In this document: positions 1 through 56,216 of the stretch, piece after piece
How the letters are laid out: every line of letters starts with the position of its first letter
Numbering within the stretch: position 1 is the stretch's first letter
Assembly (NCBI GenBank): GCA_012838035.1
Contig: DUQB01000145.1
Span: 1 to 56,216, forward strand
DNA: 56,216 bases
Direction: 5' to 3'
Origin: Bacillota bacterium
Lineage (GTDB): Bacteria; Bacillota; Limnochordia; DTU080
Position numbers and translations under genes: made by a program
The notes under the pieces: generated by a model
What the model saw: only the letters and a program-made list of their open reading frames with translations
What the model was told of the DNA's origin: nothing
Database searches by the model: none

Positions 1-254
1 CGTCCAAATGGCAGTCTCGCGGACCAATGCTCGATCTCTCTGTGGAGTTGTCAAGGTACAAACTGCGTTTATCGCTGTCTACTTCACTTTTTGCCTAGTT
101 CACTTTGCGTCTTTCCGAATAACTACAGCACAGCCAGGTTCATACGATACGACCTGTTTGCTAAATTTGGCAAGGTACGCTGAATTTCCTGCAGTAGTCT
201 ATGTGGTCGCATAAAAATTCGGAGGGACAATGCCGCCACAAGCATGCGGAATGA

Positions 255-485
255 CTACTTGGGCAGATAGTCGGCTAACCCGATCGGGATAATGGTCCCC
301 GGTTGTAGGCCGACATCAAGGTAAACCTCCGGATCGCTGGAGTATATGCGACGAATGGAGCCGAGTGATCCGGATACGAGCTCCACTTCCATGGTAACCT
401 GCCCACGTCGAATCATCATGACGGTATGAGCCGACTCGTCATCAGAGAGCAACTCATCCGGAGGCACTATGGTGTAGTAGGTCAT
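255..485 (-). CDS. ylzJ: YlzJ-like protein
   Basis: 76 aa ORF (MTYYTIVPPDELLSD...) resembling the small YlzJ family; lies directly downstream of the TepA-like gene as in many spore formers. Confidence 0.7.
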   Translation of the reverse strand: MTYYTIVPPDELLSDDESAHTVMMIRRGQVTMEVELVSGSLGSIRRIYSSDPEVYLDVGLQPGTIIPIGLADYLPK

Positions 486-518
486 GCAGAATCATCCTTC
501 CCCGACCCGATTAGTCGG

Positions 519-1553
519 CTACGACGGCCAACCCGGCGAGTATGGCGTTATGACGTTTGGCTGAGCATACCCCGGTTGTGCTGCCGGGTAACCATGATAA
601 AGCGGTAATGGCGGCGTTGTCGCAGCCTGACGGGACGCATTCATTCCAGGTGCTTCCGGTTGCAGCGGTTGGTTTTCTCGCTCAGCCGCTTCCTGGAACT
701 CAATCAGTTCATTCAGTCGTTTCATGGCGGCGCCTAGGCCGCCCAACTCATGCATGAGACCTACATTTACCGCTTCGCGACCGACCAACACCGTACCAAT
801 ATCTCGTACCAGCTCCCCGGTACGAAACATCAACTCACGCAGCTTGGCTTCGCTTATTTGCGAGTTGCGCACGATAAAGCTGATCACCCTGTCTTGCATT
901 TTATCCAGGTACTCATAGGTCTGCGGCACGCCGACCACCAATCCTGTCAGACGAATGGGGTGTATGGTAATGGTTGCCGTATCAGCCACGAAGGAATAGG
1001 AGGCTGCGACGGCTATGGGTAGACCGATGGAGTGACCTCCCCCCAACACCAATGATACCGAAGGCTTGGTCAGAGAGCGGACCATCTCGGCTATGGCCAA
1101 GCCGGCTTCAATATCTCCTCCTACCGTGTTTAGTATCAGCAAGACGCCTTTAATTTTGGGGTTCTGCTCTATTGCCACAAGCTGTGGGATAATGTGTTCA
1201 TACTTCGTCGTTTTGTTCTTTGGCGGCAGAAGAGTATGACCTTCCACTTGACCTATGATCGACAGCAAATGAATGCGCGATTCCATCCGCGGCGGCTGTT
1301 GCACTTGCCCTAGTTGCTGCAACAGCTCCTGTGTTGACGGCTTGCCGCTACCTTCCGACTCTTGTTGTGAGTTGGCGATATTCATCTCAGACGAATATGA
1401 CGGACCATGCGCTTGACGCTGAGTCACTTGCGTATCTCCTTTGAGCAGCCGGATAGACTTATGTATCATCTCACTTATGATTGCCTGATCCTGGTCCTTC
1501 GTATGCATGGCCATCAATATTGCGGCGTCCTGCCGGAAAGCTTCACTGTCCAT
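519..1553 (-). CDS. tepA: ClpP-class serine protease of the TepA/YmfB family (translocation-enhancing protein)
   Basis: 344 aa ORF with ClpP-like core ([21 protein letters not shown]...[21 protein letters not shown]); adjacent to ylzJ. Confidence 0.85.
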
Positions 1554-1932
1554 TGAACAGAATGACGCAGGAATCGCCTTCTAAATGGTTAATTCATGTA
1601 GTAAAGCATTTGAGTGCGGTACCACTCTGTGACTACCGCAGTTGCGCCGCTGCATCCGTCTCTATTTGCATCGATGGTTCAGGCAATTTCGGCCATGTGT
1701 CCGTAGGCATGCAGGAACAAGGATAGTAAAGCATAAAAGCCTTTGTGTACAGCGCTACGTACCGGACATGGACCGCATAGACGGATGTGGCATACCGCCA
1801 TGACTGTTGGCGGATCCTTACCCCCATCATGGTACATTCACGATAGAAAGGAGCGTATGTATAGCCCGTTGTTGAGTTGTCGAAGCCCTATTTTAACCGT
1901 ATGAACTCTATGATATCTAAGGAGGCAAATGC

Positions 1933-3201
1933 ATGAAACGTACATTGATGATTATGGTGCTGACGGCAGCCATGATAGCGCTACCTCTGTTTTCCGTGCA
2001 GGCAAAAGTAGTGCACTTGGCGTATGTCCATTCCGGAGATGCGCTGCAGAATTATCTCATACGGAAAGCCGAAGAGTTCCAAAAGAAAACCGGCATTGAG
2101 GTAGAGGTCGTTGTCGGCGACCAGAACAAACTCAAGGTGATGATGGCCGGCGGGGTAGAGCCTGATGCATTTGAGCTGCCCGATTTCGACTATCTGCAAA
2201 CGCAGGGTTATTATGCTCCCATTATGCCCCTCCTCGAACGCGATGGATTGGTCAAGGCGTTTAACCCCATCCTACTGGATAGAATGACCGCTGCCGACGG
2301 CGTATTGTATAAGGTGCCGGCAGGCATCGCCAGCGTCATCGGCTTCTTTAACCGTACGATGTTCCAGGAGGCAGGCGTAGCCGACCCGCTGCAATTAGGT
2401 AAAAACTACGATTGGGAAAGCGTTATCACCATGGGTAAAAAGCTTACCCGCGACCTGAACGGCGACGGTTTAATGGATACCTACGGCGTAGATCGCCCTT
2501 GGGGATACTGGCGTCGTGCCGTAGCGCAAGCCGGCGGCGATTTCTACGAATACAACGAGATAGGTCAACCCGTGAAGAGCTTGTGGAACACGGAACCGAT
2601 GGAGCAAGCCCTCACCTTCGTACACCGGATATGGGCGGAAGGAATTACGCCATGGCAGCATTCCGCTCCCAGACCGGAGCAGGACTTCTACTTCTGGAAC
2701 GGCGGTACTGGTATTGATATCGTAGACAGCACGGGCATCATCGGCCCTTATCTCAAGAACGTCGATTGGGATTGGGACATGACCCTTCTTCCGGCCGGTC
2801 CGGCTGGTCCTATCGCCAGTGGTGCAGGCGGTTACGGTCCTATGATCTTCGCCTCCACAAAGAATCTGGATGCCACTTGGGAATGGGTGAAGTTCGCCTA
2901 TATGGACCGCGACAACTTGCGCGAATATATGTTGGATGTGGGCGTCATCCCCGCTTATGCCAACGTACAGAGAGATTATGCTCAGCTGGCGGGCATTGCG
3001 AACAAAAACTTCAACGCTATTTTCGAAGCTTTGAACTACCTGCCGCCTAAGTCTTACGGCGTAATACCGGCAGAGCTTGCTCCACGCAGCGTCAATGTAA
3101 ACGCGGCGCTCCTAGGCCAGCAACCAGTCAGACAGTTCCTCGAGGACCTGCATAATAGAATGCAGTCCATTATCGACGATCTGATCAAGGCCACTCCGTA
3201 A
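1933..3201 (+). CDS. Extracellular (sugar-type) solute-binding protein, ABC transporter family 1
   Basis: 422 aa ORF with N-terminal signal peptide and typical SBP motifs; RBS AAGGAGG upstream; followed by strong terminator; no permease genes nearby. Confidence 0.85.
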   Translation: MKRTLMIMVLTAAMIALPLFSVQAKVVHLAYVHSGDALQNYLIRKAEEFQKKTGIEVEVVVGDQNKLKVMMAGGVEPDAFELPDFDYLQTQGYYAPIMPLLERDGLVKAFNPILLDRMTAADGVLYKVPAGIASVIGFFNRTMFQEAGVADPLQLGKNYDWESVITMGKKLTRDLNGDGLMDTYGVDRPWGYWRRAVAQAGGDFYEYNEIGQPVKSLWNTEPMEQALTFVHRIWAEGITPWQHSAPRPEQDFYFWNGGTGIDIVDSTGIIGPYLKNVDWDWDMTLLPAGPAGPIASGAGGYGPMIFASTKNLDATWEWVKFAYMDRDNLREYMLDVGVIPAYANVQRDYAQLAGIANKNFNAIFEALNYLPPKSYGVIPAELAPRSVNVNAALLGQQPVRQFLEDLHNRMQSIIDDLIKATP

Positions 3202-3214
3202 TTGCTGATAGCAA

Positions 3215-3253
3215 GGGAGGCTGTCCGCAAGATTGGGACAGCCTCCTTTTTTC
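3215..3253 (+). terminator. Rho-independent terminator of solute-binding protein gene
   Basis: GGGAGGCTGTCC-gcaagatt-GGGACAGCCTCC followed by TTTTTT. Confidence 0.9.
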
Positions 3254-3297
3254 CTATCTATCAACGAGTAGAAGGCGCATTACGTCACCGAAACGCG

Positions 3298-5865
3298 CTA
3301 CTTCACCAGGCGGAAGTTGCGGATCTCAATTGTTCCTGCCGCTCCAATGCTGGTTAAGTTAAACTGCTTCAGATCCGACGGCGCCTCAATAATATATTCC
3401 CGCCACTGGTTATCAAACGCAAGTTCCTGTTCCTCTACGCCCTCCAGGTGCGTGACACGCATCGTCAGCTGCCGGTTGGCCGGTTGAACGGCACGACCTT
3501 CAAATCGGATCGCCCAGTAACTCTCACTGGAGTCAAACTTCAGCGTCACCCCGGCGGCCCCCATGCGGTTGCCGAAACGCAAATGCCAGCTGGTGTTTGT
3601 CTGTTCAGCCTCTACATCGATTTTCATCGCGTTGCTGAACAGCGCAGCGAGATCCGCCTCCACCTCAGCGGCTGAGACGAGTTCCACCAAGAGCTCCAGC
3701 GTTGCGTGCTGAGGTAAGTCTACCTGCTGATGCCAAGACCGATAACCTGCCTTCTTTACAACTAATGACGCTTGGTCCACGTACATGCCGTCGAGAACGG
3801 CTCTGCCGTCCGCATCAGTCACGGCTTTTACAGGGCCGACGGAAAGGGCGACTCCTGCCAGTGCGTTGCCTTGCTGATCCACCACACGTTCGGCAATGCG
3901 TCCCGGTGTGCCGTCATAGGTGGGCGCATCCGGATATACCCCGGCCGCGAAGTCCTCTGACGCAGCCAACTGCCAAGTTTTTCCGAGATCGGCAGACGTA
4001 AGCACCGCCCGATACTGGTACACCGGCGTTTCGAAGTTGTACTCACCCACGTTGGAGCGGAAATTGTAGGAGAGATACAGACGTCCGTTTTTATCCAGGC
4101 TCAGCTTGTGGTAGAAGATGCTGTAGGTGGGTACAGGCGGCACTACCAGCACCTGAGCGTCGCTCCACGGCTCACCGGCAGGCTTTTGCTGATACGCAAG
4201 CGCGCCGTAAAGCCGGCCGTCAAAATAAACCTCCTTATTCTGGCGCCATTGTCTGTAGGCGATGTGCAACGTGTCATCCGCGTCGCATAGAAACGCCAAA
4301 TAGGTCTGACGCCCCCGCTCCGGTCCGCCGATACTGCCGGCAAAGCCGGTCTGCAATACGGCGACGGGCTCAGTCCATTCCGCAGTGCTATATGGGGCTG
4401 TTGACTGCGCATAGTAGAAGTTGGCGCCATGCGCGCCGCTGATCACATGCAGGTAGCCCTTGCTGTCCATCACAATACCCGGCGTATTATGTCCGTCGTT
4501 TACCGGATGCCCGTAAGCCAGCAAAACCTTATCTACAATTTTCTTGCTCTGCAGGTCAAAAGTAGCCACATAGGTGGGCGCCCCCGGGTATACTACGTTG
4601 GGATCGGTGGCTTCCGCCCAGGTGATGAAGGCTTTATCGACGCCGGATGCGGCAAAGGAAGCACCACCTGAATGTTGGGACGGAGGTAGGGCATCTGCCG
4701 TTACAAGCACGGGTTCAGGAATTGTCAGCCCGCCGGCGGCTTTCATGGGTTGCAGTACATAAAGGTAATTGTAGCTGCCATACTCAGCAGGATGATTTTG
4801 TCGCAAGCTGTATATGGCAATGAGCGGAGGCCGGTTCATCGTGCCGTGTCCCGAACGTTGCTCAATCTGCGTCGTGCCGTTCGGCAATTCATAGCACTGA
4901 AATGTTTCGCCATAATCGGGCGAGTAAAGCAGCAGATTGATCTCCTTGCCGTCTCTCAACCGGATGCGTACCAGGGTGTACATGTCGTCATCCGCGTCAA
5001 ACACCACCGCGGCGCCGTTCCAACCGCCGCCTCTCACATAACGGTCAAAATAAGGATAGGCTGCTTTTACCGCTGCGGTAAAATCGAGTTCGACCCAGCG
5101 ATTGTGCCGCAGTGTTTGAATATAACCTGTCTCATCGAGATCGTCGGTCCTGTAGCGAATATAAGGTCGGTTGTATTTGTCAAAAGTGACTTCGTTGCGC
5201 GTATACCACGGATGGTAATCAAACAGCGCTTCCTCGTGCTGAAACGGCTTGAGCACGATAGGAGTAATGCTTCCAGCCACAGGGAACAACTCTTTCAGTT
5301 GATAAGCTTGAGTGAACTCCTCTTCCGTCATCATCCGCAAGGTGATGTTGTCATAGTATGATATTCCGACGTTGCCCACCCCGCTGTAGACGAGTAAAGT
5401 GATATGGGTCGTACCAGCCGGCGCTTGCTTCGAGGTGTTGATGGTCCGCCATTCCCCGACTGCCGTTTCACTGATCATCGAGGTATCGATGCGTTGGCCG
5501 CGATTGTCCCAAAACTCCAGATAGAACTGAGACAGGCCTGCTTCACTGTATACATCCGCCGATGCGATATACACCATGCCCGGAGATGCCGGGATTCGCG
5601 CACTGCGCAAACCCACACTGCCGTCAGTAAACCGATCGATGATCTTTACGCTGTGCTTTCCGTCAATAGCTCGGCCATCCGCTATCTCGATAGTGCTGCC
5701 CATCGACCCCAAACCGAACGGAGTAGGCCAACCAACAGGATAACCGCCTACTGCAGTACCTTCTTCAAAGCTGAAGTTGGGCACGACTACCTCAGCCGCG
5801 GATAGCGGTAACGTGAACAATAACGCTAACAACATTACCAACACGCGTGTCACTACATTCGTCAC
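3298..5865 (-). CDS. Secreted multi-domain protein: N-terminal carbohydrate-binding-like module, BNR-type beta-propeller (BNR_4-like), carboxypeptidase-regulatory-like domain, C-terminal CBM-like module
   Basis: 855 aa; signal peptide (LLALLFTLPLSAA); NFSFEEG... module; BNR_4-like motifs (NTPGIVMDSKGYLHVISGAHG); VVDQQGNALAGVALSV...TDADGRAVLDGM regulatory-like domain; GTG start with GGGAGG RBS. Confidence 0.75.
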   Translation of the reverse strand: MTNVVTRVLVMLLALLFTLPLSAAEVVVPNFSFEEGTAVGGYPVGWPTPFGLGSMGSTIEIADGRAIDGKHSVKIIDRFTDGSVGLRSARIPASPGMVYIASADVYSEAGLSQFYLEFWDNRGQRIDTSMISETAVGEWRTINTSKQAPAGTTHITLLVYSGVGNVGISYYDNITLRMMTEEEFTQAYQLKELFPVAGSITPIVLKPFQHEEALFDYHPWYTRNEVTFDKYNRPYIRYRTDDLDETGYIQTLRHNRWVELDFTAAVKAAYPYFDRYVRGGGWNGAAVVFDADDDMYTLVRIRLRDGKEINLLLYSPDYGETFQCYELPNGTTQIEQRSGHGTMNRPPLIAIYSLRQNHPAEYGSYNYLYVLQPMKAAGGLTIPEPVLVTADALPPSQHSGGASFAASGVDKAFITWAEATDPNVVYPGAPTYVATFDLQSKKIVDKVLLAYGHPVNDGHNTPGIVMDSKGYLHVISGAHGANFYYAQSTAPYSTAEWTEPVAVLQTGFAGSIGGPERGRQTYLAFLCDADDTLHIAYRQWRQNKEVYFDGRLYGALAYQQKPAGEPWSDAQVLVVPPVPTYSIFYHKLSLDKNGRLYLSYNFRSNVGEYNFETPVYQYRAVLTSADLGKTWQLAASEDFAAGVYPDAPTYDGTPGRIAERVVDQQGNALAGVALSVGPVKAVTDADGRAVLDGMYVDQASLVVKKAGYRSWHQQVDLPQHATLELLVELVSAAEVEADLAALFSNAMKIDVEAEQTNTSWHLRFGNRMGAAGVTLKFDSSESYWAIRFEGRAVQPANRQLTMRVTHLEGVEEQELAFDNQWREYIIEAPSDLKQFNLTSIGAAGTIEIRNFRLVK

Positions 5866-6023
5866 TTTGGAACCTCCCTTATAGTACCTCCGATACCTTT
5901 AAGTAGGAGTCAATTCGCCTCTTCGCTGCAGATTACCTCCCCATAGTAATTGCCGACTTCGTTATTTTTCTAGGATTGGACCAGGTAGATCACTGCAGCA
6001 ACGTACCATACGAGCCATGTGCC

Positions 6024-6073
6024 TTAAAACAGAAAAGGCGGCATGCGGCTCGGATTCCGAGCAGCAGCCGCCT
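6024..6073 (-). terminator. Rho-independent terminator downstream of rnj
   Basis: Minus strand AGGCGGCTGCTGCTCGG-aatc-CGAGCCGCATGCCGCCT then TTTCTGTTTT. Confidence 0.85.
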
Positions 6074-6099
6074 AAAGCGAGAGCCGGCAAAACGGACTG

Positions 6100-7767
6100 T
6101 TAGTTTTCCATCACCACGGGCAAGATCATGGGACGCCGCCTGGTTCGCTCCCACAAGAAGCTGGAGAGCACTTCACGCACCTGATTCTTGACCATGCTCC
6201 ACTCGCTCAAATCTCTCTCCGCGCAAGCCTCCAAAGTCTCCACCACTTTGGCTTTAACCTCTTCAATCATCGTTTCGGATTCCTTCATATACACAAACCC
6301 GCGAGACACAATTTCCGGACCGCTGACCACTACGCCGGTCTGCTTACTGATGCCGACAACCACTACCAGAATGCCGTCTTGGGCCAGCTGCTGACGATCG
6401 CGGAGTACAACGGTGCCTACATCGCCGACGCCTAAGCCGTCCACCATTACCGAACCGGCTTCCACCTTAGCCGTTTTACGGATACTTTTGGCGTTCATCT
6501 CGATCATATCGCCAATATCGGTCAAAATAATGTTTTCTTTGGGAATACCTACTTGCTCCGCCAGCCTGGCATGGTGCACCAACATCCGGTACTCGCCGTG
6601 AATGGGGATAAAGTAACGCGGTTGTGTCAGGTTGAGCATTAGCTTTAACTCCTCCTGACTCGCGTGACCCGAAACATGGACGCCGGATACGGAGTGATAG
6701 ATGACGTGGGCGCCTTGTCGGAACAAATGATTGATGGTTTTGCCAATTAACCGCTCATTGCCCGGAATCGGCGAAGCGCTGATAATCACCGTGTCGCCCG
6801 ATTCAATCTCTATTTTGCGGTGCTCCGCCATGGCCATACGCGTTAAAGCGGCCATAGGTTCGCCTTGACTACCTGTAGAGATGATGACGATCCGCTCAGG
6901 ATCATATGCATCGACGTCGGCTACATCAACCAGCAAATTGTCGGGAACTGTGAGGTATCCCAAGCGCGATGCAATGGCTACGTTGTTAATCATACTGCGG
7001 CCGACAACACACACTTTCCGGTTAAAACGCACTGCCGCATCCATAATCTGCTGAATGCGATGCACATTGGAAGCGAACGTAGCCACGACAATGCGTCCTT
7101 TGGCGCGAGAGAACGCTTCCATAAATGTTTCTCCCACCACTTTTTCCGAGAGAGTGAAACCAGGGCGTTCCGCATTGGTACTATCGGAAAGCAGGCACAA
7201 AACCCCTTTAGCGCCAAGTTCCGCCAACTTCTGCAGATCGGTGACCTGCCCATTGATGGGCGTATGATCGATCTTGAAGTCGGTGGCGTATAACAGAGTA
7301 CCTACCGGCGAATGTACGGCAATGGCCACTACATCGGCCAAGCTATGGTTCACATGGATAAACTCAAAGGTCAGAGCGCCTAGTTCCAGTCGCGTGTTTT
7401 CATCGATTTCGCGTAACTCCACGCTATTGCGGATGCGATGCTCCTCCAGCTTCCCCTCAACTAATCCCAAGGTCAGTCGGGTACCGTACACCGGCACGTT
7501 GATTTTCCGCAGGACATGGGGCAATGCGCCCACATGGTCCTCGTGCGCATGGGAGAGGATGATCGCGCGAATCCGATCGCGGTTTTCCTCCAAGTAGCTG
7601 ATATCCGGGATGACCAAGTCGACGCCGAGCATCTCTTCTTCGGGGAACATGCCGCCGCAATCCAAGACCACGAGGTCCTCACCATATCCGACAACCCACA
7701 TGTTCTTACCAAACTCACCAACACCGCCAAGCGGCACCAAAACCAAATTCATTTTTGCGTCCTTCAC
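6100..7767 (-). CDS. rnj: Ribonuclease J
   Basis: 555 aa; metallo-beta-lactamase motif ILSHAHEDHVGALPH, beta-CASP region, RNase J C-terminal domain. Confidence 0.95.
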   Translation of the reverse strand: MKDAKMNLVLVPLGGVGEFGKNMWVVGYGEDLVVLDCGGMFPEEEMLGVDLVIPDISYLEENRDRIRAIILSHAHEDHVGALPHVLRKINVPVYGTRLTLGLVEGKLEEHRIRNSVELREIDENTRLELGALTFEFIHVNHSLADVVAIAVHSPVGTLLYATDFKIDHTPINGQVTDLQKLAELGAKGVLCLLSDSTNAERPGFTLSEKVVGETFMEAFSRAKGRIVVATFASNVHRIQQIMDAAVRFNRKVCVVGRSMINNVAIASRLGYLTVPDNLLVDVADVDAYDPERIVIISTGSQGEPMAALTRMAMAEHRKIEIESGDTVIISASPIPGNERLIGKTINHLFRQGAHVIYHSVSGVHVSGHASQEELKLMLNLTQPRYFIPIHGEYRMLVHHARLAEQVGIPKENIILTDIGDMIEMNAKSIRKTAKVEAGSVMVDGLGVGDVGTVVLRDRQQLAQDGILVVVVGISKQTGVVVSGPEIVSRGFVYMKESETMIEEVKAKVVETLEACAERDLSEWSMVKNQVREVLSSFLWERTRRRPMILPVVMEN

Positions 7768-8303
7768 TAAACAAAAACCACCTCATCAAAATATTTGCCG
7801 ATAATTGCTTCAACACATGGGATAGATCGCAGTCCAGGTATGCTTAAAACAAGGCTGCACGCGCTAACAGCATGCCGCCTAAAGTTCAGAAACACATGCG
7901 CTAAGGCATCGATGCGCCGGTAAAACAAGCCCTTACGGCATCAATACGCAGTATAGTCATGTCAGCAGATACCACCGGGCTCAGACCGCCGTTGAGGAGA
8001 ACAGGCCCAACTTGAGCTTGTGAGCAACCGACTCGCAGACAACAGTATTCCCTATGTATAACAAAAGCTCTCCTGCATTACAAGATATGTGTCGTGAGCG
8101 GCAAATGCCCCACAAAGCGTTTCCGCTCTACTCGGGAGAGGTTTGGCTGGACGGCCGACTAGGAAGCGTGAGAAAAGCATTGCCGTCGTTACGTATTATG
8201 CTGCGCGGAAATGGCTGTGCGCCACATATCGGACAGTACTTATCATAGCACATTGGTATTCACTATGGTTACTGATGTCGGCTCTTTCTACATCACGCAG
8301 CAA

Positions 8304-8350
8304 CCACCAGGGATGGTCCACAGGTACTGCGACCTGGGCGGCCCTGGTGG
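8304..8350. other. Strong nested hairpin in unexplained 670 bp intergenic region
   Basis: CCACCAGGG ... CCCTGGTGG (9 bp perfect) enclosing AGGT-ACTGCG-ACCT-type inner stem; no adjacent U-tract on either strand. Confidence 0.5.
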
Positions 8351-8438
8351 ATTACATGCGAGAATGCGAGTTGAGAGAACATGCCGACACTGTGCTTTGT
8401 GGACGGTTGTATGCTAAGTAGGTAAGCCTAGCACCGTA

Positions 8439-11400
8439 TTAGATCTCCACGATCCCATCGAATACCTTCTTACAATCACCTGTTTTGTAGACGGTCTCAT
8501 CCGTATATTTGATGATCATGTCGCCGCCGAGCAAGCGGACTTTTACATCAACGCCTTTCTCACAATACCCGTTGAGCGTCGCCGCTACCACAGAGGCGCA
8601 CGCTCCGGTTCCACAAGCGAGAGTCTCACCATTGCCCCGCTCCCACACACGCATACGCAGTTCATTCTCCCCCGTTACTTCGACGAACTCCGTATTTACC
8701 CGATCCGGGAACAACTCATGGTGCTCGAACAAAGGGCCGATCTCTTCTAGGTCGAGCGCATCGACGTTGTCGCAGAACACTACCGCGTGCGGGTTACCCA
8801 TCGACACGCAGGTGATCTCGTATTCTTTACCATTAACCTCAATCGGTCTGGCTATGACCCTCTCCCCGGAAAGCTTGACCGGTATCTTTTCAGGTGCCAG
8901 TTCGGCGCGTCCCATGTCTACCTTGACCATGGACACTCGCCCGTTTTGGGTAAAGACCTCTAAGTCCTTAATGCCGCTGAGCGTCTCTATCTGCATGCGC
9001 TGTTTCTTCACCATATCATTGTCGTATAGGTATTTCGCCACGCAACGAATCGCGTTGCCGCTCATACGGCCTTCGCTGCCGTCCAGGTTAAACATGCGCA
9101 TTTTGGCGTCCGCCACATCTGAGCGCATGATCAGAACGATGCCGTCGCAACCGACCCCGTAATGCCGATCACTTAGCAGCACCGACAATGACTCGGGCGA
9201 CTCAATCTCGGTATCAAAGCAATTGACGTAGATATAATCGTTGCCACAGCTTTGCATCTTGGTAAACTTAAGCAGAATGCGTTCCTTGCGCAAGTTGTTG
9301 ATATTCACCAGCTCGGTGTTGATCTCGCTATAGTGCGAGAGTAAACTGTCGGCAAGCGCATTGGCCGTATCAATTGATGTCAGACACGGAATGCCCAACA
9401 CACAGGCCTTTCTGCGAATCTTGACGCTGTCGGAAGCCGGATCGCGTCCTTTGGTCGACGTCGAGATGATGTAACTGACCTTCCCGCTCTCCAGCAGCGT
9501 GGAAATATTATCATCAGCATTCTCATGGATCTTGTTGACGGTCTGCACTTTCAGACCTTTGGCATTGAGCAACTGCGCGGTACCGCGGGTACCGTACAGA
9601 GAGAAACCCAACTCCGCGAATTTCTCGGCCACGTTGATAATCTCCAGTTTATCGGAGTCGCGCACCGTAATGAGAACGCCGCCGCGCCGCTGCATCTTAT
9701 ACCCAGCGGCAATCAGCCCCTTGTACAGCGCCTCTTGCAAGTTCTTGCCCAAACCTAGCACTTCGCCGGTCGATTTCATCTCCGGACCTAAGTGGGTATC
9801 GACATCGGTCAGTTTTTCGAACGAGAATACGGGCACCTTTACCGCCACATACGGAGGTACCGGCGCAATCCCCGACACATACCCCAAGTCGGCAAGCTTC
9901 TCGCCCATGCTTACTCTCGTGGCGAGCCCGCACATGTTGATACCGGTAACCTTACTAATATACGGCACAGTACGCGAAGCCCGCGGGTTCACCTCAATAA
10001 CCCAGATCTCTCCCTGATAGAGCACATATTGGATGTTGATCAGACCCCTGACATCCAGCGCCCGGCACAGCTTCCGCGTGATCTCAAAGATGCGATCGGC
10101 CAGGCCGTCATCAATATGCATAGGCGGGTAGACCGCTATGCTGTCGCCGGAGTGAATGCCCGTGCGCTCAATATGCTCCATGATCCCCGGTATCAGCACG
10201 TGCTCCCCGTCGCAGATCGCATCCACCTCTATCTCCAGGCCGCTCAGGTACTTATCGATGAGTATCGGATTCTCTTGCTTGGTGCGAAGGATGATCTCCA
10301 TGTACTCTTTTATATCCTCAGGCGAGAAGGCAATGATCATATTTTGTCCGCCCAGCACGTAAGAGGGTCGTATCAGCACAGGGTAGCCTAATCCCTCCGC
10401 CGCGGCGAGCGCTTCAGCTTCGGTCATAACTCCTAATCCCGGCGGCCGTTTGAGCCCGAGTTGCTCCAAAAGTAGATCGAAGCGTTTACGATCTTCACTG
10501 ATATCGATACTCTCCGCTGAAGTACCAAGGATTTTGACCCCGCGGCGATGCAGTTCTTTGGTCAGTTTTATGGCTGTTCCGCCGCCAAAGGCAACCACCA
10601 CGCCGATAGGCTTTTCTATCTCAATGATACTCATTACGTCGTCGATGCACAGCGGTTCGAAGTAGAGTCGATCCGCCGTATCGAAGTCGGTGGACACGGT
10701 TTCCGGATTGTTGTTGATGACGATCACTTCATACCCCATCTGCTTCAATGTCCAAACGCAATGCACGCAGGCATAATCGAACTCGATACCCTGTCCGATG
10801 CGGATGGGGCCGCTGCCTAGTACGATCACTCTGGGTTTCTCACTCTTTTTGATAAACGGCAGAGCTTCGTTCTCACCGGCGGCTGCCAACGAGTAGAAAT
10901 ACGGCGTTTGCGCGGCGAACTCACCTGCGCAGGTGTCCACCATTTTGTAAACGAGCGATTCGGCCGCCGGCACGCTTTGTCGGTCCCGCTTGGCTAAGCG
11001 AGCTAAGGCGGACAAAAACCAGCGGTCTACTTTGGTAATCCGGTAGATGTCATCAATGGCCACAGCACGTTTGACAGCCTCATACAGCACAAAAATGCGT
11101 TGGTCTGTGACCTGATGCAGCATGGCGCGTATTTCGTCATCGCTTTTCGTTTTTAACAGAGGCAAATCCAGGCTGTTTAAGCCGATTTCCGCGCCGCGAA
11201 TCGCCTTGAGAAGTGCGTCTTCAAAGGTATCGGCAATCGCCATGACTTCACCGGTCGCCTTCATCTGCGTGCCGAGTTCCTTGTCGGCGTAGACAAACTT
11301 ATCAAAGGGCCATTTGGGGAACTTCACCGCCACATAGTCGATGGTTGGCTCAAACGAGGCATAGGTTGTTCCGGTAACGGCGTTTACAATTTCATCCAAG

Positions 11401-12389
11401 TGATAACCCAGGGCGATTTTGGTCGCGACCTTGGCTATCGGGTATCCGGTGGCTTTACTGGCCAGGGCGGACGACCGAGAAACTCGCGGATTGACCTCAA
11501 TAACCGCATACTCCATGCTGTCGGGGTTCAGTGCGAACTGAATATTACAACCACCTTCAACGCCGAGTTCACGAATGATCGCCAATGCAGCCGCATTCAG
11601 CATCTGATACTCTATGCTCGACAAGGTGACCGCCGGCGCAATGACAATGCTGTCCCCGGTGTGAATGCCCACCGGATCAATATTCTCCATGGAGCAGACC
11701 GTGACCGCATTGTCTGCCTGATCGCGAATGACTTCAAACTCAATCTCTTTCCAGCCGGCTACCGACTTTTCTATGAGCACCTGATGAATGGGAGAAAGCG
11801 CTAACCCGTTGGATGCAATCTCTATAAGGCGCCACTTGTCGGCTGCCATACCGCCGCCGGTGCCCCCTAAGGTAAAGGCCGGCCGCACTATAACCGGATA
11901 CCCTGCTTCCTCCGCGAAATCGACGGCTTCCTTAACAGTTGAAGCTATTGCAGAAGGTATGACCGGTTGGTTGATCTTCTGCATGGTTTCTTTAAACAGA
12001 CGCCTATCTTCCGCTCTATCAATCGTCTCCCGTGAACTGCCCAGCAATCTGATGCCCAATTCATCGAGAAGTCCGCTGCGCGCCAACTGCATACTGAGTG
12101 TCAGACCGCTTTGGCCGCCTAATCCGGACAGAATACTGTCCGGTAGTTCCTTTTCCACAATCCGCTTGACGGTAGTAAGGGTTAACGGTTCAATATAGAT
12201 CCTATCCGCAATATGCTTGTCGGTCATGATGGTTGCAGGATTGGAGTTAACCAACACAATCTCTATGCCGTCTTCGCGCAACACCCGACAAGCCTGTGTA
12301 CCGGCATAGTCAAATTCAGCGGCCTGTCCGATCACAATCGGCCCGGAGCCGATTACCATGACTTTTTTTATATTTTTATCGCGCGGCAT
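8439..12389 (-). CDS. carB-dapF: Fused carbamoyl-phosphate synthase large subunit (about 1040 aa) and diaminopimelate epimerase (about 275 aa)
   Basis: Single 1316 aa ORF; full-length CarB with two ATP-grasp halves and MGS-like domain, followed by complete DapF with GNAIRC and ACGTGA catalytic-Cys motifs; RBS GGAGG before ATG; overlaps carA by 14 nt. Confidence 0.93.
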   Translation of the reverse strand: MPRDKNIKKVMVIGSGPIVIGQAAEFDYAGTQACRVLREDGIEIVLVNSNPATIMTDKHIADRIYIEPLTLTTVKRIVEKELPDSILSGLGGQSGLTLSMQLARSGLLDELGIRLLGSSRETIDRAEDRRLFKETMQKINQPVIPSAIASTVKEAVDFAEEAGYPVIVRPAFTLGGTGGGMAADKWRLIEIASNGLALSPIHQVLIEKSVAGWKEIEFEVIRDQADNAVTVCSMENIDPVGIHTGDSIVIAPAVTLSSIEYQMLNAAALAIIRELGVEGGCNIQFALNPDSMEYAVIEVNPRVSRSSALASKATGYPIAKVATKIALGYHLDEIVNAVTGTTYASFEPTIDYVAVKFPKWPFDKFVYADKELGTQMKATGEVMAIADTFEDALLKAIRGAEIGLNSLDLPLLKTKSDDEIRAMLHQVTDQRIFVLYEAVKRAVAIDDIYRITKVDRWFLSALARLAKRDRQSVPAAESLVYKMVDTCAGEFAAQTPYFYSLAAAGENEALPFIKKSEKPRVIVLGSGPIRIGQGIEFDYACVHCVWTLKQMGYEVIVINNNPETVSTDFDTADRLYFEPLCIDDVMSIIEIEKPIGVVVAFGGGTAIKLTKELHRRGVKILGTSAESIDISEDRKRFDLLLEQLGLKRPPGLGVMTEAEALAAAEGLGYPVLIRPSYVLGGQNMIIAFSPEDIKEYMEIILRTKQENPILIDKYLSGLEIEVDAICDGEHVLIPGIMEHIERTGIHSGDSIAVYPPMHIDDGLADRIFEITRKLCRALDVRGLINIQYVLYQGEIWVIEVNPRASRTVPYISKVTGINMCGLATRVSMGEKLADLGYVSGIAPVPPYVAVKVPVFSFEKLTDVDTHLGPEMKSTGEVLGLGKNLQEALYKGLIAAGYKMQRRGGVLITVRDSDKLEIINVAEKFAELGFSLYGTRGTAQLLNAKGLKVQTVNKIHENADDNISTLLESGKVSYIISTSTKGRDPASDSVKIRRKACVLGIPCLTSIDTANALADSLLSHYSEINTELVNINNLRKERILLKFTKMQSCGNDYIYVNCFDTEIESPESLSVLLSDRHYGVGCDGIVLIMRSDVADAKMRMFNLDGSEGRMSGNAIRCVAKYLYDNDMVKKQRMQIETLSGIKDLEVFTQNGRVSMVKVDMGRAELAPEKIPVKLSGERVIARPIEVNGKEYEITCVSMGNPHAVVFCDNVDALDLEEIGPLFEHHELFPDRVNTEFVEVTGENELRMRVWERGNGETLACGTGACASVVAATLNGYCEKGVDVKVRLLGGDMIIKYTDETVYKTGDCKKVFDGIVEI

Positions 12390-13455
12390 ATTTAGTTACC
12401 TCCATATTGCGGATGAAGCGGTCGAATAAGAACTCGCAGTTACTCGTCGCCGGGTTGAACTGTACGGAAAACGACGGCATACCTTTATACCGGATTCCTT
12501 CACATGTTCCGTCGTTTACATTGACAAACCACTCTTCTGCCGTATTACCGTCGATGGTGTCGGAATTGACGACATACCCGTGATTTTGGCTCGTAATTAT
12601 AATCCGGCGGGATGTTTTGTCTCTCACCGGCTGATTTAGGCCGCGGTGCCCGTATTTTAACTTGTTAGTGGCGAACCCGTGAGCTAATGCCAGCAGTTGA
12701 TGACCCAAGCCGATACCAAACACCGGCAGCGCAGGGTTAATCAACGCCTGCAGGTTATCGACGATCTCCGGATTGTCCGCCGGATCGCCGGGTCCGTTGG
12801 AGAGTACGATGCCATCCGGTTCCACGCTAAGGATTTCTTCCGGCGTACTGTTGCCGGGAAAAGCCCAGAGCTCACAACCTCTGTTTACCAAGGCTCTCCT
12901 GATGCTCTCTCTGCAACCGAAGTCCAGTATGGCAACCCGAAAGCGAGGGGATGCGGCGGAGAAGAAGACGCGTTCCTTAGGAGAAACCTGCTCAACCGGT
13001 TTGGCGATGCGATAGGTTTTGATGGCGGCGGCTTCGTTCGCTGCCGGCGGCGTAGCAGTGATGCGGCAGTTCATTACGCCATGTTCCCGGATGATCCTGG
13101 TCAGAGCTCTGGTATCGATGTGACAAACGCCGACGAGACCTCGCTCGTGCATAAACGCTTCCAAGGTGCCTTTGCTGCGAAAATTAGACGGATCGGGACA
13201 AGGATGCTTAACGATATAGGCGGCAGGTTGAACGGAGTCGCTCTCAAAGTCTTCCGGGATGATGCCGTAGTTGCCGACTAAAGGGAAAGTGTGCAGAACA
13301 ATTTGCCCGTAGTAGTTGGGATCCGTGAGAGTCTCTAAGTAACCGATGACGCCGGTGGTGAAGACCAGCTCACCTGTAACCTCACCTATGGCACCGAAGT
13401 ACTCACCTGTAAATGTAGCACCATTCTCCAGAATCAGGTATGCCGGTTTAGACAT
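12376..13455 (-). CDS. carA: Carbamoyl-phosphate synthase small subunit
   Basis: MSKPAYLILENGATFTGE...; GATase class I region; start chosen at ATG 13455 (RBS GGAGG), not the upstream TTG at 13482. The usual GATase Cys position reads FGIGLGHQ rather than FGICLGHQ. Confidence 0.92.
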   Translation of the reverse strand: MSKPAYLILENGATFTGEYFGAIGEVTGELVFTTGVIGYLETLTDPNYYGQIVLHTFPLVGNYGIIPEDFESDSVQPAAYIVKHPCPDPSNFRSKGTLEAFMHERGLVGVCHIDTRALTRIIREHGVMNCRITATPPAANEAAAIKTYRIAKPVEQVSPKERVFFSAASPRFRVAILDFGCRESIRRALVNRGCELWAFPGNSTPEEILSVEPDGIVLSNGPGDPADNPEIVDNLQALINPALPVFGIGLGHQLLALAHGFATNKLKYGHRGLNQPVRDKTSRRIIITSQNHGYVVNSDTIDGNTAEEWFVNVNDGTCEGIRYKGMPSFSVQFNPATSNCEFLFDRFIRNMEVTKYAAR

Positions 13456-13863
13456 TGTATGCTCCTCCAAGTTAATGAACAAATCTCTCGCGACTTTAAG
13501 GTACTGTGCGTTTGCGACTCTCTGGCGATAAACAGCCCAAATACTACGTGCTTGATCTGCAGTTCACTCGAGATGGCCTGAGCGCCTTAGGATATTTTCC
13601 GACCTGGGTGGACGCGCATGCATCTCCTAAGCCCTTATAATATCAAAAGACCCGACTCTGTGGAACTGTGCTGCGAAAATAAGTCCATCTCGCGGGAAGG
13701 CTTTTTTATCTGCAGTTACTGCCGTACTATCGGGTATGGGCAATGGGAGCGGTGCTTTTGATGCGCGACGCGGTTGCCGAAAGAGAGTTACTTTGGTCAT
13801 GTAGGCATTACGGGATGGGTTCCGTCTGTGAGACGAAAGAGGCATGCAATCTTTACAACGACG

Positions 13864-14577
13864 CTACTCCGCCAGTTGGGACCATCTGACCACATTGACG
13901 GGCACAGACAACCAATATTGTCTATCGGAGGCATTGTTGATAATAACCTGCTGTGCGCCCGGCTCCGCTTGAATCCAGGTTTCTGCCCCCAAATACGCTA
14001 AAACGTGCTGCCCATCTTGCGTTACGGCTAAATCTCCGGGCAGCAGAACACTGTGGTCAAGCGTCTGTATGGAAGGGGCGCTCATGACATACCGCGTCAA
14101 TCCTTTGTAGCCGGTACCAAGGGCTAAAGCGGAAGCATCCCGTAACCAGGTGCTTATACCTTGGCGAACTGCCGTCGGATTCAATCGCACCAACCCGAGA
14201 TGCAAGTAGGCATCTACCAGAGCGAGACGAACCAAACCGGAACAGTCGATGCCGATCTTATTCTCCCCGCCGAACACGTAGCGTGTTCCCTCATATTCAC
14301 GCAGGTGCTGCACATAAAAGCTGCGCAGCGCGGCCGGTGCAATTTCGCGACCAGGTAGAGCGGTCAGCAACAAAAATCCCGCGCCGCTGACGGCGAGTAT
14401 GGTAGACAACCACTTTCTGGGCAGGGAGAAGAAAACCGCGCCCAGCCAAAATAGCGGCACGCCGATAAGAATCACTAAACGCCCTTTCCCAAAACCGATG
14501 GGAAACAACAATAGCAACAGTATCAGGATGCCCGACATGAGCCACAGGCGTTTGATTAAGCGTGTGTTTATGATCAT
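13864..14577 (-). CDS. Membrane-anchored NlpC/P60-like cysteine peptidase domain protein
   Basis: Two N-terminal hydrophobic helices, then YVFGGENKIGIDCSGLVR ... PGDLAVTQDGQHVLAYLG (Cys and His motifs of NlpC/P60). Confidence 0.75.
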   Translation of the reverse strand: MIINTRLIKRLWLMSGILILLLLLFPIGFGKGRLVILIGVPLFWLGAVFFSLPRKWLSTILAVSGAGFLLLTALPGREIAPAALRSFYVQHLREYEGTRYVFGGENKIGIDCSGLVRLALVDAYLHLGLVRLNPTAVRQGISTWLRDASALALGTGYKGLTRYVMSAPSIQTLDHSVLLPGDLAVTQDGQHVLAYLGAETWIQAEPGAQQVIINNASDRQYWLSVPVNVVRWSQLAE

Positions 14578-14630
14578 AGGAATACGCCCTACCCTCTACC
14601 TTGTGCGCAGCCTCATTACGTCACATCAAG

Positions 14631-15155
14631 TTAAGAATCGCTTGCTTTGCAGCTTGCAGTCTGTTCGCCCACCCATTGCTCAAGTGTTCCTGCTTGCTGT
14701 TTCTCTAACAGATCGTCCAGGAACGACAGGCGCGGGACTCCTTGTGTCAACATGAACTCATACATCCTTAACATGCTTTCGATGCCCGCTGTTTGGGCTG
14801 CCGGAGAGTCTCCCCCGACAGCGGGATTCCCTATTAAATACGCTGCTTGACCAAACAGGGGTTGTATCACCAATGCCGCCGCATACTGCTGATCATAATC
14901 AGCTTCCATGATCGGGGTGATGGGACCCATGCAGGCTACCACCGCAATATCCGGCACCTCGGAGAGCCAAGCAAACAAGTAGCTGCGTATATTGCCGGCT
15001 TGATCCGACAACGGTTTTTGTTCCAGCAATGCTGTTAATTCCACAAATAGCCTGCGTTCTTCCGGAGTAGACTGACCGCGCGCTGCAGCCGCGCCGACGG
15101 CTGTGAGTACGCAACCTAATACCAAAATAATGACCGCAAGTTTCCGAAATCCCAT
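14631..15155 (-). CDS. Secreted/anchored hypothetical protein
   Basis: ORF with signal-like N-terminus MGFRKLAVIILVLGCVLTAVGAAAA; AAGGGGGG RBS 7 nt upstream of ATG at 15155; directly upstream of the NlpC/P60-like gene. Confidence 0.7.
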   Translation of the reverse strand: MGFRKLAVIILVLGCVLTAVGAAAARGQSTPEERRLFVELTALLEQKPLSDQAGNIRSYLFAWLSEVPDIAVVACMGPITPIMEADYDQQYAAALVIQPLFGQAAYLIGNPAVGGDSPAAQTAGIESMLRMYEFMLTQGVPRLSFLDDLLEKQQAGTLEQWVGEQTASCKASDS

Positions 15156-15264
15156 AACCACGCCCCCCTTGTTAAACAGCATCGTCGCGCAGAATGAGCT
15201 TGCGCCGTAGAATCATACTTAGCGGCAAACACAAAACCACCTTGACGATTTCATGCCGACAAAC

Positions 15265-15293
15265 AAGTTCATCCTTTTTGTGGCATATCCTGC
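15265..15293 (-). promoter_or_regulatory. Candidate sigma-H-type promoter upstream of the secreted hypothetical gene
   Basis: GCAGGATAT-N11-GATGAACTT compared with RnAGGAwWW-N11/12-RnnGAATWW (one mismatch). Confidence 0.4.
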
Positions 15294-15397
15294 TAAAAAG
15301 TTGGAAGCATCATAATACAAAAAATCAATAGGAAGAAAGCTAAATGCATCTGACCTACCGGACCGGAGAGTCTAAATAGATGAACCTACCTACGGCG

Positions 15398-15459
15398 CAA
15401 AAAAAACGCCCTGTACCCAAGGAAGCAAATGCATCAATCGCTCCCGGGCAACAGGGCGT
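15398..15459 (-). terminator. Rho-independent terminator of the dapB-to-dapA unit
   Basis: Minus strand ACGCCCTGT...ACAGGGCGT (9 bp) with inner pairing, then TTTTTTTT. Confidence 0.9.
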
Positions 15460-15478
15460 GCAATGACGGACAATACGA

Positions 15479-16357
15479 CTAGCAGAGCTCCAACTCTAAG
15501 GCAGCAGCCTTTATAACCTGCTTCTCCTCTTCGCGCAGTTCGCATAAAGGCAACCGTGTCGGTCCGCAATGCAGACCGATTAAGCTCATCGCCCACTTCA
15601 CCGGGATGGGGTTGGTGGTAACGAACAACGCCTTGAACAATGGCGTTAAGCGATGATGTATGCTGATGGCCGTCTGGACCTCTCCCGCGGCAAAATGCTT
15701 AAGCATAGCTTTGATCTCTTTACCGACCAAATGCGAGGCTACGCTCACTACTCCGCAACCTCCTACCGCCATAATAGGCAGCGTAAGGCTGTCGTCACCC
15801 GAATAAACCAAGAAATTATCTGAAGTGAGGCGGGCAATTGCGGATACCTGTTCCAGGTTGCCGCTCGATTCCTTTACCCCGACCACATTCGGCACGGTGG
15901 ACGCCAACTTGGCTAAGCTCTCCGGCGTCATATTCATGCTTGTGCGCCCCGGGATGTTGTAGATGAGGCAAGGTACGTCCACAGATTTGGCTATGGCGGT
16001 GAAATGAGAGATGATTCCCGCTTGTGGAGGCTTATTATAATAGGGCACTACCAAAAGGAGCGAGTCCGCTCCGGCTTCCACAGCTCTCTCTGATAATTCA
16101 ATGCTATGTGTGGTATCGTTACTACCCGTTCCGGCCATAACACGCGCGCGTGACCCCACGGCTTCCCGAACTGCCTTAATCAAAGCAATCTTTTCATCGT
16201 CGCTTAATGTAGGCGATTCACCGGTGGTACCGGAAACTAAGATCGTATCAGTCCCATTCTCCACCAAGTGCTGCGCCAACTGCTTGGCCTTCTCCAAATC
16301 AACATCCTGATTTGTAGTCATGGGAGTGACCATTGCTGTAACTAACGGACCAAACAT
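15479..16357 (-). CDS. dapA: 4-hydroxy-tetrahydrodipicolinate synthase
   Basis: 292 aa; DHDPS motifs GTTGESPTL, VPYYNKPPQ, YNIPGRTS, GVKESSG. Confidence 0.96.
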   Translation of the reverse strand: MFGPLVTAMVTPMTTNQDVDLEKAKQLAQHLVENGTDTILVSGTTGESPTLSDDEKIALIKAVREAVGSRARVMAGTGSNDTTHSIELSERAVEAGADSLLLVVPYYNKPPQAGIISHFTAIAKSVDVPCLIYNIPGRTSMNMTPESLAKLASTVPNVVGVKESSGNLEQVSAIARLTSDNFLVYSGDDSLTLPIMAVGGCGVVSVASHLVGKEIKAMLKHFAAGEVQTAISIHHRLTPLFKALFVTTNPIPVKWAMSLIGLHCGPTRLPLCELREEEKQVIKAAALELELC

Positions 16358-16435
16358 CGGTGAGCCTCCTAACTAATCTGTGTAAATTGCATCGCTACCG
16401 TTCATGTATGCCGGACATGCTCCGTTCCCGGCTTC

Positions 16436-17668
16436 TCATACTAGAGAGCTCTGGTTGTGCAAATCGAACTCCTGATGCAGCGCCACAACCGTTTCCGCCG
16501 CGTCTTCCTCGCGCACCAAACACGAGATGTTGGCGTGCGAGTCCGCTGTCTGGTAGATCATGATATTCGCCTTGCTCAACGCATCAGCAACCCGTGCCAT
16601 AATGCCGGGTACGCCATGCATGCCGCCTCCTACCACGGATACCTTAGCGAAACCTGCAGCTATTTTTGGTTCACAACCAAGTTGCTTTAAAACCGCGCGA
16701 GCATGCTCAGCCATCTTTGCGTCGATCGTGACGCAAATCGACTCAGGAGAAACTTGAATCATATCAACGCTGATACCTGCATCGCCTAGTGACTGAAAAA
16801 TCTGTGACACGCCGCTGCCATGCCTACCGTCAATATCCAACTGAACCTGCGCCCTACCTAGTACATGAGCGATACCCACCACGGGCCGGTCCTTATCAAA
16901 GCTATCCAACCGGCCGTCCGTTTGACCTCTGGTAATCAGGGTGCCTGTAGTTTCACCCGAGGCGCATAGAATCTTCAACGGTAATCCCGCCTCTCTGGCT
17001 ATTTCTACGGCACGGGGATGAATGACCTTGGCGCCTAAGAGTGCCATCTCAATAACTTCGGCATAAGTCATTCTCCTGAGGGTCAAGGCATCGGGTACCA
17101 GACGCGGATCGGCTGTTTTAACACCATCAACATCGGTATAGATTTCCACACATGCCGCTTTGAGCGCTACGCCCAATACGGCTGCTGAAGTATCGCTACC
17201 TCCGCGTCCTAAAGTTGTGATTTCCCCATGTTCACTTACGCCTTGAAAGCCGGTTACTACCGGTACCACGCCTTGAGCCAACAACTCAGTCAATCGCTCA
17301 GTTTTTACATATAGCACGCGCGCCTCGCCAAAGCGCTCGTCAGTTATAATGCCCGCTTGTTCACCCGTAAGAGCAGTAGCGGTTATCCCCTGGGAATTAA
17401 GCGTATGCGCCATCACCACGGCCGAAATCGTTTCGCCACAGGACATAAGCAAGTCCAGTTCACGTCGATTTACCGCGCCTGTTGCACCGTTTAACAGTCC
17501 AATCAGCGTATCTGTTGCGTAGGGTTCGCCATAGCGCCCCATCGCGGAGACTACCACAACCGGGTTCAGACCATTGCGCACCGCTGCGGCGATGCGCTGC
17601 GCAACCTCTGCACGTTTGGCTTCCGTAGCAACCGATGTTCCACCGAATTTCTGGATGACGACTCTCAT
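16436..17668 (-). CDS. dapG: Aspartate kinase
   Basis: 410 aa; VQKFGGTSVAT, GRGGSDTSAAVLG, C-terminal ACT domains; dapA/asd/dpa neighbourhood. Confidence 0.93.
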   Translation of the reverse strand: MRVVIQKFGGTSVATEAKRAEVAQRIAAAVRNGLNPVVVVSAMGRYGEPYATDTLIGLLNGATGAVNRRELDLLMSCGETISAVVMAHTLNSQGITATALTGEQAGIITDERFGEARVLYVKTERLTELLAQGVVPVVTGFQGVSEHGEITTLGRGGSDTSAAVLGVALKAACVEIYTDVDGVKTADPRLVPDALTLRRMTYAEVIEMALLGAKVIHPRAVEIAREAGLPLKILCASGETTGTLITRGQTDGRLDSFDKDRPVVGIAHVLGRAQVQLDIDGRHGSGVSQIFQSLGDAGISVDMIQVSPESICVTIDAKMAEHARAVLKQLGCEPKIAAGFAKVSVVGGGMHGVPGIMARVADALSKANIMIYQTADSHANISCLVREEDAAETVVALHQEFDLHNQSSLV

Positions 17669-17751
17669 TTATGCACCGCTTTCGCCGGAGCAACGCCCGC
17701 GCCGCACGCAGAGGTCGGCGCGGGCTGTGGTTGCCGTTTCTAGGTATTTGT

Positions 17752-18786
17752 CTACAACAACTGGTTGGCTAACATATACTCAGCAATTTGTATGCTGTTT
17801 AGAGCAGCGCCTTTGCGAATCTGGTCCCCAACTACCCAAAGATTCAAGCCGTTTTCACACGAATTGTCTTCTCTGATGCGACCGACGTAAACCGGGTCGG
17901 TGTCGGCTGTGAACAGCGGCATCGGATATTCCTGCCGCGTCGGATCATCCTGAACCACTATGCCCGGCGCCTTGCGCAAGATGGCTCGTGCCTCGTCAGC
18001 CGTAACCTTTCTTTCCTGCTCTATATTGATACTCTCCGAGTGGCTGCGGAATACGGGCACACGTATGGTCGTCGCCGTGATCCGTATTTCCGGATCATGG
18101 AGCATCTTCTGCGTCTCCTTGACCATCTTCCATTCTTCCTTGGTGTAGCCCATATCGCTGAAAGAGTCGATCTGAGGCAATAGGTTGAAGGCGATCTGGT
18201 AATGCTTCTCGGCTCCCGCGGAAGGCAAATAACGCGCTGTAATCTCTTCACCTGCCACGTAGGCCTTCACTTGGTCTTTCAGCTCCTCCATGCCCTTAGC
18301 CCCAGCCCCGGATACCGCCTGATAAGTGGAGACCACGATGCGCTTAATGCGAGCGGCATCATACAACGGCTTTAATGCCGTCACCATGATGATGGTGGAG
18401 CAGTTGGGGTTAGCGATGATCCCCTTATGCCGCCGGATATCCTCCGGGTTCACTTCCGGAACGACCAGCGGTACGTTCGGCTCCATGCGGTAGGCGCTGG
18501 TGTTATCGATGACCACGGCGCCTGCCCGCACCGCATGAGGAGCATACTCCAAGGAAACCGATCCACCAGCGCTAAAGAAGGCTAAATCAACATCGTTGAA
18601 GCTATCGGGCGTTACGGCTTCCACTATGCACTCTTTTCCACCTACAACCATTTTCTTCCCTGCGCTGCGCGGCGAAGCCAAAAGCTTCAGGTTCGCATAC
18701 GGAAAGTTCCGCTCAACCAAAATGTTGAGGAATTCCTCCCCAACGGCACCAGTTGCGCCGAGTAATGCCACGTTGATCCTCTTCAT
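17752..18786 (-). CDS. asd: Aspartate-semialdehyde dehydrogenase
   Basis: 344 aa; NVALLGATGAVGEEFL, NPNCSTI active-site Cys motif. Confidence 0.96.
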   Translation of the reverse strand: MKRINVALLGATGAVGEEFLNILVERNFPYANLKLLASPRSAGKKMVVGGKECIVEAVTPDSFNDVDLAFFSAGGSVSLEYAPHAVRAGAVVIDNTSAYRMEPNVPLVVPEVNPEDIRRHKGIIANPNCSTIIMVTALKPLYDAARIKRIVVSTYQAVSGAGAKGMEELKDQVKAYVAGEEITARYLPSAGAEKHYQIAFNLLPQIDSFSDMGYTKEEWKMVKETQKMLHDPEIRITATTIRVPVFRSHSESINIEQERKVTADEARAILRKAPGIVVQDDPTRQEYPMPLFTADTDPVYVGRIREDNSCENGLNLWVVGDQIRKGAALNSIQIAEYMLANQLL

Positions 18787-18821
18787 TAAACTTCCTCCTA
18801 GTCTGGGCCGATGGGTTGGGT

Positions 18822-19424
18822 TTAGCGCACAAGCCGCTTAACTCGATCGATGAGGAGCGGTTGTAGCTGCCGGTTTGATACAGCGGCCACAATGGTATCT
18901 GGTATTAAACTAAACTCTGCTACGCAAGAATTCGGTTTGGTTTCCGCGTTATCCTGACCAAATGGTACCATATACACGTGGCGCATGTTTAGCAGAGCCC
19001 CGATATTTCTTGCGTTATTCCCCAAGGCGTCGTTGGTCGAAATGGCGACGACTACGGGTTTTAGGTTGCGCAGCGTGCCTTTGGCCGCCATCAGGACAGG
19101 TGTGTCGGTAATCGCATTGGCCAACTTCGCCAACGTGTTACCGGTACAAGGCGCAATGACGAAACAATCGAACTGCTTTTTCTGCCCTGTCGGTTCTGCT
19201 TCTAAAATCGTGGTTATAGGCTGCTTACCGGTCAGTTCCTCTAAAGCAGCCATCAAGTCGGCGCTTGTACCGAAACGTGTATCGGTAGTAGCTGCTGCAG
19301 GCGATACTACGGCAATCACCTCAGCCCCTTCACTCTGTACCCGAGCAATTTGCGGCAGTACCTCGTCAAAACTGCAAAATGAACCGGTAATTCCCCATCC
19401 TACCGTGATACCTGCTAATCTCAT
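18822..19424 (-). CDS. dpaB: Dipicolinate synthase subunit B
   Basis: Flavoprotein-like MRLAGITVGWGITGSFCSF...VIAPCTGNTLAKLANAI; start at ATG 19424 with AGGGGTGG RBS (ORF track extends upstream). Confidence 0.92.
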   Translation of the reverse strand: MRLAGITVGWGITGSFCSFDEVLPQIARVQSEGAEVIAVVSPAAATTDTRFGTSADLMAALEELTGKQPITTILEAEPTGQKKQFDCFVIAPCTGNTLAKLANAITDTPVLMAAKGTLRNLKPVVVAISTNDALGNNARNIGALLNMRHVYMVPFGQDNAETKPNSCVAEFSLIPDTIVAAVSNRQLQPLLIDRVKRLVR

Positions 19425-19459
19425 GCCATCCACCCCTTTGCGTGTGGGGGCGGCATGCA

Positions 19460-20353
19460 CTACTTCGAACGGCGACAAGCATCTGCGATCATGGGCGGCA
19501 AGGTCCTGGCCAATATTTCACCTGCGGTACGCGGTGCTACCTTGCCGGGGATACCGAGGTCGAGAAATGCTTTGATACCACGTTTTTTGGCGTAGGCGAA
19601 GTCCGTGCCTCCAGGAGCGGAAGCGATATCGACGATTAAGCAAGTGACAGGCATTGCCTGGAGCACTTCGGCGGTGAGTACCAGCGACGGCACCGTATTA
19701 AAGACCACATCGGCCGCTGCTACTACAGCAGGCAACTCCTCAAGCTCATGTGCGGAGATGCCCATTTCGTAAGCGCGAGCCCGTTGCGCCGCGCTGCGAG
19801 CCGCCACATACACTCGTGCACCTATGCCGAGGAGCATGCGTGCCAGTGTGATGCCACAGCGACCAAAACCTACCACAACACTCCGGCTGCCGTGCAAGGT
19901 GATCGGCAGTTCGTTCATTGCCCGCGCAATAGCTCCTTCGGCGGTCGGAATGGAATTAAGGACGGCTATTTCGTCGATCTCCGCGGTTTGATATACAGGC
20001 ACCCGAAACTTGGCGGCCAGATCCTGCACCACCTGCTTCGCCACCCCTATGAAGAGCGGTTTTCCTTGCATGGCTTTAAATGCGTCAGTATCAAGTATGA
20101 TCTCCGCAGCAGGATCAAAAAACGCCTTTATCTTGCCTTTCTCATCGGTATTGGTAATCGGCGCTACCACTGCGTCGGCTGCCGTTAATGCGGCACGGCG
20201 CTCCCAATGCTCGGCGCCGGCCAACTCCGGCCGCGGCAGATATCCGACCAGCAACACCTTTGCGCCCTCGTTCAGTAAGGCTTGGGCTAGTATCACTTCG
20301 CGCTCGTCACCACCGACCAGCGCCACTGTTAGGCCTTCAAGTATACGGCGCAA
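19460..20353 (-). CDS. dpaA: Dipicolinate synthase subunit A
   Basis: 297 aa; SpoVFA-like, VVVGFGRCGITLARMLLGIGARVYVAAR; adjacent to dpaB. Confidence 0.93.
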   Translation of the reverse strand: MRRILEGLTVALVGGDEREVILAQALLNEGAKVLLVGYLPRPELAGAEHWERRAALTAADAVVAPITNTDEKGKIKAFFDPAAEIILDTDAFKAMQGKPLFIGVAKQVVQDLAAKFRVPVYQTAEIDEIAVLNSIPTAEGAIARAMNELPITLHGSRSVVVGFGRCGITLARMLLGIGARVYVAARSAAQRARAYEMGISAHELEELPAVVAAADVVFNTVPSLVLTAEVLQAMPVTCLIVDIASAPGGTDFAYAKKRGIKAFLDLGIPGKVAPRTAGEILARTLPPMIADACRRSK

Positions 20354-20438
20354 AGCGTTACCTCCCTTACGTTAACGCAACTGTGAAACGACCTTCATGG
20401 TCTGTGCCGCTCAAAGCAGCCTCCCCCACAGATATCAG

Positions 20439-20465
20439 TAATATATGCCTAGGAGGGACGACGGT
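20439..20465 (-). promoter_or_regulatory. Candidate sigma-K (mother-cell) promoter ahead of dpaA
   Basis: AC-N16-CATATATTA matches AC-N16/17-CATAnnnTA; located in the dapB-dpaA intergenic gap. Confidence 0.5.
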
Positions 20466-20483
20466 GCCTGTCTACCATATGCG

Positions 20484-21278
20484 TTAAAACAGCAGGTGCT
20501 CCAGGCCATAAACAAGGCCTTGGAAATCAGCAACCTTTCGAATAGCCAGAAGAACCCCCGGCATAAACGATTCCCTGTCCATGGAGTCGTGACGAATCGT
20601 GAGCGTTTGTCCGGGTCCGCCGAACAACACTTCCTGATGCGCAATAAGCCCGGGCAGTCGCACGCTGTGGATGTGCACGCCTGCAAAGTCGCTACCGCGA
20701 GCGCCGGCCAACTTCAACTCCTCTACGACGCCGGCTTCCGGTTTCCGCCATACTTCCTTAATCATCTCGGCTGTCTTAATTGCCGTCCCCGACGGAGCAT
20801 CACGTTTTTTGTCATGATGCAGTTCGATGATCTCTACGCCCGGGAAGAAGCGGGCGGCTTCACGAGCGAAACGCATCATTAATACGGCGCCTAGTGCGAA
20901 GTTGGGAGCATGTACCACTCCGACGCGCTGCTCGCGGGCCAAGGCGTCCAATTTCTGTAAATCCTGTTCTAATAAACCTGTAGTACCTATGACCAAATGA
21001 ACGCCTGCACTTAAGACTGTACGGGCATTGGCCGCTACGGTACTCGGCATGGTGAAATCAACCACCCGTTCAGGCTGCACGCGTTGAATAGCTTGCGCCA
21101 AATCGGCATCGACGACGACACCCAACTCACCCAAACCTGCCGCGACGCCTATGTCTTGTCCGGCACACGCCGGATCGACGGCAGCTACCAACTCCATGTC
21201 GGCTGCCCGGCACACTGCTTTAACGACTTCCTTCCCCATGCGACCGCCTGCGCCGTTCACCAAAACCCGTAAGCTCAT
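20484..21278 (-). CDS. dapB: 4-hydroxy-tetrahydrodipicolinate reductase
   Basis: MSLRVLVNGAGGRMGKEVVKAV...; ELHHDKKRDAPSGTAIKTAE motif; start at ATG 21278 with GGGGAG RBS. Confidence 0.95.
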   Translation of the reverse strand: MSLRVLVNGAGGRMGKEVVKAVCRAADMELVAAVDPACAGQDIGVAAGLGELGVVVDADLAQAIQRVQPERVVDFTMPSTVAANARTVLSAGVHLVIGTTGLLEQDLQKLDALAREQRVGVVHAPNFALGAVLMMRFAREAARFFPGVEIIELHHDKKRDAPSGTAIKTAEMIKEVWRKPEAGVVEELKLAGARGSDFAGVHIHSVRLPGLIAHQEVLFGGPGQTLTIRHDSMDRESFMPGVLLAIRKVADFQGLVYGLEHLLF

Positions 21279-21416
21279 GTAGATACACTCCCCACCAATA
21301 TCACTGTCAACGTGCACTGCACGAGGTCACTGTGTGTGAATTATGCTATCATGGCGGTCACTCCTCCAAGAATGGATGACCTTATGCTAACAGCATACGT
21401 GCGCCACGTATACATC

Positions 21417-21460
21417 GGAAAAAACAAAGCGCGGTGGCATATAGCGTAGCCAACCGCGCG
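21417..21460 (-). terminator. Riboswitch expression-platform terminator upstream of dapB
   Basis: Minus strand GCGCGGTTGGC-tacgctatat-GCCACCGCGC then TTTGTTTTTT. Confidence 0.85.
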
Positions 21461-21483
21461 TTTTCCGTCCAGTCTGCGGATAT

Positions 21484-21670
21484 CCCACCGGAATAGCGCT
21501 CCACCGGGTAGTGCATCGCCCCGGTGACAGTCAAGACGTTGTTCACGCCTTGCCCAGCATCACTGTATGGTGACAGGTGATGCTTCGGCGAGTACTCCTT
21601 TCGCACGGCTTCTTCAACCTCACCATAGGTTTCCGCCCTGCTACTAATAGTAACCCGCGCCTCTATCGGC
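21484..21670 (-). ncRNA. Lysine riboswitch (L-box) aptamer
   Basis: Minus strand contains GATAGAGGCGCG...AGTAGC, GGAGTACTCGCCGAAGCATCAC...GTGATGCTGGGC, TTGACTGTCACCGG...CCGGTGGAGCGCTATTC, matching the B. subtilis lysC L-box conserved blocks in order. Confidence 0.92.
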
Positions 21671-21714
21671 TTATGTCATATTCAATTACCGCTTACCCAA
21701 CATGGGTTGCTATT

Positions 21715-21743
21715 ATTGTGCCTAACCGAAGACGGAATGTCAA
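21715..21743 (-). promoter_or_regulatory. Sigma-A-like promoter for the L-box leader
   Basis: TTGACA-N17-CACAAT about 45 nt upstream of the aptamer. Confidence 0.6.
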
Positions 21744-21779
21744 GGACTATCCTGCATACCATCCGGACAAGCAGCCGAC

Positions 21780-22376
21780 TTACTCGGAGGCCGCTGCGTC
21801 TTTCTCCTTCCGTCTTCTCCGGCGCCAAATGGAAAGCGGTTCTCTTTTTTCCCCGCGTGCCAACCGTCCCAACAGCTCCTGAGGACTCTCCTCCTCCAGC
21901 TCAAGCGGCAGTGCCTCTCCGGCATCGTCCGAAACAGGAACATCTTGCGGCTTATCGATACCGACCACCCGATGCTTCGCCGGTCGAGACGCATGCACGA
22001 CGCCGACTGTGCGAGAATCTCCTTTACCCATGAACGACTCAGACATCGCCCCGATCTCACCGGGTGAAAGATACCGAGTGGGAAAACGGAGCGGCTGCTG
22101 ATCGGCATAGGCTCCGACAGGCTCATGCTGCGGCAGCTCGGCATCGATCATATCGACTACGATGAGATCGCGCCCCATGGATCTGATACCCGACCAAGCC
22201 AACCTGATCTCGCGTGAGCCAAGCAGACCGCGGCGCTGGTAGATGAGTAAGGCCTCCAAAGTCCCTCGTTCGGTATCGATAATAAGATCACTGCCTATGA
22301 CGGCGCCCAAGCGAATACCTTCGGATAAATCCACAATTTCTTTACCGATGAGCTCAGAATAACGCAATAGGTCCAC
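21780..22376 (-). CDS. ymxH: YlmC/YmxH-family PRC-barrel sporulation protein with C-terminal extension
   Basis: N-terminal RYSELIGKEIVDLSEGIRLGAVIGSDLIID PRC-barrel; 198 aa; between dut and dapB. Confidence 0.8.
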   Translation of the reverse strand: MDLLRYSELIGKEIVDLSEGIRLGAVIGSDLIIDTERGTLEALLIYQRRGLLGSREIRLAWSGIRSMGRDLIVVDMIDAELPQHEPVGAYADQQPLRFPTRYLSPGEIGAMSESFMGKGDSRTVGVVHASRPAKHRVVGIDKPQDVPVSDDAGEALPLELEEESPQELLGRLARGEKREPLSIWRRRRRKEKDAAASE

Positions 22377-22504
22377 CTCTCCCTATGTCGACTCCCATAT
22401 TGCAGGCGTTGCAACAGACTTGTCGCCGGCCCGATATAGCGGCACGGGCAACGGTTTCTTATAGGAAAATATGCGACATGCGGAGCGAGATATGATGGAC
22501 AAAT

Positions 22505-22957
22505 CTATTGACCGGTCGAGCCGAAACCGCCTGTGCCGCGTTCGGTGGGAGCTAGTTCGTCAACAATCTTCAGCACGGCACGTTGAATCGGGACGAACAC
22601 CAACTGGGCGATGCGATCGCCAGGTTGGATTATGTAGGGTTTGTCGCTCGAGTTTTGTAAGGCACAGCCTATCTCACCAATATAATCCGCATCGATGACC
22701 CCTACGCCGTTTGCCAAGTTCACGCCATGTTTAGTCGCCAACCCGCTCCGAGCAAAGACGAGAGCCATCATATTTGGTCCAGGCAACTCTATGGCTATAC
22801 CTGTAGGGATGAGCGCTCGCTCTCCTGCCCGTAACTCAATGGGCTCAGGAATATTGGCCGCCAAATCCATACCAGCCGACGCCTGAGTGGCATAAGCCGG
22901 CAAGGGAGCATAAGCTGCGCCCATGCGTTTGACTTTTACTTCTATATTGTCGGACAT
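22505..22957 (-). CDS. dut: dUTP diphosphatase
   Basis: ASAGMDLAAN, FARSGLATKHG, GVIDADYIGEIG, RIAQLVF, RGTGGFGSTG motifs. Confidence 0.96.
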   Translation of the reverse strand: MSDNIEVKVKRMGAAYAPLPAYATQASAGMDLAANIPEPIELRAGERALIPTGIAIELPGPNMMALVFARSGLATKHGVNLANGVGVIDADYIGEIGCALQNSSDKPYIIQPGDRIAQLVFVPIQRAVLKIVDELAPTERGTGGFGSTGQ

Positions 22958-23042
22958 CTAATACACCTCCGGGGTCATGCATCCATTGATAACGGATGGA
23001 TATGCAGTCGGCACGGATGGTTACGGCATTCATCGCTGCATA

Positions 23043-24419
23043 TTAGCGTCGTAAGGCTTCCACGGTGATAGGACCAATGGCGGCGCAAACCATATTTTTG
23101 CTATTCAATAGACGACCGGCCACCTGCTGCACATCTTCCGGTCGGACTGCGTTAATTTTTTCAATCATCTCGTCCGGGCTGTATAAGGGCTCTTGGAACA
23201 ACTCGGCCTTTGCTAAGCGGCTCATACGATTCGCCGTACTCTCTAGGCTGAGCATCAACGAGCCTTTAAGCTGCTCCTTAGCGCGGTGCAGCTCGTCGGA
23301 TTTGATACCATTGGCTTCAATATCCGCAAACTCCGCTCGCATAATATCCAGAACAGTGTGAAGGTTCTGTGGACTGCAACCGGTGTACGTGGCGAGCAGG
23401 CCTACATCCTGGAACAAGGTGTGATATGAATAGACGTTATACACCAGCCCGCGTTCTTCGCGTAATTCCTGGAAGAGCCGGGAGCTCATACCACCGCCAA
23501 TGGCCATGTCTAAGACAAAAATGGCGTACTGTTGCGGACAGTTGCGATTGTATCCGTGAGATCCGATACACATATGTATGAGTTCGCTGTCTTTATACCG
23601 GACTAAATCGTGACTATGGGCGACCTCACTATTCAGAAACGCGCCGGTTGTTGAGCGACCACCAAAACTGCTCAGATAACGAGCAACCGTTTCCACTACT
23701 TGGTCGTGCAACACATTTCCGGCTGCTGCGACGACCAGGTTGTCCGCTGTATAATGGGTATGCATATAATCCAGCAGTTGGTCTCGAGTAAGCCTGCTGA
23801 TGGTGGCCGCGTTGCCAAGTATGCCTTTGCCGAGAACGTGTCCGGTGAGGGCGGCTTCCGCAAACATATCGTGAACCAGCTCGTCGGGCGTATCTTCGTA
23901 ACTGTGGATTTCCTCCAGGATGACGCATTTTTCCTTTTCCAGTTCCGTTTGACTAAACTCGGAGTTGAGGACCATATCCGACAAGATTTCCACAGCCAAC
24001 TCCATATGGTCGTCAAGGACGCGTGCATAGAAACACGTATGTTCCTTGCTGGTAAACGCATTAAGCTGACCACCGGAGGCGTCAATGGTTTCGGCAATTT
24101 GGCGGGCACTGCGCGTTTTGGTACCTTTAAATATCATATGCTCGATAAAGTGCGAGACACCGTTATAATCGATATCTTCATCGCGGGAACCCGTTTTAAA
24201 CCAAAAACCGATAGTAACTGAACGTACATGCGGTATATACTCTGTAACGACTCGGATACCATTATCTAAGCGTGTCTTTTGGTACACCCATATCCCCCCA
24301 CCTGACGGCTCTGTCGCCATGCGTTTGGAACCGTCTTGAAACAAGTACCCGAACTCAACCAACCTGACACCAAAAGGTGATGCTTCTCCAGTAGGACCAA
24401 GCTGTGACTTTTCTGGCAC
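23043..24419 (-). CDS. M16 family zinc metallopeptidase (processing-peptidase-like)
   Basis: HFIEHMIFKGT (HxxEH) zinc motif and M16 architecture; exact start uncertain (Met at 24320 also plausible). Confidence 0.92.
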   Translation of the reverse strand: MPEKSQLGPTGEASPFGVRLVEFGYLFQDGSKRMATEPSGGGIWVYQKTRLDNGIRVVTEYIPHVRSVTIGFWFKTGSRDEDIDYNGVSHFIEHMIFKGTKTRSARQIAETIDASGGQLNAFTSKEHTCFYARVLDDHMELAVEILSDMVLNSEFSQTELEKEKCVILEEIHSYEDTPDELVHDMFAEAALTGHVLGKGILGNAATISRLTRDQLLDYMHTHYTADNLVVAAAGNVLHDQVVETVARYLSSFGGRSTTGAFLNSEVAHSHDLVRYKDSELIHMCIGSHGYNRNCPQQYAIFVLDMAIGGGMSSRLFQELREERGLVYNVYSYHTLFQDVGLLATYTGCSPQNLHTVLDIMRAEFADIEANGIKSDELHRAKEQLKGSLMLSLESTANRMSRLAKAELFQEPLYSPDEMIEKINAVRPEDVQQVAGRLLNSKNMVCAAIGPITVEALRR

Positions 24420-24829
24420 AACCTACATAAAGGATGCGCTATGAGCGGCACAGAAAACCACCTTATAGCAGCATGCTCAATGTGGAGTCCGTGTGAAGGT
24501 CGGATCATTCTGCATGGAAGTTGATAAGAATGGTCATCCCCATCGACCTTCGCACAGAAGCGACTAGCTTGTAGTCAGCGCCTTAGCCGGACGGATCAAG
24601 CAAACAGCCTCCAGCCTGTTGACCAAACTTGATGCGGCCAGTGGACTAGGGCTCATTACCGAATGACATAAACGATACGATAGCCCCTTTATCCTATCAT
24701 GCTTCACATTTCGATAGCACCGATAAATGATCGGAGGCCGGGGGTCGCATTAGCGTATGATTGTAACCGCTCTGCATCAAGGGCGCATCATCTACGTCGT
24801 CATATCAGCATTTTGAAGGAGGCAGGCCG

Positions 24830-26170
24830 GTGTCCCAGGGCGCCCTCGCTACGATCATCTCCATTATATTATACTTATCCAGCCTGTTCGGCGGGAGTGT
24901 AGGCCCATCTAAGGCGGTACCTCCAAGCGTATCCGCACCCGCGCCGGCAGCCTCGGCGCAGATGGAGCCGTCTACCACTACGACAGGTACCGGCATTGTC
25001 ACCGGCAGTACCGTAGTAGTCTATGATGCGGTAGGTAGTCGCCGGCAGATAGCGGAACTGCATCGCGGGGACTACGTAGATATCATGCAACGTGAAGGCA
25101 GTTGGTACAAGATTCGTGTTTCCACGGGAGAGATCGGTTACGTGACCGCTTTCACGCTGATGCCTACCGATAAAAAACAGATAGACAATTGGTCGCGCCC
25201 GACCGGGTTGGCAACCGTATTAGGGTACTACCTGAACGACTCTCGCAGCCCCTCTCTGCCGCCCTTGCTGGCAAACTCCGATGTACTCACCGCCATCGCT
25301 CCCTGGACCTGGGAGGTAACAGCCGGCGGCAACTTGGTTGCCACCTTCGACACGCGTGACGTAGGCGCTACCCTTAAGCGAGCAGGCGATCGCGGTCTAA
25401 AGACGTATGCCCTAATTCATAACTTCGCCATTGATTCATCAGGTAATCACACATTCAACAGTCAATTGGCGCACAAATTGCTCAGCAGCGATACGGCACG
25501 CGCCAACCTGATTGCCAATATTAAGCGGACTCTTACCGATTGGCGCATGACAGGCGTACACATAGACTTTGAAATGGTGCCCGCTACTGATCGCGCGTTG
25601 CTTAACAAGTTCATGCAAGATTTATATGAAACACTTCACCCTGCAGGTTTCGAGGTGACCATAGCCGTTCCCTCCAAGACACGTGAATCGTTTAGTGATT
25701 CTTGGGCAGGAGCATATGATTATAAAACGTTATCACGCTATACCGATCAGATGATGTTGATGACCTACGATGAACACTGGGCCGGCGGCCCGCCCGGTCC
25801 CGTAGCCTCGATTACCTGGGTGGAAAACGTGGTGCGGTTCGCATTAGCACAAGGGGTACCCGCCGACAAACTTGTACTGGGAGTGGCTGCATACGGCTAT
25901 GATTGGCCGAGCTCGGGACGCGGTCGTTCGGTTACCTACGATCGAGCAATGAGCATCGCCGAGGCCAATGGCGCTAAGATACAGTGGGATGATAAAGCAA
26001 AGACACCCTATTTCCGCTACGGAAACGGCCGTCAGGTATGGTTTGAGAATCGACGGAGTCTCACCCACAAACTGGAGATAGTGAACAAGTACAAGCTGGC
26101 AGGCATTTCCATCTGGCGTTTAGGTCAAGAAGATCCAGGTTATTGGGATGTACTGCGAGAAATGCTGTAG
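24830..26170 (+). CDS. GH18-family spore/cell-wall glycosidase-like protein with SH3b domain
   Basis: SH3-like segment (VVVYDAVGSRRQIAELHRGDYVDIMQREGSWYKIRV) followed by GH18 domain with GVHIDFEMV; GTG start with AAGGAGG RBS. Confidence 0.88.
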   Translation: MSQGALATIISIILYLSSLFGGSVGPSKAVPPSVSAPAPAASAQMEPSTTTTGTGIVTGSTVVVYDAVGSRRQIAELHRGDYVDIMQREGSWYKIRVSTGEIGYVTAFTLMPTDKKQIDNWSRPTGLATVLGYYLNDSRSPSLPPLLANSDVLTAIAPWTWEVTAGGNLVATFDTRDVGATLKRAGDRGLKTYALIHNFAIDSSGNHTFNSQLAHKLLSSDTARANLIANIKRTLTDWRMTGVHIDFEMVPATDRALLNKFMQDLYETLHPAGFEVTIAVPSKTRESFSDSWAGAYDYKTLSRYTDQMMLMTYDEHWAGGPPGPVASITWVENVVRFALAQGVPADKLVLGVAAYGYDWPSSGRGRSVTYDRAMSIAEANGAKIQWDDKAKTPYFRYGNGRQVWFENRRSLTHKLEIVNKYKLAGISIWRLGQEDPGYWDVLREML

Positions 26171-26177
26171 AAGCGAC

Positions 26178-26210
26178 GCGGCTGCCTCAAGCGAGGGCAG
26201 CCGTTTCCTT
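26178..26210 (+). terminator. Probable terminator of GH18 gene
   Basis: CGGCTGCC-tcaagcga-GGGCAGCCG then TTTCCTT. Confidence 0.6.
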
Positions 26211-26255
26211 ATAGGAGCGGTTCAGGACGCTTATCCGCAACAGAACTGGGTATAC

Positions 26256-27047
26256 CTACACCTCCCCTCCCCCGGTATGACCGGCGCGACCGGCTTCCAG
26301 CATGGTCGATATCGTAACAGGCTTGAGCCCCTTGGCCTGCAATCCCGCCAGCAGTTGCGGTAGAGCCCCGACCGTATTAGGTTTCGGGTGCATCAGCACG
26401 ATATTCCCACCTTTTGCCTTGGGCACGATTCGCTGCACTATGGTGGCGGCGCTGGGATCCTGCCAATCGATTGTGTCCAGCGTCCATAGAATGGTATAGT
26501 ATCCCAATCCGGCCGCCGTTTGTACAATCCGACGATCCCACTCTCCATAGGGAGGCGCATATAGTCGAGTCTCCTGCCCCAAGATGGATTTAATCAACGC
26601 CGCATTGTCCATGATGTGCTTTTCCAAAGCATGGTCGTTAAGTTGCTTCGGATGGGCATGAGCAGTGCCGTGATTGCCTATCTCGTGTCCCCTCGCCGCC
26701 ATTTGTCGAGCTAGGTCCTGATTTTTCTCCAGCCAACTGCCGGTGAGAAAGAATGTCACCTTGGCTTGGTAGCGATCAAATATCTCCAGCATGGCAGGGA
26801 TTTCCTCGGAGCCCCAGTCCACATTCACACATAAAGCGATGTAGTTTCCCGCACCGGGTATCTCAAAAACCGGCTGGTGCGGTACAGGAGGTCCTGAAGC
26901 TGTTCTTAGCGCCATGTTTTGCGCAAGATGATACCCACCCGCCAGGAAGACGGCAAACAGCAAACCCAACAGCATATGCGCCTGCCATGGTTTAACCACC
27001 ACGATCATCATTCGAGCTCTCCACCTTTTGCCATGTTTCATGTCCAC
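26256..27047 (-). CDS. Polysaccharide deacetylase (NodB domain) family protein
   Basis: GHEIGNHGTAHAHP, APPYGEWD, LHPKPNT-type NodB motifs, N-terminal TM segment. Confidence 0.85.
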   Translation of the reverse strand: MDMKHGKRWRARMMIVVVKPWQAHMLLGLLFAVFLAGGYHLAQNMALRTASGPPVPHQPVFEIPGAGNYIALCVNVDWGSEEIPAMLEIFDRYQAKVTFFLTGSWLEKNQDLARQMAARGHEIGNHGTAHAHPKQLNDHALEKHIMDNAALIKSILGQETRLYAPPYGEWDRRIVQTAAGLGYYTILWTLDTIDWQDPSAATIVQRIVPKAKGGNIVLMHPKPNTVGALPQLLAGLQAKGLKPVTISTMLEAGRAGHTGGGEV

Positions 27048-27081
27048 CGCAGTCCCGTGCCGCCGTCATCATCTTCCTGCC

Positions 27082-27879
27082 TCACTGCGCAACAGGTAAT
27101 TGTTTTTGTAAGCCCGAGTGGCTTTCAATTACATAGTTGTCTCGGTAGATCAGTTCGCCCACAGGAACCACTTGAAAACCGCGCTGCTTCAACAAGGGCA
27201 GTAGACGAGCCACCGCCTCCGGCGTCGACTTTCCGGCATTGTGAAACAAGATGATGTCTCCGGGCTTGGCCTGCGAAATACGGTCGACAATATAGGAGGC
27301 GCTCACATTTTTCCAGTCCAGTGAGTCGATAGACCATTGTACCGTGTAATATCCCAGAGACTGGGCTACCTCAATCACTTTATTGCTGTATTCACCAAAG
27401 GGCGGTCGGAATAAATCCGGATCTTTTCCTATGAGAGCCTTAATCTTCTGATGGTTTTCCAGGAGATCCGCATAAATTTCTTCTGCAGTGAGGGAATTCA
27501 TGTGAGGATGCCTAAGGCTGTGGTTGCCTATTTCATGACCCTGAGCAGCAATTTTCTTCACATATTCCGGATACTCGCTGACCCAGTTGCCGGCTAGAAA
27601 GAAGGTGGTTTTTACATTGTTGGCACTGAGAATTTCTAGGAGCTTGTCGGTATTTTCGGTACCCCAGGTAGCATCAAACGAAAAGGCTATCTTGGCCTCC
27701 TGAGTATCGACCTTGTAGATGGGTACCAACCGATTGGTGAGCTTGGCCATCACGGATTCTACCGCCGGTCGGGTAACAGTAACCACCCCGACGCCCATGA
27801 GCCCAAACATCAGCAGTAGCAGCAGCAGCGCCCAGCTGCGCCTTAAGTATAACACCATGCGGCTATCCTCCCCGGGCAT
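27082..27879 (-). CDS. Polysaccharide deacetylase, YlxY/PdaB-like
   Basis: IAFSFDATWGTENT, GHEIGNHSLRHPHM, RPPFGEYSNK, ILFHNAGKS motifs; N-terminal TM. Confidence 0.9.
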   Translation of the reverse strand: MPGEDSRMVLYLRRSWALLLLLLMFGLMGVGVVTVTRPAVESVMAKLTNRLVPIYKVDTQEAKIAFSFDATWGTENTDKLLEILSANNVKTTFFLAGNWVSEYPEYVKKIAAQGHEIGNHSLRHPHMNSLTAEEIYADLLENHQKIKALIGKDPDLFRPPFGEYSNKVIEVAQSLGYYTVQWSIDSLDWKNVSASYIVDRISQAKPGDIILFHNAGKSTPEAVARLLPLLKQRGFQVVPVGELIYRDNYVIESHSGLQKQLPVAQ

Positions 27880-27921
27880 AAACGGTCCTTAAACCGTATG
27901 CCGGAAGGCGCCGCCTGATGT

Positions 27922-30033
27922 CTATAACCAGTCTCTTACTGCACTGACGACGTCCTCTAATCGCCCCTTGGCGCCGGTGCAGTCAGGCAGCGAAGCAAAG
28001 AAAAACCTACCGTAACTGCGCTGTAAAATGCGTTTATCGCAGACGACGACAGCGCCGTGATCCGTATGCGAACGGATAAGGCGACCAAAGCCTTGCTTGA
28101 ACTTCAGTATCGCTTCAGGCAACGAGAAATTGTAAAAAGGATCCAGCCCGGCTTTGCGCATGTCTTCCATCCGAGCTTCGGTAACCGGGTCGTCGGGAAC
28201 CCGAAAGGGCAGCCGCGTCAGGATGACGCAGGAGAGCGCATCTCCGGGGACGTCAACTCCCTCCCAAAAACTGTCGGTACCCAGCAACACGCTGGTTTCG
28301 GCTCGGAAGGTGTTCAACATATGCGATCTGCCGTCTTGTCCTTGTACAAGCAAAGGCCAACCTTCGGCTTCACAAACAGGTTTCAGCTGCTCCGCCACAT
28401 GTTTGAGTAGGGCATACGAGGTAAAGAGCACAAACGCTCTTCCCCGACTGGCCAGAATAATTTCTTTTACCGCATGCGTCAACGCAGTGGGATACGAAGG
28501 CGCATTTGGTTCCGGGAGATCCAGTGGGATGGCAATAAGGGCTTGCTCTCTAAAGTGAAAAGGAGAAGAAATAACCAACTCGGAAACCGCATCATCATCG
28601 GCCAGACCCATGCGCTGCCTGATAAAGCCGAAGCTGCCCGCGACGCTTAAGGTGGCCGACGTACACACCAAGGAGTGCAGGCTATCAATCCATTCTTTAA
28701 TGATGGGACCTACCTGTAAAGGCGTAGCCAGAGCACGCACCTGCCCCCGATAACCGGAGCTGTCGACCCAATACACTTGTTCATCGTCTTCGGCCACGCC
28801 TATATGCGCAGCCAGATTAGCCCAACCTAAGCATCGTTGCGCCAACGCATCCAGCTCGTACAGCGTCAAGGGATCCTCGGTAAGTAACGGCGCCGCGTCC
28901 TTCTTTACGCGACGCAACAAGGAGGCCAGCTCCATGAACATTTCGGCAAACCGCTCCGAATGCGACTTCACCGTAGTCTGCCAGTTGGTGCGCTCTTGTC
29001 CGGCTCGTATGCGACTCACCTGTCGCTGGGTTTGCGCCAACCACATCGACACGCTGTTGAACAACTGCGCGCCGGTCTCGCTTAACTGGTTGAGCAAAGG
29101 ATAAGCCTCTTGCTCAAGTAACCTGAGGATGTCATTGGCCAGTTCCGGCTCTTTATTGAACATAAGGCTCGTAGTTGCCTGATGAGACACCGTTGATAAT
29201 ACGCCTCGCGGTTTTTGGTTGCGAGAACCGTGATAAATCCGATACAACAACCGGTGCAAGCCGTACTCGCTGAGCGACTCACTAAGATAACTGCTGGCAA
29301 CCTGCTCAATATGGTGCGCTTCATCAAGGATACAGTACTTATATAACGGCAATACGGCACGTTCAGTGTCCCAACCGACCGCTTTCCGCACGGCTACGTC
29401 GGCAAACAGCAGGTAATGATTGACAACCAACAAATGCGCCGCATCCATCTGAGCGCGAGCCCGGAAGAAAAAACATTCGCTATAATACGGGCACTGCGCC
29501 CTTACGCAGGTGTCGCTTTCAGCGCAGACTTGCTGCCAAACCATCGGCTCCCGCTGATGCTCTGATAAAGTACCCTCTTGCGTTTCAGCAGCCCAAACGG
29601 CCAACTGCTGTAGCTCCGCCATTTCTTGTTCTGGGGCTGACTCTTGGCCTAATGCGTACTCTAAACGCAGCCTACAGAGGTAGTTGCTCCACCCTTTCAC
29701 CAGACATGCCTTCAACTCAGACGCAAAAGCCTTTTGCACCAGTGGGATGTCTTTGTTGAGCAGCTGTTCCTGCAGCGTAATGGTGTTAGTAGAAATGACT
29801 ACTTTCTCCCCTGTTTGAAGAGCGTGCAGAGCAGCGGGTACCAGATAAGCCAAGGATTTCCCTGTTCCTGTGCCGGCCTCTATTAAAGCCACGCCGCCTT
29901 CATGCATGGTGCGAGCCACCGCGGCAGCCATTTCCTGTTGCCCGCATCTACTTTCAAAACTCTCAAATACTGCAGCAAAAGGTCCTTCTTGACCAAGGAC
30001 TTCAGCTGCGTCAAGCACTTTCAATTGCGACAC
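27922..30033 (-). CDS. dinG: ATP-dependent DNA helicase, DinG family
   Basis: 703 aa; LIEAGTGTGKSLAYLVPA Walker A, DEAH box, Fe-S cysteines (C-X-C-PYYSEC), GTDSFWEGVDVPG. Confidence 0.93.
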   Translation of the reverse strand: MSQLKVLDAAEVLGQEGPFAAVFESFESRCGQQEMAAAVARTMHEGGVALIEAGTGTGKSLAYLVPAALHALQTGEKVVISTNTITLQEQLLNKDIPLVQKAFASELKACLVKGWSNYLCRLRLEYALGQESAPEQEMAELQQLAVWAAETQEGTLSEHQREPMVWQQVCAESDTCVRAQCPYYSECFFFRARAQMDAAHLLVVNHYLLFADVAVRKAVGWDTERAVLPLYKYCILDEAHHIEQVASSYLSESLSEYGLHRLLYRIYHGSRNQKPRGVLSTVSHQATTSLMFNKEPELANDILRLLEQEAYPLLNQLSETGAQLFNSVSMWLAQTQRQVSRIRAGQERTNWQTTVKSHSERFAEMFMELASLLRRVKKDAAPLLTEDPLTLYELDALAQRCLGWANLAAHIGVAEDDEQVYWVDSSGYRGQVRALATPLQVGPIIKEWIDSLHSLVCTSATLSVAGSFGFIRQRMGLADDDAVSELVISSPFHFREQALIAIPLDLPEPNAPSYPTALTHAVKEIILASRGRAFVLFTSYALLKHVAEQLKPVCEAEGWPLLVQGQDGRSHMLNTFRAETSVLLGTDSFWEGVDVPGDALSCVILTRLPFRVPDDPVTEARMEDMRKAGLDPFYNFSLPEAILKFKQGFGRLIRSHTDHGAVVVCDKRILQRSYGRFFFASLPDCTGAKGRLEDVVSAVRDWL

Positions 30034-30254
30034 CCTTCTCAGTCGGCGTGCATGATATGCCTACAGAAGCGCCATACACTCACCATGATCAGACACTTTT
30101 TTCTGCAACTATGAGGGCAATACCTCTTCAGGCTGAAGTTCTTTCCAAGCCGGTAATTAGATGCAGGCGAACACAATAGGTGGGTAGCGCGGGTAAAAGG
30201 GAGGGATGGTGGCGGAAGCAATCGGAGGGCCAACGGCAGAAATGCGGTTCCGGG

Positions 30255-31100
30255 TTACCTCCTGCGACCGAGGTTGTCAAACCACCTCAGAAGCGCCACA
30301 TCAGCAATGAGTTGGGTCAAAGAACGCTTTTCCGCATACACATGCAGACTAACAAGCCCTATCAATGTGAGGATCTGTACTGCAACAGAGAATTGAGCGG
30401 CGACGAATAATCCCAAAGTCGCCCCTAATACATTGGCGCCGGTATCGCCAAGCATCACCTTGGCTTGTAGATCCCATGGCAACAAAACGGCGGCTGCAGC
30501 TGCAACACACAATATCGGCCCACCGCTACCGCCGCTAAACAGCGCGATTATGACGTAACCTACGAAGAACGCCTTCAGAGCCCGTCCCGGGCGCAAGTCG
30601 AAAAGATTGATCGTGTTGGCGGCAAGACTGACGAGCAACGCGGAAAGGAGAGGCGGCGCGGTTAAAGGCGCCACCACCGCGACGATGAAAGATAATAAAC
30701 CACCATAAATGGCTTTCACCATACCGGTGGTTAACTGTCCATCCAGCAGCGCTTTTACATGCCCTCGCAAACCGCGGGCTTCCTTCGTCCCGACCGCGTC
30801 ATCGAGTAACCCAAGGCAAGAAAACCCGAGCACCACAATAACCACTGCCCACTCCATGCGCTGCATCGCTCCACTCGCCCACACAGCCGCGTGTACACCA
30901 ACCGACCGCATGAGGGCTGACAGCATTAACGAAGGAACAATGGCTAGTAAAAAAAGGATACCCGCACCTGTAGGGATCTGCTCATGCAGATAATTCGGTT
31001 GTACCAGTCGGCCCCGGTCAAGCATACGAAATACGGCCGGAGCCAGCATCCTAGCCAAACCGTAGGTTATACCGAGGTAGACAAGTGTCAGCACATGCAA
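30255..31100 (-). CDS. MraY/WecA-like polyprenyl-phosphate sugar-1-phosphate transferase family membrane protein
   Basis: 281 aa polytopic; GLLDDAVG, NTINLFDLRPGRALK, KVMLGDTGANVLGATLG motifs; shorter than typical MraY. Confidence 0.8.
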   Translation of the reverse strand: MHVLTLVYLGITYGLARMLAPAVFRMLDRGRLVQPNYLHEQIPTGAGILFLLAIVPSLMLSALMRSVGVHAAVWASGAMQRMEWAVVIVVLGFSCLGLLDDAVGTKEARGLRGHVKALLDGQLTTGMVKAIYGGLLSFIVAVVAPLTAPPLLSALLVSLAANTINLFDLRPGRALKAFFVGYVIIALFSGGSGGPILCVAAAAAVLLPWDLQAKVMLGDTGANVLGATLGLFVAAQFSVAVQILTLIGLVSLHVYAEKRSLTQLIADVALLRWFDNLGRRR

Positions 31101-31798
31101 GCTCCTGGAGCTGTGAATAAGCGTAGCAGCAATGCTTTTGCCACACCGCCGAACTGCCTTCCTCGATGAACAAAACCTTTCCAGTCGCGTCCGGTTGAAC
31201 GATGGCGAAAAGCCACGGGGACCTCAAGTACGCGAAAGCCGCATCGAACGGCATCAATGGTCAGCGCAACCTCGGTTTCCCAACCCGGCGCTAAGGTCAC
31301 CTGATCAAAGATGATGCGTCGCACGGCGCGCTGACCGGATAACGGACTTTGCAGCTTAAGTCCGGTAAGCATGCGGATCCCCCCTTGCGCCAGAGTGCGC
31401 ACAATGCCGAATCCTGCCGGCTTACAGCGGGGAAACTGGGCAATAGCCATGTCTGCCTGCTCGTTCAACACAGGTTTTAATAAAGCCTCCGCCGCTATGG
31501 CCGTCTCTTCCAAATCAGCGTCAAGCATTAGAATGATATCGCACTTACAACGCTGAATCCCCTCATGCAAGGCTTGTCCTTTCCCCCGATTGGTGGGTAA
31601 ACGGAGAACATGGGCGCCTGCTTGCCATGCTATGTCGGCAGTATCGTCCGTCGAGCCGTCATCGACGACAATCACCTCACTAACACCTGAGATCGCTGCA
31701 GCAGCCGACACCGTCCTACCAATCCGCGCTGCTTCATTCCATGCGGGTATCACCACCCCTATGCTGGGCATCGCCACGATTCCTCCGCTTCTTCGCAC
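31088..31798 (-). CDS. Family 2 glycosyltransferase
   Basis: VVIPAWNEAARIGRTVSAA...VVDDGSTDDTAD...LMLDADLE. Confidence 0.9.
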   Translation of the reverse strand: MRRSGGIVAMPSIGVVIPAWNEAARIGRTVSAAAAISGVSEVIVVDDGSTDDTADIAWQAGAHVLRLPTNRGKGQALHEGIQRCKCDIILMLDADLEETAIAAEALLKPVLNEQADMAIAQFPRCKPAGFGIVRTLAQGGIRMLTGLKLQSPLSGQRAVRRIIFDQVTLAPGWETEVALTIDAVRCGFRVLEVPVAFRHRSTGRDWKGFVHRGRQFGGVAKALLLRLFTAPGACMC

Positions 31799-31803
31799 CT
31801 TTT

Positions 31804-32535
31804 CTAGCGTTCCAGCATCTCCACCAAGGCCAGCAACCCCATCGGCGTACTGATATCGGAGACGACCTTAACGCCCGCTATACGAAAAGGACGCAGATCC
31901 TTTTCGGTCACTGCGGCAATCACCGGCACCTGGTTTTGAGCCAGAGCCTTGACCAAGCTGCGCACAGCATCGCTCACCTGTTCTGAACCTACTACCACCA
32001 CCTGCTGCGCCATATGGGTTCCCGCCTTCACCCAGCGCACCAAGTTGGATCGATGATCCACTCTGCCCTGCATCCCATTGATGAGGTTAGTCAACAGCTC
32101 CCCGCCCAGCGTATTGGCGGCGGCTAATTCAATGCCCGTCAACGCTTGCGGTTCGGAGATGCGCGCATGACTCACCACCTGCGCCCCCGCAGCCTCCAGG
32201 AGTTCTTCTACCTGCTTGACAAGGGCGTCGCTAGTCAAAGTAACAAGGCTGATCTCTTTTTGATCAAGGCGTCCGACCACAGTCTGCGAAACCAACCTGG
32301 CGGCAAACGAGCGATAGACAGCCAACTCCTGGTTTAGCTGCTGCACTGAACCGGCCAAATGCTCTTTCTCAACCCGCAGCAGGCTTAATTGGTCATCAAT
32401 GGCATCAATCAAACTTGCTTGCTTCTGCAGCAGCTGCCCGTCACTGTTGATGGAGGTGCCGATGAGAATTCCTAATCCGAGCGCAAAGAAAACACTGATC
32501 AAAGTGGTCAAGTGATAGCGCATGTCAATAATCAC
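31804..32535 (-). CDS. MctB/SteB-like protein ('copper transporter' family)
   Basis: MIIDMRYHLTTLISVFFALGLGILIGTSINSDG N-terminus typical of the family; directly downstream of steA. Confidence 0.88.
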   Translation of the reverse strand: MIIDMRYHLTTLISVFFALGLGILIGTSINSDGQLLQKQASLIDAIDDQLSLLRVEKEHLAGSVQQLNQELAVYRSFAARLVSQTVVGRLDQKEISLVTLTSDALVKQVEELLEAAGAQVVSHARISEPQALTGIELAAANTLGGELLTNLINGMQGRVDHRSNLVRWVKAGTHMAQQVVVVGSEQVSDAVRSLVKALAQNQVPVIAAVTEKDLRPFRIAGVKVVSDISTPMGLLALVEMLER

Positions 32536-32557
32536 GAGGGCGCCTCCTTTTCGCCGC

Positions 32558-33715
32558 TTAAAAACCGAGCGACACCCTTACGCTCAAGATCAACAACCGT
32601 AATAACTGGCGCATGTCGTTGGAAAGCAAACCAATAAGAGTAATAGGCACCAGCGCAGCTATAACCACGTGTAGGAAGTAAGACCGCTGCCGGCGGTTTT
32701 GATAGAGACGACTTACGCCTTTGGCATCTACCAAGAGAGAACCCACTTTCAACCTGACTAGAAAGGTCGAGGCCATACCCGGCCTGCCTTTTTCCAAGAA
32801 GTCCACAATATTGGAGTGCGTACCCACCGCCACAATCAGCTGCGCCCCCAATTGGTAGGCGATTACAAGCGCTAAATCCTCGCTGGTACCGGGAGCCCTA
32901 ATCAGTTTATACGCGACGTGCTTGTCATCCAGGCGCCCTGCGCCAGGTGCGCGCCCATCCATGTAGGCATGCACAATCATCTCGGCGCCGCAGTCTAATG
33001 CCTTATCGGTAATGCTGTCCATATCGCCGATAATGATATCGGGACGGTAGCCCTGCTCAAGTAGGGCGTCCGCACCGCCGTCCACGCCTATGAGTACGGG
33101 TTGCATCTCACGGATATATGAACTGATCGCCTGTAGGTCCTCGCGGTAGTTCAGCCCTCGCACTACTACCAACACCTGCCGATCTCGCATCTGCGTCTCC
33201 AGCTCAGGCAGGGCTATGTCTCCCACGAAGTACTGTTTCTCTTGTTCGGCATACGCTAAGGTATTATCCACGAACTCCAACACGGCCGGCTCCCAGTGGC
33301 GTCTGGCATCGGCCATAGCCGCCTGCACCTCCGGCAATAAACGCGGGACTACGTTCGCCACCCAACCATGCGGGCCAAAAAGCTCATTCTCTTTGATGAC
33401 GATGGAGGTTCCGTCGGGTATGCTCATCACGGCCGCACCTGCTTGATCAAACAAAGGAACCGCATGCTTAAGCAAGAGAAGCGGACCCTGGCAGGGATAA
33501 CGCCCGGAAATGGAGTCGGCTGCGTTGACCACGGCTTTCACCTTAGCCGCCACTAGACTATCGGCCGCCACTTCATCCAAATCACGGTGATCGATGATGG
33601 CGATATCGCCAGGCCGCAATCGATGTACCAGCTCTTTTGTCTTCGCACCTACGCGAGCAATACCTTTAACCTCCATCGACGGCGCACCTCTGCCTTCAAG
33701 ATCCCTGTTCAGCAT
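32558..33715 (-). CDS. steA: Putative cytokinetic ring protein SteA
   Basis: 385 aa; ADSISGRYPCQGPLLLL, GVDGGADALLEQGYRPDIIIGDMDSITDKAL (TPK-like fold), C-terminal TM. Confidence 0.9.
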   Translation of the reverse strand: MLNRDLEGRGAPSMEVKGIARVGAKTKELVHRLRPGDIAIIDHRDLDEVAADSLVAAKVKAVVNAADSISGRYPCQGPLLLLKHAVPLFDQAGAAVMSIPDGTSIVIKENELFGPHGWVANVVPRLLPEVQAAMADARRHWEPAVLEFVDNTLAYAEQEKQYFVGDIALPELETQMRDRQVLVVVRGLNYREDLQAISSYIREMQPVLIGVDGGADALLEQGYRPDIIIGDMDSITDKALDCGAEMIVHAYMDGRAPGAGRLDDKHVAYKLIRAPGTSEDLALVIAYQLGAQLIVAVGTHSNIVDFLEKGRPGMASTFLVRLKVGSLLVDAKGVSRLYQNRRQRSYFLHVVIAALVPITLIGLLSNDMRQLLRLLILSVRVSLGF

Positions 33716-33725
33716 CTCGGCATAT

Positions 33726-33750
33726 GGAAAAGAGAGCCTACGGCTCTCCT
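33726..33750 (-). terminator. Terminator downstream of spo0A
   Basis: Minus strand GAGAGCC-gta-GGCTCTC then TTTT. Confidence 0.75.
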
Positions 33751-33778
33751 TTAGTATTCGCTATGGAAAGGTGCTATT

Positions 33779-34573
33779 CTACCCCAACTTCTGGTGTTGC
33801 TGGGGCGTTTCCACGTCTATACGTCCAAACCGAATCGCATCTACCAGGTGGGCAATAAAGGATGCATTGGTGGGCTTAGCTCGTTCCTGATCGACGGTGT
33901 AATGAAAGAGCCGGTCGATGAGGCCCAAATTACCATGGGTCCACGTCACCTCAAGCGCATAGCGAATAGCCCGCTCCACTCTCGGCGGCGTAGTACGCCA
34001 CTGCTCGGCAATGGTCGGGTAGAGCGCCTTCATTACCCGTGTAAGGTAGGTTTCGTCATGATAACACAGCACAATTGCCGTGCATAGGTAGGAATACCCT
34101 TTAAACCGCTCCGGGACGCCCAAATGCTGTAAACAGCGGCGCACCTGCGCCTGCAATTGGTCGGTATCGTAGTCAGCGCGGTCTTCAGAAAAAGGCGACG
34201 TGAGAACCTGGCGTAGTCGTTGTACTAATATGGACAGCTCAAAAGGCTTAAGAACATAGTAGTCCACTCCCGCGGCGGTAGCCTGGGAAATGCTGGAGAC
34301 AGACCCTTCCGTCGTGTAGATGACGATTTTGAGTTCGGGGGCTGCCTTGTAAAGGGCTTTAAGCAGACACCTTCCCGCACTTTGCGCCATAAAGTCCAAC
34401 AACAGCAGATCAGGCTTGTGCTCAGCAATCGCTGACAAGACTTGTTCAGGTTGGAACACGGTAGCAACCACTTGCATGTCTTCCACATGCTTTAGATACT
34501 CACACACGTTGGAACAAGAGACCTGATCGGCATCAGCAATGATCAGTCGGTGAACAACCAACGCTAACCACAA
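33779..34573 (-). CDS. spo0A: Stage 0 sporulation protein A (atypical receiver)
   Basis: C-terminal DNA-binding domain (ALYPTIAEQWRTTPPRVERAIRYALEVTWTHGN, KPTNASFIAHLVD) strongly Spo0A-like; located next to spoIVB; start codon uncertain (TTG at 34573 abuts the GGAGG). Confidence 0.9.
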   Translation of the reverse strand: MWLALVVHRLIIADADQVSCSNVCEYLKHVEDMQVVATVFQPEQVLSAIAEHKPDLLLLDFMAQSAGRCLLKALYKAAPELKIVIYTTEGSVSSISQATAAGVDYYVLKPFELSILVQRLRQVLTSPFSEDRADYDTDQLQAQVRRCLQHLGVPERFKGYSYLCTAIVLCYHDETYLTRVMKALYPTIAEQWRTTPPRVERAIRYALEVTWTHGNLGLIDRLFHYTVDQERAKPTNASFIAHLVDAIRFGRIDVETPQQHQKLG

Positions 34574-34675
34574 CCTCCATGTTTATCTTTATGTCAAGAA
34601 CTACAGCATAGGCAGGTCAATTCCTTTTATTGAAAGCTGCTGCAGCTGAAACTTGACACGCCGATCTTCTTAAAA

Positions 34676-34738
34676 ACCACAGCAGGCCGGTGCGCCCAGC
34701 CGTTCAAAGGAACAACCCGGCTCCCAGCCTGCGGATAT
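34676..34738 (-). terminator. Probable terminator downstream of spoIVB
   Basis: GCAGGC...GCCTGC outer stem with inner GTTC-cttt-GAAC hairpin, then TGTGGTTTTTAAG. Confidence 0.5.
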
Positions 34739-34755
34739 CAACAGGCGGAATCACT

Positions 34756-36066
34756 TCAGGCAGCGGGCTGTCGCCGCTCTGATTCATCTTGAGTAATTCC
34801 CGCTCCGTACACCATAAACTCCGCCAATATCCCGTACCCTTTCAGAGGATCGTTTACGAACACATGCGTAACCGCCCCGACCAAGCGGTTGTCTTGCAAG
34901 ATGGGACTGCCCGACATGCCTTGAATAATGCCGTTGGTGCGGCTGATTAACCGAGGATCAGTCACTTTGATTACCAAGCCTTTGGCATTGGGCCGCGATT
35001 GCCGATTGACGCTGACTATTTCGATCTCGAAGCTTTCGACGCGTTCACCATCCAGTACGGTAAGGATGTACGCCGGCCCCGGTTTTACCTGACTCGCCAG
35101 GGCAACTGGTACCGGCTGATTCGCCGAGTGCGGCAGCATCAGCAGCTTGCCGTAAATACCGAAATCCGTGTTGTCGTCAATTGTACCTAAAGTATTGCCA
35201 TCCTCTTCAAACAAGCCCAATTTCTCTCCCGGCCGGCCCTTCTCGCCCGGTTGAATACCATGAATATAAGCGGGTACGATGCGTCCATCTTTAATGACCA
35301 CGGCAGCGCGGTTGTCATCTGTAATTAGGTGGCCCAGCGCACCATAGCGGCGTGAGTGCGGATCCCAAAACGTGAGCGTACCCACGCCGGCGATCGGATC
35401 TTTCAGAACCAAACCGAGCAAATAGCGCTGTCCACTCCCCGCAGGATCTCGCCCTAGAACCGGTTCTATCTCTAGGCACAAACGTTCACCGGCACGCTCT
35501 ACGACAACCGGCGCCTTCATGCGCCGGATGCCGTAAAAAGCAGCGATCTCTTCGACCTGCCTGATTCTAGTGAGCTCAAAACCGCCGATTTCCACCAAGA
35601 TATCGCCGGAACGGATGCCGGCTTTCTGTGCCGGATGATACTCGACATCATCCATGCCTTGCACCGCCACGGTGCGCTCTACCATAAAGCCCGATTTGGC
35701 CAGCAACACGCCGACAGCTTGCCCTCCCGGCACGACCAAAACCTCGGGAACGACCTCTACGCTGGCAGCACGCACCGGAATAACCCCGAACATGTTCAAG
35801 GTGAGGTTATGTGAACCTATCTGATCGCTGCGCAGGATCGGACTGGTGCCGGCTGCAAAAAGCACGCCGTCATGTAGTGAGTCCGGATCGCTTTTCTCCT
35901 CGCTCACACTAAACAATGGCCCGGTATATAGGGCATACTCCTGACCCGGCAACAAGCGAATATGTGTAGGAAAACGCCACCACGACGCCATCGCTGCGGT
36001 CAGCACGACCAACCCGACGACAGCCGCTATCACCCCCCAAGCCCCGATTCTTCGCAAGGGCTTCAC
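34756..36066 (-). CDS. spoIVB: SpoIVB peptidase
   Basis: PDZ domain plus SpoIVB S55 domain (GALGHLITDDN..., IIQGMSGSPILQDNRLVGAVTHVFVNDPLKGYGI). Confidence 0.96.
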   Translation of the reverse strand: MKPLRRIGAWGVIAAVVGLVVLTAAMASWWRFPTHIRLLPGQEYALYTGPLFSVSEEKSDPDSLHDGVLFAAGTSPILRSDQIGSHNLTLNMFGVIPVRAASVEVVPEVLVVPGGQAVGVLLAKSGFMVERTVAVQGMDDVEYHPAQKAGIRSGDILVEIGGFELTRIRQVEEIAAFYGIRRMKAPVVVERAGERLCLEIEPVLGRDPAGSGQRYLLGLVLKDPIAGVGTLTFWDPHSRRYGALGHLITDDNRAAVVIKDGRIVPAYIHGIQPGEKGRPGEKLGLFEEDGNTLGTIDDNTDFGIYGKLLMLPHSANQPVPVALASQVKPGPAYILTVLDGERVESFEIEIVSVNRQSRPNAKGLVIKVTDPRLISRTNGIIQGMSGSPILQDNRLVGAVTHVFVNDPLKGYGILAEFMVYGAGITQDESERRQPAA

Positions 36067-36139
36067 TCCTTTACGCGAGATGTATATCTACGTGCAACAG
36101 GAGTAGGATACCCGCTTGGGAGAGAGGTGTTGTACCGTT

Positions 36140-37852
36140 CTACCTGGGACCTTTCTGCGCATGGGCCAGCATCTGCCTGGCATGTTCCAGCGTTGTTCGG
36201 TTTTGCGTGCCGTCAAGCATGCGGGCGATCTCGTGCACACGGTCGGCTTTGGTGATGGAGGTAAGTATTATGTGAGTAGTATCATTCTCGATCGACTTGG
36301 TGATGAGGATGTGATGATCGGCCATAGCCGCTATTTGCGCCAAATGGGTGACGCATAGCACCTGGCGTCCATGAGCCAAATGGCTCAGCTTCTGCGCCAC
36401 AGCCTGCGCCGTGCGGCCGCCTACGCCGGCATCAACCTCATCAAAGATTAAGGTAGGTACGCTGTACACGTCGGCCAAAACGGCCTTAAGCGCCAGCATG
36501 ACACGAGACAGCTCTCCACCTGAAGCGACTCGATGGAGAGCTCGAGGTTCTTCGCCTGGGTTGGCGGAGAACAAAAACTCACAGCTGTCGTAACCACGCG
36601 GCGTAACGGCTAAATACCGGTCGCCGCGCTGAACACCTGCCTCATCGGTGCGCTCCGTCAAATTGACGATAAAAGCCGCCTGTTCCATGCCCAAAGAGCG
36701 CAGCTCGTTCTCAATCAGCTTTTCCAGCTCTCGGCCGATGCGTACGCGGGCTTGGTGCAAGGCCGCGGCATATTTCAGATACTCGCGTTCGCTCTTTGCA
36801 ACTGCGGCAGTCAAATGTTGAGTGCGTTGTACTGTGTCCTTCAAAGCATCTATCTGCAATTGCGCTTGCTCGGCAAAGGCGAGGACATCCGCAACGCTGG
36901 GACCATATTTACGTTTCAATTGCTCGATGAGCTCTAAGCGGGCATCTATTTCCGCCAAGCTTTCCGGATCGGCATGCATCTCGTCTCTGCGAAGACGTAT
37001 TTCGCGCGCCGTATCGGCTAGTAAGGACTCCACCTCGCGCAGCGCACTGAGCAGTACTTGGCAGCGGTGATCCAACCTGGCCGCTTCCGATAGACTGCTC
37101 ACTGCAGCGCCGACTAAGTCGATCGCCGCCGCACTCTCGTTTTCGTAGACAGCTTGATAGGTCGCGCTTAACAGTTGCTTTAACTGCTCCGCATTGATGA
37201 GTACCGATCGCTCCGCTTCCAGCTGCTCATCTTCGCCCACTTTTAGGTCCGCCGCCACAATCTCATTCAACTGGTAGTTGAGGATGTCCAAGGTGCGGTT
37301 GCGTTCTCGTTCACTTTGCCGTAGCTCCGCCAGTTCCCGACGAGCAGCGCTGCGTCGTTCCGCGGCTTGCGCCGTTTGCCGGCGTAACTCCTCAATTTCT
37401 GCGCCGCCAAAAGCATCCAGCATGTCCAGCCGGCGCGATGCCGACAATAACCACTGCGACTCATGCTGGCTGTGGACATCGACATAGATGCCGCCCAGTT
37501 TCTGTAGTAAACCAACCGTAGCAAGCCGCCCATTGACCCTACAGCGACTGCGCCCCTGCGCACTGATCTCTCGGCTCACCAAGATCGTTTCGTCTTGAGC
37601 TATCCCCTGCTCTTCCAGTAGTTGCCGTGCGGCAGGAATTGGTAAGAAGGTCGCTTCCAACAGTGCCGATTCAGCGCCGGAACGAACGACGTCGGCAGCC
37701 GATACTTTGCCGCCCAGCAGTGCGGTGAGGGCATCAATGATGATCGATTTACCGGCGCCCGTTTCACCAGTTAGCACCGTAAGGCCCTGATGCCAGCTGA
37801 TGGTAGCCTCATTGATCAATACGAAATCTCTGACATGAAGGTCGAGCAGCAT
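36140..37852 (-). CDS. recN: DNA repair protein RecN
   Basis: 570 aa; LTGETGAGKSIIIDAL, ASGGELSRVMLALK, FDEVDAGVGG. Confidence 0.97.
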   Translation of the reverse strand: MLLDLHVRDFVLINEATISWHQGLTVLTGETGAGKSIIIDALTALLGGKVSAADVVRSGAESALLEATFLPIPAARQLLEEQGIAQDETILVSREISAQGRSRCRVNGRLATVGLLQKLGGIYVDVHSQHESQWLLSASRRLDMLDAFGGAEIEELRRQTAQAAERRSAARRELAELRQSERERNRTLDILNYQLNEIVAADLKVGEDEQLEAERSVLINAEQLKQLLSATYQAVYENESAAAIDLVGAAVSSLSEAARLDHRCQVLLSALREVESLLADTAREIRLRRDEMHADPESLAEIDARLELIEQLKRKYGPSVADVLAFAEQAQLQIDALKDTVQRTQHLTAAVAKSEREYLKYAAALHQARVRIGRELEKLIENELRSLGMEQAAFIVNLTERTDEAGVQRGDRYLAVTPRGYDSCEFLFSANPGEEPRALHRVASGGELSRVMLALKAVLADVYSVPTLIFDEVDAGVGGRTAQAVAQKLSHLAHGRQVLCVTHLAQIAAMADHHILITKSIENDTTHIILTSITKADRVHEIARMLDGTQNRTTLEHARQMLAHAQKGPR

Positions 37853-37962
37853 ACGCCTTCACCATTCTCCCTCGCAATTCTTATAGCCATGCGTAATGCG
37901 GTTGCTCGGCTTTTTACATCGGGACGACCGGCAAGGACGAGATAAAGCGACTATGCCGTCGG

Positions 37963-38442
37963 TTAGTTGACCTCCTGCCCCCATAAACGATGTAGTTCCG
38001 CTTCCAGCGCTAAAACAGCCTGAGAGGGCGGTTGATCATCGGGATCGCTGACGATGATCAACACTACATCGTCACCTGCCAGCGTGGCCATGACCGCCGC
38101 ATAGGCGATATCGTCAATAGCTGCGGCAACGGCATTAGCCGTGCCTGGTTCACACTTGAGGATAATGAAATTGCGGCTCACCCCGATGTCGCGCACAAAA
38201 TCGTTAAAGGCGCGGCGAGCTCTGCCGACGGCATCACTAGTAGGCGCCTCAGGTGGTTCCGCATAACGGTATCCGGTTCCAGCAGGCACTTTAACCAGAC
38301 GCAGTTCACGTATGTCACGGGAAACAGTCGCTTGAGTCACTTCAATGCCTTGCGCCGCTAAAAGCGCGGTTAAATCCTCTTGAGTAGCCACGACATGGTC
38401 GCGAATCAGCTTCAGAATGACGGCGTGCCGGCGATTCATCAA
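37963..38442 (-). CDS. argR: Arginine repressor
   Basis: ArgR N-terminal HTH (TQATVSRDIRELRLVKV) and C-terminal oligomerisation domain. Confidence 0.94.
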   Translation of the reverse strand: MMNRRHAVILKLIRDHVVATQEDLTALLAAQGIEVTQATVSRDIRELRLVKVPAGTGYRYAEPPEAPTSDAVGRARRAFNDFVRDIGVSRNFIILKCEPGTANAVAAAIDDIAYAAVMATLAGDDVVLIIVSDPDDQPPSQAVLALEAELHRLWGQEVN

Positions 38443-38453
38443 GTACTCCTCCG

Positions 38454-39311
38454 TTACTGCGAATTGAGCATGTGCACGCTTAGCACGTCATAGAACGAAC
38501 CTTCTCGCATACGGATAAGGCGAGTTGCATACGGTGCCCTACCTACCAGCACCTCATCGCCCGACATCAGATGCTTACCGTGTACTCCATCGGCAGTGAG
38601 CATTAGATCATCGTGTTCCGTAGGCGTGGTTACACGAATACGCACTACGCTGCTCCCAGGTAGTACCACCGTGCGAGCCGCCAGTGAATGCGGACAGACC
38701 GGCGTCACCAGTATGGCATTCATTTCGGGGTGTACTATGGGACCACCCGCAGACAACGAGTATGCCGTTGATCCCGTAGGTGTGGCCACGATGATGCCGT
38801 CGCCCACATACGTACCGATGCGGTATCCTTCCGCGGTCGCTTCCAAACTCAGCATCCTGCCGAAGGTACCGCGGGCTATCACAACGTCGTTGAGCGCCGT
38901 TTGCTTCTGCAGTAAGACACCGGCACGCATCACTTGCGCCTCAAGCATCATCCGTTCCACCACGGTGTATTCACCGCGTAAAAGGCGCGGTAGCGCCTCG
39001 GACAACTGTGCAGGTTCAATTTCGCTAAGAAACCCGATCCGTCCCAAATTCACGCCCAGGATGGGGATCCCGGTACCGTACAGCAATCGCGCCGCGGTAA
39101 GCAAAGCCCCGTCTCCCCCCAACACGATAGCGGCATCGGCTTGCAAGAACTCCTTTTCAACGCTGTGAACTTCAGAAAGACCTAGAGTGGGATGTACGCC
39201 GGGGGTGGTGCTCACCTGAACACCAAGACGGGTTAGCTCCGGGACCATACGGCGCGCTAAGTTGAGGGCTTGTGGTTTTCCCGTATGAGGTATTAGGGCG
39301 ATTCTACGCAT
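38454..39311 (-). CDS. nadK: NAD kinase
   Basis: VLGGDGALLTAAR, LGRIGFLSEI, TPTGSTAYSLSAGGPIVHPE. Confidence 0.95.
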   Translation of the reverse strand: MRRIALIPHTGKPQALNLARRMVPELTRLGVQVSTTPGVHPTLGLSEVHSVEKEFLQADAAIVLGGDGALLTAARLLYGTGIPILGVNLGRIGFLSEIEPAQLSEALPRLLRGEYTVVERMMLEAQVMRAGVLLQKQTALNDVVIARGTFGRMLSLEATAEGYRIGTYVGDGIIVATPTGSTAYSLSAGGPIVHPEMNAILVTPVCPHSLAARTVVLPGSSVVRIRVTTPTEHDDLMLTADGVHGKHLMSGDEVLVGRAPYATRLIRMREGSFYDVLSVHMLNSQ

Positions 39312-39482
39312 AGTAACCCTCCGCTGCCGGGCTCCGCTACCCAGCTTGTGCTCACAGACTTTTTGTAAATAAGCAACCTCAGAGGTGAAAAGGGATGATC
39401 TCTATTCCAAAATATACCAGGCGCCGGCGTTAGGGGCAACAAAGAACCCGGATCAGAACAAGTCGGCACGTAACCACTGCCC

Positions 39483-40310
39483 CTATTTGGCTTTAGTTTT
39501 GCCACCCAAAATGATGTGTGCCTCTTGTACCACCTGCGGGATCAGGACATCGACTGCATCACCTCTGCCGGGCTCCCGCACTGCATGCCGCAAATGCATC
39601 AGAAACTCTATGTTGCCTTCCGGGCCGGTAATAGGGGAAAACGTCAGGCCGTCGACGATTAAGCCCAGTGTCGCCGCGGTGGCCGCCGTGCTTCGTAACA
39701 CTCGTTCATGCACCTCAGGATCGCGCACGACTCCTTTCTTGCCGACGTACTCCCTACCCGCCTCAAATTGAGGCTTCACTAAAACGATGAGGTCGCCTTC
39801 CGGGAGCAAAAAAGGCATCAGGTGCGGTAACACCTTCTGCACGGAGATGAACGAGACATCCATGACGATGAGTTCAACAGGAGGCGCTTGTTCCGTGGTG
39901 AGATGCCGAATATTGGTGCGCTCCAGTACACTCACACGCGGATCTTTACGCAAACTCCAAGCCAGTTGGCCATAGCCGACATCAACGGCATATACGTGTT
40001 GGGCGCCGTTTTGCAGCAGACAATCGGTGAACCCACCTGTAGAAGCGCCTACATCGAGACAGACTTTATTCCGTGCCGTCACAGCGAACGTATCCAACGC
40101 TTTCGCCAGTTTAAGACCTCCGCGCGAAACATACGGCAAGGTTTCTCGCACCTCAATAGACGCGTCTGCAGGCACCTGCGTACCGGGTTTGAGCTCTCTC
40201 TGCTCGTTGACATAAACATCACCGGCCATAATCGCCCGGCGAGCCTGCTCCCGACTGGGAAAGAAACCTCTGTTTACCAAAATGACGTCAAGTCTTGCCT
40301 TTTCTACCAT
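39483..40310 (-). CDS. tlyA: TlyA family rRNA methyltransferase/hemolysin-like protein
   Basis: S4 domain (RLDVILVNRGFFPSREQARRAI) and FtsJ-like methyltransferase (CLDVGASTGGFTDCLL). Confidence 0.94.
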   Translation of the reverse strand: MVEKARLDVILVNRGFFPSREQARRAIMAGDVYVNEQRELKPGTQVPADASIEVRETLPYVSRGGLKLAKALDTFAVTARNKVCLDVGASTGGFTDCLLQNGAQHVYAVDVGYGQLAWSLRKDPRVSVLERTNIRHLTTEQAPPVELIVMDVSFISVQKVLPHLMPFLLPEGDLIVLVKPQFEAGREYVGKKGVVRDPEVHERVLRSTAATAATLGLIVDGLTFSPITGPEGNIEFLMHLRHAVREPGRGDAVDVLIPQVVQEAHIILGGKTKAK

Positions 40311-40367
40311 ACAGACTCCTTAAAACCCTGCTCTGCTCGCTCGTATCGGTCATCACCGCCGCCCGCC

Positions 40368-42260
40368 TTAATGAGCTACGAACGAACCTAATGTCGGTCG
40401 TTCATTGAGCAGCAGTTGTACGGCGCCGGCAATATCTTCGGCAGTAAGCCCGCTGAGTCGATGCAATCTTTCTGTGTCGCCTTGTTCAACAAAGGTATCG
40501 CCGATGCCCAACAACCTAACGCGCTCGATAGGCACATGTCGTCGGGTTAAAAGCTCCAAAACCGCAGAGCCGAATCCGCCGGCCACCGCATTCTCCTCCA
40601 CCGTCACCAATCCCCCGGGCAACCTGGCCAGTTGCAGCACCAACTCCTCGTCCAACGGTTTTACGAAGCGAGCATCAGCCACTGTTACAGCCGTACCGCG
40701 GGCGGCGAGCAGTTCTGCAGCCGAAAGCGCCGTGTTGACCATACTTCCTATGGCCAGTATACCGGCATCGTTTCCTTCGCGCAGGATCTCACCCTTGCCT
40801 AACGGTACCGTCCGCGGCTTCACGTTTCTGCCCGGCGCTGCCGTAGCACCTCTCGGATACCGTATAGCTACCGGGCGTGCGAGTTGTAAGGCCGTACATA
40901 ACATATCGCGCAATGCTGCGCCATCACGCGGCGCCATTACCACCATATTGGGGAACGTGCGGAGAAACGACAAATCCAGCACTCCATGGTGTGTGGGTCC
41001 ATCGTCGCCTACGATGCCGGCACGATCCAAGCAAAAGATAACCGGCAGATTTTGCAGCGCGACATCGTGTACGATCTGATCATAGGCGCGTTGCAGGAAC
41101 GTGGAGTATATAGCGACCACGGGACGTTGCCCACCACAGGCCAGCCCAGCCGCCAGCGTCACTGCATGTTGCTCGGCGATGGCCACATCGATAAAACGGT
41201 CCGGCAACTCTTCGGCGAATTTGGCCAATCCGGTGCCTTCCGGCATCGCAGCGGTAATGGCTACGATGCTCGGATCATCCTTGGCCAGTTCCAGTAGCGC
41301 ATCGCCAAAGACCTCCGAGTAAGTAACCGCAAACGGAGCATCTGAATCACAGATGGGAGGTTTAAGAGAGTGCAGTCGCCCCGGATCTTCCTCTGCCGGC
41401 GGATAGCCGCGCCCCTTCTGCGTAATGGCGTGAATGAGCACGGGGCCGCCTCTGCTGATGGCTTCGCGTAAAACCCGCTGGAGCAATGGGATGTTATGTC
41501 CGTCGATGGGGCCGTAGTATGCCCAACCTAAATCCTGAAACATAGCGCCGGGCACAACCACATGACGCACCGTAGCGGCCAGTTTTTCGGCGACCTTCAT
41601 CATCGATCCGCCGATTGCCGGAATGCGGGACATGATGCGTTCAATCTCATCACGCGCCCTCACCACCGCGGGATCCGTACGGATCGTTGTCAGATACTGA
41701 TGCAGCGCCCCCACATTCTTACTGATCGACATCGCATTATCGTTAAGAATGACGACTAAATCGGTATCCAGTTCACCTGCGTGATTAAGCGCTTCGAAGG
41801 CCATGCCTGCGGTCATGGCGCCGTCGCCGGTAATGGTAACCACCTTGTAGTTCTCGCCGCGAGCATCGCGCGCTAAGCAGTATCCCAAGGCTGCGGAAAT
41901 GGAAGTGCCGGCATGCCCCACGCCGAACGCATCGTGCGGACTCTCCTCGCGCCGCGGAAAGCCGCTGAGCCCCTGATATTGCCGCAATGTGGGGAACTCG
42001 CGCAGACGACCGGTAATCAGCTTATGGGCATACGCTTGGTGACCGACATCAAAGATGATTTTATCGGTGGGGCTGTTGAGTACCGAATGAACCGCCAGGA
42101 TAATCTCAACAGCGCCTAGATTCGCTCCCAAGTGCCCGCCGTTTTTTTGCACGGTCCGCACGATTTCTTCTCGCAATTCACCGGCTAAGCATTTTAACCG
42201 ATCCGTATCCAGCCGTTTTAAATCGGCCGGAGACCTTATTTCATCCAATACACGGGCCAC
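40368..42260 (-). CDS. dxs: 1-deoxy-D-xylulose-5-phosphate synthase
   Basis: 630 aa; FDVGHQAYAHKLITGR, GDGAMTAGMAFEALN, GWAYYGPIDGHN, DRAGIVGDDGPTHHG. Confidence 0.97.
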   Translation of the reverse strand: MARVLDEIRSPADLKRLDTDRLKCLAGELREEIVRTVQKNGGHLGANLGAVEIILAVHSVLNSPTDKIIFDVGHQAYAHKLITGRLREFPTLRQYQGLSGFPRREESPHDAFGVGHAGTSISAALGYCLARDARGENYKVVTITGDGAMTAGMAFEALNHAGELDTDLVVILNDNAMSISKNVGALHQYLTTIRTDPAVVRARDEIERIMSRIPAIGGSMMKVAEKLAATVRHVVVPGAMFQDLGWAYYGPIDGHNIPLLQRVLREAISRGGPVLIHAITQKGRGYPPAEEDPGRLHSLKPPICDSDAPFAVTYSEVFGDALLELAKDDPSIVAITAAMPEGTGLAKFAEELPDRFIDVAIAEQHAVTLAAGLACGGQRPVVAIYSTFLQRAYDQIVHDVALQNLPVIFCLDRAGIVGDDGPTHHGVLDLSFLRTFPNMVVMAPRDGAALRDMLCTALQLARPVAIRYPRGATAAPGRNVKPRTVPLGKGEILREGNDAGILAIGSMVNTALSAAELLAARGTAVTVADARFVKPLDEELVLQLARLPGGLVTVEENAVAGGFGSAVLELLTRRHVPIERVRLLGIGDTFVEQGDTERLHRLSGLTAEDIAGAVQLLLNERPTLGSFVAH

Positions 42261-42396
42261 ATCAGCCCCTCACTCTCTGTATCGCCATGGCTTTGTTTTC
42301 GCAATGGCTCCTTCCACATATAGCTTATCCAAATACATACGCAGTTCGAGTCTATGTATAAGCAACTCGGCAGGCTAGGTCGAGGATCGCCGCCTT

Positions 42397-43308
42397 CTAA
42401 TGGTCGCGCTCAACAATAAACTGGGCCAGCTCGATCAATCGGGCGGCATGAGATCCGAATGGTTCTAAGGCCGTTTGCGCCTTTTCTACGGCTTCCCGCG
42501 CCATTTGTTGCGAGCGTGCCAAACCGAAAATGCGCGGGTAGGTCAGCTTCCGGCTCCGATCATCGCTTCCAACCGCTTTTCCCAACGCTTCCGCGCTGCC
42601 GATCTGATCTAATACATCATCGGTAATTTGGAAAGCCAAACCGAATTGCTCGGCATACTCATCGACTGCCACCAGTTGCGCAGGCGTTAATCCGCCCAAC
42701 AACCCGCCGGTACGCAGACTGCACCTAAAAAGCGCTCCGGTTTTATGCGTATGTATATATTGTAACATAGCGAAGGCATTATCGCCCGGATCCGCCCCTT
42801 CCGCCTGCAGATCGGCTACTTGTCCGCCTACCAAGCCCGTACTGCCTATGGCTGTCGCCACTTCGGCCAGAACTTGCACGGTCAGTGCCGCGGAAATGCC
42901 CGTCAACTCCGGCAGCCTGCCGATAACCACAAAAGCCTGCGTAAGCAAAGCGTCGCCGGCCAACACGGCGATGCCTTCGCCGAACACCTTATGATTTGTC
43001 GGTTTTCCCCGGCGGTAGTCGTCATCATCCATGCAAGGCAGATCATCGTGGATCAGCGAATAAGCATGAATCATCTCTATCGCGGCAGCGAGCGGCAAGG
43101 CCGCCTCACCGTTGCCGTGCAGCAATCCGGCAGCTTCCAAGGTTAACATGGCGCGCAGGCGCTTGCCGCCGTTGCATGCGCTATAGCGCATGGCTTCATG
43201 AATAATGCCAGGCTGCGTTTGGCCGGAGGGCAGCAGGCGATCCAACTCCATCTCGACGCGCTGTGCGACCTCTTGCATGTATTGTGCTAATGGTTTAGCG
43301 TGAGTCAT
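42397..43308 (-). CDS. ispA: Polyprenyl (farnesyl) diphosphate synthase
   Basis: GGKRLRAML, LIHDDLPCMDDDDYRRGKPTNHK, QITDDVLD. Confidence 0.95.
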   Translation of the reverse strand: MTHAKPLAQYMQEVAQRVEMELDRLLPSGQTQPGIIHEAMRYSACNGGKRLRAMLTLEAAGLLHGNGEAALPLAAAIEMIHAYSLIHDDLPCMDDDDYRRGKPTNHKVFGEGIAVLAGDALLTQAFVVIGRLPELTGISAALTVQVLAEVATAIGSTGLVGGQVADLQAEGADPGDNAFAMLQYIHTHKTGALFRCSLRTGGLLGGLTPAQLVAVDEYAEQFGLAFQITDDVLDQIGSAEALGKAVGSDDRSRKLTYPRIFGLARSQQMAREAVEKAQTALEPFGSHAARLIELAQFIVERDH

Positions 43309-43580
43309 GACACCGCTCCCGTATCGTCAGCCGTGAACGGTAGAATTTTCGGTTCGCCGTCCGCGCCTTTTATCAACTGCTCAATGCGGGCTTCCGTTTT
43401 ATCCAGATAACCGGCACATTGCCTGGTCAACGCTATGCCTTCTTCAAACAGCTTCAGGGAGGCGTCTAAAGACGCTTCGCCCTCCTCCAGCTGCCGCACG
43501 ATCTCTTCCAAACGGTTTAGTGCCTGTTCAAAGGTGAGCTGTTCTTCTTGTTTGCTTTTTGCCGGTTGCATGGACCACAT
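43305..43580 (-). CDS. xseB: Exodeoxyribonuclease VII small subunit
   Basis: FEQALNRLEEIVRQLEEGEASLDASLKLFEEGI. Confidence 0.95.
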   Translation of the reverse strand: MWSMQPAKSKQEEQLTFEQALNRLEEIVRQLEEGEASLDASLKLFEEGIALTRQCAGYLDKTEARIEQLIKGADGEPKILPFTADDTGAVS

Positions 43581-43636
43581 CTCACTTTCCCCGCAAATTT
43601 GCCGTACACACAGTGGTGCGCTAAAGAAATTACTTA

Positions 43637-44890
43637 TTACCGCAGTAGATCCTGTTCTTCGAAGGGGAGTTGATCTTCGACACGGCAGGCAAGCGAACCG
43701 TCGTGCACCCGCACCAATAAGCGAGAGCCTTGCGGAGCCTGAGCTATGGAACGCACAATAGCCCCGGATGCCGTGTCCTGGCAGATGGCATACCCTCGAG
43801 CCAAGGTGGCTAATGGGGAGAGGCTGTTCAACCTGCCCGCCAAAACCTCGATACCCGCCCGTTCCTCGTATACTTTACGCCGCATCGCAGCCTCAGCGCC
43901 GTGCCCCAGATCGTCCAGCCTTTGACGCAATTGATACAGACGATCCGTCGGCCGCAGCAGTGCCGGCCGGGCCATGAGTAGACGCAGACGCTCCCGTCGC
44001 AGCGTGATTGCCCGCAACAGCGCACGAACCATCCGCAGATGCTCCGTCTGCACGTGGCGCACAAGTTCATCACGCTCCGGAACAACCATTTCGGCGGCTG
44101 CCGAAGGAGTCGGCGCTCGACGGTCGGCAACAAAATCGGCGATCGTGAAGTCCGTTTCGTGACCTACCGCAGAGACCACGGGAATCGCCGATGCGGCAAT
44201 CGCCCGAGCTACGGACTCATCGTTAAAGGTCCACAACTCCTCCAACGATCCGCCGCCGCGCCCCACAATGAGCACCTCGGCCAAGCCGACTTGGTTCATA
44301 AGTTCGATAGCTGCCGTCACGGCGGCAGGCCCGCCTTCACCTTGCACCAAAGCCGGTGCCAAAAGGATGTTGACACCGGGGTTACGCCGCCGCAACACGC
44401 TGATGATGTCGCGCACAGCGGCTCCGGTAGGTGAAGTGACGACGCCGACCGTTTTAGGAAAAAAAGGCAACGGTCGTTTGCGTTCTTCCCTAAAAAGGCC
44501 TTCTTTCTCTAAACGCTGCTTTAGTTGTTCAAATGCTAAGAATAAGGCGCCTTGCCCTACAGGATAAACCTGGTCCACATACAGCTGGTAGTCGCCGGAG
44601 TTCTCATACACGCTGACGGAACCACGCACAATTACGGTCATGCCGTCTTCTAAAGCAAACCGTACCATCCGACTGCGATATCTGAACATCACGCAGCGGA
44701 TACGACTTTGGGCGTCCTTAAGCGTGAAGTACATATGCCCGGAGGTATGGTGTTTGAAATTGGAGATCTCGCCCTTAACCAATATTTGCTGCAGATCCGA
44801 CGCGCTCTCCAGCCTGGCTTTGATGATGCGTGTCAGCTCACTCACGCTCATACAATTGATAGGAGGTGCATTTTTATCACCTGCCAACAC
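43637..44890 (-). CDS. xseA: Exodeoxyribonuclease VII large subunit
   Basis: VSELTRIIKARLES OB-fold and GRGGGSLEELWTFNDE; start proposed at GTG 44890 with GGGGAGG RBS 7 nt upstream rather than the ORF-track start 45178, which overlaps the neighbouring gene. Confidence 0.93.
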   Translation of the reverse strand: MLAGDKNAPPINCMSVSELTRIIKARLESASDLQQILVKGEISNFKHHTSGHMYFTLKDAQSRIRCVMFRYRSRMVRFALEDGMTVIVRGSVSVYENSGDYQLYVDQVYPVGQGALFLAFEQLKQRLEKEGLFREERKRPLPFFPKTVGVVTSPTGAAVRDIISVLRRRNPGVNILLAPALVQGEGGPAAVTAAIELMNQVGLAEVLIVGRGGGSLEELWTFNDESVARAIAASAIPVVSAVGHETDFTIADFVADRRAPTPSAAAEMVVPERDELVRHVQTEHLRMVRALLRAITLRRERLRLLMARPALLRPTDRLYQLRQRLDDLGHGAEAAMRRKVYEERAGIEVLAGRLNSLSPLATLARGYAICQDTASGAIVRSIAQAPQGSRLLVRVHDGSLACRVEDQLPFEEQDLLR

Positions 44891-44892
44891 GA

Positions 44893-45933
44893 TTACGCCT
44901 CCCCTTCCGCCTTGGCGGCAGATATGCCCCGCATAGGCAAGGCCAGGAGCGGTATGTTCGTCATGCGAGCGACGCCCCAGGCTGCCAATCCTACAGCGTT
45001 GTCGCTGCTGTATTCCGCTGCGGCAAAGAACAGCTTCACCCGGTTCAAACGCCGCTGCATCAGTAAAAGCCGCCGCAACAGCCCACTGGCGACTACGCCG
45101 CCGCTCAGCACCACGGTATCCGTAGGATTTGTTTTCAACAAATGGCTGATCCAACGTGCCAGCGTATCCGCGATGCAAACATAGGTGGCTTTGGCGATAT
45201 CTGCTTTGGGGACGCCGGCGCTGATAGCCCGCTGCGCGGCGCTCTCGGGTCCGGAAAATGAGAGCGCATGACGGTTCACCGCAATAGGTAACGACAAGGT
45301 GCTGGTTCCGGCTTGGGCGGCCAGAATCTCTAAATGCGGTCCGGCAGGGAACGGTAAACCCAGCGCTACGCCGACACGGTCGACAAACTGCCCCGCGCTG
45401 ATATCTTGCGTACCGCCTATAAGTGTCAAAGACAAGCGTCGCTGTTCGCCTTCCGCCGGTTGTACCAACAAAGCTTCCGTTGTGCCGCCCGAAAGATGAA
45501 TCGCCAAAAACCGGTCCTTAACCTGTAAGGCTGCGGCGTCATACGGGGGCAAAGACCATAGTGCGGCCCAAATGTGACCTTCCTGATGCGATGCTTCCCA
45601 AAGCGGTACACCAAGAACCGCGGCGGTGCAACGGGCCAGGCCTGCTCCGGCAAGGAACACCGGCATGTATGAACCGTCTGCAGGTCGCGGCGTCGTGCTC
45701 ACGCACACCGCGCCGATGCGGAGAGCAGCGGAATCCGAAAAAACGCTTTCGTAAATGAGCGGCAGATTCTTCACATGCTGATATAATGCGTCCGACTGCC
45801 GCAAACCTCGCTGCCCGGCAGGCACGTGAAGCACTCTGCGCCGGTCGGCAAGGAGCTCGCCCGTGGCCGCCATGGTTGCGAGCGAAGTGGTATATGCGCT
45901 GGTATCAATGGCTAAAATGCATGAGGTATTCAC
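44893..45933 (-). CDS. TsaD/Kae1-like (peptidase M22) paralog
   Basis: 346 aa; ILAIDTSAYTTSLA, ASHQEGH (HxxxH), HLSGGTTEALL, VVLSGGVVASGLLRR; located between nusB and xseA. Confidence 0.85.
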   Translation of the reverse strand: MNTSCILAIDTSAYTTSLATMAATGELLADRRRVLHVPAGQRGLRQSDALYQHVKNLPLIYESVFSDSAALRIGAVCVSTTPRPADGSYMPVFLAGAGLARCTAAVLGVPLWEASHQEGHIWAALWSLPPYDAAALQVKDRFLAIHLSGGTTEALLVQPAEGEQRRLSLTLIGGTQDISAGQFVDRVGVALGLPFPAGPHLEILAAQAGTSTLSLPIAVNRHALSFSGPESAAQRAISAGVPKADIAKATYVCIADTLARWISHLLKTNPTDTVVLSGGVVASGLLRRLLLMQRRLNRVKLFFAAAEYSSDNAVGLAAWGVARMTNIPLLALPMRGISAAKAEGEA

Positions 45934-46361
45934 TGCACATCCGGTGATGCTTGTCGCTCACGCACATATCCGCTGAGAACACCGTTGACGAAACGCCCCG
46001 ATGCGTCGTTGCCGTATATCTTTGCCAACTCAACGGCCTCATTGATGACGATTTGAGGCGCTAATTTTTCCGCCAGGAACTCCATTTCACAAACGGCAAT
46101 GCGCAAAATCGCCTTATCCGTGCCGACCAGGCGTTTCAAGGTCCAATCGTGACTGTGACGCTCGATGATCTGATCGATATCGCACAGATGGTCCAGGGTA
46201 ACCTGCACTAATTGTTCGGCATAGGCGGCAGATTTATTTGGGGCTGCCAATTCATTTATGTTGTACTCCAAGGCCTCGTCGGCGGTATTGTGCCCGGCCT
46301 CAATCTGAAACAGACTGCGTAGAGCCACCTCTCTGGCCAACCTGCGAATCAAAAAACTCAC
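45930..46361 (-). CDS. nusB: Transcription antitermination factor NusB
   Basis: RRLAREVALRSLFQIE, INEAVELAKIYGNDASGRFVNGVLSG. Confidence 0.95.
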   Translation of the reverse strand: MSFLIRRLAREVALRSLFQIEAGHNTADEALEYNINELAAPNKSAAYAEQLVQVTLDHLCDIDQIIERHSHDWTLKRLVGTDKAILRIAVCEMEFLAEKLAPQIVINEAVELAKIYGNDASGRFVNGVLSGYVRERQASPDVQ

Positions 46362-46426
46362 TCCCCGGTGGGTTGACGTACGCTGTGCGCATTTTCATTG
46401 CCCGTAGTCCGCGGTTCAATCAGCGC

Positions 46427-46666
46427 TCACTTTCCCAACCGCGTGATGCGTCTCCATGTAGCTCCCGGGCCTGTCCCGTGCTCAGATGCATCGACGCGTG
46501 CTCCCAGGTAAAGCCCGGCCAATACGCAGGCTATGAGAAACAGAGTGCGCAAAACGCCAAAGATGATGACGAGCAAGCCCACACACAACCCCAGCGCCAC
46601 GCCAAGCACTTTCCCTGGGTGATTGGCCAACAACTCTATGAATCGTCTTGTCAGCTCTTCTAACAC
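46427..46666 (-). CDS. DUF2273 small membrane protein
   Basis: 79 aa with hydrophobic helices, located between nusB and amaP. Confidence 0.75.
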   Translation of the reverse strand: MLEELTRRFIELLANHPGKVLGVALGLCVGLLVIIFGVLRTLFLIACVLAGLYLGARVDASEHGTGPGATWRRITRLGK

Positions 46667-46684
46667 GGTTCAGACTCTCCTATA

Positions 46685-47254
46685 CTACTCTACCCGAGCC
46701 TTACTTTCACCGGATACCGACTTCACCTCAACCAATACGTCGGTCACCGGTATGCCGACCGTATCCTGTACGTAACGCTCTACGCTTTGCTGTACGGTAT
46801 GGGCTAAGTCCGGTATCACATAATCCGGCGCTACGGAAACAAATACGTGAATACTCACGCCATCCGCATTCGGTTCAACCTCGGCATCGGCGCTGCGCAC
46901 TCCCTTGACCAATCGGACGCTGCGAAAGACCGCGTTTTCAATGGCGCGCAAAGAGACGCGAATTTGACCAAGCGGAGTTTCCCGCACTATCGCTCGCTCA
47001 GGTTTAGTAGGCAGACTTGAGATCAGCAGGTGTATGGCCGCCGCCAGCAATACAAGCGCGGTGAATCCCGTTTCCCATGACCGTTGCATCATGGTCCTCG
47101 TAACGTCGACAACCATGGGCAACGCATTCCAGCCTAAAGCGGTGATGAGGGCGAAGCCCGCGCCTACCGCCACCAGCAAGGCTAAGACAAAACTGACAAT
47201 ACGATCAAGAAAACTCATGGCGTCAACTCCTACCAGACAGCCTTCGCTGTTCAA
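46685..47254 (-). CDS. amaP: Alkaline shock response membrane anchor protein AmaP
   Basis: Two N-terminal TM helices and Asp23-like C-terminal region; adjacent to asp23. Confidence 0.85.
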   Translation of the reverse strand: MNSEGCLVGVDAMSFLDRIVSFVLALLVAVGAGFALITALGWNALPMVVDVTRTMMQRSWETGFTALVLLAAAIHLLISSLPTKPERAIVRETPLGQIRVSLRAIENAVFRSVRLVKGVRSADAEVEPNADGVSIHVFVSVAPDYVIPDLAHTVQQSVERYVQDTVGIPVTDVLVEVKSVSGESKARVE

Positions 47255-47257
47255 CCC

Positions 47258-47650
47258 CTACTTCACGCGGGCTTCTTCGCGCTCCTCGTTTTGGAAGTGA
47301 ACACCTTGAACGTGTACGTTCACCTCAACTACTTCCAACCCGGTCATGCTTTCTATGGCCCGCTTCACATTCTCCTGAATCTTATAGGCGACATCCGGGA
47401 TATGCACACCGTACTGTACCACCACAAAAAGGTCGACTGCCGCTTGCTCTTCTCCCACTTCCACCTTGACGCCTTTAGACAGGTTCTTACGCCCCAAAAG
47501 CTCGGTAATGCCGCCTGACAGAACACCGCCGCTCATACCGGCAACTCCGTCTACTTCCGTAGCCGCCAGACCGGCTATAACACCGACCACCTCGTTGGCA
47601 ATTCTCAATTCACCCAATTCCGTGCGTTCGCTCCGTTCCAAATTGCACAC
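47258..47650 (-). CDS. Asp23/Gls24 family envelope stress response protein
   Basis: GELRIANEVVGVIAGLAATEVDGVAGMSGG... Confidence 0.93.
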   Translation of the reverse strand: MCNLERSERTELGELRIANEVVGVIAGLAATEVDGVAGMSGGVLSGGITELLGRKNLSKGVKVEVGEEQAAVDLFVVVQYGVHIPDVAYKIQENVKRAIESMTGLEVVEVNVHVQGVHFQNEEREEARVK

Positions 47651-47710
47651 CTCCGTTACTTGCAGCCTGCATAAGCTCCGTCATGCCAAAAGTGAGCCAT
47701 CGCTCACAAG

Positions 47711-49084
47711 TTACTGAGCCTCCGCCAGGACATCATGTTTGTTCAGAAAATCGGTGGAAATATCTCCCTTAAGAAACGCCGCGTTTTCCAACAATGCTTG
47801 ATGGAACGGAATGGTGGTAGCCACTCCTTCCACGACCATCTCCTCAAGAGCAATTTGCGCTCGCCTGATGGCTTCGGTTCGTGTAGGCGCATGGCAGATG
47901 AGCTTGGCCAGCAATGAATCGTAGTACGGCGGCACCACAAGCCCGTTAAACGCCGCGCTGTCTATGCGGACCCCCGGCCCACCGGGAGCATGATAGAAAG
48001 TGAGCCTGCCCGGCGAGGGTAAGAAACCTTGGTAGGGATCTTCAGCATTGATGCGACACTCGATGGCATGCCCGGTAAACCGCACGTCTTGCTGACTGAA
48101 TGATAGCGGTTCGCCGGCGGCGACACGTATTTGCTCCTGAACCAAGTCGATGCCGGTGACCATCTCCGTAACCGGATGTTCCACCTGAATACGGGTGTTC
48201 ATCTCCATAAAGTAGAAGTGACCTTCTTGATCCACCAGGTATTCGATGGTACCTACACCGGTATAGTTCACCGCCCGGGCGCCCCGCACCGAGGCTTCGC
48301 CCATTTGTCGGCGCAGCTTTTCAGACACAAAAGGCGAAGGACACTCTTCGAGTACCTTTTGGTGTCGACGCTGTAATGAGCACTCTCTCTCCCCTAAATG
48401 TACCACATTGCCGAAGCTGTCGGCGATTAACTGGATTTCAATATGCCGCGGATTCTCAATCAGCTTTTCGATATACACCTCGGATGAACCGAAGGCGGCT
48501 TCAGCCTCGGCGCGGGCAGGAGCGAACACTCGCAGCAGCTCCGCTTTATTACGAGCGATACGCATCCCTTTTCCGCCGCCGCCGGCTGCGGCTTTAAGCA
48601 TAATAGGGTAACCAATCTCTTCAGCAACGGTCACCGCCTGCTCTTCGCCGACGATTTTTCCCTCAAAACCGGGTATGACGGGAACGCCGGCCGCCTGCAT
48701 GGTCTGCTTCGCCAGCGCCTTATCTCCCATTAATTCGATAGCCTGCGCCGCCGGCCCGATAAACTTCATGCCGTGAGTTTCGCAGATCTCTGCGAAGTGG
48801 GCTCTTTCCGCCAACATGCCGTACCCTGGGTGAATGGCGTCCACTTCGGCAATGACCGCAGCGCTGATAATGTTTGGAATGTTGAGGTATGAGCGTGCCA
48901 CCGGCCCCGATCCGACACAAACAGCCGCATCAGCCAATCGCACGTGCAACGCATCCTGGTCTGCATCGGAGTAAATAGCCACGGTTTCGATACCCAACTG
49001 TTTGCAGGCTCGAATAATACGTACGGCAATTTCGCCTCTATTGGCGATGAGCACTCGTTCAAACACTCGTTCGTCCTCCCCCAT
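47711..49084 (-). CDS. accC: Acetyl-CoA carboxylase biotin carboxylase subunit
   Basis: [51 protein letters not shown]. Confidence 0.97.
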
Positions 49085-49090
49085 TCGTCC

Positions 49091-49570
49091 CTAGAGTCTT
49101 TCAATGACGAACAGGGGCTGTCCGTACTCGACCGGCTGGGCGTTTTCCGCCAAAATGCGCAGAATGCGCCCTTTGACCTCGCATTCGATTTCATTCATCA
49201 GTTTCATCGCTTCGATAATACACAGCGGTTGCCCAACATCAACCAAATCGCCCACAGATACATAAGGAGCTGCGTCGGGCGACGGCGCCCTATAGAAAGT
49301 ACCTACCATAGGCGCCACAATGGTTATAGTATTATCTTCCTGATCGACCTTCGCCTCGACCTCGGGCTCATTAGGTGTAGAAACCTCCGACGGCGCACTT
49401 GGCACAACAACTGGCGCAACCGGTGCGGCGGCGGCCAGGTTGGCTGTAAATGCCGCGTTCTTTCTAATGGTTACTTTTGTACCCTCGGCTTCGTATAAAA
49501 ACTCGGCGATATCGGTGTTGCCCAATGCCTTGATGAGTTCTTTGATCTCTCGGATATTCAGGATGACCAT
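49091..49570 (-). CDS. accB: Acetyl-CoA carboxylase biotin carboxyl carrier protein
   Basis: Biotinylation motif CIIEAMKLMNEIE. Confidence 0.97.
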   Translation of the reverse strand: MVILNIREIKELIKALGNTDIAEFLYEAEGTKVTIRKNAAFTANLAAAAPVAPVVVPSAPSEVSTPNEPEVEAKVDQEDNTITIVAPMVGTFYRAPSPDAAPYVSVGDLVDVGQPLCIIEAMKLMNEIECEVKGRILRILAENAQPVEYGQPLFVIERL

Positions 49571-49682
49571 CTCCTTTTGCGTCCGGCAGCTTGCGCTGCA
49601 GATAGCAAGGAGCCGGCGCTAGCGTTCCCTCGCCCCCCGGCTTCATGCTGAAAATTACCATGACCTGCACGGGCGACGTTAT

Positions 49683-49712
49683 AAATTCTTCCATAGGGCA
49701 AGATTATCCTGC
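49683..49712 (-). promoter_or_regulatory. Candidate sigma-H promoter upstream of accB
   Basis: GCAGGATAA-N12-GAAGAATTT, full match to RnAGGAwWW-N11/12-RnnGAATWW. Confidence 0.55.
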
Positions 49713-49972
49713 TTGCGCCAAGTCAGGGAGCTATTGCATTCATAGTATCACACTGCAGGCTCAGGCGTACAGCTACCTATGCGCCTGGATTAGTCTTTGC
49801 ATATCGGCACGATGTATCCCGGACGCATGCCGTAATAGCCTTCGTCAAAGGCGATGAGACACCGGAACCGGACATAGGAGGCGGGGCGCTTAGTGAAGGA
49901 ACATGCGCAAACACGCCATGAGCGGGCGGGCCATGGCGCGTTACGTACTGATCATCAGTGCTTAGACGGTTG

Positions 49973-50524
49973 TTATGACGCACCGTCGATGATCGTGATG
50001 CGTTCGGCAGGTATCCCGGCGGCTCTGGCAGTCAGCTCGCCGATGACGGCTGCATCCTGCTTAGTCAATACTACCGGTACAACCACGTTGGCTCCACTCT
50101 GCGTAATGACTACGATCGCATCCAGGTAACCCTTCGCACGTAATAGCGTCTCCGCCTGCAACTCCGCTTCACTCCGCTGCATAATCTGCATCAGCTCCGC
50201 GTTCAGCTGTTCTCTTTGCGCGGCGCTAAGCTCCTTGTCTTCCAGTACGGTCTGCAACAATTCGATTTGCGCCGCACGCACACGCTCCAATTCCATCCGG
50301 TAGTCGGCGAATACAGCCACCTGCGGCATGTGTACTTGGATGTCGCCGCCGGTGGATACAGGGACGGATGACACCGTAGATTCTTGCGTACTTACCGTTA
50401 CGACAGCCTGCTGCATTTGCTCGCGCTCTTGTCCGGACATCGCCCAGAAAACACCTACTGCTACACAAAGGAGCACCAGTCCGGTGAGTTGCAACGCTTT
50501 TTCTCGCTCAATCATAACAATCAT
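49973..50524 (-). CDS. spoIIIAH: Stage III sporulation protein AH
   Basis: Single TM N-terminus, SpoIIIAH-like C-terminal region; end of spoIIIA operon. Confidence 0.9.
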   Translation of the reverse strand: MIVMIEREKALQLTGLVLLCVAVGVFWAMSGQEREQMQQAVVTVSTQESTVSSVPVSTGGDIQVHMPQVAVFADYRMELERVRAAQIELLQTVLEDKELSAAQREQLNAELMQIMQRSEAELQAETLLRAKGYLDAIVVITQSGANVVVPVVLTKQDAAVIGELTARAAGIPAERITIIDGAS

Positions 50525-50565
50525 TGACGCTCCTCCCTTCCGTTAGTTACGGACCCACGTACACC

Positions 50566-51171
50566 TCAGCGAGCGGCGAACACAGATACTCTATGCGCCG
50601 GCAGCCCGAGCGCAATCTGCGCCGCTTTGGCCAATTGGTACTTCACATGGGGCAAAACCGCGCCGTCTGCTACTATCACCACCCCGCGCACTTTAGGTTC
50701 AACCTGCACCAATACGATCGGTTGTTCCGCCTTGAGAGCATCGTCACGCACAGTCACCGGTCGACGTGACTCACGTTTATCAACAGGTTTGCCGCTATCC
50801 ACGGTCACCTGCCTCGTTATCTCTTCCGCAATTACCTTTTCCGCGCTCGTTTCCATGGTGATGTATACCCAAACGTTCCCAGCCTGAGCGATGCGAGAGA
50901 GTATAGTTTGTAACTCTTGCTCCATATTGCTCGCCGCCGCTTCCTGCAACGCCGTATCTGCGGATGTATCAACATCCGGCGGGCTCACCGCCGCTTGATC
51001 GGACTCGGGGGTACGACTAAGCAGCAGCAGTAATGCGCCGAATACGGCAAGCGCTGCGAGCAGGCGACCGGCCTGTGGTGACAACAAAACCTCCTGCGAC
51101 GTTTTTTCTCCTTGCCCAGAGCCTTGCTCTCGCTTTGGCAACCAGTGCGTCCATACATCCAGGAACTTCAT
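50566..51171 (-). CDS. spoIIIAG: Stage III sporulation protein AG
   Basis: TM helix then PKVRGVVIVADGAVLPHVKYQLAKAAQIALGLPAHRVSVF. Confidence 0.92.
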   Translation of the reverse strand: MKFLDVWTHWLPKREQGSGQGEKTSQEVLLSPQAGRLLAALAVFGALLLLLSRTPESDQAAVSPPDVDTSADTALQEAAASNMEQELQTILSRIAQAGNVWVYITMETSAEKVIAEEITRQVTVDSGKPVDKRESRRPVTVRDDALKAEQPIVLVQVEPKVRGVVIVADGAVLPHVKYQLAKAAQIALGLPAHRVSVFAAR

Positions 51172-51212
51172 TTCACGGCTCTCCCCTTAACTCGGTAATC
51201 CGGGCGCAGCTA

Positions 51213-51707
51213 TCACCGCGGTATCCAATGCACGTCGACATGATCCACGGCTATTTGTAAGTAAGCCGCAACCGTTCGGCGTACCTGATCCGTCAGCCCT
51301 GCAGTCGGTTGACCGCGCACATGTACGGCGGCGCGCTGATGGACGATGCTCACCTGAGCCGTTTCTATGTCGGGCAACCCTTGCAACTCCAGTTCAAGCG
51401 TCCTAGCCACCTCGCGCGTCAGTGCATCGGCTACCGTGTTCAGGGCAGCTTCACCTAATGCCGCTCCCTGCTCAACAGAGGTGTCGGGCCAAGGAGCACT
51501 GAATTCGGTACGCAACAGCACATCGATGTAGGTTTCACCTCGAAAAAATGCCATGACGGGATGTAGTATCGCAACCAACACGACCAATCCCAGAAGCAGC
51601 TTTACATAACGGCGCAACTCGCCGGTGGGCAACAGCATCTCCATAAGAGTGGCAAACAAGATGAGAAAGGTTAACCGGGTAGCCCAAGCGACAATCGCCG
51701 TATACAT
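51213..51707 (-). CDS. spoIIIAF: Stage III sporulation protein AF
   Basis: Two N-terminal TM helices, operon position. Confidence 0.9.
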   Translation of the reverse strand: MYTAIVAWATRLTFLILFATLMEMLLPTGELRRYVKLLLGLVVLVAILHPVMAFFRGETYIDVLLRTEFSAPWPDTSVEQGAALGEAALNTVADALTREVARTLELELQGLPDIETAQVSIVHQRAAVHVRGQPTAGLTDQVRRTVAAYLQIAVDHVDVHWIPR

Positions 51708-51736
51708 CCTCTACACCTCGATATAATCGCAACCAT

Positions 51737-53011
51737 TTAGCGCACTAGCGTCGTGACGTTTCCCATGCTCACCAAGATCGTGATGCTGATGAAAAACATC
51801 AGCCCAACCGTGAGCATACAGGCCAAAACCAGAGTCAGCGAACCAGCCAAGCTGTTCAAAGCATCCACCAAGCGCTCATCGCTCAGCGGTTCAATGAGCG
51901 CCGTAACCAGGCGAAAAATAAACAAGACGGAAAACACTTTCAAAGCCGGAAACGCGACGATGACAAATATGGCAGCCATGCCGAACACGCCGATCGCGCT
52001 CTTGATCAGCTGCGATCCGCCAATCACGATATCCAATGCTTCGGCCATCCTGGAACCGACTACCGGCACAAATGTCCCGGTGAGAAATTTGGCGGTCTTA
52101 ATGGCAATGCTGTCCGTAACAGGAGCAATCGCCCCCCGAATGGACAAAACGCCGAAGAACAGAATGAAGAGCAAGCCCAGAAGCGTGATGGTCCATTGCC
52201 GCACCAGCCCCGCCATCTTTTTCATAGGAAAGTCCTTGGATAAACTGCCCAGTATACTCAGTACGGCAGAGAGAAAGGTCAGCGGCAGTATGACGTTCCG
52301 CACCAGAGTGGCCACCAAAGCGACCATACTCACGAACAGTGGATGGTACAAGGTGGCCGTCGTTACAGCCCCAGCCGCAGCGATCATCGCTGTTAGCAGC
52401 GGCAATGCGGCGTGCATCAGGTCGACCATGGTGTCTAGCGTAGAGCCTGCTACATCAACAGCTGCCCGAAACGACTGCAAGCCGATATATAGCAGTGCTA
52501 AGAAAGACAGCGCAAACGCCGGTTCCGCCACACCGTGCGTTGGAAAAACATGCGTCAGATTACGCAAGATGGCGCAGAACACGGCTAGTAGCGCCAACTG
52601 GCCTAAGAGCTGAGAATTGAACACAATTTCCCGCACCAAGAAACTGGCGAAACGTGTGATAAGATGCAAAAGACTGAAGCGATCGCCCAGTCCGCCGTCC
52701 GCCACAATCCGCCGTACATCCCATTCCGGCAATTCCGCGCGCAGCTCACTGCTTAAACCGGCAATCACCTGATCTAAGGCGCTGGTATCGAGCAGGTTAA
52801 TCTGGCTCTCGAGCGCTTGCTCCAGTAAGAAGCGATGATCATCTTGGGCTACGGGCGAATCGGCGTTCATGGGAGCCTGCGGCGGATAAGGCGCCCATGT
52901 CTCTTCACCCGAGAATGCCGCCCAACCGCTATTAGTAGCGGTAAAAAGAAACAGGATGCAACAAGCGACTAGGTAGACGCATTTACATTGACCAAACCGA
53001 AAGGAGTTCAT
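51737..53011 (-). CDS. spoIIIAE: Stage III sporulation protein AE
   Basis: Polytopic SpoIIIAE-like protein, operon position. Confidence 0.95.
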   Translation of the reverse strand: MNSFRFGQCKCVYLVACCILFLFTATNSGWAAFSGEETWAPYPPQAPMNADSPVAQDDHRFLLEQALESQINLLDTSALDQVIAGLSSELRAELPEWDVRRIVADGGLGDRFSLLHLITRFASFLVREIVFNSQLLGQLALLAVFCAILRNLTHVFPTHGVAEPAFALSFLALLYIGLQSFRAAVDVAGSTLDTMVDLMHAALPLLTAMIAAAGAVTTATLYHPLFVSMVALVATLVRNVILPLTFLSAVLSILGSLSKDFPMKKMAGLVRQWTITLLGLLFILFFGVLSIRGAIAPVTDSIAIKTAKFLTGTFVPVVGSRMAEALDIVIGGSQLIKSAIGVFGMAAIFVIVAFPALKVFSVLFIFRLVTALIEPLSDERLVDALNSLAGSLTLVLACMLTVGLMFFISITILVSMGNVTTLVR

Positions 53012-53397
53012 AACAGCCCCACCAGCGCGTCCATGATACCCGCAACAATAGGTACGCAGAGTAAAAGGATGATCACCTTACCGGCCAGCTCTACCATCAT
53101 GGCGGTGCTCTCTTCCTTGGCATCCTTGGCTAGTTGCGCGCCGAATGCCGAAATATAGGCCACACCTACAGCTTTAACCACGATCGCCATATAAGCCGGC
53201 TTAATCTCCGCCCGCCCGCCCAACTCTACAAATACGGCGATGACCTCTTTCAAGGGAGACAAGAGGACCAAAAGCATCAGTATCATAAAACCGGCAGCCA
53301 GCTGCGTCGCCAAGGCTGCTTGGGTCACGCTGCGCAGATAACTGAGCAAGACCGCCGTCACAAGGGCTAGTCCGACAAAACGTGTAATATCCTCCAC
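53008..53397 (-). CDS. spoIIIAD: Stage III sporulation protein AD
   Basis: Small polytopic membrane protein, operon position. Confidence 0.93.
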   Translation of the reverse strand: MEDITRFVGLALVTAVLLSYLRSVTQAALATQLAAGFMILMLLVLLSPLKEVIAVFVELGGRAEIKPAYMAIVVKAVGVAYISAFGAQLAKDAKEESTAMMVELAGKVIILLLCVPIVAGIMDALVGLL

Positions 53398-53450
53398 CTG
53401 ATGTTCATCCTATCTTTGCCGGGGAAGTACAGATTTAGATGCCGGGCGTT

Positions 53451-53648
53451 TCACCACAACCTAAAAACCGACTCGACATTGGCAAAAAGCTGACCTAGCA
53501 TTTGCACCAGCCATAAAAGGACAATAACTACACCGGCCAAAGAGAGCATCTGTGCTTGTTCTTGCCGCCCTGCCTGCGTTAGGAAAATGTGGAGTACGGC
53601 GATGACGATACCCAACCCGGCAATTTTGTATATAGCTGTGATATCCAT
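53451..53648 (-). CDS. spoIIIAC: Stage III sporulation protein AC
   Basis: 65 aa MDITAIYKIAGLGIVIAVLHIFLTQAGRQEQAQM. Confidence 0.95.
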   Translation of the reverse strand: MDITAIYKIAGLGIVIAVLHIFLTQAGRQEQAQMLSLAGVVIVLLWLVQMLGQLFANVESVFRLW

Positions 53649-53663
53649 TAAACAAGCACCTCT

Positions 53664-54176
53664 TTAAAATAGTAACAGCGCCATGATCATACCACCGGCT
53701 ACGCCCAGGTAACGCCACATACGGCAGGCGGCTTCCAAACGATCTCGGGCACGTTCTTGCTCCTGCTGCAACAAACGCCCGGCCAACTGGATGTGGCGTA
53801 CATGGTCCTCAGCGCTCCAAGGCCCCCAAGCCGCCGCCAAACCAGCCAATACAGCGGCTTCTCGCTCTGAAAGCCGCCGAGTGCGTCGCCAATCTTGCAC
53901 TGCAGAACGCCAGGCATCGGCGGGCCGCATACCCTGCGCCATATAAATACCGACTGATGCGTAAAAAGGCGCGACCAAAGGCGCTGCCTGCGCCGCCTTG
54001 TGAAAACTGTCCGCCAAATTGGTCGCCAAATAAGCAATCTCCGCTTCCAGTACGGTCAGGGATACCAAAAAGGCTTCGCTCGTCGCCAATGCCCGCCGTA
54101 TCCTGCAGGCGCCGCGTTCACCTAACAATCCCGCGGCCAAGATTAAACATCCGGCACCACTTAGTTTCAGCCACAC
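53664..54176 (-). CDS. spoIIIAB: Stage III sporulation protein AB
   Basis: 170 aa, SpoIIIAB-like (GEREAAVLAGL, RLLQQEQERARDRLEAACRMWRYLGVAGG). Confidence 0.9.
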   Translation of the reverse strand: MWLKLSGAGCLILAAGLLGERGACRIRRALATSEAFLVSLTVLEAEIAYLATNLADSFHKAAQAAPLVAPFYASVGIYMAQGMRPADAWRSAVQDWRRTRRLSEREAAVLAGLAAAWGPWSAEDHVRHIQLAGRLLQQEQERARDRLEAACRMWRYLGVAGGMIMALLLF

Positions 54177-55159
54177 GACTCACCCACCACCCAGGCTCTC
54201 TTCGGCTGGTCTCCGATTTCCTTGCGCGTCAGCTGAATTATATCCTCCAGGGTACCCGGACCTTGGCGCCTACTGAGCAGAAGCACCCGCTCAAAGGCGC
54301 CCTGATCCAGCAACCGAGCCAATACAGGGCGGCGTCGCAACTCGACTATGGACGCCCCATGGGCTGTAGCCACAAGAGTGACGCCGCTGTTGAGCGCCTC
54401 TTCCAGAGCGCGTCCGTCAGCGTCCGCGCCTATCTCATCGGTGGCTATCACCTGTGGCCCCATGGCACGCAACAGCAACCCGATCCCTAAAGACTTAGGA
54501 CAACCATCCAGGACATCAGTGCGCATGCCTACATCGAGTTGCGGTAAGCCCCGAAAACATGCGGCCAGCTCAGAGCGTTCATCGGCTACCGCCACACGCA
54601 TACCCGGCAATCCCAAACGACCTACGCCGTTACTTACTTGCCGAATAAGGTCGCGCAAAAGCGTCGTCTTACCACATCCCGGGGCGGACGCAATCAATGT
54701 GTGGTACAAACGCCCTCCCTGTACCAAGTGCGGTAGAGCCGCATCGGCTGCGCCGAAGACCTGGCGGGCCAGTCGGACGTTAAAACTGCTGAAATGCCTG
54801 ATGGTGCGGATACCGCCGCCTTCCGGCACCACCTGGCCCACCAATCCGACCCGGTGTCCGCCTGGTAGCGTAATGAAGCCTTGTTTCACCTGTTGCTCCA
54901 CAGCATACAACGAGGCTTGACTGACCGCCTCGATAAAGCTGTTTGCGTCTTCTGCGCTCCAGTTGATGCCCGCCTGGGCTGAGCGGACTATCCCATGGTC
55001 GCCTAAAAAAGCGTCTCGATCGGCGAGGACCAGCATCACCGGTCGTTGTATACGCAAACGAACCTCTTCAACCTGGGATGCCGTATCGGCGGGGATACGC
55101 CGTAAGGCTTGCCGAATGCGTGCAGGGAAATAGGGGATTGCCTGTTCCAGTGCAGACAT
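54167..55159 (-). CDS. spoIIIAA: Stage III sporulation protein AA (ATPase)
   Basis: Walker A APGCGKTTLLRDLIRQ, VADERSEL, IATDEIG. Confidence 0.95.
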   Translation of the reverse strand: MSALEQAIPYFPARIRQALRRIPADTASQVEEVRLRIQRPVMLVLADRDAFLGDHGIVRSAQAGINWSAEDANSFIEAVSQASLYAVEQQVKQGFITLPGGHRVGLVGQVVPEGGGIRTIRHFSSFNVRLARQVFGAADAALPHLVQGGRLYHTLIASAPGCGKTTLLRDLIRQVSNGVGRLGLPGMRVAVADERSELAACFRGLPQLDVGMRTDVLDGCPKSLGIGLLLRAMGPQVIATDEIGADADGRALEEALNSGVTLVATAHGASIVELRRRPVLARLLDQGAFERVLLLSRRQGPGTLEDIIQLTRKEIGDQPKRAWVVGESCG

Positions 55160-55178
55160 GCTTGTTCACCACCTCTAC

Positions 55179-55186
55179 AAGGTATG
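55179..55186 (-). promoter_or_regulatory. Possible sigma-E -10 element upstream of spoIIIAA
   Basis: CATACCTT (one mismatch to CATACAnT) about 20 nt upstream of the spoIIIAA start; no good -35 seen. Confidence 0.3.
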
Positions 55187-55207
55187 ACCGCATTTCTTGG
55201 AACAGAA

Positions 55208-55243
55208 CAAAAAAAGGACTGGCTTCATAATGAAACTAGTCCT
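55208..55243 (-). terminator. Terminator between the CD1247-type gene and spoIIIAA
   Basis: AGGACTAGTTTCAT-TATGAAGCCAGTCCT then TTTTTTTG. Confidence 0.85.
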
Positions 55244-55308
55244 GACTGTAGCTCTTTGGTTATGGGACCGACAGATCATCAGCGGAGGCGATCAGTCGCG
55301 TCTGTTTC

Positions 55309-55788
55309 CTACCCTTCTTGGGTCGGCTTCTGATCGTCGTCGGTCTCCGGCGCCTGTTCATTACCGACGGTAGCCGCCGCCGCATCGCCTGTGGCATATA
55401 CGATACTGCCGCAGGAGGGACAGGTTATTTCCACATTCGGATCATATAGGAAGTCTTCTTCAAAGGTGACTGCCTCGCCGCAAGTGGGACAATCCATCTC
55501 TACGATCTCGTTTTCCTTGTCGTCGCCGGAACCGATGTCCGATTCTTCGTCTTCATCATCATCGAACTCATAGACCTCTTTTTCCAGCTCAGCCAAATCG
55601 GCGTCGATGGACTCGAGGTATTCGTCGGTTTCTTCCAGGCTAGCCTCGAGGTCCGCCATTGAATCCGCGAGATCGTCACATATGCGTAGCAGGTTCTCCC
55701 AAATGCTTTTAGCTTGGGCGTCTTTACCGAAGAACTCCGCACCTTCAATTAAACCTCTCACATACGCAATTCGCTCTTTAACATTCAT
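55309..55788 (-). CDS. CD1247 N-terminal-domain protein with zinc-ribbon
   Basis: MNVKERIAYVRGLIEGAEFF... and CPTCGEAVTFEEDFLYDPNVEITCPSCGSIVYA; start at ATG 55788 with AGGAGG RBS. Confidence 0.88.
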   Translation of the reverse strand: MNVKERIAYVRGLIEGAEFFGKDAQAKSIWENLLRICDDLADSMADLEASLEETDEYLESIDADLAELEKEVYEFDDDEDEESDIGSGDDKENEIVEMDCPTCGEAVTFEEDFLYDPNVEITCPSCGSIVYATGDAAAATVGNEQAPETDDDQKPTQEG

Positions 55789-55866
55789 GCCGAGATACCT
55801 CCTCATGACAGCATGAAGCTGACACTTCAGCTAGCCTACCTTTTAATATAAACCAAAACGAAGAAA

Positions 55867-56216
55867 TTACACGCGCGACAGATACTCCCCGGTACGGGTA
55901 TCTACACGGATGATATCGCCTTGGTTGATAAACAGAGGCACTTGCACCTGCACGCCGGTTACCAGAGTAGCCGGTTTGGAACCACCGGTAGCCGTATCGC
56001 CCTTAAAACCCGGATCGGTCTGTACAACCTCCATTTCGACGAAGGTGGGCAGATCGACGCCGATCGGCGCTCCTTGGTAGAACTGAATACCGATGACCAT
56101 GTTGTCGATGAGCCACTTCGGCGCATCACCCAGTTTGTCGGTTGTTAGCGTGAGTTGTTCGTAGCTCTCCGTATCCATGAAGGTGAACTCGTCGCCGGAT
56201 CTGTATAAGTACTGCA
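55867..56216 (-). CDS. efp: Elongation factor P (partial; N-terminus beyond window)
   Basis: [21 protein letters not shown]...[20 protein letters not shown] continues past the window edge. Confidence 0.96.

Follow-up and report, generated by a model that had tools for sequence, protein, structure and literature searches.

The window, that is, the whole stretch of DNA that was analyzed (56,216 nucleotides; Bacillota bacterium, Limnochordia, DTU080; assembly GCA_012838035.1, contig DUQB01000145.1, positions 1 to 56,216), carries a carA gene and, next to it, an open reading frame in which carB and dapF are joined. All genes, domains and residues located below lie on the minus strand.

The carA-carB::dapF operon and its proteins

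The fusion ORF (8439 to 12389) starts with ATG, overlaps the stop codon of carA by 14 nt and is uninterrupted over 1,316 codons, with CarB and then DapF in one frame. Matches to CarB, MGS and DapF models bore out the sequence-only reading of this ORF as an in-frame fusion of 1,316 aa. The junction was located at about residues 1028 to 1038 (nt 9276 to 9306), within the range of 9255 to 9340 proposed earlier. The linker between the MGS domain and DapF (residues 1017 to 1038; 9276 to 9341) lacks a conserved start codon or Shine-Dalgarno sequence and is the least confident part of the AlphaFold model. A start codon with Shine-Dalgarno spacing was found at the junction in 2 of 88 fusions, close to the 3% seen as background; the window fusion has none there. 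An internal GTG or TTG start yielding free DapF, as had been suggested, is thus unsupported and was rejected as a general rule; a weak internal start may exist in the window gene alone. Error in sequencing or assembly at the junction was ruled out by the same in-frame junction in 79 of the best 80 public relatives. A search of positions 7500 to 15500 for RNA elements gave no Rfam match at the gathering score.

The CarB part (residues 1 to about 1028; 9306 to 12389) consists of two ATP-grasp halves and the MGS allosteric domain, as identified with Pfam and NCBIfam models. CarB models matched over the whole length (NF003671, 1,428.5 bits versus a cutoff of 599; TIGR01369, 1,377.7 versus 1,027), and the MGS match covered residues 916 to 1004. 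In alignment with E. coli carbamoyl-phosphate synthase (CPS; 1bxr), all 19 catalytic and ATP-binding positions examined, from R129 to R848 (E. coli numbering) and in both ATP-grasp halves, were identical. Approximately 30 aa of the oligomerization domain are missing after residue 470 (deletion site, 10975 to 10985), which the sequence-only reading had overlooked. The Pfam CPSase_L_D3 match in the window CarB spans only positions 2 to 47 of 80. The same gap is common to 16 of 82 aligned fused CarBs, namely, the window and 15 others, mostly near relatives; a complete oligomerization domain is no deciding criterion for CarB family membership. Conserved CarB columns were altered at 5 of 463 positions in the window (median among fused CarBs, 3). 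Alignments also revealed Gly604 (10578 to 10580), which changes FGGQT to FGGGT and is present in the nearest relative, G134.

The DapF (diaminopimelate [DAP] epimerase) domain (residues 1039 to 1316; 8439 to 9275) matched TIGR00652 over residues 1041 to 1314 with 281.8 bits against a cutoff of 114.65. Its AlphaFold model had a mean pLDDT of 90, and the top PDB matches in a Foldseek search were DapF structures, the best being 2otn and 9mro. The PROSITE signature for DapF is N-x-D-G-S-x4-C-G-N-[GA]-x-R. The corresponding window sequence is NLDGSEGRMSGNAIR, with the motif RMSGNAIR, and the pattern fails: Ser1110 (AGC, 9060 to 9062) replaces catalytic Cys73 (numbering of E. coli and H. influenzae DapF). 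The signature is present in G134, in G094 and in a second dapF on contig C150 of the same genome. Cys1259 (8613 to 8615), the equivalent of catalytic Cys217, is kept within ACGTG, as seen in alignments and the pattern test. The earlier statement that both catalytic-Cys motifs are intact was wrong, since Cys217 alone is kept. The cysteine inside GNAIRC is not a catalytic one. At the pocket positions checked, the window retains the E. coli residues except at Cys73 and at His7, which is Gln in the window and likewise in many fused members; we make no claim of ligand binding on the strength of these retained residues. One of 67 conserved DapF scaffold columns is altered. Cys-to-Ser substitution in DapF-type enzymes leaves less than 0.1% of activity (PMC8225329). 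As judged from its sequence, the window DapF is probably a folded, epimerase-dead domain.

The partner gene, carA (12376 to 13455; 359 aa), has its ATG at 13455 and a GGAGGAG sequence at 13462 to 13468. The protein matched CarA models (NF009475, 408.7 bits versus 221; TIGR01368, 374.9 versus 307.35) and aligned as a CPS small subunit without its glutaminase triad. Gly249 (GGC, 12709 to 12711) replaces the nucleophile Cys (E. coli Cys269), Asn334 (12454 to 12456) replaces the catalytic His (E. coli His353), and Ala336 (12448 to 12450) replaces the catalytic Glu. This loss of the whole triad (Cys/His/Glu to Gly/Asn/Ala) had been missed by the sequence-only reading. Conserved columns were changed at five positions in the window CarA (median, 0). 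The large subunit of E. coli CPS produces carbamoyl phosphate from ammonia (PMC6245113). Triad loss together with an intact CarB suggests that the window operon most likely encodes an ammonia-dependent CPS.

Distribution of the fusion and recurrent loss of catalytic residues

In a scan of public genomes, a single-ORF carB::dapF fusion was present in 79 of the best 80 relatives, mostly clostridial, which bears out the earlier caution that databases might already contain such fusions. In the tree, 84 fused CarBs, the window included, all fell on one side of one branch (branch value 100). On this topology, the fusion has one origin and forms one clade. The fusion usually sits in a glutamine/nitrogen cluster, next to carA, pyrG, dapL, glnA and a gene for an ANTAR regulator. 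For many relatives, the DapF and CarA of the fusion locus are the only copies found, and the fusion is therefore most likely truly bifunctional there. No publication on a carB::dapF fusion was found in an open-access collection that omits most subscription journals, and a literature search on the nitrogen cluster returned only general ANTAR and glutamine synthetase papers. Matches of the junction to plasmids by tblastn were all below 60% identity.

On the tree of the fused clade, Cys73 changed no fewer than 8 times, against a median of 0 changes in 49 conserved columns. Of 28 genomes carrying a second dapF, 17 have lost this cysteine, compared with 6 of the 34 in which one was detected (Fisher P = 6e-4); the association was not significant by independent pairs, which control for phylogeny. 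In the fusion of a cultured relative, Sporotomaculum syntrophicum, Cys73 and Cys217 have both been replaced. The CarA triad changed 7 times across the clade, mostly in genomes that hold another carA: it is lost in 5 of 9 such genomes, compared with 2 of 45 lacking an additional copy (Fisher P = 7e-4). With phylogeny controlled, independent pairs gave 5:0 (P = 0.0625), a borderline result. Lineage-specific changes in the window versus its sister G134, whose catalytic residues are intact, numbered 25 versus 2 in CarA, 55 versus 16 in CarB and 12 versus 9 in DapF. The fast evolution of CarA and CarB in the window could reflect general relaxation rather than kept function.

Genomic location and a second gene set

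A 7.7-kb segment (7768 to 15478) lies between RNase J (6100 to 7767), the conserved left flank whose best matches are within the same family (71 to 73%), and dapA (15479 to 16357), the conserved right flank. The segment is missing in relatives. In a composite protein search of G001 to G005 and G134, the spacing of RNase J and dapA was 7,711 bp in the window versus 176 to 539 bp in five same-order relatives. Besides the operon, the segment encodes an NlpC/P60 protein (237 aa; 13864 to 14577; Pfam PF00877), for which no match was found in G001 to G005 at 1e-15, and a 183-aa protein (14631 to 15182) with no Pfam match. The window CarB groups with that of G134, while CarBs of the host family (G001 and G002) belong to another clade. 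Because the operon is absent from this position in relatives and the CarBs of the host family lie elsewhere on the tree, the carA-carB::dapF operon was probably acquired horizontally. The sequence-only reading had pointed to its proximity to the dapA/dapG/asd/dapB block. A functional link to this block is unsupported, and the adjacency is probably incidental, since the 7.7-kb operon segment separates genes that are nearly contiguous in relatives.

The sequence-only reading had asked whether the genome holds a separate dapF. It does: contig C150 of the same genome carries unfused carA-carB-dapF-dapL, with 24 nt between carB and dapF, and this dapF has intact cysteines. This layout hints at a route by which carB and dapF could become fused. 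The genome assembly, a draft of 253 contigs that was sampled as stretches, has an estimated contamination of 4.88%. These figures, and the fact that C150 PyrG is closest to that of G134 (67%, versus 54 to 59% in relatives), leave a slim chance that the window contig or C150 is a binning artifact, foreign to the organism, which would void any argument from redundancy. On the other side, RecN, Dxs and SpoIIIAA of the window contig are single-copy in the genome, and its Dxs is 67% identical to those of same-family genomes versus 45 to 55% for fusion-bearing ones. In GC content and tetranucleotide profile, C84 matches C150, and both agree with the remaining sampled contigs. Contamination by the window contig was thus rejected; by these housekeeping genes and composition, the contig is native to its host, and C150 likely belongs to the host genome.

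Interpretation of the window operon

The explanation that we favor, with somewhat better than even confidence, is that the window holds an acquired CPS operon, made redundant by the C150 set, whose synthase depends on ammonia and retains the glutaminase and the epimerase as structural remnants. carB and dapF, neighbors in a glutamine/nitrogen cluster, would have fused once in a clostridial lineage, probably via loss of a stop codon, and the host would have gained carA-carB::dapF horizontally from that lineage. The C150 genes (carA, carB, dapF and dapL) would supply glutamine-dependent synthase and epimerase. Relieved of both duties, the acquired copy may have lost the CarA triad and DapF Cys73 while the CarB active sites stayed. 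Free ammonia would most likely be the substrate from which the acquired CarB makes carbamoyl phosphate; CarA would persist as a structural subunit and DapF as a folded, epimerase-dead C-terminal module. Six genomes with one detected DapF have also lost Cys73, an observation that counts against this explanation.

A working bifunctional enzyme, with CarB and DapF both active and coupled by fusion, is improbable for the window. The architecture is genuine, the pocket positions other than Cys73 match E. coli except for His7, and such an enzyme is plausible for many relatives in which Cys73 and Cys217 are intact and one dapF was detected. In the window, however, the signature fails at a substitution that nearly abolishes activity in DapF-type enzymes, the CarA triad is gone and the genome has a separate intact dapF. 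The proposal that the fusion couples the expression or stoichiometry of two complete enzymes fails for the window copy because its DapF lacks Cys73 and its CarA lacks the triad. We likewise consider it unlikely, to a lesser degree, that the operon is a dying duplicate undergoing pseudogenization, with the catalytic losses as the first decay. The redundant C150 set, the complete loss of the triad, the faster change of CarA and CarB than in G134 and the excess of conserved-column changes in CarA all fit this explanation. Against it, approximately 1,675 codons are free of stops and frameshifts, the CarB active sites are intact, conserved columns of CarB and DapF are nearly unchanged, and the ribosome-binding site and the 14-nt carA/carB overlap are retained. 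Furthermore, DapF has evolved no faster than its G134 counterpart, and comparable losses are seen repeatedly in unrelated fusions whose ORFs are intact.

Compatible with the favored ammonia-dependent synthase is the tentative idea that dead DapF acts as a DAP-sensing regulator of CarB beside the MGS domain or as a substitute for oligomerization. The scaffold is conserved despite the loss of Cys, the window pocket is largely kept, the domain is modeled with high confidence, and the clade of the window lost part of the CarB oligomerization domain. In addition, an E. coli DapF mutant lacking both cysteines still binds and activates RppH (PMC4227774). However, the pocket residues are no better kept than other conserved positions, as far as shown; the CarB deletion also occurs in relatives with catalytically intact DapF; and the placement of the domains relative to each other is an AlphaFold prediction.

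Comparison with known systems places these features in context. The window shares with E. coli CarA/CarB (1bxr/1t36) the two-subunit layout, the carA-carB operon, the ATP-grasp sites and the MGS domain, and it differs in its C-terminal DapF, shortened oligomerization domain and triad-less CarA. Its DapF has the full-length fold, most pocket residues and Cys217 of known DapF (TIGR00652; 2otn). Unlike free DapF, it forms the C terminus of CarB, and its Ser at position 73 is natural, whereas that in structure 2q9h is an engineered C73S mutation. In E. coli DapF-RppH (PMC4227774), the DapF fold works without its cysteines as a separate protein in trans, whereas the window DapF is a fused domain. 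Vertebrate mitochondrial CPS1 (5dot) is ammonia specific and likewise keeps an amidotransferase domain whose catalytic Cys is lost (replaced by Ser) and intact synthetase sites (PMC4655335). CPS1 is an N-acetylglutamate-activated CarA-CarB fusion, whereas the window CarA is separate, has lost the whole triad and is paired with a CarB bearing DapF at the other end. By this comparison, the losses of catalytic residues in CPS1 and the window are convergence and not common descent of loss.

In animal CAD, CPS stands in one chain with other pyrimidine-pathway enzymes. CAD shares the joining of CPS to another enzyme and serves one pathway, whereas DapF belongs to lysine and peptidoglycan synthesis. 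CPS and DAP epimerase serve unrelated pathways, and the fusion offers a natural test of cross-pathway enzyme fusion through a shared nitrogen-cluster neighborhood rather than shared chemistry. It likewise offers a test of the fate of a redundant activity, in which a catalytic residue is lost and the domain is retained. Annotation by family score alone would predict epimerase and glutaminase activities that are very likely absent from the window copy. The recurrent loss of the CarA triad yields candidate bacterial ammonia-specific synthases. It is conceivable, at rather low probability, that DapF has become a noncatalytic regulatory or assembly module of CPS, e.g., a DAP sensor, in an ammonia-specific bacterial CPS that evolved in parallel to CPS1. 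If so, such a sensor would tie the supply of arginine and pyrimidine precursors to the levels of lysine and peptidoglycan precursors. Across the clade, many uncultured clostridia from gut, rumen, termite and anaerobic settings seem to rely on a single polypeptide for the two enzymes.

The carB::dapF gene and its catalytic residues

The carB::dapF fusion (8439-12389, reverse strand) encodes 1,316 aa with no stop between the halves. Profile matches identified a CarB part (NF003671, 1428.5 bits; MGS domain, residues 916-1004) and, C-terminal to it, a DapF part (TIGR00652, 281.8 bits, residues 1041-1314). The fusion ORF overlaps by 14 nt with the stop end of carA (12376-13455, reverse strand), which has an ATG start with GGAGGAG upstream. 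AlphaFold modeling was confined to the last 437 residues (overall mean pLDDT, 90); it gave a confident DapF fold and a less certain linker, and the top PDB matches found by Foldseek for this part were DapF structures. No ORF of at least 100 aa was listed in the ~670 bp 3′ of the fusion stop (7768-8438).

The DapF active-site residue Cys73 is replaced by Ser1110, and the PROSITE-type DapF signature was not matched. Cys217 is retained, and the other pocket positions compared carry the E. coli residue with the sole exception of His7, replaced by a Gln also found in many other fused members. In the DapF-type racemase PddB, a Cys-to-Ser change at either cysteine left <0.1% activity, and the same outcome is cited within that paper for Mycobacterium tuberculosis DapF (PMC8225329). 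The CarA glutaminase triad is likewise replaced (Cys to Gly249, His to Asn334, and Glu to Ala336). CarB is conserved at each of the 19 catalytic or ATP-binding positions compared, and of 463 columns that fused CarBs conserve it departs at just 5. It lacks ~30 aa of the oligomerization domain, a gap shared by 15 other aligned fused CarBs.

Distribution and neighborhood of the fusion

A genome contig scan yielded 579 relatives, and 79 of the best 80 were single-ORF fusions. Most carriers were Bacillota metagenome-assembled genomes, but Sporotomaculum syntrophicum, an isolate, and an assembly of Desulfoscipio geothermicus were also among them. In a CarB tree of 112 rows, all 84 fused proteins fell on one side of a single branch (support of 100 by a quick method). 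These data indicate that the fusion is common and has a single origin. The DapF tree required three changes between fused and free states; because a free DapF (L171) nested within the fused group, its gene is a candidate product of later fission. That gene (L171:1703-2542) belongs to an ANTAR-dapF-pyrG cluster and has no carB ahead of it. No publication on a carB::dapF fusion was found in the open-access literature.

Termite-gut contigs labeled Treponema, Brevinematales, Chitinispirillia, and Planctomycetaceae (L105, L109, L110, L111, L115, L116, and L117) also bear fusions, reflecting either transfer between gut phyla or misbinned contigs. Among those on the CarB tree, the Cys73 position is Gly (L109 and L117), Ala (L111 and L115), or Ser (L116).

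In G134, the nearest fusion-bearing relative, the order is glnA, ANTAR regulator, class II amidotransferase with a phosphoribosyltransferase domain, carA, carB::dapF, pyrG, nadE, and asnB; Pfam backed the glnA, ANTAR, amidotransferase, NAD synthase, and asparagine synthase assignments. Within the sampled stretch of the 92 loci searched, neighbors included pyrG (36), an ANTAR protein (28), dapL (20), and glnA (17).

Probable acquisition of the operon by the host genome

Among genes of the window, those for RecN, Dxs, and SpoIIIAA each occur once in the genome. The Dxs protein shares 67% identity with same-family genomes versus 45 to 55% with fusion-bearing genomes. These results indicate that the contig is native. 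The RNase J-dapA gap is 176 to 539 bp in five same-order relatives versus 7,711 bp here, an interval occupied by the fusion operon and by genes for an NlpC/P60 protein and a protein of 183 aa. Host-family CarB falls in a different clade of the CarB tree from the fused CarB. The simplest reading of these comparisons is that the operon was horizontally acquired by this lineage. The host probably forms spores, as the window also encodes a Spo0A-type response regulator (33779-34573; Pfam Spo0A_C) and what looks from its sequence like a SpoIIIA-type block (53008-55159).

A second contig of this genome, C150, carries consecutive pyrG, carA, carB, dapF, and dapL, with unfused carB and dapF 24 nt apart, and resembles a prefusion state. 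Because the C150 CarB falls apart from the fused clade, at the end of a long branch (1.08), the likeness is an analogy of arrangement rather than evidence of ancestry. The C150 PyrG is nearer that of G134 than those of the host's relatives, and this cluster may also have been acquired.

Loss of catalytic residues across the clade

On the fused CarB tree, at least eight changes at Cys73 and seven in the CarA triad were required. Loss of the triad was seen in 5 of the 9 genomes that carry a second carA versus 2 of the other 45, and loss of Cys73 in 17 of the 28 that carry a second dapF versus 6 of the other 34; these counts include many incomplete genomes and, for carA, status assigned by hand from a table of copies with split pieces counted as one gene. 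Phylogenetically independent pairs agreed 5:0 for the triad (P = 0.0625) and were not significant for Cys73. Both DapF cysteines are changed, to Ser and Ala, in L142, L156, L157, L136, and L140 (labeled Desulfallaceae, Syntrophomonadaceae, or Peptococcaceae). In Sporotomaculum and Desulfoscipio, a second, free-standing DapF has its cysteines intact (L188 and L189). Fusions L166 and L173 have lost Cys73 and the triad, with one carA and one dapF found per genome; their hosts are possibly auxotrophs or incomplete assemblies.

The main alternative is that the window operon is a decaying duplicate, consistent with accelerated CarA and CarB in its lineage. When 49 columns conserved across free DapFs were ranked by number of changes, Cys73 tied for second (8 versus a median of 0), a pattern that points more to loss of catalysis than to general decay. 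Precedents exist for a dead amidotransferase domain in CPS1 (PMC4655335), ammonia use by the E. coli CPS large subunit (PMC6245113), and noncatalytic action of DapF with RppH (PMC4227774). The best-supported interpretation is that the operon would encode an ammonia-dependent synthase in which CarA serves a structural role and the DapF domain is inactive as an epimerase.
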